Of a stretch of DNA of 64,000 nucleotides, positions 1 through 64,000 are shown piece by piece (position 1 is the first letter of the stretch; every line of letters begins with the position of its first letter). This DNA comes from Flavobacteriaceae bacterium LSUCC0859. Its GTDB lineage: Bacteria; Bacteroidota; Bacteroidia; Flavobacteriales; Flavobacteriaceae. The notes below the pieces were generated by a model. The model had not been told where the DNA came from, made no database searches, and worked only from the letters and a program-made list of their open reading frames with translations. The stretch lies in NCBI GenBank assembly GCA_022239325.1, contig JAKOGP010000005.1:1-64000 (forward strand). The letters are read 5' to 3'. The position numbers and the translations under genes were made by a program.

Positions 1-407
1 TTACTATAAGCAAGTAGATCATCCTCAACATAAATACTACCCACCTGGGTGCCTGTAGCGTTTGTTACCGTTACACTCACCGTACCTGCAGTAAAACCAC
101 TACCGTACAACCTATTCTCTATGTCCGTAGTCTTTATGTTAGCATTGTCTGCCGTGGGGGTAAATACATATCCAGAACTACCATCCCCACTCCAAACCCC
201 ATTCACCGTAGCGGCGTCTGAGATGGTGACATTGGAGTGGCCGGTGGTTTGGCTGTATGTAAAACTAGTTGCGAATAAAAAAATGAGGATTGAGGTTAGA
301 AACAGGGAACAAAAAGAGGGTGTTTTTGGGGTTTGGGCGTGTGAAAATAGGGATAAACCAAAAGGTGTATCCCAAAGAGAAGCGGATATGTGCTCATCTG
401 CCCTCAA
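1..407 (-). CDS. Secreted repeat (FHA-like beta-solenoid) protein, N-terminal part only
   Basis: The reading frame is open from just after the stop of the upstream gene and runs off the left edge. It has a hydrophobic signal segment (LTSILIFLFATSFTYSQ) followed by Thr/Ser/Gly-rich repeat-like sequence: VTISDAATVNGVW, GYVFTPTADNANIKTTDIENR and VTVTNATGTQVGSIYVEDD. This wording resembles filamentous-haemagglutinin or autotransporter repeats (FTPTADNANITTADI, then GTQAGDITV), so a large surface or secreted beta-helical adhesin is likely; that is inference from pattern memory. No in-frame ATG precedes the signal. The candidate starts are TTG at 407, which I use, or CTG at 305. An ATG at 393 lies in another frame and stops after about 33 codons. 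The gene follows the 611-residue repeat protein by 3 bases, so the two are probably one transcript. The C-terminal part is outside the window. Confidence 0.6.
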   Translation of the reverse strand, partial: MRADEHISASLWDTPFGLSLFSHAQTPKTPSFCSLFLTSILIFLFATSFTYSQTTGHSNVTISDAATVNGVWSGDGSSGYVFTPTADNANIKTTDIENRLYGSGFTAGTVSVTVTNATGTQVGSIYVEDDLLAYS

Positions 408-410
408 GAC

Positions 411-2246
411 TTAGTAGTAGTAGTCAAATTGTATTCTGTCTCCGGTAGTTAGAGAATAAGAGCCATTGTTGGTAGGGTTATAAGTAAGGGTTCTACCTGA
501 ATGACTATAGGCGCTGTTGCTAATTCTGACCCCGTTTATAAACATGCGTACTTTAGAAGCCGTGCTGGGAGTTTGGGTAAGGGTAAATGTAGTTTGAGAG
601 GAAGAGGCCGTAAACTCATCTGCTACCTCTCGCACAAGAGAATAATCGGTTCCTACTACTGCGGCAGAAAAAGCAGAGCTGCCATTTCCCTTTACCAATC
701 CCGTGAGAGTAGTAACGCCAGTTCCTCCGTTGGAAACAGGGAGGGTGCCGGTGACTTTAGTATTTAATGCAATGGTACTGTTGGCTATCTTGGCTCCTGT
801 GACTTTAAGATTCCCTATAAGAGGGGTATCGGCCGTGCCGGCCAAATCACCAGCAAGCTGAACAGCCCCCTTAGCAGAGGTGGTGGCGTCTGTCATAGAA
901 CCTGTAGAAACTGCATTGTCTACATAGGTCTTAACGGCCTTAACGGAAGGGTATTTGCTGTCAGAAGTGGCGTCTGTAGTTACTGAAATGCTTTTATTTG
1001 TGGTGAGTTCCAAAGAACCATCGGTTTTGGCAGCGGTTACAGCTGCGTTAGAAAGCTTTGCAGTGGAAACAGCACTATCTGCTATTTTATCTGTAGTAAT
1101 GGCGTCGTCTGCTATTTTTGCAGTGGTCACTGCAGCATTGGCTATGGTGGGTAGGGCTGCTGTTCCAGAGAGGTCTCCGGCCAGTTGCAGCACTCCTTTT
1201 TCCAAAGTTGTGGCATCTGAAACGGTGCTACTATTGGCGTCTACGTAGGTTTTAACTGCTTTTGCAGTAGGGTATTTTGTGTCTGAGCTTCCGTCTGTGG
1301 AAATGGAGGTGGTCTTATTTGTAGTAAGCTCCAGGCTACCATCTGTTTTGGCAGCTGTCACAGCAGCAGTTGAGAGTTTTGAAGTGGTAATAGCGGCGTC
1401 TGCTATTTTGGCTGTTGTAATAGCTCCAGCAGCAACCGTAGGAGAAGCGGCTATTCCGGACAGATCTCCTGCCAACTGCACAATCCCTTTAGAGGTAGTG
1501 CTTGCGTCTGAAACGCTGCCAGATCCAGATCCGCCTCCAGAGCCGGAACTAGAAGCGTCTACGTAATCTTTTACTGCTTTTACAGTGGGATATTTGGTGT
1601 TGGAGCTGCCGTCTGCACTAATAGAGGTGCTTTTATTGGCGGTTATCTCTAAACTCCCATCGGTTTGGGCTGCAGATACAGCTCCATTGGCAATGGTAGG
1701 ATTAGCAGCTGTTCCGCTCAAGTCTCCTGCGAGCTGGATAATCCCTTTTACAGAAGTAGTAGCATCTGGTACAGAACCAGACGTGCCGTCGCTTCCAGAA
1801 GACCCGGAAGATCCAGATACCCTCGCAGTAACATAATCTACCACCGCTTTTACAGAGGGATATTTTACATCTGAGCCAGAGTCTACAGTAAGGTCTATGC
1901 TTTTGTTGCTCTTGTCTTCTTTGAGTGCTAAAGCTTCTAGAACCACCACTGGAATACCCTCTGAGAAAGAAGTCCCCTCCAATAGACGCAGCCATTGACT
2001 GCCATCGTAATAATAAAATCCCGCTGTGCTGTTGGACTGGTAAACCAATAGACCCGTAACCGGGCTACTAATTGCTAGCCTTTGACTTTCACTCATTCTG
2101 GAAATAAGCACCCCTTTGGTGGTAGAAACAATATCTAAGGCTGCTGCATTATTGGGATTGTCTGTACCAATCCCAACCTGAGAAATACCCGCTAAGCTAT
2201 ACAGTAAAAATACCCAAAACAGTAGCGGTTTGCATTGGTAGAACAA
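411..2246 (-). CDS. Secreted protein with phage-tail-fibre-like repeats, 611 aa
   Basis: After a signal segment (residues about 7-22, ending GISQ) comes the head motif common in Bacteroidota surface proteins (VGIGTDNPNNAAALDI ... KGVLISRMSESQR ... GLLVYQS). Residues about 119-480 hold four imperfect modules of roughly 90-107 residues, each with KYPxxKAVKxYVD and DATTxxKGxxQLAGDLSGTA; the latter resembles short repeats of phage tail fibres. Between them sit nine-residue units of the type AVTTAKIAD. A distinct C-terminal domain (about 540-611) ends in FDYYY. The start codon is TTG at 2246: the frame is closed upstream by TAA at 2265-2267, and there is no in-frame ATG before the signal. A promoter at 2273-2301 fits this start. 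The role is probably a surface-exposed adhesive stalk. The same strand continues into the partial repeat protein downstream. Confidence 0.75.
   Translation of the reverse strand: MFYQCKPLLFWVFLLYSLAGISQVGIGTDNPNNAAALDIVSTTKGVLISRMSESQRLAISSPVTGLLVYQSNSTAGFYYYDGSQWLRLLEGTSFSEGIPVVVLEALALKEDKSNKSIDLTVDSGSDVKYPSVKAVVDYVTARVSGSSGSSGSDGTSGSVPDATTSVKGIIQLAGDLSGTAANPTIANGAVSAAQTDGSLEITANKSTSISADGSSNTKYPTVKAVKDYVDASSSGSGGGSGSGSVSDASTTSKGIVQLAGDLSGIAASPTVAAGAITTAKIADAAITTSKLSTAAVTAAKTDGSLELTTNKTTSISTDGSSDTKYPTAKAVKTYVDANSSTVSDATTLEKGVLQLAGDLSGTAALPTIANAAVTTAKIADDAITTDKIADSAVSTAKLSNAAVTAAKTDGSLELTTNKSISVTTDATSDSKYPSVKAVKTYVDNAVSTGSMTDATTSAKGAVQLAGDLAGTADTPLIGNLKVTGAKIANSTIALNTKVTGTLPVSNGGTGVTTLTGLVKGNGSSAFSAAVVGTDYSLVREVADEFTASSSQTTFTLTQTPSTASKVRMFINGVRISNSAYSHSGRTLTYNPTNNGSYSLTTGDRIQFDYYY
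807..1892 (-). repeat. Intragenic repeat array inside the fibre-like protein
   Basis: Four copies of QLAGDL(S/A)G lie at protein residues 171-178, 257-264, 354-361 and 463-470, and four KYPxxKAVxxYV blocks begin at about 129, 219, 324 and 431. The number of nine-residue A-x-T-T-x-K-I-A-D-like units between successive blocks changes from one to three to four, a sign of repeat expansion or contraction. Confidence 0.8.
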
Positions 2247-2272
2247 AATGGTAAGATTTTTAGGTTAGATTT

Positions 2273-2301
2273 TAAATATAAGATTTCTATTTAAAAAACA
2301 A
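2273..2301 (-). promoter_or_regulatory. Bacteroidota-type promoter for the fibre-like gene
   Basis: On the minus strand TTG (2301-2299) is followed after 18 bases by TATATTTA (2280-2273), one mismatch from the TAnnTTTG -7 box. Transcription would start about 20 bases before the TTG start codon at 2246. Confidence 0.5.
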
Positions 2302-2317
2302 CCTATTTTGAAGAGTA

Positions 2318-3082
2318 TTAATTTAGTTCTCTTTGAGGGAAAACTAAAAGAGTTTTGTTTAACAATTCATATGTGTAGCTCGCCTGCTTCCACAATACCT
2401 TATTTTGAGCGTCTACTCTATAGCTGGTTCTTTGTGAAGGAAGTGAAAATCCTGAAACAGATTCTGTATTGTCATTGGTTATAAGGCTGTACCTGCCAGA
2501 GTGAAGTACCCGGTTTGCCAGCAACCTAAAACTGTCTACGTCAAAATAATACTGCCAAACATCTTCACTGTTATCATAGGTAACTTCTAATACGTGTACT
2601 GGTGAACCCAAGAGATTTTCTATGCCTATATAGGTTTTTTTAGAGATGTCTTTGTAGAGTTTATAGGGTTGCCAATAGACGTACAAGCCTCCATTTAACA
2701 GAGACTCATAGCTTTTTTTTTGATCCCCAGTTAACAAGGAGATTTCGCCGTTTTTTAAAAGCACATATTGGTCCTTAGAATGGCTTAACTCCCAGGAGTC
2801 TGTGTCCTCTTGCCATTGGAGCCCAAACTTCCCTGTTTCAAAATCATAGAAAAACTGCTGGCGCAATTCTGAGATCTCCCGCCCCAAACTATCATATGAA
2901 ATTGTTTTTTTAGAAAACGTAAGTTGCTGTTGGGCCTCCATAGCTGTTAGGCCACCATGGTGGCTTAGAGACTTCATTAGTAATTCCTCTGGCTCTAGAT
3001 GAATCTGACAGGCCTTAAGCAAAAAAGGCAGCATTCCTATAAAAAAAAATCTGATGAAAAAGCGGCTTAAGGAGGTTCTCAT
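2318..3082 (-). CDS. Putative lipoprotein, DUF6503-like (LolA-like) architecture, 254 aa
   Basis: An N-terminal hydrophobic stretch ends in LLKAC, a plausible lipobox with Cys25, so export to the envelope as a lipoprotein is likely. The mature part begins with a short helix (EELLMKSLSHHGG) and continues with alternating strands, including SPVHVLEVTYDNSEDVWQYY and FDVDSFRLLANRV. This layout, a leading helix with a histidine, then VLxVxY, then a YYFDxxxxxL pair, also occurs in the DUF6503-type proteins at 14005 and 35140. I therefore place it in or near that family, but the sequence is divergent. It is an LolA/LppX-like fold candidate with no known substrate. It is divergent from the PHP phosphoesterase at 3160, with 77 bases between. 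Confidence 0.6.
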   Translation of the reverse strand: MRTSLSRFFIRFFFIGMLPFLLKACQIHLEPEELLMKSLSHHGGLTAMEAQQQLTFSKKTISYDSLGREISELRQQFFYDFETGKFGLQWQEDTDSWELSHSKDQYVLLKNGEISLLTGDQKKSYESLLNGGLYVYWQPYKLYKDISKKTYIGIENLLGSPVHVLEVTYDNSEDVWQYYFDVDSFRLLANRVLHSGRYSLITNDNTESVSGFSLPSQRTSYRVDAQNKVLWKQASYTYELLNKTLLVFPQRELN

Positions 3083-3159
3083 GACTCAAATTTAAACATT
3101 CGTTTACAGACCCCATACCAGAAAATTGTAAATTTATGTCCAATCTAAATACGCGTACA

Positions 3160-4290
3160 ATGAAAAACATCCTATTCCCACTCATTTTTGGATTTGCAAC
3201 TACCATAGGAGTTATAGCTCAAGATCACAGCCATATGGGCGCCAAACCAATAGTGTACCCAGACATTCCAGGCTATAAAAGTCTGAGCACAGATTTGCAC
3301 ATCCATTCTGTGTTTTCAGATGGAAATGTATGGCCTACCATTAGGGTACAAGAAGCACTAAGAGAAAACTTAGACGCCATTTCTCTCACAGAACACTTGG
3401 AGTACCAACCACACGCTAAAGACCTCCCCCACCCAGACAGAAACAGGGCTTATGAATTGGCGCTTAAAGAAGCTGAAAATCACAACCTACTGATTATTCC
3501 GGGATCTGAAATTACAAGAGCTGCCCCGGTGGGCCATAATAATGCGGTGTTTATATCAGACGCCAATGCCCTTCTAGCAAAAGAAGCCCAGCAGCCTTTT
3601 GAGGTGGCCAAAAATCAGGGCGCATTTGTATTTTGGAACCACCCCGCTTGGTACGTACAACAACCCAAAGGGAACCCAGTGCTCTCCAACTTTCAAAAGA
3701 AACTCATTCAAGAAGGCAAGCTTCACGGGATTGAGGTAATAAATACCGGAGACTATGCAGAGGAATCTCTAGCCATTGCCTTAGAAAACAACCTAACCAT
3801 TATGGGTACCTCAGATGTTCACGACCTCATAGATTGGGACTATATCCAAAAAGGCCTCCACCGCCCCATCACATTAGTGTTTGCCAAAGAAAAATCTATA
3901 GAGAGTCTTAAAGAGGCACTTTTTGACAGAAGAACCGTAGCTATTTTTAATGGCCTGTGGGTAGGAAAAGAAGAATTTGTAGTACCACTGTTAGAGGCTA
4001 GCATTAGTGTCTCTGAGGTACATTATATTGGAAAATCTGAGGTGCTATCTGTGACCCTTCAAAACCATACTTCTAGCAATTTATTATTTGAAAATCAAAT
4101 GCAATACAGCTTGTACCACCACCCTCCAATTTTTGAGATTCCTGCGCATGGTAGCCTTACTATTCAAATTAAAACCTTAGAGCGAAAATCGGAAATGGAA
4201 CTCAAACTCAAAGCACTCAAAGCCTACACGGCACCAAAAACCCAGGCGGTTGCCAGCTGGAATATTCAGCTACTAGATTCTAACAACTAA
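3160..4290 (+). CDS. Secreted PHP-domain phosphoesterase (Sb-PDE-like)
   Basis: A signal peptide (MKNILFPLIFGFATTIGVIAQ) leads to a PHP-type metal-dependent hydrolase domain. Metal ligands are visible as TDLHIHSVFSDG (His47, His49, Asp54) and LTEH (Glu78, His79), with later histidines in WNHPAW and a GTSDVHD motif that closes the metal site. The family hydrolyses phosphate esters; the exported branch resembles bacterial phosphodiesterases of the Sb-PDE type, so release of phosphate from organic phosphodiesters in the periplasm is a reasonable guess. An ATG at 3136 would add nine residues before the signal; I chose 3160 because the signal peptide then begins normally. The C-terminal ~100 residues form a beta-rich appendage. 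Confidence 0.8.
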   Translation: MKNILFPLIFGFATTIGVIAQDHSHMGAKPIVYPDIPGYKSLSTDLHIHSVFSDGNVWPTIRVQEALRENLDAISLTEHLEYQPHAKDLPHPDRNRAYELALKEAENHNLLIIPGSEITRAAPVGHNNAVFISDANALLAKEAQQPFEVAKNQGAFVFWNHPAWYVQQPKGNPVLSNFQKKLIQEGKLHGIEVINTGDYAEESLAIALENNLTIMGTSDVHDLIDWDYIQKGLHRPITLVFAKEKSIESLKEALFDRRTVAIFNGLWVGKEEFVVPLLEASISVSEVHYIGKSEVLSVTLQNHTSSNLLFENQMQYSLYHHPPIFEIPAHGSLTIQIKTLERKSEMELKLKALKAYTAPKTQAVASWNIQLLDSNN

Positions 4291-4341
4291 AGCTTTTTGC
4301 CGAGCAATTTTTAGTACCTTAGAATGGTCTAAAACCAGCTC

Positions 4342-5541
4342 ATGTTTAAAGCGATTAAAAATTTAGGGCCTGCTACACTAGTGGCAGCAGCCTTTGTTGG
4401 CCCTGGGACGGTAACGGTATGTGCCGCAGCTGGTATTACATTTGGCTACGGCCTTTTATGGGCTCTTTTAGTCTCAGTAGTCATGACCATTTTACTTCAG
4501 GAAATGGCTGTTAGAATTGGTATTGTAACCCAAAAAGACCTGGCCCAACTGCTCCATGATCACACAAAAAACTCCATACTAAAAATAGGGATTACGGGTC
4601 TTATTCTAGCAGCCATTGTCGTGGGTAACGCAGCTTATGAAGCGGGGAATATGAATGGTGCCGTTCTGGGGCTGCAGGCAATTTTTGGTGATGAATTTGC
4701 GGGCTTTTATCCCATTGTGGTGGGAGGAACTGCTTTTAGTTTGTTGTTCTTTGGAAACATACAACAACTTAGCCGCATACTTATTGGATTGGTACTGCTC
4801 ATGAGTCTGTCATTTGTAACCACCGCCCTTTTAACAGGGCCCTCTCTGCTGCAATTGGCCAAAGGATTTTTCCTCCCAAAAGTAAACTCAGAGAACCTCT
4901 TTACTATTATTGCCTTGGTGGGAACCACAGTGGTTCCATATAACTTATTTTTACATGCCTCCTTGGCCAAAGAGAGATGGAAAGACAGCTCCGGTTTAGC
5001 AGCTGCTAAAACAGACACTATAGTAGCTATAGGCCTAGGAGGCCTGGTCTCTATGGCCATAGTAGTGAGTGCAGCAGCCATACCCAGCACCCAATTAAAT
5101 TCCGTAATAGATGTAGCAAGCGGTTTGGAACCCCTTTATGGCAGTGCTGCCAAATACCTGATTGGACTGGGCCTCTTTGGAGCTGGAATTACCTCTGCTG
5201 TAACCGCACCACTGGCAGCAGCCTATGTGGCGAATAGCTGTTTTAACTGGAATGTGGCGACTAGCCATTGGAAATTTAAAGCCGTTTGGATGTTGGTTAT
5301 GGGAGTGGGAGTGCTTTCTTTAGGTAGCTCATTTAAACCTATTGCCGTCATCCAATTTGCGCAGATAGCTAATGGACTACTACTACCCATTTTGGTAGGC
5401 ACCCTTATTTGGGTCTCTACCTCCAATACAATTTTGGGAAACCACAAGAATTCTTGGAGTCAAAATACAGCATATCTTTTAATTTTTGTCTTTAGTTTGG
5501 CCCTCAGCATTAAAACATTTATAAAACTCCTTGGCTGGTGA
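4342..5541 (+). CDS. NRAMP-fold permease without metal ligands, probable 5-oxoproline transporter
   Basis: This hydrophobic 399-residue protein has about 11 membrane segments and the NRAMP/SLC11 pattern. The first helix carries FVGPGTVTVCAAAG where true Mn/Fe transporters have a DPGN motif, so Asp and Asn are replaced by Gly20 and Thr23. In helix 6 the usual MPHN becomes VPYN (Val198-Pro-Tyr-Asn), so the metal-binding Met is also gone. NRAMP-related proteins of this kind occur beside pxpABC, for example YcsG of Bacillus. The gene overlaps pxpA (GTGA). Inference: it imports 5-oxoproline or a related small acid rather than a divalent metal. It is first in the four-gene operon 4342-7804. Confidence 0.8.
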   Translation: MFKAIKNLGPATLVAAAFVGPGTVTVCAAAGITFGYGLLWALLVSVVMTILLQEMAVRIGIVTQKDLAQLLHDHTKNSILKIGITGLILAAIVVGNAAYEAGNMNGAVLGLQAIFGDEFAGFYPIVVGGTAFSLLFFGNIQQLSRILIGLVLLMSLSFVTTALLTGPSLLQLAKGFFLPKVNSENLFTIIALVGTTVVPYNLFLHASLAKERWKDSSGLAAAKTDTIVAIGLGGLVSMAIVVSAAAIPSTQLNSVIDVASGLEPLYGSAAKYLIGLGLFGAGITSAVTAPLAAAYVANSCFNWNVATSHWKFKAVWMLVMGVGVLSLGSSFKPIAVIQFAQIANGLLLPILVGTLIWVSTSNTILGNHKNSWSQNTAYLLIFVFSLALSIKTFIKLLGW

Positions 5542-6221
5542 AAATTGCTGCCCTACATATTAATTGTGACTTGGGAGAAGGGATGGCCAATGAATCTGCC
5601 ATATTTCCTTATATAGACGCCTGTAATTTGGCCTGTGGCGGGCATTTTGGTACCAAAGGGACTTTGGCAAAAAGCATGCAACAGGCCGTAAAACTCAGGG
5701 TAGTATGTGGGGCCCACCCCAGTTACCCAGACCTAGAAAATTTTGGAAGACAGTCTATAAGTATGGAGAAAAAAGCCTTTGTGAAAAGTGTGCAAGATCA
5801 AATGGCGCTTTTTATGGACGTTTTTCAGTACTACTTTCCGGGGCAAAAACTCCCTCATATTAAAGCCCACGGAGCCCTCTACAATGACCTATGCAATAAT
5901 AAAACCTTAGCCTCTTGGTTTATAGAGGCTATAGCACCCTTTAAGCCACAGGCCATCTTTACGCTTTCTCATGGAGTCCTAGCTCCATTGGCGGCAGCAA
6001 AAGACTATCGGATAGTAAAGGAGGCCTTTTTAGATAGGGCTTACACTACAGATGGATTTTTAAAACCCAGAAGCGAATCCGGCAGTGTGTTGCAAACAGC
6101 CCAAGCCGTATTGCATCAGCTGCCAAGCTTAGTTAAAAAAGGGGCCAATACCTTTTGTATTCACGGAGACCATCCGAACAGCTTAGTCATTTTAAAGCAA
6201 ATTAGACAAATGAATTTATGA
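5538..6221 (+). CDS. pxpA: 5-oxoprolinase subunit A (LamB/YcsF family)
   Basis: PxpA works with PxpB and PxpC to hydrolyse 5-oxoproline (pyroglutamate) to glutamate with ATP. The family signature is clear: INCDLGEG at residues 8-15, CNLACGGHFG, CGAHPSYPDLENFGR, then HIKAHGALYND and FCIHGDHPN near the C-terminus. At 227 residues it is slightly shorter than the usual 250. The start is GTG at 5538, overlapping the permease stop as GTGA; its own end overlaps pxpB as ATGA. These overlaps point to translational coupling of the whole set. Cytoplasmic. Confidence 0.92.
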   Translation: MKIAALHINCDLGEGMANESAIFPYIDACNLACGGHFGTKGTLAKSMQQAVKLRVVCGAHPSYPDLENFGRQSISMEKKAFVKSVQDQMALFMDVFQYYFPGQKLPHIKAHGALYNDLCNNKTLASWFIEAIAPFKPQAIFTLSHGVLAPLAAAKDYRIVKEAFLDRAYTTDGFLKPRSESGSVLQTAQAVLHQLPSLVKKGANTFCIHGDHPNSLVILKQIRQMNL

Positions 6222-6940
6222 AAGAACCACGGTATATTGAATTTTTTAGACTCAGTGAACAGGGGCTTCTGATACAATGGCCCAACGAGGTTTCTGCCTC
6301 TATTTTAAAAGAGGTCCGTGCCCTAACTAAGGCTATAGAAACACATTTCAAAGGAGTGTTTTGCACTCCAACCTATGCGTCTATCTTAGCAGTGTTTCCA
6401 ACACCAATTTCTAATTTAAAAGCTATAGAACTTGAAATACAAGAATTATTTAAGGCACTTAAACCCTCAGAATTTAAAGCCAAACACATAGAAATACCTG
6501 TTTGTTATGCCACTGAATTTGCACCAGACCTAGAGGATGTTTGCGAGCAATTACAGATGGAGTTTGAAGAGATTGTAAAGCGACATAGCAGTCCAAACTA
6601 CCTGATTTACGGCATTGGTTTTCTACCTGGTTTTATGTATTTAGGGGGCTTAGATCCCAGCCTGGAGATGCCCAGAAAAAGCACCCCCAGAACAGTTGTT
6701 CCCAAAGGTGCTGTGGGTATTGCTGCCAAGCAAACCGGTGTGTACCCTCATGAGAGTCCTGGGGGGTGGAACCTCATTGGAAACTGCCCTATAGACTTTT
6801 TTAAACCAGAGCAAAAAAAACCCTTTTTTGCTCAGGTGGGAGACCAGGTTTCTTTTGTACCCATTTCCAAAAGCGAATACAAACTCATTAAAATAGCTCA
6901 GGAAACTGGGGTATACACTCTAAAAACAAAGCCCCTTTAA
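6218..6940 (+). CDS. pxpB: 5-oxoprolinase subunit B (KipI-like)
   Basis: The protein has 240 residues with the carboxyltransferase domain 1 signature: YGIGFLPGFMYLGGLDP, MPRKSTPRTVVPKGAVGIA and TGVYPHESPGGWNLIG. In the family this subunit pairs with PxpC to phosphorylate or activate 5-oxoproline; the Bacillus relative KipI also inhibits KinA. It begins inside the pxpA stop codon (ATGA) and is followed by pxpC after 12 bases. Context makes the 5-oxoprolinase role far more likely than a kinase-inhibitor role. Confidence 0.92.
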   Translation: MKEPRYIEFFRLSEQGLLIQWPNEVSASILKEVRALTKAIETHFKGVFCTPTYASILAVFPTPISNLKAIELEIQELFKALKPSEFKAKHIEIPVCYATEFAPDLEDVCEQLQMEFEEIVKRHSSPNYLIYGIGFLPGFMYLGGLDPSLEMPRKSTPRTVVPKGAVGIAAKQTGVYPHESPGGWNLIGNCPIDFFKPEQKKPFFAQVGDQVSFVPISKSEYKLIKIAQETGVYTLKTKPL

Positions 6941-6952
6941 GTTATAAGTCCT

Positions 6953-7804
6953 ATGATAAAAGTGATAGAAACCGGTTTGTATACCAGCATTCAAGACCTC
7001 GGAAGGCCTCAGTGGCATTCCTTAGGCATTCCCTATTCTGGAGCCATGGACGCAGAAAGTGCCCACACTGCAAACGCCATATTGCAAAATAAACCCCAAG
7101 CAGCCGTCATGGAAATTACCATGACAGGACCCATTTTGCACTTTACTAAAGCCTGTTGGGTGGTATTTTCAGGAGCCCATATGCCCATTTATTTGGAACA
7201 ACAACAGCTGGTACAACACCAACCCCATTGGATTAAAGAGTCGCAGGAAATTCGTTTTGGTAAACTTACTAAAGGGCTCAGGCTCTACATGGCTATTAAA
7301 GGTGGTTTTAAAACTAACATGGTGCTGGGGAGTCGTTCTATGTGTAAGAATGTAAGCCCACATTTTATGTTGCAAAAAGGCATGGAGTTAGAAATTGAAA
7401 GTGGCACCAAAGACCAGGGGGTCTATTTAAAAGTGCAAACTCAAACTCCATTGCAAGCCAAAGAAATAAAAGTATACAAAGGGCCTGAGTACGACAAGCT
7501 AACTAAAGGACATTGGCAACAACTAGAAACACAAGAATTCCAAGTGAGTAACCTTAACAACAGAATGGCCTACCAACTTAATCCCAATATAGCTGCGCAT
7601 GAGATAAACCAAATGACTACCCCCGTAATACCCGGGACGGTGCAACTTACTCCTCAAGGTACCTTGATGGTGCTTATGAGAGACGGACAAACCACTGGCG
7701 GCTACCCTAGGATACTCCAACTCAGTGCCAAAAGTGTAAACGCCATGGCCCAACTAAAAACGGGAGACACCTTTCGTTTTAAATTAGTTAGCCTAGGGGA
7801 ATAG
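6953..7804 (+). CDS. pxpC: 5-oxoprolinase subunit C (KipA-like)
   Basis: The protein has 283 residues and belongs to carboxyltransferase domain 2. Motifs include GLYTSIQDLGRPQWHSLGIP, SGAMDAESA, the YKGPEYD region, and the C-terminal signature MVLMRDGQTTGGYPRI. PxpC pairs with PxpB; the two domains are often fused in other bacteria but are separate here. It is the last gene of the operon. The next gene, nadC, is convergent 86 bases away; arms GAATAGCT and AGCTATTC flank that gap, but I see no clear U-tract terminator. Confidence 0.9.
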   Translation: MIKVIETGLYTSIQDLGRPQWHSLGIPYSGAMDAESAHTANAILQNKPQAAVMEITMTGPILHFTKACWVVFSGAHMPIYLEQQQLVQHQPHWIKESQEIRFGKLTKGLRLYMAIKGGFKTNMVLGSRSMCKNVSPHFMLQKGMELEIESGTKDQGVYLKVQTQTPLQAKEIKVYKGPEYDKLTKGHWQQLETQEFQVSNLNNRMAYQLNPNIAAHEINQMTTPVIPGTVQLTPQGTLMVLMRDGQTTGGYPRILQLSAKSVNAMAQLKTGDTFRFKLVSLGE

Positions 7805-7890
7805 CTAGTAGGCAGTATTCTTGGGAAGCCTTTGGTAAATGAATGTGACTATCCTTTTTTTAGAAGCTATTCGTTTTCAGTTCAAAATAT

Positions 7891-8772
7891 TTATGAGTGT
7901 GAAACCGCCTTTAAGCTCATATCTATAATGGGTACATTGTAGGTTAAAGCACCCATAGAAATATAATCTACCCCAGTCTCAGCGACTGCCACAATAGTTT
8001 CTTTAGTGATGTTTCCAGAGGCTTCTGTGGGGAGTCTTCCCCCAATGAGTTTAATAGCTTCTGTTAGCTTTTCTGGACTCATATTGTCTAATAGCAAACG
8101 GTCTACGCCACCCAAAGAGAGACAGCTTTGAACCTCCTCTAAATCTCTGCATTCCACTACAATTGGGAGCGGTTTGTGGTGAGTCTTTAAGTAGGCTTGG
8201 GTTCTGGAAATGGCCTGGGCCACTCCCCCACAAAAGTCTATGTGATTGTCTTTGAGCATGATCATGTCATAGAGGCCCATACGATGGTTCTCCCCACCAC
8301 CAATAGCCACCGCCCACTTTTCTGCCACTCTAAAATTAGGAGTGGTCTTTCGAGTGTCTAAAACCTTGCAGGAGGTATGGGCAATCAAGGACTGCCATTC
8401 TCTGGTTCTTGTCGCAATACCACTCATGCGCTGTAATGCATTGAGCAGGAGCCGCTCCACCCCTAAAATAGATATAGAAGGCCCTCTTAACTCTAGGCCC
8501 ACACTACCACTTGAAACCAAAGCACCGTCTAAAAACACCATATGGAGCTCCAATCTTGGGTCGTAAAGCTCACAAATACGAGCAGCCATAGCTACTCCTG
8601 CCAACACACAGTCTGCTTTAACCAACAATTGTGCTTTGGAAACCTCTTCAGATGGCAAACATGACAGGGCACTAAAATCACCTGCACCTATGTCTTCTGC
8701 CAGGGCATTTTGAATCAGAAGATCAATTTCTTTTTGGTATTTCTGGGGAAAGCTAGAGGGGGTATGTTTCAT
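7891..8772 (-). CDS. nadC: Nicotinate-nucleotide pyrophosphorylase (quinolinate phosphoribosyltransferase)
   Basis: NadC converts quinolinate and PRPP to nicotinate mononucleotide, CO2 and PPi, the last pathway-specific step of de novo NAD synthesis. The 293 residues carry the hallmark run VLDTRKTTPNFR, then GGGENHRMGLYDMIMLKDNH, with VECRDLEEV and EASGNIT later; length and motifs are normal. It is the third gene of nadA-nadB-nadC on the minus strand, 35 bases after nadB. ATG start. Confidence 0.95.
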   Translation of the reverse strand: MKHTPSSFPQKYQKEIDLLIQNALAEDIGAGDFSALSCLPSEEVSKAQLLVKADCVLAGVAMAARICELYDPRLELHMVFLDGALVSSGSVGLELRGPSISILGVERLLLNALQRMSGIATRTREWQSLIAHTSCKVLDTRKTTPNFRVAEKWAVAIGGGENHRMGLYDMIMLKDNHIDFCGGVAQAISRTQAYLKTHHKPLPIVVECRDLEEVQSCLSLGGVDRLLLDNMSPEKLTEAIKLIGGRLPTEASGNITKETIVAVAETGVDYISMGALTYNVPIIDMSLKAVSHS

Positions 8773-8807
8773 AAAAGGGTCGGTGTTTTTCTAGAACTGC
8801 CTTAAAA

Positions 8808-10547
8808 TTAAGTCTTTTCTTTTTCTAGATCTTTATTGTAAAAACCACCCCGATTTTCGGTAATGGCTTGTGATTGTTTCACAATTAAATACGCCACATT
8901 GGCTAAATTTCTGAGTTCACAAATCTCCAAGCTCAACTTCTTGTGTCTATACCAATCCTGGCTTTTCTGATAGATTTCTGCAATGGTTTTTTCTGCTTCT
9001 AACAATCCTTTGTGCGTCTTAAAAATTGCCACCTTATCCGACATGAGTTGCTGTAGCTCTTTTTTGGCCGCTCTAATGGCTTTTCTACTTTTTTCTAAGT
9101 CTCCCAAAACGTGCTGCCATGGAGGCAAGGCCTCCATAAAGGGGCGGTCTGCAGTCTCGCTAGCGAGCTGTGCCGCCACTTTTTCAGCGGCTCTATGTGC
9201 AAAAACTAGGGCTTCCAGTAGAGAATTTGAGGCCAGTCTGTTGGCTCCATGTAAACCAGTGTGGCTACACTCACCAATGGCATAAAGCCCTTTTAAAGAG
9301 GTTTGTGAATGGGCGTTTACGTCTATGCCCCCACAGAAATAATGCGCCGCTGGCAGCACTGGAATATAGTCTGTTAAAGGATCTATTCCAACGGAGACAC
9401 AAGCCTTATAAATATTGGGGAATTCCCTTTCAAAAGCAGTTTCACCCAAATGCGTTGCGTCCAAATACACATAATTCTCAGAGGGGTCTTGCTTTTTTAT
9501 CTCTATCTCTATAGCTCTGGCCACCACATCTCTTGGGGCTAAGTCTTTGCGAGAATCATAAGCAGCCATAAAGGCCTGCCCAGCTGTATTTTTAAGAATA
9601 GCTCCCGCCCCGCGCACTGCCTCAGAAATTAGAAAGGTCTCTCCTTGAATCGGCAAGGCCAATGCCGTAGGGTGGAATTGCACATAGGGTAGTTTTTCTA
9701 TATGAACTTTGGCCCTATATGCCGCAGCCAGGCCGTCTCCGCTGGCACCTTCTGGATTGGTGGTATGGGCGTATAGCTGGCCTGCACCACCTGTAGATAA
9801 AATGGTTGCCTGGGCCGTTATTTTTATAATTTCTGCATCTTTCTGAGAAATAACATAGGCGCCATAACACTGGTTTTCTTTGAGGTTTCTCTGTGTTTGA
9901 CCGCTATCCAATACTTTGTCTTTAGGGGAATTTTCACTTTCGGACACTGGCGCATTCTCCAGACCCTGAAGGTTTTGCCCTTCTGCAAAGCCAGTAGAAG
10001 TTGTTGCCAAACCTATGTGGTGGTTGGTAATGAGATCTACTAGGGTATGGTCTTCCAAAATACGAACATTGGGAAGGCTTTTTACCTTGGCAATCAGAGA
10101 CTTCTGAATCTCGTAGCCAGAGCGGTCTTTAAAGTGAACAATGCGCTTGGCAGAGTGCCCCCCTTCTTTACCCAAGTGAAAAGGGCTTGCAGAATTCTGG
10201 GGAGTGGCAGCTAGGTCAAAATGGGTGCCCCAAGAAACCAATTCTTCTAGACGCTGTGGGCCCTCCGACACCACAAAAGACACCACCTCAGGCTTGCAAA
10301 GACTGTCTCCAGCAATCAGGGTATCTGAAATGTGCTTTTCAAAAGAATCCAGTTCAAAATTTTGAACCACAGCAATCCCACCCTGTGCGTACTTGGTATT
10401 GGTTTCAATAAGAGCCCTTTTGGTAAGTAATAAAACCTCTTTCTCTGGAGAGTTTATAGCCAGTTTTATAGCAAAAGACAATCCTGCAATACCAGAGCCT
10501 ATGACCAGGCTGCCGGTATGTATATGTGTTTGTGGGTCCGTAGGCAT
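8808..10547 (-). CDS. nadB: L-aspartate oxidase with an unusual internal insertion
   Basis: NadB is an FAD flavoprotein oxidising L-aspartate to iminoaspartate for NadA. The FAD fingerprint GSGIAGLSFA is at residues 17-26; TKYAQGGIAVV, GGHSAKRIVH, QFHPTAL and the C-terminal GLHGANRLASNSLLEALV complete the family pattern. The enzyme is 579 residues, about 40 longer than the Escherichia coli protein. Most of the excess is a Glu/Ser/Asn-rich, low-complexity insertion at about residues 181-226 (9870-10007), between LITNHHIGL and CYGAYVI, likely a surface loop. It begins 8 bases after the nadA stop and is cotranscribed with it. Confidence 0.95.
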   Translation of the reverse strand: MPTDPQTHIHTGSLVIGSGIAGLSFAIKLAINSPEKEVLLLTKRALIETNTKYAQGGIAVVQNFELDSFEKHISDTLIAGDSLCKPEVVSFVVSEGPQRLEELVSWGTHFDLAATPQNSASPFHLGKEGGHSAKRIVHFKDRSGYEIQKSLIAKVKSLPNVRILEDHTLVDLITNHHIGLATTSTGFAEGQNLQGLENAPVSESENSPKDKVLDSGQTQRNLKENQCYGAYVISQKDAEIIKITAQATILSTGGAGQLYAHTTNPEGASGDGLAAAYRAKVHIEKLPYVQFHPTALALPIQGETFLISEAVRGAGAILKNTAGQAFMAAYDSRKDLAPRDVVARAIEIEIKKQDPSENYVYLDATHLGETAFEREFPNIYKACVSVGIDPLTDYIPVLPAAHYFCGGIDVNAHSQTSLKGLYAIGECSHTGLHGANRLASNSLLEALVFAHRAAEKVAAQLASETADRPFMEALPPWQHVLGDLEKSRKAIRAAKKELQQLMSDKVAIFKTHKGLLEAEKTIAEIYQKSQDWYRHKKLSLEICELRNLANVAYLIVKQSQAITENRGGFYNKDLEKEKT

Positions 10548-10555
10548 ATACTTTA

Positions 10556-11545
10556 TTAGGTAATGGCCAACATTCTATTTATAGGTTCGGCAGCTTGCGC
10601 AATGAGTTCCTTAGATAAATTAATTTCAGGAAGCTCATGCTTCATACAGAGGTATAATTTTTCTAGGGTATTGAGCTTCATAAAAGCACATTCACTACAG
10701 GCACAGGTGTCATCCTCTACCGGAGCTGGAATAAAGGTTTTATGAGGGGCTTTTTTTTGCATTTCGTGTAATATACCTGCCTCTGTAGCCACAATAAAAG
10801 TAGTAGCAGCTTCCTTCTGAATAAAATTCAGCAATCCAGAGGTACTACCAATATAATGGGCTATGTCTAAGACCTGAGACTCACTCTCTGGGTGGGCGAT
10901 AAACTTAGCATCTGGGTGGGCCTTAGCTAGTGCCACAATTTTTTCAAAAGAGAATGCCTCGTGTACCACGCAGGCTCCGTCCCATAAAATGAGGTCTCTC
11001 CCTGTTTCTTTGATCAGGTATCGGCCCAGATTTTTATCTGGGGCAAAAATAATAGGCTGGTCTTTGGGTATTGAATCTATAACCGCTACGGCATTGGAAG
11101 AAGTGCAAACAATATCTGAAAGGGCTTTAATGTCTGCAGAGCAATTAATGTAGGTAACCACCAAGGCCCCAGGGTGTTTGGCCTTAAAGGCGGCAAAATC
11201 CGTAGGTGGGCAGGAGTGAGCCAAAGAGCAACCCGCTTTAAGATCTGGCAACAACACTTTTTTGGTAGGATTTACAATTTTAGCAGTTTCTGCCATAAAA
11301 TGTACCCCTGCAAAAACAATGACGTCTGCGCTTATGTCTTGAGCAGCCTTTGCCAAATACAGCGAGTCTCCTAAATAATCTGCCAGTTCCTGAATTTCTT
11401 TGGACTGATAATAATGCGCCAAAATTACCGCATTCTTTTCTTTTTTGAGTCTCAAGATCTCTTTTGGCAAATCTATGTCTTTGGGAATAGGCTCCTTAAG
11501 GTATCCCCTTTTACTCAATTGCGTCAAATCTGGCATAGCCTCCAT
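10556..11545 (-). CDS. nadA: Quinolinate synthase
   Basis: NadA condenses iminoaspartate with dihydroxyacetone phosphate to quinolinate using a [4Fe-4S] cluster. The three expected cluster cysteines are visible: Cys106 in LKAGCSLA, Cys191 in WDGACVVHE and Cys285 in [28 protein letters not shown] and [13 protein letters not shown] also match the family. The protein has 329 residues. Extra cysteines (TCACSEC) just before the last ligand are common in this branch. First gene of nadABC; start ATG at 11545, with a second in-frame ATG three codons later. Confidence 0.95.
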
Positions 11546-11595
11546 GGTAGAAAGTTTAGGCTACAAATTTCGGCAATTTAAGCCTTAGACTCCAT

Positions 11596-11624
11596 AAAAA
11601 AATAGAGTTTTTTAGACTCTTTTT
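11596..11624 (-). terminator. Weak hairpin terminator behind the metalloprotease gene
   Basis: Arms AGAGT (11604-11608) and ACTCT (11616-11620) enclose a 7-base loop. On the minus strand the stem is followed by a run of T (11602-11596), on the plus strand by five T. It lies between the stop at 11641 and the nadA start. The stem is short, so efficiency is uncertain. Confidence 0.4.
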
Positions 11625-11640
11625 GTGACTTTTAAGACGG

Positions 11641-13965
11641 CTAAAACAGACTCACACAATAGTTGAAATGTGCTTTTAAGACCTCCGACTTGCCTCTTGC
11701 TTCTTTTTTAACTAAAGCTTTAATGTCCTGAAGGTTCTGATGTACATATCCTTTAATCTCAGGGTGAAGGTCTTCAAGCTCCAAAAGAGATTGCAGCTGG
11801 AGAATAAGGCCTTTTTGAAGCTCCCTATTGCTCAATACTTGAGGGTCTATACCCTCGAAAATATGAGTTCGGAGCTGTTTTAAAAGCTCAGAAACAGCCA
11901 ATCCTTGTCCTTCCAAAGTTTGTGTAGCAGAGAGCATTTGATTAAGTTTTCTTTCGCTAAGTATGCGCTTTAAGGCGCCTGTTTGTATGCCAACCAATTT
12001 TTCTAAGGCACCATCCCCAGAAAAAGTAGACACTATTTCAGAGGCAATAAGCCAATCTTGTGGTGCCCACAATTCTCTTTTTAAAAAATCCAAGGCCTCT
12101 AGCTGTGCTCTCATAGCGACATTTTTATAGGGCACACCTTCTTGATTGCTGTTCAGTAAGGTCTCGTGCACCCCACCAATCATACTAAGTACATGGTACA
12201 CATAGCGTCTATACACTCCAAGCATTTCTCCGTGTAGTTCTTCTAAATCTTCATAGCCACTGTTAGGCGCCAGCGTCCACTCCTTAAGGTTCTGAGCCAC
12301 AATTTTAAGATTTTTAAGTCCATAGCCAGAGGCGCGTACTGGGTCATCTCCAATGTTTTCTGTTTGTGCATCTGGGTCATTCCCTCTTCCGCCAAACATA
12401 TACATAGGATTATTGCTGTAACCGTCTACCCACGCTCTAAGTGTCTCCCGAACCTCCTCAGGGCTTTGACCGGGAAAATAACGGTAACCCCACTCAATCG
12501 CATAATTATCGTAAGGTCCTAACTGCCTTACAAAACGAATATTTTCGTCGCCAGGCTGGGCTACATAATTGTAACGTGCGTAGTCCATAATGGTGGTTGC
12601 AATACCCATTTTTTGAGTAAAACTACCAGAGCGAAGCGAGTCTACCGGGTAGGCAGAAGAAGCTTTCATATTGTGTGGTAAGCCCAAAGCATGCCCAATT
12701 TCGTGAGAAATCACGCGTCGCATCATCTCTCCAATCTCCTCTTCTGGCGTGTCTAAGCTCCTAGCCTTTGGGTTGGCAGCTGCAGTTTCTAACAGGTATC
12801 TGTTTCTATAGGAACGCAGGTGGTTGTGGTACCAAATTATATCACTTTCTATAATTTCTCCTGTTCTGGGATCAGAAACACTGGGCCCAGTGGCATTTCT
12901 TGTGGTAGAAGCCACATAGCGCACCATGGAAAAACGGGCATCCTCAGGAGAAAAATCAGGGTCTTCTTCAGGGGTAGGTGCGTCTTTAGCTATAATGGCG
13001 TTTTTAAAACCTGCCTTTTCAAAAGCGCTATTCCAGTCTTCAATACCTTTTCTAAAATAAGGACGCCATTTCAGGGGGGTAGCCGGATCTAAATAATACA
13101 CTATGGGCTTCACAGGGCTCACCAATTCTCCACGTTTGTATGCCTCCATATCTGACGGCTCCAATCGCCAACGTCTGGCCAGCCTGTAGGCGTCAGATTT
13201 TAAGGCCTGGGAACTGTAGTTAATTTTTCCAAGGCTAAACCAGCCCACCCTTTTGTCTTCATATCTTATGGGCATGGGGTCTCTAGGAAGCTCAATAATA
13301 GAATGATTTACTTGAAAACTCAAAGTCTCTGCATTGTTCCCTCTGGGCGCTTTGGAAGCACTATAGGTAAGGGTATGGGTAATCTCTGTATTTATAGGAA
13401 AGGAGGCTACACGGTCTATAGCAGAGCGTTTTTTATCTACACCACCCATCTTATATTGCGTTTTTAAACGGCTGGGTACTACATTAAACCCTGGGGAATC
13501 GTTCATAAAGTAGTCCGTAACTTCTATGAGGTATCCCTGCTCGGAATTTTCAATCTCAAAAGAAGCCAAAATAGGGTCAAAATTATTTTGAACCACACTG
13601 AGATATATGGGATCTGTTTGCTCAGCCACATTGCTGTAAGACTTTTGAATGAGCTGTATTTTATTCCCTTTCTTTACAAAATGCACCAGCTGTTCTGATG
13701 TTTTAGAACCCGCATTGCTATAGGCATTAAAGTTGGCTGGGATTTGCACATAGCGACTCACCATCAGAAGATCTCTGCCCAAAATAGAATCTGAAATTTG
13801 AAAATAGAGGGTGCCTTTCTCATTAAAAAAAGTAGGGATAAGGCCCTGGTCTGCGGTCATGTCTTCTACAATCTCTGATAAGGCCTTAGGGGCCGATGCT
13901 TTCTGAGAAAAAACAGTCGTAACACTGAGTACTGCTAAAAAGGAATAAAATAGGATGTTTTTCAT
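11641..13965 (-). CDS. Secreted zinc metalloprotease (DUF5117/DUF5118/DUF4953 family)
   Basis: A signal peptide (MKNILFYSFLAVLSVTTVFSQ) precedes a 774-residue protein of the Bacteroidota zinc-dependent metalloprotease family. The metzincin-type motif HEIGHALGLPH is at residues 421-431, giving three zinc histidines (421, 425, 431) and the general base Glu422. The N-terminal half has the family pattern DQGLIPTFFNEKGTLYFQI, SRYVQIPANFN and VRYVASTTRNATGPSVSDPRTGEI. It probably works in the periplasm or outside the cell on peptides; the substrate is unknown. It stands alone between the nad operon and the DUF6503 operon, all on the minus strand. Confidence 0.9.
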   Translation of the reverse strand: MKNILFYSFLAVLSVTTVFSQKASAPKALSEIVEDMTADQGLIPTFFNEKGTLYFQISDSILGRDLLMVSRYVQIPANFNAYSNAGSKTSEQLVHFVKKGNKIQLIQKSYSNVAEQTDPIYLSVVQNNFDPILASFEIENSEQGYLIEVTDYFMNDSPGFNVVPSRLKTQYKMGGVDKKRSAIDRVASFPINTEITHTLTYSASKAPRGNNAETLSFQVNHSIIELPRDPMPIRYEDKRVGWFSLGKINYSSQALKSDAYRLARRWRLEPSDMEAYKRGELVSPVKPIVYYLDPATPLKWRPYFRKGIEDWNSAFEKAGFKNAIIAKDAPTPEEDPDFSPEDARFSMVRYVASTTRNATGPSVSDPRTGEIIESDIIWYHNHLRSYRNRYLLETAAANPKARSLDTPEEEIGEMMRRVISHEIGHALGLPHNMKASSAYPVDSLRSGSFTQKMGIATTIMDYARYNYVAQPGDENIRFVRQLGPYDNYAIEWGYRYFPGQSPEEVRETLRAWVDGYSNNPMYMFGGRGNDPDAQTENIGDDPVRASGYGLKNLKIVAQNLKEWTLAPNSGYEDLEELHGEMLGVYRRYVYHVLSMIGGVHETLLNSNQEGVPYKNVAMRAQLEALDFLKRELWAPQDWLIASEIVSTFSGDGALEKLVGIQTGALKRILSERKLNQMLSATQTLEGQGLAVSELLKQLRTHIFEGIDPQVLSNRELQKGLILQLQSLLELEDLHPEIKGYVHQNLQDIKALVKKEARGKSEVLKAHFNYCVSLF

Positions 13966-14004
13966 TGGGGTCGTTTTTAATCCACCTAAAGATATTAAAA
14001 CAAA

Positions 14005-14751
14005 CTAAAGTACCACCCTGAGATTTTCATTCTCTATTCGAGATAAAAGTTTAAGTTGCCCCGCTTCCCACAAATAGGGCATGCTATCCAGGGGGGTAGG
14101 GTGCTTTGCTGGTTTGTAATTGTCGTAGTCCTGAAAACGAAAACCTTTGATGTTTTGCGCATTTTTAGCCACCCTAAAACGGGTACCCCCTCCATTGGTA
14201 TGGTAAGAATAGGCCATATAATCTATAGTATACTCTTTGGCGTGTATCCAGTAATAAAAGGAGTCCTGAAAGTCTTCCCCACCGCCTTGCTCCTTAAATC
14301 CCACCTTTAAGACCTCATAAGATTGGCCTGCAATCTCTGTAACACCCTCATGGCTGGCCAGTACCGCAGGGTCTTGTAGTCCCAAGGGCAGCTGCATAAA
14401 ATACACCACAGAGTTTATAGACTGGGCATAGACATTTTGCATAGAATCTGAAACCACCACGGCTTTCCCCTGGCTACTGCGGCTAAAATGGGTGTAATTA
14501 AGCCAGCGGTCTACCAAGCTGTCTTTAGGTTCCAAAATAGCCCTTTGCATGGCAATCCCTTTAGGGTCCCTTTGAATTTCATAATGATGGTCTCTAAAGT
14601 CAAAAGAAATGAGGGCTGGTTTTTTCTGGTTCCAACCATGGGCCTGAATGGTTTTTTCTATCAGGCCTCCGGCCGATGCCTCTGGGGGTACGTCACAAGA
14701 AACACAATATAGAGAAAGTAAAAAAAGTAGGTATTTGGCCATAGTGATCAT
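14005..14751 (-). CDS. DUF6503 family lipoprotein
   Basis: The signal segment AKYLLFLLSLYCVSC ends in a lipobox with Cys, so this is a lipoprotein. The body matches DUF6503: LIEKTIQAHGW, SFDFRDHHYEI, YAQSINSVVYFMQLPLGLQDPAVL, then VGFKEQGGGEDFQDSFYYWI and YSYHTNGGGTRFR. The function is unknown; the fold is probably LolA-like. The frame stays open upstream to 14850, but I choose ATG 14751 (or 14742) because the lipoprotein signal then starts properly and lies just after the stop of the XRE regulator gene (14753). It is therefore the last gene of a three-gene operon with the membrane protein and the regulator. Confidence 0.8.
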   Translation of the reverse strand: MITMAKYLLFLLSLYCVSCDVPPEASAGGLIEKTIQAHGWNQKKPALISFDFRDHHYEIQRDPKGIAMQRAILEPKDSLVDRWLNYTHFSRSSQGKAVVVSDSMQNVYAQSINSVVYFMQLPLGLQDPAVLASHEGVTEIAGQSYEVLKVGFKEQGGGEDFQDSFYYWIHAKEYTIDYMAYSYHTNGGGTRFRVAKNAQNIKGFRFQDYDNYKPAKHPTPLDSMPYLWEAGQLKLLSRIENENLRVVL

Positions 14752-14752
14752 A

Positions 14753-14947
14753 TTAGTCCTCTGATATAAAGATAGCTTCAATAGGTAACTTAAACAAATG
14801 CGAAAGGCTAAATGCCAGAGGCAAAGAAGGGTCAAACTTGCCCTTCTCAATCGCGTTAATAGTTTGCCTAGACACCCCTACAGCGTTGGCTAAGTCTCCC
14901 TGAGTAAAACCCTCTCTGGCCCTGAGTTCTTTAATTTTATTCTTCAT
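14753..14947 (-). CDS. Small XRE-family HTH regulator
   Basis: This 64-residue protein consists almost wholly of one Cro/CI-type helix-turn-helix: KIKELRAREGFTQGDLANAVGVSRQTINAIEKGK, with DPSLPLAFSLSHLFK closing the fold. It belongs to the YozG-like minimal regulators usually paired with a small membrane protein. Its ATG overlaps the stop of the membrane protein gene (14947) by one base. Two 16-bp palindromes around the operon promoter (15408-15464) are the obvious binding sites, suggesting autorepression. Confidence 0.92.
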   Translation of the reverse strand: MKNKIKELRAREGFTQGDLANAVGVSRQTINAIEKGKFDPSLPLAFSLSHLFKLPIEAIFISED

Positions 14948-15360
14948 TATTTGTAGCGCTTGGTATTAATGAGAACAGCAGAAAAATAGGTAATTCCAAT
15001 GAGTACCACCAAATGGCTAATCTCTGCGTCAAAATAGATGTAATTTTCAATATCCAAAATAGAGTACCCCAATCCAAAGACCACTGCCACACCTAAAGCC
15101 AGAGCCATACCCTCCAACTGTATTTTACGTTGTAATTCATCCAAGCCCATGAGATGTTTTCTATTGGCCAGTATCATACCAATACCGCTTAGAAAATACA
15201 GTCCCATACTTACTAGGTTTAAAAAATTGCTGTCCTGCCATAGATTTTTAGGACCAAAAGTGGCCAGGGCAGAGGCCAAAACCCAGCTCCAGGTCCAAAT
15301 GGCCAGCTGTATGATGTTCTTTCTTTGAATTTTTTGAGTGGGGTGTAGTTCTGTTTTCAT
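14947..15360 (-). CDS. Four-TM membrane protein paired with XRE regulator
   Basis: The protein has 137 residues and four predicted membrane segments (about 17-37, 46-64, 83-104, 114-131). A charged loop between the second and third reads NRKHLMGLDELQRKIQLEG. Similar proteins occur upstream of YozG-like regulators in many Bacteroidota, and the loop resembles that conserved arrangement; no biochemical role is known to me. An AGGAG sits directly before the ATG, which is unusual in this window. It heads the operon with the XRE regulator and the DUF6503 lipoprotein, and could sense an envelope signal for the regulator. Confidence 0.75.
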   Translation of the reverse strand: MKTELHPTQKIQRKNIIQLAIWTWSWVLASALATFGPKNLWQDSNFLNLVSMGLYFLSGIGMILANRKHLMGLDELQRKIQLEGMALALGVAVVFGLGYSILDIENYIYFDAEISHLVVLIGITYFSAVLINTKRYK

Positions 15361-15407
15361 GCTCCTATATATTTAAATGTAAAATTGTAAAGCTAAGCTG
15401 TCTTTTT

Positions 15408-15464
15408 GTAAAGTTAACTTGACACAAATGTACACAAAAAAACAATATGTCAAATAAACTTGAC
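15408..15464 (-). promoter_or_regulatory. XRE operon promoter with two palindromic operators
   Basis: On the minus strand TTG is followed after 18 bases by TACATTTG (15432-15425), a perfect -7 box. Palindrome 1 is GTCAAATAAACTTGAC (15449-15464, inverted repeat GTCAA-N6-TTGAC) and contains the -33 TTG. Palindrome 2 is GTAAAGTTAACTTGAC (15408-15423) and covers the expected start site. The centres are 41 bases apart, close to four helical turns. This is the layout expected for cooperative autorepression by the XRE protein. Confidence 0.7.
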
Positions 15465-15542
15465 AAAATTTTAGAAATACCCAAGGCATCAGCCGCAGGC
15501 CAAAGCGTTGATGAAAATGTAAAGAAGCATCTCCTTTCCCCC

Positions 15543-16739
15543 TTAAAGCGCTTTCATTAGAAGAGACATAAAGCTTGCCATTTTGGAGGGTTCCAACCAG
15601 CGTACTACAACAACCAACTCCTGATCTGGCAGGACCACAATAAAGTTACCTCCAAATCCGGCGGCGTAATAGGCGTTCTCCGGCACCCCTTCCCAATGTC
15701 TAGGGCCCTTTTGGTTAAGCCACCACATATAGCCATAATTTACATTGGTTTTTGAGGGGCTTGTGGCCTCTTGTATCCAGCGATCGCTTAAAATGCGTTG
15801 GTCTTGCCATTGGCCCCCTGCCAAATGCAACAGACCAAAACGAGCGTGGTCTTCTGTACTTATAAACAAGCCACCTCCAGAGTGACCGCCACCAGAGACA
15901 GACTGTACCCACTGGCCGTCTACATTTACCCATGAGTTGTCATACCCATACCAACGCCAACTGCTGCTGGCTCCTATGGGGTCCATCACTTCCTCCCTTA
16001 AAACTTGGGGTAGTGGTTTTCTCCAAAGCTGTAAAAGAGAATAAGCCAAGACATTCACCCGAACATCATTGTACTTAAAATGGGTCCCTGGCGTATGAAG
16101 GCTTCTGTTTTTCCAACTATCTATATCGCCGCCCTTTGGAGGTCTATCTGCCCAGTCATGCCCACCCCATAAGGTTCCAGACCAATCTGAAGACTGGTCC
16201 AATAAATGAGACCAAGAAATTTGTTGGTTGTGTGCCCCGTCAAAGGTGCCGTCCCAAACCCGCTGGTACACTTTTTCTGAGAAGGAAGGGAGTAATCCCT
16301 GGTCTCTGGCCAAACCAGCCAAAGTGGCCAGGTAGCTTTTGGTGACACTAAAAGTCATGTCTACCCTTTTGGTGTCTCCCCAACTGGCTACTTCATAGCC
16401 CTTTTTTAAAATCATTCCTGCCGGGCCCCCTCGCCTTTTGGTTGGACCTATAATCTTGTGATAGGGCTCTGAGGCAAAGCCCTGGGCTATGGGAATTCTA
16501 AGATCCCTATCCCCGCTGTATTCATTGGCCTTAGCAAAGGCAATGGCCGCAGCCAAAGCTTCTTCATTCCAGCCCATTTGAGCAGGAGATGTAGTGGCCC
16601 AAACCGCCTCCCGCTCCGGAAAATAATAGTCTTGAGTCTGCGCCCATAAACTGTTAGAGGTAAGGACACAAGCCAGATAGAGCGCTGTAAAGTAGGGTTT
16701 AAACTTTGTGAAGTTTTTATTGATGTTGCAATGAATCAT
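15543..16739 (-). CDS. Exported beta-lactamase-family serine hydrolase
   Basis: A signal peptide (cleavage near NSLWAQ, residue 34) leads into a class C beta-lactamase/esterase fold. The SxxK nucleophile motif is SVTK at residues 131-134 and the second motif is YND at 223-225. HSGGGLFISTEDHARFGLLHL and NYGYMWWLN are further family hallmarks. Such enzymes act as D-aminopeptidases, esterases or peptidoglycan hydrolases; the sequence does not tell which. It is divergent from a D-aminoacylase-like lipoprotein gene at 16849, so a shared role in D-amino-acid peptides is possible but unproven. Confidence 0.85.
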   Translation of the reverse strand: MIHCNINKNFTKFKPYFTALYLACVLTSNSLWAQTQDYYFPEREAVWATTSPAQMGWNEEALAAAIAFAKANEYSGDRDLRIPIAQGFASEPYHKIIGPTKRRGGPAGMILKKGYEVASWGDTKRVDMTFSVTKSYLATLAGLARDQGLLPSFSEKVYQRVWDGTFDGAHNQQISWSHLLDQSSDWSGTLWGGHDWADRPPKGGDIDSWKNRSLHTPGTHFKYNDVRVNVLAYSLLQLWRKPLPQVLREEVMDPIGASSSWRWYGYDNSWVNVDGQWVQSVSGGGHSGGGLFISTEDHARFGLLHLAGGQWQDQRILSDRWIQEATSPSKTNVNYGYMWWLNQKGPRHWEGVPENAYYAAGFGGNFIVVLPDQELVVVVRWLEPSKMASFMSLLMKAL

Positions 16740-16848
16740 TGTGTTTTTTATTTAAAAAAAAATCATAAATGTACGCCACTAAATTAGGCTATTTAATACA
16801 TTCCCTTTTAAAAGCTTATCTTGATGTGTGAAATTAAACTATAAAGTC

Positions 16849-18456
16849 ATGAAAAACCAATTCTTTTTATGGGCAAGCCTCTTGATTCTCACCTCTTGTG
16901 AAAAATCTACCTCTTTTGACACAGTCATTGAAAATGGTATGGTATATGACGGCACAAATGCCCCTGGATTTTTAGCTATGATTGGTATTAATTCAGATAC
17001 CATTGCCTATATAGGCCCGCCTGTGAAGTTTCAAGCTACCAAAACCATTGACGCTAGCGGTCTGGCTGTGAGTCCAGGCTTTATCAATATGCTCAGTTGG
17101 GGGTATCAGAGTCTTATGGAAAATGGTCAATCTTTGTCAGATTTAAAACAAGGCGTTACCCTTGAGGTGTTTGGAGAAGGGACCTCTGCTGGGCCTAGTG
17201 GCACTGAAGGAACTGAAGATTATGTGTCTTTTGGAGCGGCCATGGATAGTTTAGTTAAGCAAGGGGTAAGCCCAAATATTGCATCTTACCTTGGGGCTGC
17301 CACAGTGAGAATACAAGCAGTGGGTTATGACAATAGAGTGGCCACTGCAGAAGAGTTGACCCATATGAAAAAAATTGTACAACAAGCCATGGAAGAAGGA
17401 GCCATTGGAATTGGGTCTTCCCTAATTTATGCCCCTGGAGACTACGCCAATACTCAAGAGTTAATTGAATTGTGCAGGGTGGCGGCAGCCTATGATGGCC
17501 GTTATATTTCTCATATGAGAAATGAGGACAATCAGGTCATGGAAGCCTTAGAGGAATTAATTACCATTTCAAAAGAAGCCCAATTACCTGCAGAAATTTA
17601 TCATCTGAAAACCTCAAGAAATGCCAATTGGCATATGTTAGATAGTGTCATCCAAAGGGTAGAAAAAGCCAGAGCATCTGGCTTACAAATTACGGCAGAT
17701 ATGTATACATACAACGCAAGCTCTACAGGACTTACCGGGGTAATCCCTACTTGGGTTCAGGCGGGAGGCCATAAGGCTTGGATAGAGAGAATGCAAGAAA
17801 CAAAAGTAAGAAGCAAACTGCTACAAGACATTAATAAAGAGCTTTCAGAGCAGCCAGCTGAGGGAATACTGATGGTTGGTTTTAACAAAAGTGAGGTTTC
17901 AGAAAAGTATCTTGGAAAAACCATTGAAGAGGCCGCAAAAATGAGACAGCAAACCCCAGCAGAGGCTATTATAGATTTAATTATTGAAGACGATAGTAGA
18001 ATTCAATGTATCTATTTTAGTATGTCAGAGGAGAATGTGCAAAAAAAGATTCAAATTCCTTGGATGAGCTTTTGTTCTGACGCTGGAAGCTACTCTGATC
18101 TGAGCAAGGAATTTAAAACCCACCCGAGGGCTTTTGGAAGTTTTGCTAGGGTGCTGGGAAAATATAGTCGCGATTTAGGACTTCTAAGTCTGGAAACAGC
18201 TATTCATAAATTAAGTGGGTTGCCTGCCACAAACTTAGGTTTACAAAAAAGAGGCTTCCTAAAAGTTGGTCACTATGCAGATATTGTCCTATTTGATCCT
18301 TTAAAAATTAATGACCATGCCACTTTTGAAGAACCATTACAATTCTCCACCGGCGTGGCACATGTCATGGTTAATGGAGTTCTAGCCATAGAGAACGAAA
18401 TTCATACTGGGGCCTTCCCTGGACAATTCATAAAAGGTTCTGGGGCCTTAGAGTAA
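16849..18456 (+). CDS. D-aminoacylase-like amidohydrolase lipoprotein lacking the HxH motif
   Basis: The N-terminus MKNQFFLWASLLILTSC has a clear lipobox. The rest is an amidohydrolase of the N-acyl-D-amino-acid deacylase family (TIVIENG-like start, SGLAVSPGFIN, YISHMRNE, IYHLKTS, FCSDAG, and the C-terminal GHYADIVLFDP). The usual HxH of strand 1 is absent: PGFINMLSWG replaces PGFIDxHxH. The bridging Cys of GNCG is replaced by Glu in FGEGTSAGP. The His in SHMR, the His in YHLK and the Asp in CSDAG remain, so a one-metal site is conceivable. I choose ATG 16849 over GTG 16828 because the lipoprotein signal starts there. Confidence 0.82.
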   Translation: MKNQFFLWASLLILTSCEKSTSFDTVIENGMVYDGTNAPGFLAMIGINSDTIAYIGPPVKFQATKTIDASGLAVSPGFINMLSWGYQSLMENGQSLSDLKQGVTLEVFGEGTSAGPSGTEGTEDYVSFGAAMDSLVKQGVSPNIASYLGAATVRIQAVGYDNRVATAEELTHMKKIVQQAMEEGAIGIGSSLIYAPGDYANTQELIELCRVAAAYDGRYISHMRNEDNQVMEALEELITISKEAQLPAEIYHLKTSRNANWHMLDSVIQRVEKARASGLQITADMYTYNASSTGLTGVIPTWVQAGGHKAWIERMQETKVRSKLLQDINKELSEQPAEGILMVGFNKSEVSEKYLGKTIEEAAKMRQQTPAEAIIDLIIEDDSRIQCIYFSMSEENVQKKIQIPWMSFCSDAGSYSDLSKEFKTHPRAFGSFARVLGKYSRDLGLLSLETAIHKLSGLPATNLGLQKRGFLKVGHYADIVLFDPLKINDHATFEEPLQFSTGVAHVMVNGVLAIENEIHTGAFPGQFIKGSGALE

Positions 18457-18510
18457 TTATTTTGTAACATCTAGCTTTTGGTCTCGTCTTTCTGGTACCA
18501 AACCAAAAAG

Positions 18511-20673
18511 ATGAATAAATTATTACTCCTTACGTTTTTACTTGCTACGCCTCTAATGGCACAAACTCCAGTTCCCATCTTTGACGGTATGGTGACGCCG
18601 GAAGAGTGGGCCCAAGCTCAGAAATTTCAAATTCAGTACGAAATAGACCCTGGAAACAACAGCCCCTCTCACAACCTGACCGATGTTTTTGTGAGCTATT
18701 CTGAAACACATTTGTATGTGGGCTTTATAGCGTATGCCAATATGAGCACCTTGAGATCTTCCATTAGAAACAGAGATGAGGCCTGGCAGGATGACCTGGT
18801 TATGTTTGGTTTAGACACCTATGGGGATGGACGCTATCTGGTAAATTTTGGATCCAATGCAGAGGGCAATCAGGTAGACATGAAATTCTCTGCAGACGGG
18901 AGAGATGACGAGAGCTACGACATAAATTTTGAGTCAAAAGCTAGCAAACACGAAAAGGCGTATCATGTAGAACTCAAAATTCCTTTTAACGTACTACAAT
19001 TTAAAAAAGCAGATCAATACCGCTGGAACATCTTGCTGTATCGCGCCACTTATACCGGTGAAAATAGAAGTCAAAACCTGGATATTGCCATAGATAGGAA
19101 TAACAACTGCCTGCCCTGTCAAGCCAAAAACGCCATTGTCTTAAAGGGTATTAAAGCAGAAAACAGGGTGTTATTTACCCCTAATATGGTGGGGAGCTGG
19201 GCAGGTGAAAAAGTGTCTGGAGCCCTATCTTACGGAGCTTTAGAGGCGGGAGTGGGTCTGAGCGGCCTCTTTGATCTTAACAATACCACTTCATTAGAAT
19301 ACACTCTAAACCCAGATTTCTCTCAAGTAGAAGCAGATGTTTCTCAGCTAACTGTAAACAATACTTTTGCTATTGAATTTCCAGAACGCAGGCCCTATTT
19401 TAACGAAGGAAACGACATAATTGCTTCTGAACTCAATACCGTTTATACCCGCGCCATAAGCAAGCCACTTTTTTCTTCTAAACTCATTTCTCAGGGGGAT
19501 AAGAGTAGAATTTACTGGCTCACTGCCTATGACCAGGCCTCTCCCTACCTCATTGCAGGAGAAAACCAGTCTGTTTTGGAAGAAGGTGGAGCTTCTTATG
19601 CCAATATATTTCGGTATCAGCGTACTTTTAAAGGGGGGTCTAATATTGGATTTCTGTGCACCAATCGCTTTTTTACAGAAGGGGGTTCCGGAAATACTTT
19701 TGGACTAAATGCCCTGTATAGGATGAAAGAAAAATATGCATTTAGCTTGGAATTTAGCAAGAGTTTAATTGAAGAACCCCAGGCAGATTGGATTGAAAAC
19801 AGTGGTCTTATTAAAGACAAAACCATAGCCTTAGACGGAGAGTCTCTCAGGGGAGACGCCCTGGCTGCAAAGGTCACAAGAAACACCAAGAATTGGAATT
19901 CAGAGGCCTTCTTCGAACAGTACAGCCCACATTATCAGACTCCGCTCGGGTTTATTACCAGAAACAGCATCCGCCGGGCCTTCTTAGGCCACGGCTACCA
20001 ACATTTCTTTGATTCAGAGAAAAAAATAAAACAACTGAATCTGTTTACTGGGGCAGAATTAATATACAACTATGACGGTCTTAAAAAATACAGCACCCTT
20101 GGTGGAGAGCTCTCCATGCAACTGGCTGGAAATATATCTATAGAATTTAGTAAGTGGATCATTCTAAATGAGGAATACGAGGGTTTTAATGCCAGAAACA
20201 TGCCTGAAAATAATTTCTTCATTCGGTTTAACCCCACTGAATCTATTAATATGAGAGTGTTTACTTCTTGGGGAGAAAATATTTACTACGACGCTGTCTC
20301 AGAAATTGGCAAGAACTTTTTCTTGGGTACTTTTAATAATTTTCAACTGAGCCCAAAGTGGTCTGTAAGCCCCAGTATTCGGTATTCTAAACTCAGCCAT
20401 TTGGAGGGTAAAAACACCTATTACGAAGGCTATATTGTGAGGGCCAACACCAATTATCAATTCAATCAAAACCTATCTCTGCGATTGGTCTCTGAACTCA
20501 ATTCTTTTAGTGAGGGCGCCTTTGTACAAACCTTACTCAAATGGAATCCAAATCCATTTACGATTTTTTATATAGGGGGCACCAATGGCTACTCCTACAC
20601 AGAACGCATAGGGAATTTGGGGGTAGAGGGCGTAAATCTGTACTTTAAATTTCAGTATCAGTTTGGCTTGTAA
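18511..20673 (+). CDS. DUF5916 protein: CBM9-like domain plus outer-membrane barrel
   Basis: After the signal (MNKLLLLTFLLATPLMAQ) comes a DOMON/CBM9-like sandwich (FDGMVTPEEWAQAQ, VFVSYSETHLYVGFIAY, RDEAWQDDLVMFGLDTY, AYHVELKIPFNVLQF). The DUF5916 region follows (LNPDFSQVEADVSQLTVNN, then FPERRPYFNEGNDI), with strand-rich sequence to a C-terminal FKFQYQFGL typical of outer-membrane barrels. DUF5916 proteins are common in Bacteroidota; their role is unknown, though the CBM9-like part suggests binding of sugar or another ligand at the cell surface. ATG 18511 is used because the signal begins there. It lies 54 bases after the D-aminoacylase-like gene and may be cotranscribed. Confidence 0.82.
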   Translation: MNKLLLLTFLLATPLMAQTPVPIFDGMVTPEEWAQAQKFQIQYEIDPGNNSPSHNLTDVFVSYSETHLYVGFIAYANMSTLRSSIRNRDEAWQDDLVMFGLDTYGDGRYLVNFGSNAEGNQVDMKFSADGRDDESYDINFESKASKHEKAYHVELKIPFNVLQFKKADQYRWNILLYRATYTGENRSQNLDIAIDRNNNCLPCQAKNAIVLKGIKAENRVLFTPNMVGSWAGEKVSGALSYGALEAGVGLSGLFDLNNTTSLEYTLNPDFSQVEADVSQLTVNNTFAIEFPERRPYFNEGNDIIASELNTVYTRAISKPLFSSKLISQGDKSRIYWLTAYDQASPYLIAGENQSVLEEGGASYANIFRYQRTFKGGSNIGFLCTNRFFTEGGSGNTFGLNALYRMKEKYAFSLEFSKSLIEEPQADWIENSGLIKDKTIALDGESLRGDALAAKVTRNTKNWNSEAFFEQYSPHYQTPLGFITRNSIRRAFLGHGYQHFFDSEKKIKQLNLFTGAELIYNYDGLKKYSTLGGELSMQLAGNISIEFSKWIILNEEYEGFNARNMPENNFFIRFNPTESINMRVFTSWGENIYYDAVSEIGKNFFLGTFNNFQLSPKWSVSPSIRYSKLSHLEGKNTYYEGYIVRANTNYQFNQNLSLRLVSELNSFSEGAFVQTLLKWNPNPFTIFYIGGTNGYSYTERIGNLGVEGVNLYFKFQYQFGL

Positions 20674-20832
20674 TTCCTACGGAGGTAAAAATAAAACACC
20701 CTTTACACACAAAAATATTGTAAATACTTTTTCATGTATCTAATTTCAGTAGCTTGCAAGTAGAATTTTAACCTTAAGGTAACCTGAATAGCTCAATGAA
20801 AACCTTATTTTTACCCCCTGTAACTATTTTAT

Positions 20833-23130
20833 ATGGATAATTTATACTTGTTAATGCTTGTTGCATTAGCGGCATTGGCCATTGCAGATCTCATTGTTGG
20901 AGTGAGTAATGACGCTGTGAACTTCCTAAATTCTGCTGTAGGTTCAAAGGCTATTTCTTTCAAAACCATTATGATTGTAGCCTCCATAGGGATTGCCTTA
21001 GGTGCTATATTTTCTAGTGGTATGATGGAAGTAGCTAGAAAAGGTATTTTTAATCCCGGAGAATTCTACTTTAATGAGATCATGTTCATTTTCATGGCGG
21101 TCATGATCACAGACATCCTATTGCTAGACTTTTTCAATACCATTGGACTACCCACCTCTACTACGGTGTCTATTGTGTTTGAACTGCTCGGTGCTTCTGT
21201 AGCCATGGCCCTTATTAAAATTTACAAAGATGGAGGCCGCTTTGAACAGGTAGTAGAATACATAAATACCTCTAAAGCCACAGAAATTATCATTGGTATT
21301 TTACTCTCTGTGGCCATAGCCTTCACAGTGGGTGCTTTGGTCCAATGGGCCACCAGAGTGCTTTTGTCTTTTAACTTTGAGAAAAAACCAGATTGGATGT
21401 CTGCCCTCTTTGGCGGATTGGCCACCTCTTCTATCACTTACTTTATTTTGATGAAGGGAATTAAAGGAACTGCTTTTGCTTCTCGTGCTTTAGAAATTAC
21501 CAATGGCCAAACCCTTTCTGCCTATATTGAGTCTCATGTAGGCTTCATTCTTTTGATCAATCTAAGCGTTTGGTTTCTCGTTTCTTTTCTACTTATCACA
21601 CTTTTTAAGGTTAATATTTATCGTTTTATCATCGTCATTGGAACTTTTGCTTTGGCGCTGGCCTTTGCAGGTAACGACTTGGTGAATTTCATTGGGGTCC
21701 CCATTGCCGCTATGCAATCCTATGATGCTTGGGTAGCCTCTGGAGTAGCCGCCTCTGACTTTAGTATGAATATTTTATCTTCTAAGGTACCCACTCCAAC
21801 CCTGCTGTTGTTTATTTCTGGAGGGGTTATGGTAGCTACCTTATGGTTATCCAAAAAAGCGAGATATGTAGCAGAAACTGAGATAAATTTAGCTAGAGAA
21901 GGAGAGTCTAAAGAGCGTTTTAACCCAAATGCTTTGTCTAGAATTGTGGTGAGACTTGCCATAAATATCGGTGAACTTTTAAGGTTTATTACCCCCAATA
22001 GCCTTCAGGAAAAATTTGACAAGCAGTTTACAAAAGCCCCAAAAAAAATACTTAAAGGTCAGGAGGGAGACGCCCCTGCCTTTGACATGGTTCGCGCTGC
22101 GGTAAACTTGGTAGTGGCTGGAATTTTAATCTCCATAGCCACCTCCTTTAAGCTACCGCTTTCCACCACATACGTGACCTTTATGGTGGCTATGGGAACC
22201 TCTTTGTCCGATAGGGCCTGGGGTGCAGAAAGTGCTGTATACAGGGTAGCAGGAGTTTTGAACGTCATTGGTGGGTGGTTTGGAACAGCTATCATTGCAT
22301 TTACTGCGGCTTCTATTATTTTAAGCATTACTTTTTTAGGACAAGGGATTGCTGTCATCGCCTTACTTATTGTAGCCGTAGTAATTTTATTTAGAAACTA
22401 CCTTTCCTACAACCAAAAGACAAAAGAAATAAAGCAGGAAGACAGATTGAGAAGAGCAGAGAGCAGCTCTATTCAAGGAGTTATAGAGGAAAGTGCCAAT
22501 AATATTTCTAATGTCATTAGAAGGAGCAAAAGCATTTACGCCAATGTCATAAATGGCTTAGCAAAACAAGATTTGGACCTTTTAAAGAAAAATAAAAAGA
22601 GCGGGAACAAACTTGCAGATGAAATAGAAGATTTGAGAAATCACATTTTTTACTTCATTAAAAACCTGGACGAATCTAGTATGCGTGCCAGTGATTTTTA
22701 TATTGCCACGCTAAAAGACCTCACAGACGCCTCTCAATCCTTAGATTACATTTCCAAAGTGAGTCACAAACACGTGAATAACAATCACAAAAAGCTCAAA
22801 TACAACCAACTTAAGGAACTAAAAGAGATTGAAAGCCTTTTTGAAAAGGAGTTATTTGACAAAACCAAAACTATTTTTGAAACTAGGGCTTTTAACGACA
22901 TTATTCATGTGCTAAATCAAAAAGAAACCATGCTAATGTTTATTTCCCAAAAAATTGAAACCCAAGTTGGAAGAATTAGAACGGAAGAAACATCGCCCAA
23001 AAACTCTACCCTTTACTTTTCTATTTTAACAGAAACAAGAGACTTACTTAACGCCATTATGAACCTTTTAGAGATGTACTACAAGGCATATGATGAAGAC
23101 GTAACTCCAGCAACCATAGATGAGGATTAG
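20833..23130 (+). CDS. PiT-family phosphate transporter with C-terminal PhoU-like domain
   Basis: This 765-residue inner-membrane protein carries duplicated PiT motifs: GVSNDAVNFLNSAVGSKA near the N-terminus, FNTIGLPTSTTVS, AGNDLVNFIGVP near residue 278 and KLPLSTTYVTFMVAMGTSLSDRAWG near 440-465. Transport is inorganic phosphate (often as metal phosphate) driven by an ion gradient. From about residue 535 a long charged, helical, soluble tail follows (SSIQGVIEESANNISNVIRRSK onward), resembling PhoU-like four-helix domains. Single-chain fusion makes it longer than the ~500-residue PitA; the tail may gate the transporter. A perfect 10-bp palindrome ACCTTAAGGT lies 53 bases upstream at 20771-20780. 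Confidence 0.88.
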   Translation: MDNLYLLMLVALAALAIADLIVGVSNDAVNFLNSAVGSKAISFKTIMIVASIGIALGAIFSSGMMEVARKGIFNPGEFYFNEIMFIFMAVMITDILLLDFFNTIGLPTSTTVSIVFELLGASVAMALIKIYKDGGRFEQVVEYINTSKATEIIIGILLSVAIAFTVGALVQWATRVLLSFNFEKKPDWMSALFGGLATSSITYFILMKGIKGTAFASRALEITNGQTLSAYIESHVGFILLINLSVWFLVSFLLITLFKVNIYRFIIVIGTFALALAFAGNDLVNFIGVPIAAMQSYDAWVASGVAASDFSMNILSSKVPTPTLLLFISGGVMVATLWLSKKARYVAETEINLAREGESKERFNPNALSRIVVRLAINIGELLRFITPNSLQEKFDKQFTKAPKKILKGQEGDAPAFDMVRAAVNLVVAGILISIATSFKLPLSTTYVTFMVAMGTSLSDRAWGAESAVYRVAGVLNVIGGWFGTAIIAFTAASIILSITFLGQGIAVIALLIVAVVILFRNYLSYNQKTKEIKQEDRLRRAESSSIQGVIEESANNISNVIRRSKSIYANVINGLAKQDLDLLKKNKKSGNKLADEIEDLRNHIFYFIKNLDESSMRASDFYIATLKDLTDASQSLDYISKVSHKHVNNNHKKLKYNQLKELKEIESLFEKELFDKTKTIFETRAFNDIIHVLNQKETMLMFISQKIETQVGRIRTEETSPKNSTLYFSILTETRDLLNAIMNLLEMYYKAYDEDVTPATIDED

Positions 23131-23145
23131 AGCAAAACTTTTCAT

Positions 23146-23176
23146 AAAAAAAGTCCCTGTAATAAAGGGCTTTTTT
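23146..23176 (+). terminator. Rho-independent terminator after PiT gene
   Basis: A run of A, then GTCCCT, a short loop and AGGGC followed by six T; the A- and T-runs extend the stem. It is 15 bases after the stop and isolates the transporter gene from the next operon. Confidence 0.75.
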
Positions 23177-23237
23177 ATGTCTGGATAGAGGCTTAGCTCT
23201 AAAAACTTAATTTAAGTTATCTTTATGGCACTCACTA

Positions 23238-23846
23238 ATGAATTGTATTACAACCAAATACTTCAAATCCCTTTGGTGCCTCTTTCTCATGGGGTGCTGT
23301 TTGTCAAAAATCTGTGCTCAAAGTTCGGATAGCCCGCTCTTTGAAGGCCCAACTTATGCAGACGTTCACAGGAGCATTAATGACAAGCACAAATTTATTG
23401 GTTCTTACGATTTTGTTCCTGCTGCTATTTTATATGAGGGAGAATGGCAGCTTCAATTGGCTGCCAAATACGACGCTTACCAGCAGCAGCTACTTCTAAG
23501 GCATCCGCGAGCGGAGGGAGCGCCAACCATTGTAGTTTTCACAGCCCTGGTGAGTGAATTTAGGCTTAGAAATAGGCGTTTTGTTAAACTTTCCTCTGAG
23601 AAAGAGCTTTTTGAAACTGGCTTTTTTGAGGTACTCTCAGAAGGACCTAAGACAAGTCTTTATAAAAAACATCTCAAAAAAATAGGGCGAAAACAAAGAG
23701 ATGGCCTGGTGTATTTCGAATTCAAAGACAAATCCACCTATCTACTTAAAGATAATGGCGTATTTAGTGTATTAAAAAAACCTAAAGCACCCTATCTAAA
23801 AGCACTTATTCAAAAGATAGAAGCTTCTAAAACAAAACTCCCGTGA
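23238..23846 (+). CDS. Exported protein of unknown function, first gene of TonB receptor operon
   Basis: I do not recognise a family. The 202-residue protein has a hydrophobic export signal (SLWCLFLMGCCLSKICAQ) and no other membrane segment. The mature part is mixed alpha/beta, with basic C-terminal stretches (KHLKKIGRKQRDG and KKPKAPYLKALIQK). Its stop overlaps the GTG start of the TonB receptor (GTGA), so the two are coupled. A TATCTTTA -7 box at 23218-23225 precedes the gene, although a matching -33 element is not evident. The role is presumably envelope support for the receptor. Confidence 0.75.
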   Translation: MNCITTKYFKSLWCLFLMGCCLSKICAQSSDSPLFEGPTYADVHRSINDKHKFIGSYDFVPAAILYEGEWQLQLAAKYDAYQQQLLLRHPRAEGAPTIVVFTALVSEFRLRNRRFVKLSSEKELFETGFFEVLSEGPKTSLYKKHLKKIGRKQRDGLVYFEFKDKSTYLLKDNGVFSVLKKPKAPYLKALIQKIEASKTKLP

Positions 23847-26608
23847 GACATAAACAGCTTATCATATGTGCTTTTTTTGGGTTTTTGTGTATGGCTAAAG
23901 CTCAGGAATCAAAAGAATTTTCTTTTGAAAACACCCCTTTGGAACTGGCTCTTTCTGAGTTGGCCCAAGACTTTCAGGTTTCTATTTACTTTGCTCCTGA
24001 GTGGGTGTCTGAGCTTACACTTAGCGGGGTATTCTCTGGGGAGAAAGCTGGAGAAGTACTTCTTGAAATGCTAGAGAACAGCTCCCTGAACTCCTTTGAA
24101 ATAGATCCAAAACACTTTGTAATCACTCAAAATACTCAAATTTTTTCTGAGGTAATTAATGGTTTTTATCGCGGTGCATACCCCCAAGCAAAGCTCAAAG
24201 AACCAGAACAACTACCCAAAGCAGCCTTAGGTATAGCGTTACAGACTAAAAAAAGAAGTACACTCCTAGAGCGAAAGTTACTCCTGGTGGGAAAACAAAC
24301 CAATTACATTTCTGTAAATGGCTACACTTTAGAAGGGGTACTCACAGAGCTCGATGGGAAAACCCCATTACCCAACGCTACCATACTACTTTCTGGTACA
24401 GATCGCTTTGCCACGAGCAACAATCAAGGGCGTTTTATTTTAGAAGAGGTGCCTTTTGGGGCGGGCGAATTGGACATTTCACTCTTGGGATATGAGTCTG
24501 TAAAACAACCCATTAGAGTCTATAATAATGGAGAAGTAGCCCTGAGCTTAGCACCCTCTTATGAGGCACTAGAGGAGGTGGTTTTAGAAGCCAATGCCAA
24601 CAGAGCCGTTCAGGAGGTTGGCAATGCCAACTCTTTTAACCCAGAAGAAACTAAAAGCATCCCACTGGTGCTTGGAGAGCGAGACCTGTTTAAAGTAGCT
24701 ACCACCCTGCCTGGGGTAAGTACAGCGGGGGAAGGTGCAGCCGGTTTTAACGTCAGAGGAGGGAAGACAGACCAAAACCTCATCTTATTGGACCGCGCCG
24801 TGGTGTACAATCCCACACACTTTTTTGGATTATTCCCGGCTTTAAACCCCTTTGCGATTGAAAACCTAACCATTTACAAAGGGGCTATACCAGCCCAATA
24901 CGGAGGCCGACTTTCTTCTGTATTTGAATTAGAAACTAAAAAACCAAACCCTGAAAAAATAAGTGGTCAGGCCTCATTAGGGCCTATAACCGCTAACTTG
25001 CTATTAGAAGTCCCCCTACAAAAAGAAAGCAGCAGCCTGATGGTTGGGGCCCGATCTGCCTACGCGAATTGGATTTTTAATACCTTAAAACAAACAGATT
25101 TAGAAAACTCCACTGCCATTTTTTATGATGGGATTCTAAAATATCAAGCTGTCTTAAATGAGAAAAATACCATAAAAGCTACAGCATACCACTCCAAAGA
25201 CGCCTTTAGTATTAGCTCAGACTCCATCTATAGCTATCAGAACAGCAATCTGTCTTTACAGTGGCAAAAGCAGCTCAAAAACAAACAGATACTAAACACT
25301 GCCCTAACCCATAGCCGCTATAGTTTTGGGATAGATTACTCAGGAACGGGCAACAATGGATTTAAACAGGGGTACTCGCTTACAGACACCCAGCTTATGG
25401 CAGACAGTAAATTGGCCTTGGGAGAACGGCAGCAATGGAGCTATGGGCTTGCGGTAAAACACTATCAAATTCAACCTGGTTTTAACAGGCCTTATGGCCC
25501 GCTAGACCTCACTACGGAGGTCGATATTGACCGGGAACAGGCCATAGAGACGGCCGTATACTTATCCAACCTACTTACGCTCTCAGAGCAAACAGCCCTT
25601 GAATTGGGTTTGCGATACAATTTCTATACCCAAATAGGCCCTGGCCAAGAAAGGATCTATGCTACTAACAGCCCCATTAGCAATGGGAGCCTGCTGTCTG
25701 AAAATCCAATAGGCAGTGGTTTTGGGCAAGTCTATGGGGGGGTATCTCCAAGAATTTCTATCCGACATTTAGTCCGAGAAAACCTCTCTATAAAAGCAAG
25801 TTACAACCGGGCTTACCAATTTATTCATACCCTTTCCAATGCCACGACACCTGCACCAAATGACTCTTGGAAACTTTCAGACAACAATATTGCGCCCCAG
25901 CAATCCGACCAATTTTCTTTAGGCCTCTTTAGCAATCAAGGCGGTGGGACGTATACCTTAAGTGCAGAGGGATTTTACAAACTACAACAGAATTTATTGG
26001 ATTTTAAAACTGGAGCCTCCTTGGTACTCAACCCCAGGGTAGAACAGGAAGTACTTCAGGGGAATGGAAAGGCTTATGGCCTAGAGCTATTCTTACAAAA
26101 AAATAGAGGGAAAATGAGCGGATGGTTGGCCTATACCTACTCTAGGTCTCTGCTGCAATTAGACAGCGAATTTAGGAGTCTACAGATTAACAATGGAGCC
26201 TTTTTTCCCACTAATTTTGACAAACCTCATGACCTGAGTGGCGTGTTTAACTATCAGTTTTCTAAAAGGCTCAGTTTTTCTGCCAATTTGGTGTACCAAA
26301 CTGGGCGTCCCATTACTTTTCCTGTAGGAAATTATCAATTTAACGGAGCTGAATTTGTGCTTTACAGTGATCGGAACAGCTATAGAATACCGGATTATTA
26401 CCGATTAGATCTGGGGATAAATCTGGAAGGGAATCACAAAAAAAACAAAGCCTTTCACGGATTCTGGAGTCTTTCTGTATACAATGCTTTAGGAAAAAAT
26501 AACCCCTATTCCGTATTTTTCATTAACCAAGAAGGAGAAATCAAAGCCTTGCAAAGTAGTATTTTTGCAGTAGCAGTTCCCTCTATCACCTACACCATAG
26601 ATTTCTAA
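23843..26608 (+). CDS. TonB-dependent receptor with N-terminal STN and carboxypeptidase-regulatory domains
   Basis: Domains in order: signal (to residue 21), an STN/secretin-like domain (about 26-97, FSFENTPLELALSELAQDF), a roughly 60-residue linker, a carboxypeptidase-regulatory-like beta sandwich (about 162-237, DGKTPLPNATILLSGT), a plug (about 246-370, with LPGVSTAGEGAAGFNVRGG, LLDRAVVYN and YKGAIPAQYGGRLSSV) and a 22-strand barrel. The STN usually signals to a FecR-type anti-sigma factor, but no FecR or sigma gene is adjacent. The start is GTG at 23843. The stop shares a base with the DUF4249 gene. The substrate is unknown; it may be a peptide, a metal complex or another nutrient. Confidence 0.9.
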   Translation: MRHKQLIICAFFGFLCMAKAQESKEFSFENTPLELALSELAQDFQVSIYFAPEWVSELTLSGVFSGEKAGEVLLEMLENSSLNSFEIDPKHFVITQNTQIFSEVINGFYRGAYPQAKLKEPEQLPKAALGIALQTKKRSTLLERKLLLVGKQTNYISVNGYTLEGVLTELDGKTPLPNATILLSGTDRFATSNNQGRFILEEVPFGAGELDISLLGYESVKQPIRVYNNGEVALSLAPSYEALEEVVLEANANRAVQEVGNANSFNPEETKSIPLVLGERDLFKVATTLPGVSTAGEGAAGFNVRGGKTDQNLILLDRAVVYNPTHFFGLFPALNPFAIENLTIYKGAIPAQYGGRLSSVFELETKKPNPEKISGQASLGPITANLLLEVPLQKESSSLMVGARSAYANWIFNTLKQTDLENSTAIFYDGILKYQAVLNEKNTIKATAYHSKDAFSISSDSIYSYQNSNLSLQWQKQLKNKQILNTALTHSRYSFGIDYSGTGNNGFKQGYSLTDTQLMADSKLALGERQQWSYGLAVKHYQIQPGFNRPYGPLDLTTEVDIDREQAIETAVYLSNLLTLSEQTALELGLRYNFYTQIGPGQERIYATNSPISNGSLLSENPIGSGFGQVYGGVSPRISIRHLVRENLSIKASYNRAYQFIHTLSNATTPAPNDSWKLSDNNIAPQQSDQFSLGLFSNQGGGTYTLSAEGFYKLQQNLLDFKTGASLVLNPRVEQEVLQGNGKAYGLELFLQKNRGKMSGWLAYTYSRSLLQLDSEFRSLQINNGAFFPTNFDKPHDLSGVFNYQFSKRLSFSANLVYQTGRPITFPVGNYQFNGAEFVLYSDRNSYRIPDYYRLDLGINLEGNHKKNKAFHGFWSLSVYNALGKNNPYSVFFINQEGEIKALQSSIFAVAVPSITYTIDF

Positions 26609-27840
26609 TGGCCTTGTTTAAGACCACATATCTGTCGCTACTGAAGCATCTTAAAAAGATGGGGCTTGCTTGCTTGCTCCTATTCCAAGGCTGTATTACA
26701 GACTATGAAGGAACTATTGGTGGCTCCTCTGAAGTCTTGGTTGTAGGCGGTATACTGACCAATGAATTTAAGAAACAAGAGATTTTTCTCTCCCGTTCCT
26801 ACAGCTTTGAAAACCTTGGCCCTCGGTATGAGACCGAGGCGCAGGTGATAGTGACAGCCTCTAACGGCCAAACCTATTCTTTTTACGAAACACCAAAAGG
26901 CGTGTACAAATCTTTGGAGCCTTTTGCTGCCCAGGAAGGACTGAGCTACCAATTGGAAATAACTACGGTCACCGGAGACGCCTACGTCTCTAGCCCCATG
27001 GGCTTGCCACCGCCAACTACGCTAGAAAGTCTCCATGCTAAGGCTACCACCAACGATCAGGGAGTTTCTGGCATTTCTATTCTAGCCAACGGCAGCGGCC
27101 CGGCCAACGCTACAAAATTCAGATATGATTTTGAAGAAAACTGGAAAATCATTGCCCCATACTGGTCTCCCTATGACCTCATTGTACGCTCAGAGGGAAG
27201 AACACAAATAAATTTAGCGGTGGTAGACAGAGAGACAGAAGAGCGGGTATGCTACGGGAGCGCTAGACCTGAGCAAGTTTTGCTTACCAGCACCTCTTCT
27301 TTAAGCAGGAATGAAGTAGTGAATTTCCCGCTGCGATTTATCTCTAAAGAAAACTACCTACTACAACACCGCTATAGCATTGGTGTGAAACAATACGGAC
27401 TCAGTGAAGAAACCTTTGCCTATTACCAAACCCTGGAGCGCTTATCTATGGCTTCAGAAAATATTTTTTCAGAAGATCAGCCAGGATTTTTACAGGGCAA
27501 TATCACTGCTATTGCAGACCCCTCAGAGGCCGTAGCAGGTTTTTTTGAGGTCTCTTCCGTTTCTGAAAAGCGCATATTTGTAAATTTTGAAGATCTCTTT
27601 CCTGGAGAAGAACCCCCCGGATATATCGTAGACTGCCTTTTATCTGCACCTGGGGCAGACATAAATGCTCCGGTGGGCAGTAGGGTGTTACTCAATGCCA
27701 TTTATAGCAACTTAGTTCGTTATTATGGGGTAAACCGTGGCGAAGTGCCTGGAGGGAGTAGCTTTCTGATGGTCTCTGCCAATTGCGGAGACTGCACCAC
27801 CTTAGGGAGTAATATTAAACCAAATTTTTGGGTGGATTAA
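26608..27840 (+). CDS. DUF4249 family outer-membrane lipoprotein
   Basis: The N-terminus MGLACLLLFQGC (from residue 18) is a lipoprotein signal. The early beta-sandwich (SSEVLVVGGILTNEF, QEIFLSRSYSFEN, ATEAQVIVTASNG-like) and the late motif MVSANCGDCTTLGSNIKPNFWVD match DUF4249. The family is found almost exclusively next to TonB receptors of Bacteroidota and is thought to act as a surface partner in substrate capture. It starts one base inside the receptor stop codon and is followed by an MG2-like protein gene after 3 bases. Confidence 0.85.
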   Translation: MALFKTTYLSLLKHLKKMGLACLLLFQGCITDYEGTIGGSSEVLVVGGILTNEFKKQEIFLSRSYSFENLGPRYETEAQVIVTASNGQTYSFYETPKGVYKSLEPFAAQEGLSYQLEITTVTGDAYVSSPMGLPPPTTLESLHAKATTNDQGVSGISILANGSGPANATKFRYDFEENWKIIAPYWSPYDLIVRSEGRTQINLAVVDRETEERVCYGSARPEQVLLTSTSSLSRNEVVNFPLRFISKENYLLQHRYSIGVKQYGLSEETFAYYQTLERLSMASENIFSEDQPGFLQGNITAIADPSEAVAGFFEVSSVSEKRIFVNFEDLFPGEEPPGYIVDCLLSAPGADINAPVGSRVLLNAIYSNLVRYYGVNRGEVPGGSSFLMVSANCGDCTTLGSNIKPNFWVD

Positions 27841-27843
27841 ACT

Positions 27844-29505
27844 ATGAGAAGAATAATAGCCATACTAGTTTTATCTGTACAACTCTCTCTTTGGGGGCAG
27901 CCCGCCACAGAAGACAAACAAGGGGTAGCCTTACTCATTCAAACCAATACCCAGCAGCTCCTACCCGGAGAATACCTTTATTACAGCATACAATTTAAAG
28001 GACCCAGTATAGAAAACCCCTTAGAGCGGCAAGCGCAGCTAGCTTATATTGCCTTGGCAGACAGCCAGGGGAAGACCCATGCCGTACAACAAATTCTATT
28101 AGAACAAATAGGCCAGAACTATGAAGGGCAAGGAGAATTATTTATTCCTACAAGCTTAGCCACAGGCGGATACAATTTGGTGGGCTATACCCCACAAATG
28201 CTAGACAGGCCCAGTCAAGAACTGCACCAAACTCCCATAGCTATACTTAATCCCTACAGCACTTCTAGGTCTGGAGAGATTATAGAAATCCATCCCCCTA
28301 CAGAGAGAAAAGCCACCCCCTTTATACAAACCCCAATCCAAGGAAGTCCCAACCAATGGATTCCATTTGAGCTGCCCCCGAATTTCCCGCAACAGGGTCG
28401 CTACAAGCTATCGGTAAAAAAAATAAGTACCCTGCAAACAGAGGCCTTTTTCAAAGAAAATAAAGAAGTAGAAACCCCAGAGATAAAACCACAAAACAAT
28501 ACACGAACAAAAACCCAAGGAGGTATTAGCGGTAGGCTTATCAGTAATAGAAAGCCAATAGATGGGGTATCTGTAGCACTCAGTTTTGTGGGACCAAATA
28601 TGCCATTTAAACTCACCACTACCAATACAGAAGGCCGGTTTAATTTTCCCCTTTTAGCCACCGTAAACAGCCCACAAGCTGTACTGCAAGTTTGGAATGA
28701 CCATCCAGCAGACTTTCAGATGGTGTTAGACTCCTTTCCAAGACCAACTAAAGAGCGTCTTAAAAAAGTAGCCCTGCGACTGTATTCCTCAGACCTAGAA
28801 AGCTTAAAAAACAGAAGCATTCACAACCAAATTGAAAACGCTTTTAATCCTTATAAACAAGACTCCATTCCCCTAGAGAATAGGCCTATGAGCCGCTTAG
28901 ACGCCTTCGAAATGAACACCTATACTTTGGAGGAATACAGCCGTTTTAGCAGTTTTGAAGAAACTATTTTTGAAATAGTAAGGGAAGGGAGTTATAAAAA
29001 AACAAAGGCAGACAGAGCGGTATTATTTGTAAAGAATGTCGTTAGGAATGTAGCTGTTGCAGCTCCTGTTTTGCTGCTCATAGACGGTATTCCTGTGCCA
29101 GACCAGAACGCTTTTAGACGCTATCCCGCATCTGAAATTGAAAAAATTTCTGTTTCCAGACAACAATTGGTCATGGGAAATCAGATTTGGAATGGTCTGG
29201 TATATGTTCAAACTAAAGAAGGTATTCCGAAGACCTATCTAAATCAAAAAAATATAGAGATCAGAAACCTAGAGCTGCCAAGGCTCAAAAAGAAATACTA
29301 TCAGCAACCCAAAAATGCACCAAATTACATACCAAATTACGCACATACCTTAGTTTGGTTACCCAACCAAAGCACAGCAGATCTTCGTGCATTTAAAGGC
29401 TTTAAAGCGCCAGATATGGAAGGGCGTTTTGAGCTGTCAATTGAAGGCGAGGACCAGGCAGGCCGCACCTATTCTTTCCGTAACATCTACAAGATTACAA
29501 ACTAA
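27844..29505 (+). CDS. Exported MG2-like / CPD / plug-like protein, last gene of receptor operon
   Basis: The protein has 553 residues and a signal peptide (to about residue 19). Residues about 27-120 resemble the MG2 strand pattern of alpha-2-macroglobulin-like proteins (VALLIQTNTQQLLPGEYLYY ... LATGGYNLVGYT). Residues 226-285 look like a carboxypeptidase-regulatory sandwich (GGISGRLISNRKPIDGVSVA). Residues about 365-460 look like an orphan TonB plug (VLLLIDGIPVPD, ASEIEKISVSRQ, GLVYVQTKEG), but no barrel follows. The mix suggests a periplasmic or surface accessory of the receptor. I know no functional data for this architecture. It lies 3 bases after DUF4249. Confidence 0.75.
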   Translation: MRRIIAILVLSVQLSLWGQPATEDKQGVALLIQTNTQQLLPGEYLYYSIQFKGPSIENPLERQAQLAYIALADSQGKTHAVQQILLEQIGQNYEGQGELFIPTSLATGGYNLVGYTPQMLDRPSQELHQTPIAILNPYSTSRSGEIIEIHPPTERKATPFIQTPIQGSPNQWIPFELPPNFPQQGRYKLSVKKISTLQTEAFFKENKEVETPEIKPQNNTRTKTQGGISGRLISNRKPIDGVSVALSFVGPNMPFKLTTTNTEGRFNFPLLATVNSPQAVLQVWNDHPADFQMVLDSFPRPTKERLKKVALRLYSSDLESLKNRSIHNQIENAFNPYKQDSIPLENRPMSRLDAFEMNTYTLEEYSRFSSFEETIFEIVREGSYKKTKADRAVLFVKNVVRNVAVAAPVLLLIDGIPVPDQNAFRRYPASEIEKISVSRQQLVMGNQIWNGLVYVQTKEGIPKTYLNQKNIEIRNLELPRLKKKYYQQPKNAPNYIPNYAHTLVWLPNQSTADLRAFKGFKAPDMEGRFELSIEGEDQAGRTYSFRNIYKITN

Positions 29506-29519
29506 GTTCAAGTACCTTA

Positions 29520-30692
29520 CTACTGAAGGGGTACTGCCCAATCCGGAAATTCACTGGAAAGTGTGGTAGGAGCCATATCTACAAAAGATGGAGCCACTTG
29601 AGATGAACCATCCCAAGAAAATGGAGAAGCTGCGTTTTCCAAACGCAAGGCAAACATTCCAAAACCACGCTCAGAAAGTGGGCCCAAATCCAGACCATTT
29701 TCACTCGAGAAGGCCTGTGATACCCCAGACAAAACCACATTGGTGAGCGTCCCCTTTAAACGGTCCGTTTTAAAGTTAAAGGCAGCCAATTGGCTTCCTT
29801 TAACCACCAAACGATTGATCTCAAAACCTGTTTGCTCTGCAGCGCTTATCAGAGGATCTCCAAAAGACAAACCATTTGCAGCTGTCTGAAACACATACCA
29901 ATCCGCTGCTTTTCCCCGCCAAGAGTTGGTAATGGAAACCCCCGTAGACTGGTTATCTGTGAGCAGCATATGTTTGACAAAGGCAGTGCCCCCGTAAATA
30001 CCCATGGCATTACCTAAATTATGACTCAGACGCACATAATCTATATTGGTAAAGGTCCCCACCCCGTACAATCCAAGGCCGTCATAGTAAGTGCCGTCTT
30101 CATAGAGCCCACCAGCGTATTCAATATGTAAGTATTTGAGTTGCCCAGAGCTGTCATTCTCCCGTGTACCTCCATAAAAATAATTCCCTGCTACAGACCT
30201 GGGTCTGTCTTCTTGAACTACAGGAGCATGACCTAGAAGAAGCAACCCACCCCAATCTCCAGGCTGTGGATTTTCTGCAGCAGAAGTAATGGTCACAGGG
30301 GCCTGCTCCGTACCCCACACCCATAATTTAGCGCCAGGAAGCACAGCAATATGGGCATTGGTTCCTGGAATTGCTTTTATAACCGTTCCCGCATTAATTT
30401 CCAGGATGCTGCCATCCCTTACCAACAGCGGTCCAGAAAGAGTATATTCCTTATTTGGAGTTAAGACGGTTCTCCAAACTACTTCTCCCTTAATTTCATT
30501 GGGATAAGGAGGACAAACCCTATTACAAGAGTTTCCACCACAGTCTATTCCAGTCTCGTCAAAATTTTGAATACCATCTGAGCATCTAGTAGCAGCAACA
30601 TTATCAAATGTAGGTGCAGCGTCTACACAGCCTAGCAAAGTAACGAGAAGCAAGGCACTGAAGCACTTCAAGACAAGTAGTTTTTTACTCAT
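29520..30692 (-). CDS. Beta-helix-like surface lipoprotein, 390 aa
   Basis: A lipoprotein signal ends LLVTLLGC. Next comes the short cysteine motif CSDGIQNFDETGIDCGG with two further Cys, a calcium-binding-like element often seen at the start of flavobacterial secreted proteins. The rest (IKGEVVWRTVLTPNKEYTL, LEINAGTVIKAIPGTNAHI, GAKLWVWGTEQAPVTITSA, YLHIEYAGG) is characteristic of right-handed parallel beta-helix proteins common in Bacteroidota. There is no catalytic signature that I can identify. It is convergent with the receptor operon, 14 bases between stops. Confidence 0.78.
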   Translation of the reverse strand: MSKKLLVLKCFSALLLVTLLGCVDAAPTFDNVAATRCSDGIQNFDETGIDCGGNSCNRVCPPYPNEIKGEVVWRTVLTPNKEYTLSGPLLVRDGSILEINAGTVIKAIPGTNAHIAVLPGAKLWVWGTEQAPVTITSAAENPQPGDWGGLLLLGHAPVVQEDRPRSVAGNYFYGGTRENDSSGQLKYLHIEYAGGLYEDGTYYDGLGLYGVGTFTNIDYVRLSHNLGNAMGIYGGTAFVKHMLLTDNQSTGVSITNSWRGKAADWYVFQTAANGLSFGDPLISAAEQTGFEINRLVVKGSQLAAFNFKTDRLKGTLTNVVLSGVSQAFSSENGLDLGPLSERGFGMFALRLENAASPFSWDGSSQVAPSFVDMAPTTLSSEFPDWAVPLQ

Positions 30693-30761
30693 GCCTTAAA
30701 GATAAGGAATTCACATACATTTTAGGTGCTTCTCAAAAATGGCTTAGGGCATGCTGGGATA

Positions 30762-30794
30762 TTGGCTTTATTTTTACTTAAAAATGTATCTTTA
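30762..30794 (+). promoter_or_regulatory. Bacteroidota-type promoter for amidase gene
   Basis: TTG (30762-30764) is followed after 22 bases by TATCTTTA (30787-30794), one mismatch from TAnnTTTG. The start codon is 19 bases downstream. Confidence 0.45.
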
Positions 30795-30813
30795 AAGCAC
30801 AAACAACCCACCT

Positions 30814-32394
30814 ATGAAAAAAATAGCATACGCAGCAGCAGCTTTTTTAGCCTTAGCCTGCCAAAAACAAATCACAACCCAAGAGAGCCAAAACCTTAAT
30901 GATTTTGAGTTTTTGGAGGCCACTGTGGAAGACCTCCAAAATGGCTATAAAAATGGAAGCCTGAGTGTGGCAAAAGTGGTACAAGCCTATTCCAACCGTA
31001 TAGCAGCCATAGACCACAGTGGGCCTAGCCTAATGTCGGTGATTGAAGTGAACCCAGAGGCAGCTGCCATTGCAGACTCCTTAGATCTGGTAGCTCCTGA
31101 AAACAGGGGACCTTTACACGGCATACCCGTACTGCTCAAAGACAATATAGACACCCATGACCAGATGGCTACCACCGCAGGATCCAGAGCTTTAGCAGGC
31201 TCTATGCCTTTAGAAGACAGCTTTGTAGCTAAAAAGCTCAGAGCAGCAGGAGCGGTCATTTTGGGAAAAGCCAACCTAAGTGAATGGGCCAATTTTAGAG
31301 GCCAAATGTCCTCCTCTGGCTGGTCTGGTGTAAACGGTCAGACTAGAAATCCCTATGTACTTACCAGGACCCCATGTGGCTCTAGTTCTGGAAGTGGGGT
31401 GGCTGTCTCTGCCAACCTCACCCTCTTAGCCATTGGAACAGAAACCAACGGCTCTATCGTATGCCCCTCTACCGTAAATGGAATTGTAGGAATAAAGCCC
31501 ACTGTAGGACTGATAAGCCGCAGCGGGATTATTCCTATTTCTTATACCCAGGACACCGCAGGGCCTATGGCCCGTACGGTGGCCGATGCCGCTATTGCTC
31601 TTGGTGCACTCACTGGCGTAGACAGTAAAGACGCCAAAACATTAGCCAGTGAGGGAAATGCCCTCACAGATTACACTCCCTTTCTTAAAGCAGACGGATT
31701 ACAAGGCAAAAGAATAGGTTGGTTTAAAGCGGCTTTTGGCAATCACGCTACCACAGACAGTCTAACGCTTAAAGCCATTAAAACCCTTAAGGCACAAGGT
31801 GCTACCATTGTAGAAATAGAACAAATAAATGAACGCAGCACCGGTGGACACTCCTTTCAGGTCATGCTTCATGAGTACAAACAAGGGCTCAACGACTACT
31901 TTGGCAGTTTGGGACCAGACGCTAAAATTAAAAACTTAGAGGAACTCATTGCCTTTAACAAACAAGATTCTATAGAACTTAAATACTATAACCAGGCCTA
32001 TCTAGAAATGGCTCTGGAAAAAGAAGGTTTGGACAGCAAAACCTATTTAGACCACTTGTCTGCGCTCAAAAAAGCCAGTCAGGACCAAGGAATAGACAAG
32101 GTCATGGCAGAGCACCAATTAGATGGATTTGTGGCTCCAACTGGATCCCCTGCCTGGAGTATAGATTGGTTAAATGGAGACAACTATCATGTAAGTAGCT
32201 CGTCGCCCGCCGCCTGGGCCGGCTACCCCAACATAAGCGTTCCCATGGGAGACGTACACGGGCTGCCAGTAGGCCTTTCATTCTTTGGTAGGGCCTGGAG
32301 CGAGCCCACTCTCTTAGAGATGGCTTACAGCTTTGAGCAAGCTACCAAAGCCAGAATAGTGCCCAGCTTTAGGGCCTGGGACCAAGTAGAATAA
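30814..32394 (+). CDS. Amidase-signature family lipoprotein
   Basis: The N-terminus MKKIAYAAAAFLALAC is a lipoprotein signal. The amidase-signature Ser-cisSer-Lys triad is visible: Lys109 in LLKDNID, cis-Ser190 in CGSSSGSG and nucleophile Ser214 in GTETNGSIVCPS, with the 24-residue Ser spacing typical of the family. Length (526) is normal. These enzymes hydrolyse carboxylic amides; an envelope location argues against a role as the tRNA amidotransferase GatA, so scavenging of amides or peptides outside the cytoplasm is more likely. A strong terminator follows. Confidence 0.9.
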   Translation: MKKIAYAAAAFLALACQKQITTQESQNLNDFEFLEATVEDLQNGYKNGSLSVAKVVQAYSNRIAAIDHSGPSLMSVIEVNPEAAAIADSLDLVAPENRGPLHGIPVLLKDNIDTHDQMATTAGSRALAGSMPLEDSFVAKKLRAAGAVILGKANLSEWANFRGQMSSSGWSGVNGQTRNPYVLTRTPCGSSSGSGVAVSANLTLLAIGTETNGSIVCPSTVNGIVGIKPTVGLISRSGIIPISYTQDTAGPMARTVADAAIALGALTGVDSKDAKTLASEGNALTDYTPFLKADGLQGKRIGWFKAAFGNHATTDSLTLKAIKTLKAQGATIVEIEQINERSTGGHSFQVMLHEYKQGLNDYFGSLGPDAKIKNLEELIAFNKQDSIELKYYNQAYLEMALEKEGLDSKTYLDHLSALKKASQDQGIDKVMAEHQLDGFVAPTGSPAWSIDWLNGDNYHVSSSSPAAWAGYPNISVPMGDVHGLPVGLSFFGRAWSEPTLLEMAYSFEQATKARIVPSFRAWDQVE

Positions 32395-32395
32395 A

Positions 32396-32425
32396 AAAAG
32401 GCCGCAATATCTTGCGGCCTTTTTT
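32396..32425 (+). terminator. Strong Rho-independent terminator after amidase gene
   Basis: A perfect stem GGCCGCAA (32400-32407) and TTGCGGCC (32412-32419) with loop TATC, preceded by A and followed by six T. Confidence 0.9.
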
Positions 32426-32573
32426 ATATAGGGATGGGTTTTAATAGAGTTAATAATCAACAAATTACAACATCTGTGCCATAAATTTACAGCAGCAAAT
32501 GCAGACATTAAAATACTAAATGCTAAATTAGTTCCTCGTATACATTGTTCCATTTTAAACCCCTCGTTGCACC

Positions 32574-35087
32574 ATGAACCCAAAAATACTTTTCATAGGC
32601 CTATGTTTTATATGGATGGCCACTGCACAGTCGCAAGAAAGACCCCAACCCAATTACGATCTAGCCGCTAAATTCTCCCCCACCCAATTGGCTAAAATGG
32701 TACATTCTACAGAGGTACGCCCCCACTGGCTTAAGAATGGCAATAGGTTTTGGTACCAATATAAAACCACTGCAGGCTCACAATACTATATGGTAGACGC
32801 AGACAAGCGTAGCAAAACCCCCTTGTTTAACAATGACCAAATGGCCGCTTGGCTCACAGAAATTACCAAAGATCCTTATGACGGACAGCACCTTCCCAAG
32901 TTTGATTTTGAATTTGTAAAAAATGAAACCGCCATTCGCTTTAGGGTCACAGCTACAGAACTCGTAACTGTAGAAGAAGATCTAAAAGCAGACGCTAAGG
33001 AGAAGGATAGTACTCAAAAGGCATCGGCCAAAGGCCCTAAAAAACCCAAAAAAGAAAAAAAAGTATATTACCTAGAATACCAATTGGGCGGCAATGGCCT
33101 CAGGGTACTGAGCAACGAAAAAGAAGCCAAAAAAGACTACGAGAAATGGGCCAATATAGCGCCAGATTCCAGTATTGTACTCTTTTCAAAGCATTTTAAC
33201 CTATATTGGATGGACAAGGAAAACTTTCTCAAAGCTGTAAAAGATGAGAAAGATTCTACTATTGTAGAACACCAATGGACCATAGACGGCGAAGCACATT
33301 ACGGCTATGGCGGCAGCTCTCGCGGGGACGACAATGAGGAGGTAGCCAAAAAGAAAGACGACAGAAAATACGTCTATGGACATTGGACAGACAATGCTAA
33401 AAAGTTTGTCTTTGAGAAAACAGATAGCCGCCATATTAAAGATTTATGGGTAATTAATTCTGTAGCTAAAAAACGTCCTACCCTAGAAACCTACAAATAC
33501 CATATGCCGGGAGAACAGGAGTATTACAAAAGAGAGCTTTTAATCTTTGATATTCCTAGCAAAACACATATTAAAGTGGCCTTGGACACCACCGCCCAGC
33601 AGAGCATTAATGTGTACAGCAGGCCTACAAAACCCTCAGATTACGACGCAGATTTTAGACCCAGACTGCTACTTTCAAAAAAAGGAGACCTTTATTTTAG
33701 CCGCATTAGCAGAGACCGAAAAAAGCTAGACATTTGTGTAGCCAACCTAGAAACAGGGACTATAAAAGTGCTTATAGAAGAACGACTCAATACCTATATT
33801 GAAGAGCGGGCTCCTGTACTCATTAAAAATGAAACGGAACTATTGCATTGGTCTGAGCGAGACGGATGGGCACATTTTTACAGGTATACTACAGATGGAA
33901 AACTGCTTAACAGACTCACCCGAGGTCCCTTTCATTCAGAGGCCATACAGGGAGTAAATGAAAAAACAGGGACGGTGTATTTCACAGCCCATGGGGTGCA
34001 AAAGGGCATAGACCCTTATTTTGAGCACCTCTATTCCGTACCTCTAAGCGGTGGGCAGCCCAAAGCGCTGAACCCGGGAGACTTCACCTCTAGCACCAGC
34101 CCCTCAGATACCCACAGCTATTTTGTGAGCAATTACTCTAGGGTAGACCTTACTCCAGTTTCAGAGTTGAGAAATGCCGCCGGGAACCTGGTCATGCCTT
34201 TAGAAACGGCAGACCTCTCTGCACTGATGGCTGCCGGATATCAGTTTCCAGAACGTTTTAAAGTAAAGGCAGACGACGGCATTACAGATATCTATGGAGT
34301 CATGTATAAGCCCTTTGATTTTGACCCCAGCCTTTCTTATCCACTATTAGAATACGTCTATCCCGGCCCACAAACAGAGGCAGTGAACAAGGCTTTTTCA
34401 GTACGGATGGATCGCTTAGACCGTATGGCGCAATTGGGCTTTATAGTAGCCACTATGGGAAATAGAGGAGGGCACCCAGACCGCTCTAAATGGTACCACA
34501 ACTACGGCTATGGTAATTTGAGAGACTACGGTTTGGCAGACAAAAAATACGTAGCAGAGCAGTTGGCAGACAGCCACGAGTTTATAGACATTAACAGGGT
34601 GGGTATTTTTGGACACTCTGGCGGGGGCTTTATGTCTACGGCAGCCATGCTGGTGTATCCAGATTTCTTTAAAGCTGCGGTTTCTGCAGCCGGAAACCAT
34701 GACAATTCCATGTACAACTCTTGGTGGTCAGAAACCCACCACGGTGTTATGGAAGAGATGAATGACAAAGGAGAAATCACCTATGCCTATGACATAGATA
34801 AGAATCAGGATTTAGCGGCCAACCTCAAAGGACAGCTGTTACTGGTTACAGGAGATGTAGACAACAATGTACATCCGGGGGCCACCATCCGAATGGCCAA
34901 TGCCCTTATAAAAGCCAACAAACGCTTTGATTTTAAATTACTCCCAGGCCAAAGACACGGCTTTGGAAATATGACCGAATACGCTTTTTGGTTGCGCGCA
35001 GACCACTTTAGCAAGCACCTTTTAGGGGTAAGCGCCACTGAGGTAGACCTACTGCATATAAATAAAGACATTCCTCAAAACAAATAA
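32574..35087 (+). CDS. Secreted S9 prolyl oligopeptidase / dipeptidyl peptidase IV-like protease
   Basis: After a signal peptide (WMATAQS) the N-terminal ~560 residues form the DPP-IV-type beta-propeller, and the C-terminal third is the alpha/beta-hydrolase domain. The catalytic triad is Ser682 in GHSGGG, Asp763 in GDVDNNVHP and His795 in GQRHGFG. It would cleave proline-containing or other short peptides outside the cytoplasm. The stretch of about residues 138-165 is a Lys/Glu/Asp-rich, low-complexity insertion in the propeller (KAKDEKDS-like, then KKPKKEKK). Length 837. A terminator follows directly. Confidence 0.92.
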   Translation: MNPKILFIGLCFIWMATAQSQERPQPNYDLAAKFSPTQLAKMVHSTEVRPHWLKNGNRFWYQYKTTAGSQYYMVDADKRSKTPLFNNDQMAAWLTEITKDPYDGQHLPKFDFEFVKNETAIRFRVTATELVTVEEDLKADAKEKDSTQKASAKGPKKPKKEKKVYYLEYQLGGNGLRVLSNEKEAKKDYEKWANIAPDSSIVLFSKHFNLYWMDKENFLKAVKDEKDSTIVEHQWTIDGEAHYGYGGSSRGDDNEEVAKKKDDRKYVYGHWTDNAKKFVFEKTDSRHIKDLWVINSVAKKRPTLETYKYHMPGEQEYYKRELLIFDIPSKTHIKVALDTTAQQSINVYSRPTKPSDYDADFRPRLLLSKKGDLYFSRISRDRKKLDICVANLETGTIKVLIEERLNTYIEERAPVLIKNETELLHWSERDGWAHFYRYTTDGKLLNRLTRGPFHSEAIQGVNEKTGTVYFTAHGVQKGIDPYFEHLYSVPLSGGQPKALNPGDFTSSTSPSDTHSYFVSNYSRVDLTPVSELRNAAGNLVMPLETADLSALMAAGYQFPERFKVKADDGITDIYGVMYKPFDFDPSLSYPLLEYVYPGPQTEAVNKAFSVRMDRLDRMAQLGFIVATMGNRGGHPDRSKWYHNYGYGNLRDYGLADKKYVAEQLADSHEFIDINRVGIFGHSGGGFMSTAAMLVYPDFFKAAVSAAGNHDNSMYNSWWSETHHGVMEEMNDKGEITYAYDIDKNQDLAANLKGQLLLVTGDVDNNVHPGATIRMANALIKANKRFDFKLLPGQRHGFGNMTEYAFWLRADHFSKHLLGVSATEVDLLHINKDIPQNK

Positions 35088-35092
35088 AGGAT

Positions 35093-35118
35093 AAAAGGCC
35101 CCGCATGGGGCCTTTTTT
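35093..35118 (+). terminator. Terminator between convergent genes
   Basis: A perfect stem GGCCCC and GGGGCC with loop GCAT, flanked by four A and six T. It can serve the peptidase gene and, more weakly, the convergent DUF6503 gene. Confidence 0.88.
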
Positions 35119-35139
35119 AAATCTAAATTGGACAGGCCT

Positions 35140-35880
35140 TTATTCCTTCGGAACAGTCAGGAAATCCGTACCCAGGTACCGATCGCCAAGATTGGTATAC
35201 CAGGCGCGATTTTGGGGCATAACAATCCCTTGAACAGTAACTTCTTGGTCTAAAAGAATGTACTCACCGTCTCCTTTTTGCTCGTCGTGATAAAACTGAT
35301 AATGCTTTAAGGCATAGGTCTGAGGGTCAAAATAAAAGTACCAAACATCCTTACCCACCTCTGGGTCGTAAGCCACCCTAAGCACCCAATACACACTGCC
35401 TCTAAAGTCCTTTTTATGGGCCACGGGCGCTAGCTTTGTTCCTGGATCTTTGAGCTTCATGGGCAGGCCGTATAAATAGGTATAGTAGTTTTTCATCTTG
35501 CGTCCCTGTTCGCAATTAAGCCTGTGCTCCTTAGCCTGCTGGGGGCTAAAATTGTCATTGCCGTTAAAGCGGACATGGCAGTCCTGAGGACCTATTTTAT
35601 AGGAAGTGGTCATAGAATCTCTGGAAGCTTCCAAAGAAAAAATACCCTGGGCATTGTTTAACTGTACCACACTTTCCCTGGGGCTTTTGCCCGGTGTTTC
35701 CATTCTTATGTTCAAAATAGCCAGCAGTTTAGGCCAATGGTTGTTTGGGTCGTGGTAGGCTATCGCTTTTTCCAAAAGCTCTGCCGATGCCATTTGGTTT
35801 TCAGATTGTGCCCAACTATAAGCGGGAAATAAAAAGAAGGCCAAGTAGCAACTTAGCTTGAAAAAAGGAGATAATCGCAT
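35140..35880 (-). CDS. Exported DUF6503-like protein
   Basis: The signal peptide ends AYSWAQ (about residue 25). The mature part has the family layout: LLEKAIAYHDPNNHWPKL, NIRMETPGKSPRESVVQL, YTYLYGLPMKLKDPGT, VYWVLRVAYDPEVGKDVWYF and YFDPQTYALKHYQFYH. It is a paralogue in architecture of the lipoproteins at 14005 and 2318, but here with an ordinary signal peptidase I site rather than a clear lipobox. A LolA-like periplasmic carrier or sensor is possible; the function is unknown. Confidence 0.8.
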   Translation of the reverse strand: MRLSPFFKLSCYLAFFLFPAYSWAQSENQMASAELLEKAIAYHDPNNHWPKLLAILNIRMETPGKSPRESVVQLNNAQGIFSLEASRDSMTTSYKIGPQDCHVRFNGNDNFSPQQAKEHRLNCEQGRKMKNYYTYLYGLPMKLKDPGTKLAPVAHKKDFRGSVYWVLRVAYDPEVGKDVWYFYFDPQTYALKHYQFYHDEQKGDGEYILLDQEVTVQGIVMPQNRAWYTNLGDRYLGTDFLTVPKE

Positions 35881-35928
35881 GAGATTGTGTTTTACCTAAA
35901 GGTAGATAAAACCATTGGATTCTGCAGC

Positions 35929-36147
35929 TTATGGCTTGAAACCGTGTCTCTTTTGCCTTTTGGCACTGTACTTATTAGAAGCCGTATTGGGAGGCAATGG
36001 CTTTTTAATAGTCACCTGCTTCTGTGTTTGAGGACCATGGAGAGACTGTTCGCTTTGAGCAACTTCTCCGGGCTTGGCGGTTAACTGTTTTTGAGAGCCA
36101 CAGCTCACTAAAAAAAATCCAAAGAGCGATAAAAAGAGTGTTTTCAT
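35929..36147 (-). CDS. Small lipoprotein, 72 aa
   Basis: MKTLFLSLFGFFLVSC is a textbook lipoprotein signal with Cys16. The remaining ~56 residues are polar, Gln/Lys/Pro-rich and probably disordered, ending in basic KRQKRHGFKP. I recognise no family. The signal argues that it is a real gene despite its length. It lies upstream of the DUF6503-like gene on the same strand, 48 bases before its start, so both may share a transcript. Confidence 0.65.
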   Translation of the reverse strand: MKTLFLSLFGFFLVSCGSQKQLTAKPGEVAQSEQSLHGPQTQKQVTIKKPLPPNTASNKYSAKRQKRHGFKP

Positions 36148-36278
36148 GTTTTTTTTGTTAAAAATATATCAGAAAAATCAGAATATCAAATGATTTTTAT
36201 CCATTCTAAGGTTGGGGCAGGGAAACTAAGTGGGCACAAAGACTTGGGGTTTAGGACCTGGGATTTAGAATCTGGAAG

Positions 36279-36755
36279 CTAGGACTTGGGTACAATCGGA
36301 ATCCAAATTTCTTCCTCTGAGTCTGGACTATTGTGCTTGTATTTTGGGCCTAATATTTCAAAATGTGGCCTATCGTCCAATTCATAAGGGCTCTGCGGCA
36401 ACCACTGGCTGTATATCTCATTGAAAATAACGGTGTCCATACCCTTTTGTAAAAAAACAGCGTATTGGCCTCCTGGAATTTCATATGTCTCCATTCCATT
36501 TGGCAAATGGGTGCTGGGTGTGATAGCCACTAAGGCCCATTTCTTGAAAGTTTGCTGTGGGTCAAAGCGGTTAAAATATCCCTCCGGGTACTCTTGTAAA
36601 GAATAGACTTCGGAACCCAGGGCGTGGGGCAGCTCTTTAAGCCTTGGCATAAAAGACTGAAAAAGAGGCGTATTTTGGGGGTTTAACATAGACATTTCTA
36701 CAGACATTCCCATAGCCTTTACAGCAGCTATAGTTCTAATTTCAGGAGACAGCAT
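36279..36755 (-). CDS. GyrI-like small-molecule-binding domain protein
   Basis: This 158-residue stand-alone effector-binding domain belongs to the GyrI/AraC-C-terminal (SHS2-type) family: PEIRTIAAVKAMGMSVEMSM, LFQSFMPRLKEL, FKKWALVAIT, YEIPGGQYAVFLQKG and the C-terminal EIWIPIVPK. It has no DNA-binding domain. Such proteins bind cationic or hydrophobic small molecules or inhibit gyrase. It is divergent from the pirin gene (105 bases between). Confidence 0.85.
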   Translation of the reverse strand: MLSPEIRTIAAVKAMGMSVEMSMLNPQNTPLFQSFMPRLKELPHALGSEVYSLQEYPEGYFNRFDPQQTFKKWALVAITPSTHLPNGMETYEIPGGQYAVFLQKGMDTVIFNEIYSQWLPQSPYELDDRPHFEILGPKYKHNSPDSEEEIWIPIVPKS

Positions 36756-36791
36756 ACCAATTCTTTTAAGTAAACTCTAAATTAAAAAATA

Positions 36792-36822
36792 TTTGCCCAT
36801 TCAAAGAATTGCATTACATTTG
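36792..36822 (+). promoter_or_regulatory. Consensus promoter of pirin gene
   Basis: TTTG (36792-36795), 19 bases, TACATTTG (36815-36822): an exact match to the Bacteroidota TTTG-N19-TAnnTTTG promoter. Confidence 0.8.
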
Positions 36823-36848
36823 TATAGACAATAGTTGTATAAACAATA
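36820..36848 (+). promoter_or_regulatory. Two tandem palindromic operators at the pirin promoter
   Basis: TTGTATAGACAATA (36820-36833) and TTGTATAAACAATA (36835-36848) are 13 of 14 identical, spaced by 15 bases; each contains TTGT-N4-ACAA. The first overlaps the -7 box, so binding would repress. The half-site style fits MarR, TetR or HxlR regulators; the regulator is not in view. Confidence 0.6.
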
Positions 36849-36860
36849 TATTAAATTCCT

Positions 36861-37577
36861 ATGAAAACCATACTACATACCGCAGAAAGCAGAGGCCATG
36901 CCAATCACGGATGGCTCAATTCTTATCATACTTTTAGTTTTGGAGGCTATCACCACCCAGAGCGAACTAATTTTGGCGTATTGCGCGTTCTCAATGACGA
37001 TCAAGTAGCCCCAGGAATGGGCTTTGGAACCCACCCACACCGCAATATGGAAATCATCTCTATTCCTTTAGAGGGAGACCTAGAACATAAAGACAATACA
37101 GGTACCAATGCCATTATTAGAAATGGAGATATACAGGTTATGAGTGCAGGTACAGGCATAGAACACTCCGAATACAATGCCAACTCAGACAAAGAAGTTA
37201 AGTTTTTACAAATATGGATTATCCCAAATAAAAAGGGGGTTCCTCCAAGGTACCAACAAATTAGTTTAAAGGAGGAGGATAGAAAAAATAAACTCCAACA
37301 AGTTCTCTCTCCAAATCCAGATGACGCTGGGGTTTGGATACACCAAAACGTATGGTTTCACTTAGGCACCTTAGACAAGGGGACCGCTGTAAAACACACA
37401 TTAAAAGATCCTGAAAACAACGGACTTTACGCATTTATTATTAGTGGTGAAATAGATATAGAGGGACAAAAACTATCTGCCAGAGACGGTCTAGGTCTTA
37501 CAGAAATCTCTGAAATAAACCTAAAAGCAAAATCAGATACAGAAATTTTGTTACTCGAGGTACCTATGACCCTTTAA
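36861..37577 (+). CDS. Pirin family protein (quercetinase-like)
   Basis: The bicupin pirin fold is clear: SRGHANHGWLNSYHTFSFGGY, RVLNDDQVAPGMGFGTHPH, MEIISIPLEGDLEHKDN and MSAGTGIEHSEYN. The metal ligands His58, His60, His102 and Glu104 are all present, as in YhhW-type pirins with quercetin 2,3-dioxygenase activity. At 238 residues it is the YhhW size. Cytoplasmic; the physiological role is probably redox or electrophile stress. It has its own consensus promoter with tandem operators and a strong terminator, hence is monocistronic. Confidence 0.92.
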   Translation: MKTILHTAESRGHANHGWLNSYHTFSFGGYHHPERTNFGVLRVLNDDQVAPGMGFGTHPHRNMEIISIPLEGDLEHKDNTGTNAIIRNGDIQVMSAGTGIEHSEYNANSDKEVKFLQIWIIPNKKGVPPRYQQISLKEEDRKNKLQQVLSPNPDDAGVWIHQNVWFHLGTLDKGTAVKHTLKDPENNGLYAFIISGEIDIEGQKLSARDGLGLTEISEINLKAKSDTEILLLEVPMTL

Positions 37578-37620
37578 GTACAATAAATCAATTAGAACAA
37601 TATCTTTTTATTAAAACAAA

Positions 37621-37650
37621 ATAAAGCCATCCTGAGGATGGCTTTATTTA
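37621..37650 (+). terminator. Strong terminator after pirin gene
   Basis: A perfect 12-bp stem ATAAAGCCATCC and GGATGGCTTTAT with loop TGA, followed by T-rich sequence. Confidence 0.9.
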
Positions 37651-37660
37651 TATAAAAATT

Positions 37661-37687
37661 TTTTATTTAGAATATTTCTAAATAAAA
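37661..37687. promoter_or_regulatory. 27-bp perfect palindrome upstream of siderophore receptor (Fur-type operator candidate)
   Basis: Arms TTTTATTTAGAA (37661-37672) and TTCTAAATAAAA (37676-37687) around TAT. It ends one base before the -33 box of the receptor promoter. A degenerate second copy, 18 of 23 identical in the core, lies at 37725-37747 between the -7 box and the start codon. Position and neighbouring genes suggest an iron-responsive (Fur-like) site; this is inference. Confidence 0.6.
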
Positions 37688-37719
37688 TTTGATAGTTAAA
37701 AATTCCTAATATATATTTG
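37688..37719 (+). promoter_or_regulatory. Promoter of siderophore receptor operon
   Basis: TTTG (37688-37691), 20 bases, TATATTTG (37712-37719), matching TTTG-N20-TAnnTTTG. The start codon is 33 bases downstream. Confidence 0.7.
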
Positions 37720-37752
37720 TTTTATTATTTTTAATTAATCTAAATAAGTATA

Positions 37753-39906
37753 ATGAAGAGTTATATTACTATCGCTTTTGCTTGCCTCATTGGAATGAGT
37801 AGCATGGCACAAGAACAAGAAAAAGATTCAATCACCACAAATAAACTAGAAGAGGTGATTGTAAAAGGAGCTTATAAGCGCTATAAAACAGAAACCAGTG
37901 TTTCTGTAGCTAGAATGCCCCTAAAAAACTTAGAAAATCCACAGGTATATAGCTCTATCTCTAGTAATCTTCTCCAAGATCAGCTGGTAACACAACTAGA
38001 CCAAGCCTTAAGAAATGCCACCGGAGTAAGCAGACTTTGGGAATCTACGGGTAGAGGGGGAGACGGTGCTGCATTTTTCTCTCTTAGAGGATTCTCAGTA
38101 CAACCCACCCTTACTAATTCTGTAGCTAGCTTTTCAAATATGGGGCTAGATCCAGCGAATATAGAAACCATTGAGGTGCTCAAAGGTCCCTCAGGAACTC
38201 TTTTTGGAGGGAATATTGTGTCCTACGGTGGACTTATCAATGTGATAACAAAAAAGCCTTTTGAAAGAGAGGCTGGAGCCCTGAGTTATATTCACCTTGG
38301 AAATGGAGGTAGTAGACTGACCTTGGACTACAATACCCCTCTGAACAAAGACTTGGCTATTCGGGTAAATGCAGCTTACCAAAACCAACAGAGTTTTCAA
38401 AACGCAGGATTTAGAAAATCCTTTTTTGTAGCCCCATCCTTGAGCTACAGAGCTAGCGACAAATTGAGTTTTGATTTAAATGCAGAAATTCAAGAAGTAG
38501 AGGGAGCATATGCGCCTATGATATTCCTCAATAGGTTTGCACCATTGAGTTTTGACAATATTGAGGTGTTTGAAAATCAATATTTAGAGGCTTTTACCTC
38601 TAATGATCTGGTGATGCGAAATCCTTCATACAGCTTTCAAGGAAAAATGAAGTGGATTCTCAATGATAAGTGGCAGTCTGAGACCATATTTTCAAGTAGT
38701 AATGCCAAAACAGACGGTTACTACCAATACCTATGGGACAGTACGAATGGAAATGAATTTACCAGATTCATATCTAAAAGAAATGGCCATACATTGAGTA
38801 GCGGCATTCAACAAAATTTCTTGGGGCAATTTAAGTTAGCAGGAATGGAAAATAAACTATTAATTGGAGTAGACTATTTAGACAGAAAGATTAACAATCA
38901 AAGTTCGGGATATGTTGGTCATGGTGTAGTAGCTCTTGCAGATCAAACAGATAGTGGCGTGCTCACCAGCCAAGCGGTAGACAATTCACTATTAGAGTCA
39001 TTTGAAGGGATTAGTACCGCTGCTACCAAAAGCTTTGGCGCCTATGTGTCCAATGTATTAAATTTTAGTGAAAAATTCAGTGCAATGGCGTCTGTAAGGC
39101 TGGATTATTTTGAGGGGATTCCAAGCTACTGGGCTCAGGAATCCATCTCAGGACAAACTACTTTATCTCCAAAATTTGGATTGGTTTACCAACCCATAGA
39201 AAACGGTATCTCCTTCTTTGGAAATTATATGAATGGATTTACTCAGTTAGATCCAACGCAAGTAGCAGACGTAGACGGGAGCAATCCAAGAATTAAAGTT
39301 TATGAACCTGAGCAGGCCAACCAGTATGAATTTGGAACCAAACTCAATATTATCAATGACAATGCTACCATTACAGCCTCCTACTATCATATAGATGTGA
39401 CCAACAAGCTCATGGCAGACCCCAATAATGTGAATAATAACATTCAAGGTGGTGCTGTTGTTTCTAAAGGCTTTGAAGCCTCTATTGTAACCAACCCCAT
39501 CAGAGGGCTTAATATTGTAGCTGGTTACGCACATAACATTAGTGAGGTTACCAAAGACACCCCTGCGGGTGGATACTTGGGCCTTAGACCGGAAGAGGCA
39601 GGTCCTGAAACCCTGATCAATTTTTGGGCCAATTATACCTTTTTAGAAGGCGGACTAAAAAATATGTCACTAGGTTTTGGAGGTAATTACGCCAGTGAAC
39701 ATCATACGCTTAATAGAGCCAATATAGGGCAGTTTACACTGCCTAGCTATACGGTACTCAACAGTGTGATTGCTTACCAGTGGAATCAGGCCAGTATTCA
39801 ATTGAAAGTAGATAACATCACCAATAAAAGGTATTTTACTGGCTGGTCTACTGTGAGCCCTCAACAAACTCGAATAGTATCTTTAGGTTTAAATTATCAA
39901 TTTTAA
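37753..39906 (+). CDS. TonB-dependent siderophore receptor
   Basis: A 717-residue outer-membrane receptor: signal (MKSYITIAFACLIGMSSMAQ), a TonB-box region (LEEVIVKGAYKRYKTETS), a plug with LDQALRNATGVSRL, GFSVQPTL, IETIEVLKGPSGTLFGG and GGLINVITKKPF, and a 22-strand barrel ending VSLGLNYQF. Lack of a carboxypeptidase-like N-domain and the plug wording place it with FhuA/ferrichrome- or hydroxamate-type siderophore receptors. A PepSY membrane protein follows after 3 bases, as is common for siderophore uptake with inner-membrane reductive release. A large palindrome at the promoter suggests iron control. Confidence 0.92.
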   Translation: MKSYITIAFACLIGMSSMAQEQEKDSITTNKLEEVIVKGAYKRYKTETSVSVARMPLKNLENPQVYSSISSNLLQDQLVTQLDQALRNATGVSRLWESTGRGGDGAAFFSLRGFSVQPTLTNSVASFSNMGLDPANIETIEVLKGPSGTLFGGNIVSYGGLINVITKKPFEREAGALSYIHLGNGGSRLTLDYNTPLNKDLAIRVNAAYQNQQSFQNAGFRKSFFVAPSLSYRASDKLSFDLNAEIQEVEGAYAPMIFLNRFAPLSFDNIEVFENQYLEAFTSNDLVMRNPSYSFQGKMKWILNDKWQSETIFSSSNAKTDGYYQYLWDSTNGNEFTRFISKRNGHTLSSGIQQNFLGQFKLAGMENKLLIGVDYLDRKINNQSSGYVGHGVVALADQTDSGVLTSQAVDNSLLESFEGISTAATKSFGAYVSNVLNFSEKFSAMASVRLDYFEGIPSYWAQESISGQTTLSPKFGLVYQPIENGISFFGNYMNGFTQLDPTQVADVDGSNPRIKVYEPEQANQYEFGTKLNIINDNATITASYYHIDVTNKLMADPNNVNNNIQGGAVVSKGFEASIVTNPIRGLNIVAGYAHNISEVTKDTPAGGYLGLRPEEAGPETLINFWANYTFLEGGLKNMSLGFGGNYASEHHTLNRANIGQFTLPSYTVLNSVIAYQWNQASIQLKVDNITNKRYFTGWSTVSPQQTRIVSLGLNYQF

Positions 39907-39909
39907 GTA

Positions 39910-41058
39910 TTGAACCTATTTAAAAAATATATCAGAAAAATGCACCTCTGGCTCGGTTTAAGTTCCGGGCTTTTGGTGTTTATTATTGCCCTTACAGGTT
40001 GTATTTATGCCTTTCAAGAAGAAATACAAGATCTGACTGAAACTTACCGTCATGTATCTCCAAAGGACGCTCCCTTCCTCAGACCTTCTCAAGTACAAAA
40101 AATAGCTCACGAACTGCTTCCAGACAAAAAATTGCACGCTATTTTGTATAAAGGGCCAGAAAAGGCTCTGGAGGCCATATACTTCCACTATGAGACCAAT
40201 GACACTTATTATTATATAGCTCATATAAACCCTTACAGTGGAGAAGTGCTCCACCTTAGAGATGAGTACGCCACCTTTTTTAGGTTTATCTTAGACGGAC
40301 ACTTTTATTTATGGCTACCTCCTGAAATCGGGCAGCCGTTTGTGGCCAGTATTACGCTTGTCTTTTTACTCATGCTTGTGACTGGACTCCTCCTTTGGGT
40401 CCCAAAAAAAATTAAAGACCTCAAGAAAAGATTGGTCTTTAGTTGGAACAAAAAGACCCAGTGGCGTCGCAAAAATTATGACATTCACCAAATCATTGGA
40501 ATTTACAGCTTGTTATTCGGAATATTTTTTGCTGCTACAGGCCTGGTATGGGGGTTCCCTTGGTTTGCAGAGGCCTACCACAAGTCTTGGGGCGGAAAAG
40601 CAAATCTGGAGTACATAGAGCCAATGGCCTCTCCCATTGCTGTAGAGGACCAGGGCGCTGCTTTAGACGCGGTGTATGAGCTGATGAGAAAAGAATATCC
40701 AGAGGTGAAAAGCATAGAGGTGCATCCGCCAGAGGCGGAAAACAGCCCTATTGCTGCCAATGCAAATTTCAAAGACGGTACCTATTGGAAAATTGATTAT
40801 CGCTATTTTGATGGAAATACCCTAGAAGAGTTAGAAGTAGACCACATTTATGGTCGTTTAGACAACGACAATTTAGGAGACCGTATAGTTAAGATGAACT
40901 ACGATCTGCATACTGGAGCTGCCTTGGGTATTGGAGGAAAAATTGTGGCCTTTTTTGCCTCTTTAGCCATACTTATTTTGCCAGTTTCTGGTACTTTAAT
41001 TTGGTGGGGAAGGCGAAAGAAAAATAAAAGAAAAGAGAGGTCTTTAGGTGGTATTTAA
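39910..41058 (+). CDS. PepSY-associated inner-membrane protein (ferric-siderophore reductase-like)
   Basis: This 382-residue protein has the PepSY_TM architecture: a first membrane helix (HLWLGLSSGLLVFIIALTGCIYAFQEE), a periplasmic PepSY domain with EVLHLRDEYATF, then RFILDGHFYLWL, more helices (LVTGLLLWVP, DIHQIIGIYSLLFGIFFAATGLVWGFPW), and a terminal helix ending in basic residues. Histidines in the helices suggest haem binding and electron transfer; relatives reduce ferric siderophores. The start is TTG at 39910, giving the usual NLFKKYIRKMHLWLG opening. ATG 39940 would remove ten residues and is less typical. Cotranscribed with the receptor. Confidence 0.88.
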   Translation: MNLFKKYIRKMHLWLGLSSGLLVFIIALTGCIYAFQEEIQDLTETYRHVSPKDAPFLRPSQVQKIAHELLPDKKLHAILYKGPEKALEAIYFHYETNDTYYYIAHINPYSGEVLHLRDEYATFFRFILDGHFYLWLPPEIGQPFVASITLVFLLMLVTGLLLWVPKKIKDLKKRLVFSWNKKTQWRRKNYDIHQIIGIYSLLFGIFFAATGLVWGFPWFAEAYHKSWGGKANLEYIEPMASPIAVEDQGAALDAVYELMRKEYPEVKSIEVHPPEAENSPIAANANFKDGTYWKIDYRYFDGNTLEELEVDHIYGRLDNDNLGDRIVKMNYDLHTGAALGIGGKIVAFFASLAILILPVSGTLIWWGRRKKNKRKERSLGGI

Positions 41059-41087
41059 ACTCCAGTGATATGATTTAGAATGACTAA

Positions 41088-41112
41088 GATGTATCTTTGA
41101 AAAAAATACATC
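41088..41112 (+). promoter_or_regulatory. -7 box within an inverted repeat upstream of DUF6526 gene
   Basis: TATCTTTG (41092-41099) fits the -7 consensus exactly, but no good -33 box is seen. Arms GATGTAT (41088-41094) and ATACATC (41106-41112) surround it, a possible operator or small hairpin. Confidence 0.4.
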
Positions 41113-41115
41113 TTT

Positions 41116-41544
41116 ATGAAAACACAAAATTTTAAAAATCACGCTAGGCTCGTTAAGGGGTTTCACGGCTTGTTAAGCCTTGGTATTTTAGTCTTAATTA
41201 TAGGTACAGTAACTTACTTATTTAGAGGCGCTCCAGGTCATGCCTACCCAGCCACTTTACTTTTGATCACTGCATTCATTTTTTCAGTCCTGGTGTGGTA
41301 TACCAGAAGCTTTCCTTTAAAAGCACAAGATAGAGCCATTCGTGCGGAAGAAAATCTAAGATATTACGTTCGCAAGGGAACACTACTCCCCTCAGAATTA
41401 AAACTATCTCAAATTATTGCACTTCGCTTTGCCCCAGATGAAGAATATGACGCTTTAATGGCAAGGGCATTAGAGGAAAAATTAGGGCAAAAAGAAATTA
41501 AAGCAGCCATAAAAAACTGGAAGCCAGACTATCACAGGGTGTAA
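41116..41544 (+). CDS. DUF6526 family membrane protein
   Basis: The protein has 142 residues and two membrane segments (about 21-39 and 46-66), followed by a soluble C-terminal part: DRAIRAEENLRYYVRKGTLLP, LSQIIALRFAPDEEYDALM and a terminal IKNWKPDYHRV. These match DUF6526, a small family of unknown function in Bacteroidota. It has its own probable promoter; katG follows 119 bases later. Confidence 0.8.
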   Translation: MKTQNFKNHARLVKGFHGLLSLGILVLIIGTVTYLFRGAPGHAYPATLLLITAFIFSVLVWYTRSFPLKAQDRAIRAEENLRYYVRKGTLLPSELKLSQIIALRFAPDEEYDALMARALEEKLGQKEIKAAIKNWKPDYHRV

Positions 41545-41587
41545 AAATAAAAGTCTCCAATAAAGTTATAAGAAAAATTGATCGTGA

Positions 41588-43874
<2,287 letters not shown>

Positions 43875-43893
43875 AAAGTAAATAAGTAGTTTT

Positions 43894-43925
43894 AAAAAGG
43901 CCTCAGAAATCTAAGGCCTTTTTTT
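43894..43925 (+). terminator. Terminator after katG
   Basis: Arms AAAAAGGCCT (43894-43903) and AGGCCTTTTT (43914-43923) with a 10-base loop, followed by more T. The T-run overlaps the stop codon of the convergent gene at 43924. Confidence 0.85.
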
Positions 43926-44370
43926 ATTGCAATCGGGGCAAAAAAGGACCTAATTGTTGGTCGTATTGCCGCTGAAAAAAAAGAAAGTAGTTATACAAAA
44001 GGTAATTTACCTCATACCCATAATCTGTCTGCGGGTCATAATCTATTCGCATGAGATACAAATCCCTATTATATCTGGTATCCATGACTCTCATATTCCA
44101 ATGATTGACAAAAATAGCATTTCTACGCTCTAAATAGCCTTGGGAATAATAGCCTCTTGACCTTGCCACACTATTTATCCATCTGCTAAAACCGGGATCT
44201 ATTATGATAATTTCATATGCTATACTATCATTAGCAATTCGCACCGTATCAGACACTTTTTCTGTAAGTTCTTTAGGTTCTGAACTAGCTTTCCCTCTCC
44301 TAAGCTGGCTGCAACTCGTCACATAACAAAGTAAAGCAATTAAGACTAAAGATTGAAAAGCCATTTTCAT
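43924..44370 (-). CDS. DUF6146 family lipoprotein
   Basis: The signal LVLIALLCYVTSC is a lipobox. The body IIIIDPGFSRWINSVA, YYSQGYLERRNAIFVNHWN, IDYDPQTDYGYEVNYLLYNYFLFFQRQY matches DUF6146, a small conserved lipoprotein family of flavobacteria with unknown function. It begins one base after the stop of the M20 amidohydrolase gene, so the two are cotranscribed. Its stop codon lies in the T-tract of the katG terminator. Confidence 0.8.
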   Translation of the reverse strand: MKMAFQSLVLIALLCYVTSCSQLRRGKASSEPKELTEKVSDTVRIANDSIAYEIIIIDPGFSRWINSVARSRGYYSQGYLERRNAIFVNHWNMRVMDTRYNRDLYLMRIDYDPQTDYGYEVNYLLYNYFLFFQRQYDQQLGPFLPRLQ

Positions 44371-44371
44371 A

Positions 44372-45973
44372 TTACCGCATTTTTAAGGTGGGGTAGGAAA
44401 CCCCTAATTGCTCTAAATAAGTATCATACTTTTTTTCGTTGTAATAAAAAGGTTCCAAAGCAGCTTTATACTGACTCATGATCTGTTTATTCAAATAAGT
44501 TGGTGGCGCATCATTGGGTCCAATCATTGGCTGATATTTAGTCTCTGCTGTTTGCACCTCATTAAAATAAGCCCAAGCGTCTGTTACTAAGTTTGGTTGT
44601 AATAAAAAGTCTATAAGGGTCATAGCCACAACCTTGGCACCTGCAGTAACTCCTTTATGCGCAATTGGTGTAGCCATCGCAATCGCGTTGCTCCAATGAT
44701 GTCCTTGAAGTCCTGGAATATTTGAAGGGAACCTTAAGGTTACTGTGGGAAGGGTCCAAGACACGTCTCCAATGTCGTCACTACCCCCACTAATTGGTTT
44801 TTCTACGGGAGGAACCAGACCTTTTAATTCTGTAGCAAGGCCTTCTATCTGAGAAGATTGCACCTCCTTTTGTACTGCTTTTGCCAATTGCTGATCTGCC
44901 TCTGACCATTCAGGGAGTCCCACTTCTTGAATATTCTTATCCATGGTCTCTGCAATTACTTTATTAAAATGTCTGGGCCATGCAGTGCCTAAAATCTCTG
45001 AACTCATTTGAGTGTCCGTCATGAGAGCTGCGCCTTTAGCAATGTTGTTTGCTGTCTGGTACATCTCCATAATACCCTGGTAGGTAACATCTCTAAAATA
45101 ATACCATATAGTGGCCTTTGAAGGTACTACGTTGGGCTGGTCTCCTCCATCCGTAAAAATAGAGTGAGATCTTTTAAGAGGGTCTAAATGTTCCCGCTTA
45201 TAATTCCAACCAATATTCATAAGCTCAGCAGCGTCTAAAGCACTTTTACCTCGCCATGGCGCACCCGCTGCATGTGCCGCTTCACCTTCAAAAGTATAGG
45301 CTACAGAAATTAAACCCGTTCCTGAAGATTGACCCCAAGAAACTCCCATATTGCTACTCACATGAGTAAAAATACAAAGGTCTATATCTTTAAATAAACC
45401 ATCTCTAGTATACCAAGCTTTAGCAGCCACTAGTTCTTCTGCAATACCAGGCCATAAAATTAAAGTGCCCCCTATGCCCTCTTTTTTCATGATTTTCTGA
45501 ACCGACAAAGCAGCTGTGATATTCAAAGGAATACCCGCATTATGACCCTCACCATGTCCTGGTGCTCCCTCTACAATAGGCTTGTGATAAGCTACACCTG
45601 GGTACTGAGACGCCTTAGGTATACAGTCTACGTCACTTCCTAACGCAATCACTGGGCCTTCCCCTTGAGACCATTTGGCAAACCAAGCGGTAGGAATACC
45701 AGACACACCATATTCAATGTCAAATCCTTCTTTTTTTAATAGGTCTGTCAAATATTTTGAAGAACGTTCCTCTTGAAATCCAAGCTCTGAGAAGCTAAAA
45801 ATTTTATCTACCATAACCTGGCTGAGTTTTTCATTTTCACCTACCCATTCAGCCGCTTGCTGCTTCAGAGAAGATAACTGATCTGGGGTTTGCCCACTCA
45901 GAATATTTTGAAAGGAAAAAAGAAGACCTAATGTGAAAATACAAAGGGTTTTTGAAATAAAATGAGATTTCAT
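44372..45973 (-). CDS. Exported M20-family amidohydrolase (AbgB-like)
   Basis: A signal segment (CIFTLGLLFSFQNILSGQ) precedes a metallopeptidase M20D domain. Zinc-site motifs are ALGSDVDCIP (Asp114/Asp116), GAPGHGEGHNAG, the GIAEE pair (Glu179/Glu180) and FTHVSSN (His204); the dimerisation domain and GGSDDIGDVSW follow. The closest named relatives are AbgB-type p-aminobenzoyl-glutamate hydrolases, but here the protein is exported, so release of amino acids from N-acyl or aryl amides in the periplasm is the likelier role. The DUF6146 lipoprotein gene follows directly. Confidence 0.88.
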   Translation of the reverse strand: MKSHFISKTLCIFTLGLLFSFQNILSGQTPDQLSSLKQQAAEWVGENEKLSQVMVDKIFSFSELGFQEERSSKYLTDLLKKEGFDIEYGVSGIPTAWFAKWSQGEGPVIALGSDVDCIPKASQYPGVAYHKPIVEGAPGHGEGHNAGIPLNITAALSVQKIMKKEGIGGTLILWPGIAEELVAAKAWYTRDGLFKDIDLCIFTHVSSNMGVSWGQSSGTGLISVAYTFEGEAAHAAGAPWRGKSALDAAELMNIGWNYKREHLDPLKRSHSIFTDGGDQPNVVPSKATIWYYFRDVTYQGIMEMYQTANNIAKGAALMTDTQMSSEILGTAWPRHFNKVIAETMDKNIQEVGLPEWSEADQQLAKAVQKEVQSSQIEGLATELKGLVPPVEKPISGGSDDIGDVSWTLPTVTLRFPSNIPGLQGHHWSNAIAMATPIAHKGVTAGAKVVAMTLIDFLLQPNLVTDAWAYFNEVQTAETKYQPMIGPNDAPPTYLNKQIMSQYKAALEPFYYNEKKYDTYLEQLGVSYPTLKMR

Positions 45974-46086
45974 GTGCTTGGTTTTTATAGATTGGATATA
46001 ATTCCATTAAATATAATGAAATTGTAAACGCCATAAAAACTATAACTTTTTTACGTAGTCCGTAATAATTACAATGATTTTTCCAT

Positions 46087-47118
46087 CTAGTTAAAATATC
46101 GGCTTTTAAGCCAAAAGGAAACTCGCACCAGTAGTATGAGGGCCGGGACTTCTACCAATGGACCTATGACTCCTGCGAAGGCCTGACCAGAGTTCAGTCC
46201 AAATACACTAATGGCAACGGCTATGGCCAGTTCAAAATTATTTCCAGCTGCGGTAAAAGCTACCGCTGCAGTTTTGTCGTAGCTGCCACCTGCTGCCTTG
46301 GTCACAAAAAAACCAATCACAAACATAAGGGCAAAATATAGTAGCAGTGGTATGGCTATGACCACCACGTCTAAAGGGATACGAACTACAAGGGCCCCTT
46401 TTAAAGAAAACATAACCACAATGGTAAACAGCAAAGCTAAAAGCGTTGCAGGAGAAATACTAGGTATAAATTTCTGTTCATACCAATCTATCCCTTTTAA
46501 TGGTACTAGGATTTTGCGGCTCAAAAAACCCATCAAAAAAGGAATCCCTAAGTATATTAGAACAGATTCTGCAATGAGGCCTATAGAAATATTTACTATA
46601 GCGCCTTCAAACCCAAAATAAGGCGGCAACAGGGTGATAAATATCCAAGCGTAAAAAGAGTATGCAAATACCTGAAAAATACTGTTTAAGGCCACCAGTC
46701 CTGCACCGTATTCTGCACTTCCCTCTGCCAAGTCGTTCCAAACCAATACCATGGCAATACAACGGGCCAATCCAATTAATATAAGCCCCACCATATACTC
46801 AGGATAATCTTGTAAGAAGCTCAGCGCCAACACAAACATTAAAACAGGGCCAATAACCCAATTGAGCAAGAGTGATGCGCCCAGTATCTTTACATTTTTA
46901 AAAACTTTAGGCAAAAGGGCGTAATTTACCTTGGCTAGTGGTGGGTACATCATTACGATGAGTCCAATGGCAATGGGAATATTGGTAGTTCCCTGACTCA
47001 TGCTATTAATGAATTCTGGAAATGTTGGAAATATATTTCCAATGGCCACCCCCAACAGCATAGCGACAAATATCCAAAGGGTTAAATACTGATCTAGGAA
47101 GGAGAGCTTTTTTTTCAT
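46087..47118 (-). CDS. acr3: ACR3-type arsenite efflux permease
   Basis: This 343-residue inner-membrane protein has ten helices of the BASS/ACR3 superfamily. The conserved cysteine motif for arsenite is in [16 protein letters not shown], and [20 protein letters not shown] is the second family signature. It exports arsenite using the proton gradient. Last gene of arsR-arsC-acr3; 55 bases follow the arsC stop. No ArsA ATPase is present, as expected for ACR3. Confidence 0.94.
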
Positions 47119-47173
47119 GAGAGAGTAATGTGAAAGTAGGTCTTAAAGGGGTCATTTTTAAAGGCTATTTGGT

Positions 47174-47782
47174 CTAGGTGATTTGAGAGAAAACGTACTT
47201 GAGTTCGCAGGCAATTTGGAGGCTTCGAGCTGCATAAGTAGCTTCTTGTTCTGGGGTGCCATCGGAGACCGTAGGGTCTTCAAAGGGTAGTGCAATTCTC
47301 TTTTCTGCCCCAGCAATAAAAGGGCAGCCTTGGTCTGCGGTGTCACAGGTCATGATCGCTGCAAAGCTTTCCTCTGGATTAAATGGGTGGTCGTATTTTT
47401 TTGAAAAAGCTACAATGGAAGGGCTATTTGGGCCAAAACCCAAGGCGTAGATTGGATTGGTCTGCTGAGAGAGGTTACTATTACTAAAGCCTTGGTTAAT
47501 TAATGTTTTTATTACCATTGGAAATACAGTAGTTGCCTCTGTACCTCCAGAGTAGCAAAAGAGATTTTCCACATTAAAATAAGCTGCTAAGGCCTGAGCC
47601 CATACCTGAGACAAATGACTCCTTCTGGAGTTGTGGGTACAAATAAAATTCAGTAGAATGGGAGCTCCCTCCCCCTTCTTTTTTTGAATAAAGGCAGCTA
47701 AAACCTTTAAAATTTCTTTGCGTTGGCTTGGAATAGAACTTAGATCTAAACCCTCTATGGTCTGAATTAGGTTTGGGTACAT
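47174..47782 (-). CDS. arsC: Arsenate reductase of the low-molecular-weight phosphatase type
   Basis: The catalytic P-loop is CTHNSRRS at residues 48-55, close to the Staphylococcus-type CxxNxxRS. MTCDTADQGCPFI and FEDPTVSDG further down match the family, the latter holding the general acid Asp. It reduces arsenate to arsenite for export by ACR3. At 202 residues it is longer than the ~130 of pI258 ArsC, with an N-terminal helical extension and an enlarged middle. It begins 9 bases after the arsR stop. Confidence 0.88.
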   Translation of the reverse strand: MYPNLIQTIEGLDLSSIPSQRKEILKVLAAFIQKKKGEGAPILLNFICTHNSRRSHLSQVWAQALAAYFNVENLFCYSGGTEATTVFPMVIKTLINQGFSNSNLSQQTNPIYALGFGPNSPSIVAFSKKYDHPFNPEESFAAIMTCDTADQGCPFIAGAEKRIALPFEDPTVSDGTPEQEATYAARSLQIACELKYVFSQIT

Positions 47783-47791
47783 AAATATAAT

Positions 47792-48121
47792 TTAACAACA
47801 TTGAATAGTGGCTACACCCTGTGCAAATAATTCAGAAAATACCCCACGGGCCGCTTCCCAGGCCTTAGCGTCTATACAATAACAAACGGAGGTACCTGAG
47901 ATCTTTCCTTGAATAAGTCCGGCTTCTTTGAGAGATTTTAAATGCTGTGAAATGGTGGGCTGGGCCAAGCCAATTTCCAAAACTAAGTCTCCACAAATAC
48001 AACTTTCTGTTTTCATAAGCTGTTGAAGAATAGCAATTCTTGCTGGATGGCCTAGTGCTTTGGCCAATAAGGCCAGCTTATTTTGCGCTGGCGTATAGTG
48101 TTCTGTTTTAGTGAGTCCCAT
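47792..48121 (-). CDS. arsR: ArsR-family metalloregulator
   Basis: A 109-residue winged helix-turn-helix: [22 protein letters not shown], then the metal motif ESCICGDLV (Cys41 and Cys43) at the start of the recognition region, and [21 protein letters not shown] terminal CC pair may contribute. The two Cys match the ELCVCDL-type As(III) site. It should repress its own operon through the palindrome at 48134-48145. Confidence 0.92.
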
Positions 48122-48133
48122 CCTTTAATTATT

Positions 48134-48145
48134 ATATTGCAATAT
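48134..48145. promoter_or_regulatory. Probable ArsR operator
   Basis: A perfect 12-bp palindrome ATATTGCAATAT lies 13 bases upstream of arsR, inside the expected 5' leader. A TATATTTA -7-like box (48158-48151, minus strand) precedes it. This matches the AT-rich dyads of ArsR/SmtB repressors. Confidence 0.6.
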
Positions 48146-48197
48146 TACGATAAATATACTATCAAAAATGATATCTTTAAATTATAAAACAAAACCC

Positions 48198-49088
48198 ATG
48201 AAAAGAAGTACTTTTTTAAAGCAGAGCGGTGCTCTGGCTACCCTTTCCTTTTTACCAACTGCCTGCTTCAATAGCAGCCATGATCGCTTTCCTATGGGCT
48301 TACAGCTCTACACGGTGCGTGATTTTATGGCCAAAGATCCAGTGGGTACTTTAAAAAAATTAAAGTCCATGGGTTATACAGACTTTGAGACCTACGGCTA
48401 TGACACTGAAAATAAGTCCTACTACGGTTTTAAAGCTGAAGATTTTAAACAGATTTTGACAGACTTAGAACTGAGCACCTATAGCGGGCATTATGGGGTT
48501 CACGGGCTTATGGAAGCCACAGCAATAGAAGTGGAACGCTACGTAGAAAGTTGTATAGAAGGTGCCTTAGCCCTTGGGGACGCTTTTATCACCTGGCCCA
48601 AATTAGACGCAGCGTATCACTCAGAAGCAGGATACCAACTATTGGTTTCGCAGCTAAACGCTATAGGAAAACAAGTATCGGCCGCAGGCCTAAAATTTGC
48701 CTATCACAATTTTGGTTACGATTTTAACACCTATGGAAACAAAATGGGGATAGATTGGGTTCTAGAAGAGACCGACCCAAACTATGTGCAACTAGAGGTA
48801 GATTTTTACTGGGTCATGCATGCTGGTGTGGTCACTCCAAAGCAACTCATAGAAAAAGCTGCAGGAAGGGTGCCGCTTTGGCATATAAAAGACATGGATA
48901 AGCTTTCCAGAGACTACACAGAACTGGGCAACGGGTCTATAGATTATACCCGTCTATTGCCCAGTGCCAAAACTGCTGGACTGGAACGCTATTATATAGA
49001 ACAGGGTGGGAATTTTGCAGTAAACTCTTTGCAAAGTGTGGCCGATAGTGCCCGCTATTTCAAAAAAAATCTGCGTGAAAAATTCTAA
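48198..49088 (+). CDS. Sugar phosphate isomerase/epimerase-like TIM-barrel lipoprotein
   Basis: The N-terminus MKRSTFLKQSGALATLSFLPTAC combines a Tat-like KRSTFLK with a lipobox. The rest is a xylose-isomerase-like TIM barrel: MGLQLYTVRDFM, FETYGYD, TYSGHYGVHG, FAYHNFGYDF, VQLEVDFYWV and LWHIKDMD. Metal ligands of the family (Glu, Asp, His) are recognisable in the last three. An exported epimerase or lyase of sugar derivatives is probable; the substrate is not predictable. ATG 48198 is used because it gives the signal peptide. The stop overlaps that of the convergent gene at 49085 by four bases. Confidence 0.82.
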   Translation: MKRSTFLKQSGALATLSFLPTACFNSSHDRFPMGLQLYTVRDFMAKDPVGTLKKLKSMGYTDFETYGYDTENKSYYGFKAEDFKQILTDLELSTYSGHYGVHGLMEATAIEVERYVESCIEGALALGDAFITWPKLDAAYHSEAGYQLLVSQLNAIGKQVSAAGLKFAYHNFGYDFNTYGNKMGIDWVLEETDPNYVQLEVDFYWVMHAGVVTPKQLIEKAAGRVPLWHIKDMDKLSRDYTELGNGSIDYTRLLPSAKTAGLERYYIEQGGNFAVNSLQSVADSARYFKKNLREKF

Positions 49089-50554
49089 ATGGGGCTTTTT
49101 ACTCTGGGCTTTTCTCCCATTTTACTGAGGTAAAAGGCATAGGCTTGCTGGGCTACCTTACGCCCTAAAATAAGCCCTTCTGTGTTGTCCGATTGTATGT
49201 GATAGCCTCCTAAAACTCTAGACATTCCGGCCATTTCTGCCGCCTGGCTAAAGCTGGGAAAATGCAAAACAATCTCTTGCCACTCCTCCTTTGGTTCCGT
49301 GAGTGAGCCGGCAGTAAAAGGCACGCTAATACCAAAGTAATCCGACCCCTTAAACAATCTCAATGCCTCTGCACAGGCCCCACTAATGGTACTGTGGCCA
49401 GACACATAACTCGGGAAAGGCGGGCAGAGAAAAACCTCTGGAGAATAAGGCCGCCATTGCGACCCTTTTAGGTTGGTCCAACCTGTGTTATAGCCACCCC
49501 AGCCCCAAATATCTTGGTCTTTAAAATAATGGTGTACCAAGGCATAGGGCCTGGCGTAATCATAGAACATTTTGGTGTCCCAAGACGCAATAAAAGCGTC
49601 CATGGCAGTTATCTGGTTTAAAAAATACATTTTTACGTCGGTGTCCAGATCGTGTTGGTCCCGCTCAGACACTTTTTGAGCAAACATGAGCCAATGCCCT
49701 GCCTGTTGTACAGACTGTGGGCCGTCTCTCATAAATTCTACCAAACCTTTTTCTTCCGGACTCATATTGGCCTGTAAGGCCACCACCTCTTCTACCTCCT
49801 TTTTTAATTGTTCAGATCCAACATAGGGCGGTGGTGGAGAACGGAACTGGTCTGGAGAATCCAAACTGATGGGGGTCACTTTTTGCCAAAAGGGCGTGAG
49901 GCATTTCGGAGCAAACAGACTACTGTCTGCTCCTCTGAAATACTTGGGTTGCCACCTGTTCAGGTCTGTGTTTATATCTGGGGTATTGACAGGCTTATAA
50001 TTGGTGTAGTCAAAATAAGGGGGCTTGGAGGGGGCAGCTTCTGAGTATTGATTGGCCCCGTCGTGTTTTCTGGCCTGAATAACCGCCATAGCCGCCAAAT
50101 ATCCCACTCGCTGTGGGCTGCCTTCTCTCTCTATATGTTGTAAAGGATCTAAGCCCAGGGCTTTCATTTTGGACTTAAATAAGCTACTGTCTGCGTAATA
50201 ATATTCTCTTAGGGTATAATAAGCAGCATAAGAAATGGCTATTTCCTTGTCTTTTAAACGATCGCTTTGAACTTTAGGGTGCTTTAAATACACCGGTGTT
50301 GCAGTGGTGTGGTATGTGGACCAAGCGTCAAAAACAGCTGTGAAAATTAAGCCTAAATACCTAGAAGTTATGGTGGGTCTTGGCGCAAAACGCTCCGTGT
50401 CTAAAGCGGTGGCCTCTAAGGCAACCGCAGCCCAATAATAGGCTATATTATCTGCGCCTAATGGGTTTGGTTGGCCCGTAATGGAGTCTGGTTTGGAGCT
50501 ACATTGGCAAAGACATAGCAGCAAGCAAGCTAGGAAGAACTTGGGCAACTTCAT
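49085..50554 (-). CDS. Vanadium-dependent haloperoxidase-like PAP2 lipoprotein
   Basis: The signal FFLACLLLCLCQC is a lipobox. The 489-residue body belongs to the PAP2/vanadium haloperoxidase superfamily: WRPYSPEVFLCPPFPSYVSG, then GHST with His387, and SRVLGGYHIQSDNTEG with His452, which would bind vanadate or phosphate. Most flavobacterial members are annotated haloperoxidases without assays, so a phosphatase activity is also possible. It heads no operon; it is divergent from ppc with a 360-base gap, and its end overlaps the epimerase-like gene. Confidence 0.85.
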   Translation of the reverse strand: MKLPKFFLACLLLCLCQCSSKPDSITGQPNPLGADNIAYYWAAVALEATALDTERFAPRPTITSRYLGLIFTAVFDAWSTYHTTATPVYLKHPKVQSDRLKDKEIAISYAAYYTLREYYYADSSLFKSKMKALGLDPLQHIEREGSPQRVGYLAAMAVIQARKHDGANQYSEAAPSKPPYFDYTNYKPVNTPDINTDLNRWQPKYFRGADSSLFAPKCLTPFWQKVTPISLDSPDQFRSPPPPYVGSEQLKKEVEEVVALQANMSPEEKGLVEFMRDGPQSVQQAGHWLMFAQKVSERDQHDLDTDVKMYFLNQITAMDAFIASWDTKMFYDYARPYALVHHYFKDQDIWGWGGYNTGWTNLKGSQWRPYSPEVFLCPPFPSYVSGHSTISGACAEALRLFKGSDYFGISVPFTAGSLTEPKEEWQEIVLHFPSFSQAAEMAGMSRVLGGYHIQSDNTEGLILGRKVAQQAYAFYLSKMGEKPRVKSPI

Positions 50555-50914
50555 AACAGATTAGTTTAAATTGTTATACGCAAGTTTAATAAAAATCTGT
50601 TTAACCCAGACGGAAAAGCCGGTTTTTTGCATTTATGATTTGCGCATGATAAAGGCAGCCTTACAAGGACAGCTTGACAAGGACAGTTTTACAGGGGCAG
50701 TAACCACTTTATCGCAAAAGGGGCTTTATAATCCAAAATGCCTTTTTTTAAAAAGACAAAAATTATAGCTCCTCATTTACAATAAGCAACTAAATAACAC
50801 CCCTGATTTTCATTTTGTTAAATAGTCTCGCTCCACAGCTTATATTCAAAGAATATCCCGATATTTATTGTAGCGCCTTGGGGCAAATTAAAGCGACTAC
50901 TTAATTTTTTTATC
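50555..50914. other. 360-base intergenic region between haloperoxidase-like gene and ppc
   Basis: I see no convincing gene. A 65-codon frame at 50571-50768 lacks any recognisable feature. A short tandem repeat ACAAGGACAGCTTG / ACAAGGACAGTTTT / ACAGGGGCAG lies at 50664-50701. A 15-bp inverted repeat ATATTC-AAA-GAATAT is at 50842-50856, about 60 bases before ppc. Both divergent promoters should lie here, but none matches the consensus well. Confidence 0.6.
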
Positions 50915-53458
50915 ATGCAAGAGCAACGTCTAGAAGTCTTCAAAAAATCGGTAAACAACACTTTTAATGTGTACAACAGCCTATTTTTAAACCTACCTTA
51001 CAGAAATATAGAAAATGTAGGTATGCTTATTCCCCTGCTGCTAGACCAAAGTAAAAAAGGGTTAAAAGCGGGTAAGAATCCACAGCAAATCTTAGAAGCC
51101 TTTTTTAAAGACTATGCCGGGCTCACTTCAGAAGAATCTCAGATAGACTTTATGTTTCGTATCATTCAGTATGTGGAACGTCAGGTGGTGCTTTATGACA
51201 GTGTAGAAGACGCTGCCTTTCCCAAACTGCACCAGCACAGTTCTTCACTGAGTATTAAAGACTACTTTCAGATCATAGACAAGAACAAGAACTGGGAGCT
51301 TATGGCAGAGAAACTCTCCAATTTTAGTGCCCGGATTATACTCACAGCACACCCTACCCAATTCTACACCCCAGCGGTGCTAGACATTATGTCTGATTTG
51401 CGAAAACTTATAGTAGAAAACAACATTACTGAAATAGACAAAAGTTTACAACAATTGGGGCTTACTTCTCTGTTAAACAGCAAGAAACCCACCCCCTTAG
51501 ACGAGGCTAAAAACATTATACACATCCTTAGAAATGTTTATTACGACGCTATTGGAGACTTATACAGCCACATAAAAGCCCACATTCCTTTAAAAGATTT
51601 TGACAATTACAATTTGGTGAAATTGGGATTTTGGCCTGGTGGAGACAGGGATGGAAACCCATTTGTAACCACAGAAATGACGGATCAGGTAGCAGACGAA
51701 CTAAGAACCACCCTTATGAAGTGCTACTACAAAGACCTGAAAGCCCTACATATGAAATTGAGTTTTACAGCGCTTCAAGAACCCCTAATAGGTCTCAGAA
51801 AAGCATTGTACAACAGTATGTTTGACACAAAAGCCTTAGTCTCTTATGACTTTTTAATCGCTGAGCTTCAAAAAATAAAAGACCTCTTAGTCTCCACATA
51901 TTATGGCTTATATCTTGAAGAATTAGACGCCTTAATAGACAAAGTCAAGATTTTTAAAACCCATTTTGCCACCTTAGACATTAGACAAGACCACAGCATT
52001 CACTATAATAGTGTGACCGCTATCTTAAAACAAAGTGGTCATATAAAGGACCATCTAGACGAACTTAGCGCAGAGGCCCTCACGGACAAATTACTTCATT
52101 TAGAACTTGAAGTACAGCCAGATGACTTTGAAGACGCGCTAGTGTCGGACACCTTAAAAAATATCAGAAACCTAAAAAACATTCAAGCTAAAAACGGTAC
52201 GGACGGTTGCAATAGATACATTATTAGCAACTCAGAAGACAAATTTTCGGTCTTATTTGTATGGGCTTTATTCAGATGGTCTGGTTATAAAGAGGCAGAC
52301 ATTCATTTTGACATTGTGCCGCTTTTTGAAACCATGCACGGTATGGACACCTCTGAAAAGAGTATGCACGATCTCTTTCAGACTCCGGAATATATGAAGC
52401 ACATTGAAAAAAGAGGCGCCAAACACACCATTATGCTGGGCTTTTCAGACGGCACCAAAGACGGAGGCTATGTGAAAGCCAATTGGTCTATTTTAAAAAC
52501 TAAGGAAAATCTCACTGCTGTTTGCAAGCAATACCATGTGAGTGCTGTATTTTTTGACGGCCGTGGGGGACCACCGGCTCGTGGCGGAGGAAAAACACAC
52601 CGTTTTTATGCCGCCCAAACCAAAGAAATTGCCAATAATGAGATCCAATTAACCATTCAAGGGCAAACCATAACCAGTACCTATGGGACTCGAGACCAAT
52701 TTGTATACAACTGCGAACAGTTGCTCACTGCAGGGCTGTCTAATAATATTTTTGGAAAAGAAAACAGTATTTCTCCTGCGCACAGGAACTTAATGGAGGC
52801 CCTTTCTGAACGAAGCTTTAACAAATACAACGCCTTAAAACAGCACCCTAAATTCATGTCGTATTTAGAAAACAGGAGTACCCTTAAATACTACACCAAG
52901 GCCAATATTGGTTCTAGACCTGGCAAAAGAGGCAAAAAGGCTAAATTGGAACTCACAGATCTCAGGGCCATTTCTTTTGTAGGCTCCTGGAGCCAACTCA
53001 AACAGAATGTACCTGGCTACTTTGGTATTGGGACTGCTATTGCCTCTCTAGAAGCAGAGGGCAAACTAGGAGAACTACAAGAAATGTTTAAAGAGGTACC
53101 TTACTTCAAAGCCCTCATGCAAAACAGCATGATGGCCTTGGCCAAATGCTATTTTGAACTCACTAGCTATATGAAAGAAGACCCAGAATATGGCGATTTC
53201 TGGAAAATACTACATGAGGAATACCTCCTCTCTAAAGAAAAACTACTACTTATTTCAGGCTTAAATATCCTAATGGAAAAAGAGGCCGTTTCTAGGGAGT
53301 CCGTACTTATTAGAGAAAATATAGTACTCCCCTTATTGGTCATTCAACAGTATGCGCTACAGAAAATTGGCCAAGACGCGCCGCTTAAGGAAACTTATGA
53401 AAAAATTGTAACGCGATCCTTGTACGGAAACATCAATGCGAGCAGAAACTCTGCCTAA
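50915..53458 (+). CDS. ppc: Phosphoenolpyruvate carboxylase
   Basis: Ppc fixes bicarbonate onto phosphoenolpyruvate to form oxaloacetate, the main anaplerotic reaction. Catalytic motifs are LTAHPTQ with His146, GFWPGGDRDGNP, MLGFSDGTKDGGY and the flexible loop FDGRGGPPARGGG; STYGTRDQF follows. At 847 residues it is close to the normal ~880. Cytoplasmic. A sodium-dependent bicarbonate permease gene lies 2.4 kb away (55897), which may supply its substrate. Confidence 0.95.
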   Translation: MQEQRLEVFKKSVNNTFNVYNSLFLNLPYRNIENVGMLIPLLLDQSKKGLKAGKNPQQILEAFFKDYAGLTSEESQIDFMFRIIQYVERQVVLYDSVEDAAFPKLHQHSSSLSIKDYFQIIDKNKNWELMAEKLSNFSARIILTAHPTQFYTPAVLDIMSDLRKLIVENNITEIDKSLQQLGLTSLLNSKKPTPLDEAKNIIHILRNVYYDAIGDLYSHIKAHIPLKDFDNYNLVKLGFWPGGDRDGNPFVTTEMTDQVADELRTTLMKCYYKDLKALHMKLSFTALQEPLIGLRKALYNSMFDTKALVSYDFLIAELQKIKDLLVSTYYGLYLEELDALIDKVKIFKTHFATLDIRQDHSIHYNSVTAILKQSGHIKDHLDELSAEALTDKLLHLELEVQPDDFEDALVSDTLKNIRNLKNIQAKNGTDGCNRYIISNSEDKFSVLFVWALFRWSGYKEADIHFDIVPLFETMHGMDTSEKSMHDLFQTPEYMKHIEKRGAKHTIMLGFSDGTKDGGYVKANWSILKTKENLTAVCKQYHVSAVFFDGRGGPPARGGGKTHRFYAAQTKEIANNEIQLTIQGQTITSTYGTRDQFVYNCEQLLTAGLSNNIFGKENSISPAHRNLMEALSERSFNKYNALKQHPKFMSYLENRSTLKYYTKANIGSRPGKRGKKAKLELTDLRAISFVGSWSQLKQNVPGYFGIGTAIASLEAEGKLGELQEMFKEVPYFKALMQNSMMALAKCYFELTSYMKEDPEYGDFWKILHEEYLLSKEKLLLISGLNILMEKEAVSRESVLIRENIVLPLLVIQQYALQKIGQDAPLKETYEKIVTRSLYGNINASRNSA

Positions 53459-53472
53459 ACCCATTTTATAAG

Positions 53473-53522
53473 AAAAAAAGCAGCTTACAGCATATTTATC
53501 TACTCCAAATGGTGTAAGCTGC
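53473..53522 (-). terminator. Terminator of alpha-amylase gene, partly coding
   Basis: On the minus strand GCAGCTTACA (53522-53513), a 23-base loop, then TGTAAGCTGC (53489-53480) and seven T. The 5' arm is the last codons of the amylase and the stop codon lies in the loop. It also sits 15 bases after ppc but lacks a T-run on the plus strand. Confidence 0.75.
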
Positions 53523-54836
53523 GGTCTTTCTCTCCTCTTTCCAGCTGCTTCCTGGAGCATAGGCGCCACTGCCAATTTTAAGCATCAGGTTTTGATCTAT
53601 CTGAGCTACATAATATCCAGAAGCACCATCCTTGGCTTCTAGCACTGCTATATTACTATTGGCATGTATCCCAAAATCTTTCCTAATGGCAATCAGGGCA
53701 TTGATCTCTTTCTGAAGCGAGCCAAAAGAATCTGAAAAAAAGTAATGGTAGCCCCACACCATGGGAATCCCCGGATGAGTTAACAAATAGGCATAGCCTT
53801 GAATTAATTCGATCGTATTTTTTGAAAACACATTGTCACAATCATTTCTATTAATACAACCCGTGTCATGGTTATCTAAAAAAGTAATAGATTTTTCCCC
53901 ATAGCCCGCTATGCCAGCTAAGGATGGATTGGATGAAAGCACAGAATACTTTTTCTGAACTACGGCCTCTGCCAACTTGTATTTTAAGGCAAAATCAAAG
54001 GCAGCAGCAGTAGGAGTTTCATTTTCACTGAGTGTCTCAGAAGTTTGGTCTACCCAGGAGCGCAAGGCATTGGCATTTCCATCCCAGTATTCTCCTACAC
54101 TCAAATAATAGGGAGTAGAAGCATTGTATTCTCCTACGTATTTAGCTGGAAAACCCTTAACAAAATCATATCTCCAAGAATCAAATCCCAAGGCTTTAAG
54201 CTGCTCTAAATAGGTCTTAATCCCCAATTGAACTTCTTCGCTTTTGTGGTTTAAATCTCTGGCACCTCCCCAGCCCTCTCCCTCGTCTAAGTCTCCACAG
54301 GGCACCAAGCCAAAGGCGTCGGGATTGGTGAACCCCTCGTCGTCAATACATATGGCGTCGCAGGACCAGGCAGGCTCCGTGAAATCATTCCAAGTATGGG
54401 TGCCCACCCTGTGGTTTATGACCAAATCTGCCATTCCATGTATTTTTCTAGATTTCATATTGGAGAGCAAAGATTCCAAGGCGGTACGGCTTCCGTGAAA
54501 GGAGTTAAAATCAAATAACTTTCTGGGGTGGTAGCCCATACCCTCTCCCTCGCTAGAGGGTGGCAACCAAATACCATCTATGTGGGCGTTGGACAAGGCT
54601 ACAATTTGATCTTCCAAGAAAGCATAAAAAGACGGATAAGCCTCTAATTTAGAGTCATTAAAAGAATCCCACCAAAACGCCTGAAACCATACATCGTTAT
54701 ACGGGTTCTGATCTGCGTATTTTGAAATTCCCTGATCTACAAAAGCTGCCTCTTCCTCAATTTGGCTTTCTGTGCTTTCTGAGGAGGAGCAAGACAAAAG
54801 CCACAAGGCCATACAACTAAAAAAACACTTTTTCAT
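53496..54836 (-). CDS. GH13 alpha-amylase lipoprotein
   Basis: A lipoprotein signal (MALWLLSC) precedes a GH13 catalytic barrel. Catalytic residues are Asp224 in WRYDFVKG, Glu249 in VGEYWDG and Asp324 in FLDNHDTG; MADLVINHR is conserved region I. The compact barrel and the C-terminal sheet ending AAYTIWSR resemble plant-type and bacterial GH13_6-like amylases. It would cut alpha-1,4-glucan at the cell surface. I use ATG 54836, not the upstream alternative at 54878, because the signal begins there. It follows arsM by 32 bases and may be cotranscribed with arsM, the bicarbonate permease and the GH16 enzyme. Confidence 0.93.
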   Translation of the reverse strand: MKKCFFSCMALWLLSCSSSESTESQIEEEAAFVDQGISKYADQNPYNDVWFQAFWWDSFNDSKLEAYPSFYAFLEDQIVALSNAHIDGIWLPPSSEGEGMGYHPRKLFDFNSFHGSRTALESLLSNMKSRKIHGMADLVINHRVGTHTWNDFTEPAWSCDAICIDDEGFTNPDAFGLVPCGDLDEGEGWGGARDLNHKSEEVQLGIKTYLEQLKALGFDSWRYDFVKGFPAKYVGEYNASTPYYLSVGEYWDGNANALRSWVDQTSETLSENETPTAAAFDFALKYKLAEAVVQKKYSVLSSNPSLAGIAGYGEKSITFLDNHDTGCINRNDCDNVFSKNTIELIQGYAYLLTHPGIPMVWGYHYFFSDSFGSLQKEINALIAIRKDFGIHANSNIAVLEAKDGASGYYVAQIDQNLMLKIGSGAYAPGSSWKEERKTAAYTIWSR

Positions 54837-54868
54837 AACAAAAAGGTGGTAAGTGAAACAGACCGTTT

Positions 54869-55837
54869 TTAACAGCAACCCCCACCGTCGTAGTGGTAGG
54901 TGGAAGCGCTAATGTAAATATCTTCTCTGCCTAAGGCATGGAGTGCAGCTGCTGTTTTATCACAGATAGCCAAAGGCTGGTTCTGAAGCAGCACATGTCC
55001 TTTTTTGTCGTCAAAATAGTCCTCTGCACCAAAATAAATAGCAGATTTTCCGGTAAACACACAGGGCCCGTCTGCTTGCATAGGATCTTTTATGGCACAG
55101 ACCTCAACGCTCTCAATAAAGATATTTTCATCGGTGGCGTAATGCGCCGGATCTAAAATTCTATAAGGCCTTCTCGCCCTAATTTCTATAGTACCAAAAC
55201 CTACATCTGTGAGCATTTTAATATAATCTGCAAGAGGTATAGAGCCAGAAAGACATAGCGCTCTGAGTCGCTCGTCGTTTCTCAGTGTCTCATTCATGGG
55301 CTGCTCGCAGGTGGGGTCACTCATAACCAATCGGCCGTGAGGCTTTAATATCCTGTACATTTCCTGGAGGGCTTTTTTTAGCTCCTCCATCTTAAAAATA
55401 TTAAACAGACAATTTTGCGCCGCCACGTCTATAGAGTTATCTGCTATGGGAAGAGCCAGGGCATCGCCCTTTTTAAGAGTTACAAACTCCTTTTTAAACC
55501 AGTCATTTTCTTGTTCGGCCAATATAAAATTGGCCGCCGATGCGCTAAGCATTTCGTCTACCACATCTATACCTATTACCCCTTCTTTTTGCCTAGAGAA
55601 GTAAGCAAATTGCAAGAGCTCCATGCCGCCGCCCACGCCTACGTATGCAATCTTGGGATTGTTTACTAAATCCCTGGGGTGTACCGTACTCCCACATCCG
55701 TAATTCATTTCCTGCATTATCTTAGGAATTTTCAAACCTGGGAACTGCCAAATAGGAGTGGTAGTGCAACAAAGTCCCACGTCTGGCGTGAGAGCGGCCG
55801 CTTTATAAACATCTTTGGTAGTCTCTAAATAGCTCAT
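54869..55837 (-). CDS. arsM: Arsenite S-adenosylmethionine methyltransferase (arsenosugar-type ArsM)
   Basis: A class I SAM methyltransferase: the SAM-binding AYVGVGGGMELL at residues 64-75, DALALPIADNSID and YRILKPHGRLVMSDP. Cys pairs at LCC (23-24) and later Cys48, Cys143, Cys177, Cys195 could bind arsenite. The C-terminal ASTYHYDGGGCC ending is typical of the ArsM type that pairs with the radical-SAM protein ArsS for arsenosugar synthesis; ArsS is not in this window. The frame is open to 55933, but ATG 55837 (MSYLETTKDVYKAA) fits the family start. It lies between the bicarbonate permease and the amylase genes. Confidence 0.9.
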   Translation of the reverse strand: MSYLETTKDVYKAAALTPDVGLCCTTTPIWQFPGLKIPKIMQEMNYGCGSTVHPRDLVNNPKIAYVGVGGGMELLQFAYFSRQKEGVIGIDVVDEMLSASAANFILAEQENDWFKKEFVTLKKGDALALPIADNSIDVAAQNCLFNIFKMEELKKALQEMYRILKPHGRLVMSDPTCEQPMNETLRNDERLRALCLSGSIPLADYIKMLTDVGFGTIEIRARRPYRILDPAHYATDENIFIESVEVCAIKDPMQADGPCVFTGKSAIYFGAEDYFDDKKGHVLLQNQPLAICDKTAAALHALGREDIYISASTYHYDGGGCC

Positions 55838-55896
55838 ATATAATTGCTTTTTTATACCCCAACAAGCTACTAAAAGTTTTGATAAATCTGGGTTAT

Positions 55897-56865
55897 TTAA
55901 AGTGGGAATTGATGAATAATATACAGATACCAAGGAATACCAAAAATAATATTCATGGGAAAGGTAATGGCCAGTGCCATGGGCACATACAAGCCAGGGT
56001 TGGCCTTAGGAGCTGCCAATTTCATGGCTGCAGGCACAGCTATATAAGACGCACTGGCTGCTAGCACCGTAAGAAGTAGCCTATTCCCATCTTGAGGACT
56101 AACCCAAAGACTGGCTGCCGCTACTAAACTTCCAATGCAAAGCGGTGTGAGAATTGCAAAACCAAAGGAAAACCAACCATTATCCCAAAAAGTCTTTAGT
56201 TTTCTCCCGCTGGTAATACCCATGTCCAATAAAAAAATAGACAGAAAACCTTTAAATAAATCTGTAGTAAAGGGGGCAATCCCCTCTGCTTGGCTGTCAC
56301 TGGCAATATAACCAATAACCAAACTACCCAGTATCATGAGTACACTACCATTGGTAAAAGCGTGCTTTACTAGGGCTGCTAAGTTAGATTTTTTAGTTGT
56401 TGTTTTGCGGTACAGAGAAATAAGCAAGACCCCTGCAATAATGGCTGGGGCCTCCATAAGAGCCATAACAGCTACCATATGCCCGCCAAAATGAATGCTG
56501 TGAGCTTCTAAAAAAGAAACTGCCGTAATGAAAGTAACCGCACTCACAGAACCATAGGCCGCTGCAATAGCCCCTGCGTTTTCTACCCCTAACTTATTTT
56601 TTACCAAGAAAAAGGCCAAAATCGGAATGAGTAAAGAAAGAGAGACTGCGGTAATAATCGTCCAAATTACTTCTGCTTCTATCTCAGAGTGGGATAGCTC
56701 TTGACCTCCTCTAAAACCAATGGAGAACAGGAGGTACAGGGTAATAAATTTTGAAGAATTTGAGGGGATTTCTAAATCACTTTTAAGTTGTACGGCCAAA
56801 AGACCTAGGCAAAAAAACAATAAAGAGGGGTTAGTGAGGTTGTCTGCTAAAAGTTTCCACTCCAA
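55897..56865 (-). CDS. Sodium-dependent bicarbonate transport family permease (SbtA-like)
   Basis: This 322-residue inner-membrane protein has about ten helices in the SbtA/DUF897 pattern: NPSLLFFCLGLLAVQLKSDL, FSIGFRGGQEL, AAAYGSVSAVTFITAVSFLE, GHMVAVMALMEAPAI, FLLDMGITSGR and SASYIAVPAAMKLAAPKANP. The family imports bicarbonate with sodium in cyanobacteria and is frequent in marine flavobacteria. The start codon is TTG at 56865, giving MEWKLLADNLTNPSLL; no in-frame ATG is nearby. Upstream is GH16 and downstream arsM on the same strand. Confidence 0.88.
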   Translation of the reverse strand: MEWKLLADNLTNPSLLFFCLGLLAVQLKSDLEIPSNSSKFITLYLLFSIGFRGGQELSHSEIEAEVIWTIITAVSLSLLIPILAFFLVKNKLGVENAGAIAAAYGSVSAVTFITAVSFLEAHSIHFGGHMVAVMALMEAPAIIAGVLLISLYRKTTTKKSNLAALVKHAFTNGSVLMILGSLVIGYIASDSQAEGIAPFTTDLFKGFLSIFLLDMGITSGRKLKTFWDNGWFSFGFAILTPLCIGSLVAAASLWVSPQDGNRLLLTVLAASASYIAVPAAMKLAAPKANPGLYVPMALAITFPMNIIFGIPWYLYIIHQFPL

Positions 56866-56992
56866 AATGTAAATATTTAATGGTTACATACTGGAGGGCA
56901 AAATTGAGAAACTTATCCTATATATTTTTATTTATATTTTTAATAAAAAACATAATAAATTATTATGCTTAAGTCTAATTTTTTTTGAAGAA

Positions 56993-57811
56993 CTATTGTA
57001 ATTGGTATACCCTAACAAAATCTACCTCCATTTGGTCTTGCGTAAAATCTGAGGCTACATCTCCGCCAAGACTCCCGCCCACAGCTACGTTGAGCAATAG
57101 ATACTGATCTGCCTTAAAAGGCCAAAAATCTATGGAACGATCTTGGGGCTCATAGGTGAAAAACACGGATCCATCTATGGTAAAATCTATTTTCTCTGGG
57201 GTCCAGATCATGCCGTAGTCATGAAAATTTTCTGTCACGTCTGTAACAGCTACTTGTTTTCTGGCTGGATCGTCACCATATCTGCCTCCTACATGCACCG
57301 CAGACTGTATGCTAAGATGGTCTTCAAAAAGCTGTTCCATAATATCTATCTCCCCACATTTTGGCCAACCTACCTCATTTAGGTTAGTGCCTAAAGCCCA
57401 TATGGCAGGCCAAGTGCCCTGCATTTTAGGAAGCTTGGCTCGCACCACCACTTTCCCATAGGTAAAATGAAATTTTGAATTAAAACGGGCAGAGGTAAAC
57501 TGCTGGGTGCTCCCATTGTGGGTATAGGCCTCTTTTTTAGCTATAATTTTAAGGGTCCCCTCACTCACTTGAGCATTCTCTATACGGTCTGTATAATGCT
57601 GCAGCTCATTATTATACCATCCGCCATTCTCAGGAGCTTCTGTCTCTAAAAACCATTTAGAAGCGTCTGGCAAACCAGGGGTGTCAAATTCGTCTGCCCA
57701 CACTAGGACGTATTCTTTAGACTTGGCCTCTCCCTTAGATTCTTGTTGTTTACAGGAAACTACAGAAAATAAACTAATAATTACAGTACAGAAAAAAAGG
57801 ATATGTTTCAT
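56993..57811 (-). CDS. GH16 beta-glucanase lipoprotein (laminarinase-like)
   Basis: The lipoprotein signal is MKHILFFCTVIISLFSVVSC. The GH16 active site is GEIDIMEQ with nucleophile Glu154, Asp156 and acid/base Glu159; NELQHYTDRIENAQ, QGTWPAIWALG and NFHDYGMIWTPEKI are further family motifs. GH16 enzymes with EIDIME and this length (272) mostly hydrolyse beta-1,3-glucan such as laminarin. The lipoprotein form places it on the cell surface. No TonB/SusD pair or other CAZymes except the amylase accompany it, so it is not part of a complete utilisation locus. Confidence 0.93.
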   Translation of the reverse strand: MKHILFFCTVIISLFSVVSCKQQESKGEAKSKEYVLVWADEFDTPGLPDASKWFLETEAPENGGWYNNELQHYTDRIENAQVSEGTLKIIAKKEAYTHNGSTQQFTSARFNSKFHFTYGKVVVRAKLPKMQGTWPAIWALGTNLNEVGWPKCGEIDIMEQLFEDHLSIQSAVHVGGRYGDDPARKQVAVTDVTENFHDYGMIWTPEKIDFTIDGSVFFTYEPQDRSIDFWPFKADQYLLLNVAVGGSLGGDVASDFTQDQMEVDFVRVYQLQ

Positions 57812-57826
57812 TCATAATGGGTTTGA

Positions 57827-57842
57827 GAGTATAAATATACTC
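57827..57842. promoter_or_regulatory. 16-bp inverted repeat between divergent GH16 and DsrE genes
   Basis: GAGTATA-AA-TATACTC, perfect 7-bp arms, centred in the 75-base gap. It could be an operator for either gene or for both. Confidence 0.4.
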
Positions 57843-57886
57843 GAAAACACTATATTTATACAGCCTACCTATTTAAAATTTTCAGC

Positions 57887-58426
57887 ATGAAAAACAGATT
57901 TCTTTTGGGGCTGATCCTAGTGCTTTTTAGCAGTCCTTTTACAAATGCCCAAGAGCTTGTAAATCCTGTCATTAAAAACTTTGGAACCATTGGCCAAGCA
58001 GACCTAGCTACAGAAAAACCAGACCCCAGCCTCCCCTACAATATAGTGGTAGACCTAGCAAGTGGTGAAGACAACAAAAGCAGCTTGTTATTTTCTTTAA
58101 ACAATGTAGCCAGGCTGTTAAATTTACACGTCATGGGAGGGGTCCCAAAAGAGAATCTTCATGTAGTAGTGGCTGTTCATGGAGGGGCCATATGGTCTGT
58201 ACTGAATAATGAGATGTATTATAAAAAATTTAAAACCGCCAACCCAAATATTGCATTGTACAAGGAACTACTAGATAGTGGGGTTAAAATTGTGGTTTGC
58301 TCCCAGTCTATGTTCAAAAGAAACATAGCCCCCTCAGAATTGGTAGAAGGCTTAGAGGTGGCCACCTCTGCTCTTACTACTCTTACCACCTATCAGTTAA
58401 AAGGATATGCCCTTTTAAAGTTCTAA
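57887..58426 (+). CDS. Exported DsrE-family protein
   Basis: A signal peptide (LLGLILVLFSSPFTNAQ) is followed by a DsrE/DsrF-like domain: YNIVVDLASGEDNKSSLLFSL, LHVVVAVHGGAIW, LYKELLDSGVKIVVCSQSM and LTTLTTYQLKGYALLKF. DsrE-type proteins transfer sulfur via a cysteine in TusD-like members. Here one Cys (in VVCSQSM) remains at the conserved position, and the protein is periplasmic, so a role in sulfur relay inside the cytoplasm is unlikely. The function is unknown. Confidence 0.82.
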   Translation: MKNRFLLGLILVLFSSPFTNAQELVNPVIKNFGTIGQADLATEKPDPSLPYNIVVDLASGEDNKSSLLFSLNNVARLLNLHVMGGVPKENLHVVVAVHGGAIWSVLNNEMYYKKFKTANPNIALYKELLDSGVKIVVCSQSMFKRNIAPSELVEGLEVATSALTTLTTYQLKGYALLKF

Positions 58427-58553
58427 AAACTTTTTTCTTAAACTAAACCCAGAAATGAGATATCTATTTTTGATTTGTGAAAGTTATTTCCTAATTCAAA
58501 TCACATAAATATGATTCTTTATTATAAAAGCCCTTGTATTTAGCTAACTTTAT

Positions 58554-60824
58554 GTGGTGGAAAATCTCCGTATTACAAGCCCTCTTTTAGAAAAGCTTCT
58601 GACGTCTATCAAACGACTTAAATGGTCTTTTTCCCTATTACTATTGGTGCTTGTGGTATGGTCTGGATACCTCTCTCTTTCTAATTTAAAAATAGACAAT
58701 GGACTGAGTCTTTGGTTCCTAGAAGATAATCCAAGTTATCAAAACTACATTAATTATCAAGAGACCTCTGGTTCCGATGAGATTATTATTGCGCTTATAC
58801 CAACTAACAAGCCCTTAGACAGCAGCCTAGTGGGTCGTTTGGAAGAGCTTTCCCAATTCCTAGAGCAAAAACCCTACATACAAAACACATGGAGCCTATC
58901 CAACGCTTCTTATCCTCTACTATGGGGAGATAGCTTACAATTCAAACCGCTTTACAGTTCCAAAAGAGCAAAAAGAAGTCAGGAAAAGCTACTAGAGCAA
59001 CTCCCTACCCTTAAAAAACTTCTGTTGGGACAGGACCAAAAACAACTCCTACTCTATATACAGCTGCAGCCCATTACAAGCATAGAGGCCCAGAGAAAAC
59101 AAATTATAAGGGAGATACGTCAGGCAGTAAGCTCCAGGTTTGAGACCGCCTCCCTAAGTGGTCCTCCCATTTTAAATGAAGCCTATAACGAGGGTGTTTT
59201 TAAAGAGAGTCTGTGGTTTGGGCTCCTTAGCATTTTTGTGATTTCCCTCATGCTGTGGTTCTTGCTTCCCCATAAAAAATACCTCCCAATGGTACTGGCG
59301 GCCATTGGGGTTCCCATTGTTATTTTATTTGGAATCACTTCTTTATTAGGCTTTAGTCTCAATATGATTTCCATGCTCATTCCGACCATTTTATTGGTAT
59401 ATACCGTATGTGACGCCGTTCATATCATAAACATATTTCATCGGATAGCTCTCAAATATCCAGAGATGGACCAAGTAGGCCTACTCGCTAAAAGCTTTCG
59501 TAAGAGTTTTGTACCCTGTAGCCTCACTACCCTAACTACTATTTTGAGTTATTTAGCCCTGAGTGTGTCTCCTTTACCCGCTTTTACCTCTATGGGCATG
59601 ATCACGGTATTGGGTTTACTTTTAAGCTTTGTGGGGGTCTATTTTATGGTGGCTTTAGGAGTATTTATTTTTAACATTCAAAAAAAAACCCAGATCCCTT
59701 CCGTCAAATCCAAAGACCCATTTACCTCCGTCATCCATTGGGTAGACCAGATAAGCAGCCAACATAAAAATACTATCATCGTGCTAAGCATGTTGGTTTT
59801 ATGTGGTGGAATACTAGCTCTGCTCCAAATTAAAATAGACACCAATTCCAAAGATCTTATGAGTGATGGTCAGGTGAAAGACGCCTTATTCCAAATTGAG
59901 GAACAAGTTGGAGGGAGCTCCAGACTGCAGCTCAATATCACATCTAAAACAGATGGAAACCCAAATGCTCCCTTTGTATTTAAGCCGCTTATGAATTTTC
60001 AAGAAGACTTAGAAGCTGTACCGCAAATTGGATCTGTTGTGTCCCTGATAAACCTGCAACGATTTTTGCAAAAAAGAAACCCACTCCTCCAAAGCAAACT
60101 TATAGATCTTAGTCCCACAGAAATCCCATTGGGTCAGATACTTCCTGCCAATTCATTTTTCCCAATAGTTTCCAAAGACGGAAAAACCGTATCCTTAAGT
60201 TTGAGTTTTAAGCAAATGAATACCTCAGAATTAGAGGTGCTTATAGAGCGCATAGAAGCTTTGTATGAAAAACATTTTGATAGCACCCATTTCGAGCTAG
60301 GTATTGAGGGATTTGCCACAGTGTACACCCAACTAAATAGATTTATTTTAAAAAGCCAGTTGTATTCCTTTCTGCTGGCCATTATTGGCAGTTTTATATG
60401 CCTACTGCTATTTGTAAAAAAACTAAAGACCAGTTTGCTTATCCTTTTGCCCAATCTCCTCCCCTTAGCCGTACTCATTTTGGCAATGGTAGTCCTTGAG
60501 ATTCCTTTAGGAGTTACTACGGCCATGATCACTCCCATTATGCTGGGCATTGTCATGGACGACAGCATTCATTTACTCTACCACTACAAACCTCAAAATA
60601 TACCGCCACGTCCAAGCCAGCAGCGCATTTCACAGTCTTTACACTATAATGGGAAGGCCTTATTCACGGCCACCCTTTCGCTAGTAGCTGGATTTTTAAT
60701 TATAGCTACCAGCGCTGTACCATCCGTAATAGACTTCGGAATACTATGTGTCATAACGGTGGCAAGTGCCCTAGTTTCAGATCTTTTCTTTATGAGCGCC
60801 CTACTTAAAAAGTATGACACATAG
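58554..60824 (+). CDS. MMPL/RND superfamily exporter
   Basis: This 756-residue inner-membrane protein has twelve helices in two halves, each with a large extracytoplasmic loop. Sterol-sensing/MMPL motifs are visible: YTVCDAVHIINIFHRI in the first half and GIVMDDSIHLLYHYK in the second. The second half repeats the fold (LLPNLLPLAVLILAMV). Such proteins export lipids, hopanoids or hydrophobic small molecules. No MFP or outer-membrane partner gene is adjacent. The start is GTG at 58554; the ATG two bases earlier is in a frame that stops after twelve codons. Confidence 0.85.
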   Translation: MVENLRITSPLLEKLLTSIKRLKWSFSLLLLVLVVWSGYLSLSNLKIDNGLSLWFLEDNPSYQNYINYQETSGSDEIIIALIPTNKPLDSSLVGRLEELSQFLEQKPYIQNTWSLSNASYPLLWGDSLQFKPLYSSKRAKRSQEKLLEQLPTLKKLLLGQDQKQLLLYIQLQPITSIEAQRKQIIREIRQAVSSRFETASLSGPPILNEAYNEGVFKESLWFGLLSIFVISLMLWFLLPHKKYLPMVLAAIGVPIVILFGITSLLGFSLNMISMLIPTILLVYTVCDAVHIINIFHRIALKYPEMDQVGLLAKSFRKSFVPCSLTTLTTILSYLALSVSPLPAFTSMGMITVLGLLLSFVGVYFMVALGVFIFNIQKKTQIPSVKSKDPFTSVIHWVDQISSQHKNTIIVLSMLVLCGGILALLQIKIDTNSKDLMSDGQVKDALFQIEEQVGGSSRLQLNITSKTDGNPNAPFVFKPLMNFQEDLEAVPQIGSVVSLINLQRFLQKRNPLLQSKLIDLSPTEIPLGQILPANSFFPIVSKDGKTVSLSLSFKQMNTSELEVLIERIEALYEKHFDSTHFELGIEGFATVYTQLNRFILKSQLYSFLLAIIGSFICLLLFVKKLKTSLLILLPNLLPLAVLILAMVVLEIPLGVTTAMITPIMLGIVMDDSIHLLYHYKPQNIPPRPSQQRISQSLHYNGKALFTATLSLVAGFLIIATSAVPSVIDFGILCVITVASALVSDLFFMSALLKKYDT

Positions 60825-60890
60825 TGCATTGAAGCTAGTAGGGCAGATTTATTCTACCAATTGAATTTATAGGTTAAAATTTAATGATTC

Positions 60891-61178
60891 TCAATGACCT
60901 GCCAGAGGGCTACCAAAGACCCCTACTGCCAATTCTGCCCACAGCAGTAAAAAAACTATAATAAGTAAGCTCAAATACCTCCAAAAGAGTTTCTTTTTTA
61001 ATCCTTTAAAGCGCAGGTACTGAATACTAAAACCCATGGCAAACAACAAAATACCAATCACTAAAAAATCAAATGGAGACCATACTACCTGATTTGAAAA
61101 AACCATTCCAAGAGCAGGAATACAAAGAAGAGAAACCGGGAGTAGGGCCAACAGAAGGCTCCTAGAAGTTAATTTCAT
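60891..61178 (-). CDS. Small membrane protein, 95 aa
   Basis: Three predicted membrane segments (about 7-26, 35-53, 66-87) separated by a short basic loop (LRFKGLKKKLFWR). I do not recognise a family. Codon usage and the ATG start with an orderly hydrophobic profile make it a believable gene. It is convergent with the exporter and divergent from the HupE/UreJ remnant. Confidence 0.55.
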   Translation of the reverse strand: MKLTSRSLLLALLPVSLLCIPALGMVFSNQVVWSPFDFLVIGILLFAMGFSIQYLRFKGLKKKLFWRYLSLLIIVFLLLWAELAVGVFGSPLAGH

Positions 61179-61254
61179 GAGTTAAAAATTTGATAAATCT
61201 AAGATAATACTTCTAAGATCGGACACCAACAATAGCTTTAACTTTAACAAAAAG

Positions 61255-61440
61255 TTGGAATATACTCTTTTTCTCATACGCCAAATCCATATGAAAGGTG
61301 CCAAACATATGCTCACTAGCTATGACCACCTCCTATTTCTGTTGGGCGTGGTATTTTATTTGTCAAAAATATCTGAGATTATCAGTTTTAATCTAGGTGT
61401 TGAACTCGGTCAAATCCTAGCCCTCATCCCAATGGTGTAA
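61255..61440 (+). pseudogene. Internally deleted HupE/UreJ-family remnant
   Basis: The frame from TTG 61255 encodes MKGAKHMLTSYDHLLFLLGVVF, which matches the start of the membrane domain of HupE/UreJ_2-type permeases (KGAEHxLTGYDHLLFLxG). After about 25 more residues the sequence jumps to SFNLGVELGQILAL, which in full proteins lies near the C-terminal helices, roughly 100 residues later. The central helices, and the N-terminal periplasmic domain of longer family members, are missing. This looks like an internal in-frame deletion with loss of function; a short expressed peptide cannot be excluded. Family identity is from pattern memory. Confidence 0.6.
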
Positions 61441-61490
61441 GCCATTAAATTCCTTGGCCAACATAAGCATTACCCAGCATTTTACAAGGA

Positions 61491-61967
61491 TCATTTTTCA
61501 GTCTTATGGAACTGCTCAGCCACCTGGTCGTAGGCCTCCCTGGTTAATACCTCAGTCCACTCGGTTTCCCCCTTGTAAATCGCTAAATAGGTAACGTCTT
61601 GTCCTTTGGACGATGCATGCCAATGCTCCGTTTGGGCCTTACACTTAATCACATCCCCTTCCTTAATCAGAATAGCGGGATTCCCTTTTTCCTGATAATA
61701 GCCAACTCCTGAGACCACAATAAGTATTTGAGAGTCTGTATGTTTGTGCCAATTCAGTGTAGAATTAGCCTTAAAAGTAGCTTTGGTAATGTTAAATGGC
61801 GTAGACGCATTGGTGCGCAACAAAGGATTAAGCCAAGCCTCACCCAAATAGTTAGTGTTTGGAGCTTTAAAACCTTCCTCCATATAAGAAGACACTTCAT
61901 ATGGATTAGTCTGTGTTTGAGCATATAGGGAGTTAACAATCAAGAAAATAGCAAATAATTTTTTCAT
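61491..61967 (-). CDS. Exported cupin-domain protein
   Basis: Signal peptide (LFAIFLIVNSLYAQ) plus a single cupin barrel: STPFNITKATFKANSTLNWHK, then HTDSQILIVVSG, VGYYQEKGNPAILIKEGDVI and TEHWHASSKGQDVTYLAIY. Metal-binding positions (His in WHKHT, the Gln/Glu region and His in EHWH) are present. Similar single-cupin proteins accompany carboxymuconolactone-decarboxylase domains and act on quinones or redox compounds, but the substrate here is open. 158 residues. Confidence 0.85.
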   Translation of the reverse strand: MKKLFAIFLIVNSLYAQTQTNPYEVSSYMEEGFKAPNTNYLGEAWLNPLLRTNASTPFNITKATFKANSTLNWHKHTDSQILIVVSGVGYYQEKGNPAILIKEGDVIKCKAQTEHWHASSKGQDVTYLAIYKGETEWTEVLTREAYDQVAEQFHKTEK

Positions 61968-62277
61968 TACAATAAGTGTTTAGTTAGAAATTGCTCTTGC
62001 ACTAGCCTTCGAATACCCCAATCACTTTTCGAGGTTTTTCAAAAATCAAACAGGTACTTCCCCATCTGACTATAAATTGAATTTAAACTTATTAATCACT
62101 AAAAAGAAAAAACCGCCACACTATAATAGTATAATAGTTTTATTTAGAATGGTGTTATGACTGGTTGCGGGGAAGTGTGTTAATTTTCAGAGTATATATA
62201 AAGGTTGAAAAGTGATATTAATTCATAAAAAAGCAAATATTTAGTCTTATTTAGAACCTAATTAATATTTGTTTTAA
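61968..62277. other. 310-base AT-rich intergenic region
   Basis: No gene is visible. It holds ACTTCCCC (62056-62063) and its inverse GGGGAAGT (62169-62176), a tandem ATAATAGT-ATAATAGT near 62125, and two TTATTTAGAA copies near 62142 and 62249. It marks the boundary to clearly AT-richer DNA on the right. Confidence 0.5.
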
Positions 62278-63657
62278 TCAAAAGTCCTGATAACCTAAAT
62301 CACTATTGAGTTTAAAAACATCCTCTGGATTAAAAGCATCTATAGAAACTATCTCTAGTTGTTTGTTAAGCAAGTCTACCTTTCTTTGATAATTTTGACT
62401 CCAATCCTCTAATGAAAATTCAAATGTTGATTTCATAGATTCAGATAATACTTTCATTGCGCTTAGAACAGCTTTTATCTGGTTTGGTATCCATTGAGTA
62501 ATAGGAGTTCCACCTGTTGCTTTAGGGTATGCGGTATTCTGCATAATATATTTTTGAACAAATTGCCAGTGACCATTTCTGAATAAGTATATTTCTTCAT
62601 AAACTTTCATCAATTCTTGCATGCCCAATTGATCGTCATCACAAATTAATCGATTTGCAAGAGGATTTTGTGACATTTGTTGTGTTAGTTCTGAAAAAAA
62701 CTTTTGAACACACATTGGTCTATATTGTCGAAGGTCCAATAAGTACTCTGTTAATTGGTTCTTGGGATAGTAATTTATTACTCCACTTACGATATCTGCT
62801 GTAGGGATAATATTGTCTTGAGCCCCTGTTTGACCTCTATATGCGTGAGGTACGTCCCACACTCCTTCATATAATAAACCATTTGGAAAAATATCGTCAT
62901 TCCCTTTTACACCCATTATAAAAACTCTGAAGTCGTTATAATGTTTCCAACGCGAGGCTTCCCACATTAATTTTCTTCGGTCATTCATTTTATGTAAAGT
63001 ATCGGCAAGTAACTTTACAGAATCATTTAATATTACTCCAGTTTTTTTGCTATCAACTATGGCAAAAACAGATTTAATCATGTCTGGAGAATACTGATTG
63101 ATATCAACATGAAGCATAATAAATCCTCGCTCATCATCCATGCCTGAAAATTTTACTGCCATGGATAAATTTGTCCATTCATATCCTCCTAGTTTGTCTA
63201 TTTTAACATAATTGCCTAAGCTATATGCATAATGATAGTCTATCCATGGATAAACTTCTAATTTTTCCGAAACGGCTACAAAAGGCTGTGCTATATTTTT
63301 TGGAAGTAAATCATGGGCTTTCCCATATTTACCTGTTTTCAAAAATGTATGGTGTGCTGGTGCTAAAGTATAGGCAGATGTTATAAAACTATAGGCCCTA
63401 AACAAAGAAGCTAAAACAAACTTATCAGTTTCTTTGCATACTAAATTTTTATAGTTTGTAATTTTTATTGCTTCAGCTTCAAACTCACCCTCAAAACTTA
63501 AAAGTCCTGGATTGCCATCTGGTTTTTTTATTGGCATATTATCTAACAATCTTTGTAATTCAGAGTACCTTTCAGGAAGAACCGATAGCGGCTCTGAAAT
63601 TGGCAAAAATCCATTTGTAGGATCTATTGAAAAAAAACCATCAGAAAATACCTTCAT
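62278..63657 (-). CDS. Indoleamine 2,3-dioxygenase-family haem protein
   Basis: The 459 residues follow the IDO fold in order: PISEPLSVLPERYSELQRLL near the N-terminus, DLLPKNIAQPFVAVSEKLEV (about 116-135), FRVFIMGVKGNDD, FPNGLLYEGVWDVPHAYRGQ, TGAQDNIIPTADIVSG, LDLRQYRPMCVQKFF and finally LFRNGHWQFVQKYIM, whose His is the expected proximal haem ligand. The family opens the indole ring of tryptophan with O2, or in related bacterial enzymes oxidises other aromatics. It is longer than human IDO1 (403) by a C-terminal extension. No kynurenine-pathway gene is adjacent, and NAD synthesis uses nadABC. The gene is AT-rich compared with the rest, suggesting transfer. Confidence 0.85.
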   Translation of the reverse strand: MKVFSDGFFSIDPTNGFLPISEPLSVLPERYSELQRLLDNMPIKKPDGNPGLLSFEGEFEAEAIKITNYKNLVCKETDKFVLASLFRAYSFITSAYTLAPAHHTFLKTGKYGKAHDLLPKNIAQPFVAVSEKLEVYPWIDYHYAYSLGNYVKIDKLGGYEWTNLSMAVKFSGMDDERGFIMLHVDINQYSPDMIKSVFAIVDSKKTGVILNDSVKLLADTLHKMNDRRKLMWEASRWKHYNDFRVFIMGVKGNDDIFPNGLLYEGVWDVPHAYRGQTGAQDNIIPTADIVSGVINYYPKNQLTEYLLDLRQYRPMCVQKFFSELTQQMSQNPLANRLICDDDQLGMQELMKVYEEIYLFRNGHWQFVQKYIMQNTAYPKATGGTPITQWIPNQIKAVLSAMKVLSESMKSTFEFSLEDWSQNYQRKVDLLNKQLEIVSIDAFNPEDVFKLNSDLGYQDF

Positions 63658-64000
63658 ATTGTTGTAAAAATATTAATTGCAACCAATTTAGATTTAAATA
63701 TAACAATAATTAACATGTTATAATGAGTAATTTGTTCAGGAATCATTTGAAAAAAGTCTTAATTATAATAACAGTTCGGAAAGAACAAAAATTGTGGATG
63801 CTCTATGTTTTCAAATTACTATATATCAACACTTTATTCAGTTATAAAATATTAACTGGTTAAATAAGTGGCTAAATGAGCATTTTAAAGTATCCTAAAG
63901 TTTGTTTGACAAAAGACAATAAAGCATTCGTATTATTTATTATTAACAATAAAAGATATAGGTTGTTTAATGGAAAAAGACACAAATCAAAAATGAAAAA
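63658..64000. other. AT-rich right-edge region
   Basis: No gene longer than a few codons is evident. The very end contains ATGAAAAA from 63993, which could be the first codons of a gene continuing outside the window. The ATG at 63970 stops after eight codons. Confidence 0.4.

Follow-up and report, generated by a model that had tools for sequence, protein, structure and literature searches.

The permease gene and its operon

The window analysed here is the 64,000-nt stretch at positions 1 to 64,000 of contig JAKOGP010000005.1 of Flavobacteriaceae bacterium LSUCC0859, and it carries four consecutive genes whose products are named Nramp, LamB_YcsF, CT_C_D and CT_A_B by Pfam profile search:

4342..5541, forward strand: Nramp-related permease, 399 aa, ATG start (ORF; PF01566, 264.7 bits against a gathering score of 29.8; AlphaFold model)
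5538..6221, forward strand: pxpA, LamB/YcsF family, 5-oxoprolinase subunit, GTG start (PF03746, 192.5 bits)
6218..6940, forward strand: pxpB (PF02682, 211.6 bits; TIGR00370, 187.5 against a cut-off of 145.55)
6953..7804, forward strand: pxpC (PF02626, 229.9 bits)

The ORF coordinates agree with the overlaps given in a preliminary description of this DNA, GTGA between permease and pxpA (5538-5541) and ATGA between pxpA and pxpB (6218-6221), and a 12-nt gap separates pxpB from pxpC. PxpB passes its NCBIfam model. PxpA and PxpC exceed the cut-offs of their Pfam domains, and score 176.6 (cut-off 213) with the NCBIfam PxpA model and 176.8 (cut-off 500) with the PxpC equivalog model, respectively. 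In alignments with 12 relatives, PxpA keeps all invariant columns and has a short C-terminal deletion, PxpC keeps its invariant columns as well, and PxpB differs in one.

Fold and predicted substrate site

The AlphaFold model of the permease (mean pLDDT 89.2, pTM 0.89) predicts a LeuT-type NRAMP fold with TM1 and TM6 unwound, the helix breaks being located at residues 18-21 and 197-199. Fold comparison matches this model to the canonical NRAMP/SLC11 proteins DraNramp (Z 48.6) and BfraNramp (Z 43.9), and to the Nramp-related Mg2+ transporter EleNRMT (Z 45.5). Retention of the NRAMP fold, as first proposed, is thus borne out by both the PF01566 score and the predicted structure. Four features of the permease may be of importance for transport:

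4399..4410, forward strand: TM1 unwound motif G20-P-G-T23, replacing DPGN (sequence; alignment to solved NRAMPs; clade table)
4636..4650, forward strand: TM3 motif Y99-E100-A-G-N103, in which E100 takes the place of the canonical TM3 Asp and N103 that of the Glu (alignment; clade table)
4921..4944, forward strand: TM6 unwound motif G194-TTVVPY-N201, replacing GATVMPHN (sequence; alignment; clade table)
5278..5280, forward strand: K313 at the start of TM9, near the canonical Arg pair, register uncertain (clade table)

In HMMER alignments with solved NRAMPs, the D-P-G-N of TM1 becomes G20-P21-G22-T23 and the G-A-T-V-M-P-H of helix 6 becomes G194-T195-T196-V197-V198-P199-Y200, confirming that Asp and Asn are replaced by Gly and Thr, and the helix-6 Met by Val; V198 and Y200 take the places of the canonical Met and His. 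The unwound GPGT and GTTVVPYN stretches are free of Asp, Glu, Met, His and Cys, which excludes a simple displacement of the ligands within them, as had been considered beforehand. A carboxylate does remain in TM3, where E100 occupies the Asp position, and the canonical TM3 Glu is absent, with N103 in its place.

These substitutions extend throughout the clade of the permease, to a degree beyond chance, as tabulated for 68 representatives clustered at 70% identity: G20 is found in 67/67, T23 in 66/67, and T195 and V198 in 68/68 each. N103 is likewise kept in 68/68, residue 313 is R or K in 68/68, and the E100 column holds Glu in 62 representatives and Gln in six. The set was chosen by a YNLFL-type motif, and Y200 and N201 are therefore conserved by construction; similarly, the canonical comparison group was chosen by DPGN, so that its Met and His alone (18/18 each) are independent.

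NCBIfam model NF037982 files the window permease as a divalent metal transporter (73.9, cut-off 50), which speaks against 5-oxoproline as its substrate. In the main rival reading of this operon, the permease would import Mn2+, Fe2+ or Mg2+ for a metal-needing PxpABC or HyuAB, with E100, backbone carbonyls and water forming the site instead of Asp, Asn and Met. E100 could indeed serve as a metal ligand. Furthermore, EleNRMT, which lacks DPGN as well and has a different TM1 motif, its aligned chain reading N-D-A-G-G, carries Mg2+ according to the accessible parts of PMC12873925 and PMC9606685. However, no acidic, Met or His residue is left at the TM1/TM6 site, and E100 itself gives way to Gln in part of the clade. 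We therefore consider such metal supply improbable.

Two clades of pxp-linked permeases

In an unrooted tree, the clade of the window permease, here called the GPGT clade, is recovered with a support of 98/98, apart from the canonical NRAMPs and from the YcsG-type clade (100/100). Group labels in the tree and the clade table were assigned by sequence motifs; four fragmentary rows and eight canonical near-copies were excluded beforehand, and 16 Flavobacteriaceae-type representatives were retained, the rest being dropped. One NRMT-like row groups with the rows labelled ‘other’, outside the GPGT clade, in this tree that was built without EleNRMT itself.

Bacillus subtilis YcsG (also MntG) and Corynebacterium glutamicum PxpT resemble the window permease in being Nramp-related, lacking DPGN and being encoded with pxpABC (PMC13274462, accessible part), but differ from it in their TM1, TM3 and TM6 motifs, and belong to the separate clade. 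PxpT is placed there by its published 50% identity to YcsG; a search for its gene with a 22-base primer end gave no matches, and the tree was built without it. Searches of solved-structure sequences with YcsG-type proteins returned nothing, and YcsG was reached solely through fold-library entry 9a52_A.

It had been anticipated that pxpABC-linked NRAMPs might form one clade with shared substitutions. Instead, they fall into two clades with differing motifs, and the AU test rejects a tree in which the two are joined into one (p 4e-38). For this test, the YcsG-type set included one locus without a pxp gene nearby (L213), and L113 was excluded, a locus labelled pxp in the tree though its pxpA is 4.7 kb away and on the opposite strand. 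The window permease is only 24% identical to YcsG (9a52_A), compared to 55% for a GPGF/GGTVGGY-clade protein from Bacteroidota. The likeness to the Bacillus arrangement that had been pointed out thus holds in so far as YcsG is also encoded with pxpABC, but the identity and the AU test rule out that the permease is of the YcsG lineage.

The earlier statement that the permease has lost its metal ligands needs a rooted tree. In a published rooted tree (PMC12873925, in its accessible part), Nramp-related proteins are paraphyletic to the metal transporters and the metal motif arises later; the ligands of the GPGT permease may therefore never have been there. As such, their absence stands, but their loss is not supported by that rooted tree, our own tree being unrooted.

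Linkage to pxpABC and hyuAB

The coupling of the permease to PxpABC, first noticed in the window, is conserved across the clade. Of the best 80 of at least 590 relatives, which represent the nearest named loci and not a random draw, 76 have a co-oriented pxpA downstream, at a distance of about 300 nt or less in 74 of them, while the remaining four have pxpA elsewhere in their genomes. Among 395 genomes of the phylum, PxpA is present in 41 of the 42 that carry a permease of at least 41% identity, a line fixed after the list was inspected, versus 32 of the 353 others (Fisher’s p 1.9e-34, which ignores shared ancestry), and permease and PxpA are at most 2 kb apart in 36 of these 41. One genome below the line has a broken permease frame that adjoins pxp genes (G506), and sub-threshold PxpA matches in G238 and G496 were omitted from the co-occurrence table. 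The single genome of the 42 without PxpA carries hyuAB 730 nt from the permease, in convergent orientation. Near canonical DPGN NRAMPs, no pxp or hyu gene was found in 30 loci with flanks up to 1.5 kb. None of the papers listed by our literature searches joins the GPGT clade to pxpABC or hyuAB, and this second Nramp-related clade tied to pxpABC, distinct from that of YcsG and MumT, is presented here as new.

Deeper members of the clade are linked to hyuAB, an ATP-dependent lactamase family that is non-homologous to PxpABC and whose identity was confirmed by PF01968 and PF02538. The start of hyuA lies 4-31 nt past the permease in seven of ten plasmid-borne loci viewed (of 25 listed), and 6-9 nt past it, or overlapping, in six Bacteroidota loci. 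That the clade tracks one reaction class, ring opening, across two unrelated enzymes argues against metal supply. On the other hand, PxpA probably depends on a metal, as has been described, and the HyuB-type site contains one (PMC8453981); a permease that delivers metal would fit these operons as well. The genome of the window, moreover, has neither a canonical NRAMP nor an MntA/ZnuA-type binding protein; FeoB and two ZIPs were found, but no other importer dedicated to Mn, and a role in Mn import would thus not be redundant.

Neither a pxp nor a hyu enzyme lies within reach in 21 of 53 wider loci; one enzyme-free subgroup of these sits after 2-oxoacid:ferredoxin oxidoreductase genes.

The hyu-linked members could also point to another organic substrate, such as hydantoins, other lactams, glutamate-family acids or 2-oxoacids, varying by subclade, with 5-oxoproline being an internal damage product and PxpABC a housekeeping enzyme. 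Several haloarchaeal operons contain a gene of the Asp/Glu/hydantoin racemase family, caprolactamase is the nearest named model, and one subgroup lies next to oxidoreductase genes, all of which would fit such a variety of substrates. We nevertheless find this unlikely, as the subclade of the window partners PxpABC with few exceptions, and 5-oxoproline is the substrate that PxpABC has in common with part of the hyu-type family.

In the same best 80 of at least 590 relatives, a DUF2891 gene is located directly upstream of the permease in 44 loci, including three of the four without adjacent pxp. It is absent from the window’s own genome, and its presence in 8 of 149 genomes of the class is not limited to permease operons. 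In Campylobacter jejuni, DUF2891 sits with DUF969/DUF979, a proposed 5-oxoproline transporter of different protein families from the GPGT permease, and deletion of the three genes abolished growth on 5-oxoproline (PMC12795558, accessible part). This partnership with a non-NRAMP transporter candidate again speaks against metal supply. Since DUF969 is found in none of the 149 class genomes, no exchange between DUF969/DUF979 and the permease can be demonstrated within the class.

Discussion

It is already known that an Nramp-related permease can be required for growth on 5-oxoproline, as deletion of PxpT in C. glutamicum or of YcsG in B. subtilis abolishes such growth (accessible part of PMC13274462). 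The preliminary remark that transport by this NRAMP branch is not established is therefore out of date, albeit that YcsG has also been named a Mn2+ importer, its overexpression raising cellular Mn and its promoter answering to MntR (PMC10448178, accessible part). Similarly, Acinetobacter baumannii MumT, an Nramp-related protein with a PxpA homologue directly downstream in its operon, is reported to raise cellular Mn, and a mumT mutant contains less Mn and can be complemented (PMC5050338). MumT differs from the window permease in belonging to the YcsG-type clade, which likewise lacks the ligands, and these phenotypes are in favour of metal supply. Conversely, the MumT operon encodes homologues of PxpA, PxpB and PxpC, so that its Mn phenotypes might be read anew.

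With its NRAMP fold, its metal ligands missing clade-wide, and operons shared with two ATP-dependent lactamase systems that are not homologous to each other, the permease is most likely an importer of 5-oxoproline, or of a small cyclic amide or acid resembling it, rather than of metal, a reading we hold with moderate confidence. The conserved gene linkage with 5-oxoproline catabolism that characterizes the 5-oxoproline importer class is present, and the clade-wide association with pxpABC supports the earlier prediction of 5-oxoproline as the likeliest substrate. How would such a carrier work? We infer that it acts as a LeuT-fold secondary carrier, in which the unwound parts of TM1 and TM6 bind the carboxylate and the ring through main-chain groups and hydroxyls, the binding stretch being small and neutral (G20, T23, T195 and V198, with Y200 and N201). 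Uptake would be cation-driven, perhaps by a proton via E100 in TM3 and the basic K/R313 in TM9. PxpABC would then open the ring of the imported 5-oxoproline, itself a cyclised glutamate, to yield glutamate, spending ATP, and the overlapping start and stop codons may couple translation of importer and enzyme.

Gene linkage alone does not give the direction of transport, and 5-oxoproline builds up in B. subtilis pxp mutants, both intracellularly and in the medium, as told in the accessible part of PMC13274462. The permease might then expel 5-oxoproline or its product as a relief valve, or merely sense 5-oxoproline. Given that PxpT and YcsG, though of the separate clade, are needed for growth on external 5-oxoproline in that same study, we regard this as highly improbable.

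Under import of 5-oxoproline, a wider scenario can be drawn, which we put forward tentatively and with some doubt. The Nramp fold may first have served organic solutes, with the GPGT and YcsG/MumT clades importing 5-oxoproline and other cyclic amides for ATP-dependent ring-opening enzymes of two unrelated families, and metal NRAMPs may be descendants of such carriers whose substrate site gained Asp, Asn, Met and His. On this view, the changes in Mn reported for YcsG and MumT would be an indirect effect or reflect a second activity.

Proteins of the GPGT clade are currently filed as divalent metal transporters, both by NF037982 and in plasmid annotations, and should the clade carry 5-oxoproline, this annotation would be wrong in a large number of genomes. 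The disagreement on whether YcsG transports 5-oxoproline or Mn2+ would furthermore gain an independent test case in a second clade, because the GPGT permeases keep the same company, lack the metal ligands, and are also coupled to an unrelated lactamase. If true, this would bear on the origin of metal selectivity in the NRAMP fold.

Results

ORFs and Pfam matches bear out the arrangement in the preliminary description, a permease coupled to pxpABC, in which all four genes are co-directional, the permease and pxpA overlap by GTGA, pxpA and pxpB overlap by ATGA, and 12 nt separate pxpB from pxpC:

4342-5541, + strand: Nramp permease, 399 aa (Pfam Nramp over cut-off)
5538-6221, + strand: pxpA (Pfam LamB_YcsF over cut-off; NCBIfam PxpA under cut-off)
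6218-6940, + strand: pxpB (Pfam CT_C_D and NCBIfam PxpB over cut-off)
6953-7804, + strand: pxpC (Pfam CT_A_B over cut-off; NCBIfam PxpC under cut-off)

When each was aligned with 12 relatives, PxpC keeps the invariant columns, PxpB shows one departure from them, and PxpA has the common motifs and a short C-terminal deletion. On the minus strand, 7891-11545 carries nadC followed by ORFs whose sequences read like quinolinate synthase and L-aspartate oxidase; this cluster for NAD synthesis converges on the pxp operon. On the same strand, 411-2246 carries a 611-aa ORF with 'KGIIQLAGDLSGTA'-like repeat units and a Gly/Ser-rich stretch, which would resemble a surface or fibre protein.

The substitution of the metal ligands is confirmed by alignment to solved NRAMPs, as the permease has GPGT in TM1 where these have DPGN, and GTTVVPY in helix 6 where they have GATVMPH. 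The canonical residue numbers and roles used here follow, in part, passages of PMC12873925. Among 68 representatives of its clade, hereafter the GPGT clade, G20 is found in 67/67, T23 in 66/67 and V198 in 68/68, while Y200 and N201 served to define the set, so that their conservation carries no independent weight. The TM3 position of E100 has Glu in 62 sequences and Gln in the other 6; N103, in the column of the canonical TM3 Glu, is invariant (68/68), and position 313 on TM9, near the canonical Arg pair in an uncertain register, is basic in 68/68. The AlphaFold model predicts breaks in TM1 and TM6 at the expected places, and its top fold matches are solved NRAMPs and EleNRMT (Z 48.6 to 34.6), with other APC-type folds far below (Z about 29 and less).

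A tree of 83 proteins does not unite the pxpABC-linked NRAMPs in the one clade that had been envisaged. The GPGT clade with the window permease (50 rows, support 98/98) and the clade of B. subtilis YcsG (7 rows, support 100/100, on a branch of 4.3) stand apart, four rows flagged as long lying outside both, and a topology that joins the 7 YcsG-type rows to the 21 GPGT rows with pxp linkage in a single clade was rejected (p-AU 4.15e-38). YcsG (9a52_A in the fold library) shares 24% identity with the window protein, but 55% with a Bacteroidota member of its own clade, which has GPGF as its motif. Both clades occur in pxp operons within the phylum, the YcsG type at 14/35 further pxpA loci, directly after pxpA in 12 of the 14. 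In three Bacteroidota pxp operons (L262, L263, L270), the gene of a related 413-aa protein separates pxpC from pxpA. The member tested belongs to the MFS permeases and may represent a further exchangeable importer.

Linkage to pxpABC is widespread in the GPGT permease's relatives. Within 1.5 kb of the permease, pxpA is found in 26/29 of the nearest relatives in the phylum. Among the best 80 of at least 590 relatives (the named loci), pxpA is linked in 76, of which 75 have all three genes and the last stops at a contig edge; the remaining four have pxpA elsewhere in the genome. Across 395 phylum genomes, PxpA is present in 41/42 with a permease of at least 41% identity, a line set after inspection of the list, versus 32/353 others, and canonical NRAMP loci show pxp linkage in 0/30 (flanks up to 1.5 kb).

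Directly upstream of the permease on the same strand, 44/80 of the named loci encode a DUF2891 protein (PF11199; e.g. L180:6883-7998), and three further ones do so 3 kb upstream. These proteins have a lipoprotein-like start, and family membership was confirmed with Pfam in four. The named loci without adjacent pxp include DUF2891 in L185, L192 and L198, and lack it in L160. In the window, this slot is taken by a PHP-domain CehA/McbA-like metallohydrolase with DUF5001 (3136-4290, +), ending 51 nt 5' of the permease, of which tblastn found no copy in the named loci.

Haloarchaeal relatives (40-42% identity to the window protein) are followed by hyuA and hyuB, which encode a second lactamase with no relation to PxpABC. 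In 7/7 loci viewed from Haloferax, Haloarcula, Haladaptatus, Halobellus and Halocatena, hyuA starts 4-31 nt 3' of the permease (in Halobellus, where the gene table stops short of it, tblastn located hyuA without sight of hyuB); it is absent at that distance in the Natrononativus, Pseudoalteromonas and Qipengyuania loci (10 plasmid-borne loci viewed of 25 listed). Two PLSDB records filed as plasmids, NZ_CP064203.1 and NZ_OL790811.1 (~4 Mb), resemble whole A. baumannii and P. mirabilis chromosomes. Among 53 wide Bacteroidota loci of the GPGT clade, pxpA lies downstream on the same strand in 14, a hyu gene (hyuA or hyuB) in the orientation of the permease at no more than 3 kb in 16, hyuB at 5 kb in one and a convergent hyuAB in one, with neither within reach in 21. 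A subgroup of this clade without pxp or hyu (L088-L097) has two genes directly 5' of the permease in 7/11 loci, which in L088 are alpha- and beta-type 2-oxoacid:ferredoxin oxidoreductase subunits, 16 nt before it. Another Nramp-related protein, from Halomontanus (L075:5944-7188), is encoded with a Gfo/Idh/MocA oxidoreductase gene on either side, a hint that other parts of the group take organic substrates.

Discussion

That the permease 'has lost' its metal ligands, as first worded, is not supported by the literature. In passages of the preprint PMC12873925, 'Nramp-related' proteins without these motifs are paraphyletic to the metal transporters in rooted trees, and parts of PMC9606685 and PMC4072509 describe a similar outgroup; gain of the motif in metal transporters is therefore the more likely direction of change. 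The substitutions thus mark an already known kind of protein, in which the same preprint describes every group except the NRMT-like one and 'G-motif 3' (the latter with MntG) as entirely uncharacterized.

From its sequence and gene company, the window permease is probably, if by no wide measure, a 5-oxoproline importer. An importer of this kind has already been proposed in print, and the window permease belongs to a different clade, itself uncharacterized; a literature search gave us no description of that clade's association with two unrelated lactamases. The permease may instead import metal: PMC10448178 and PMC5050338 describe YcsG and MumT, respectively, as importers of Mn, and the window's genome was found to have neither a canonical NRAMP nor a ZnuA-type binding protein, so that redundancy is no argument against metal import. 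PMC10448178 also contends that polarity may account for the ycsG phenotype on 5-oxoproline; for PxpT, this objection is answered in PMC13274462, where pxpT alone complements, and by that paper's account metal transport may still occur. The reading of MumT phenotypes is further affected by its operon. In A. baumannii, the mumT homologue is directly followed by a PxpA homologue (L210:5899-7951, 339 bits), with PxpB and PxpC homologues in the same operon, and this 'urea' operon therefore looks like one of 5-oxoprolinase type. Since the best-scoring model for haloarchaeal HyuA and HyuB is caprolactamase, below cut-off, the hyu linkage is firmer evidence for a cyclic amide than for 5-oxoproline in particular.

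As for the 5-oxoproline import that we favour, the neighbours of the permease may add a further component. Parts of PMC12795558 give C. jejuni cj0552-4 as DUF969, DUF979 and DUF2891, and report, in results its authors call 'preliminary', that a mutant with all three genes gone does not use 5-oxoproline. DUF2891, a family of unknown function, is a candidate player in an extracytoplasmic step of 5-oxoproline use.
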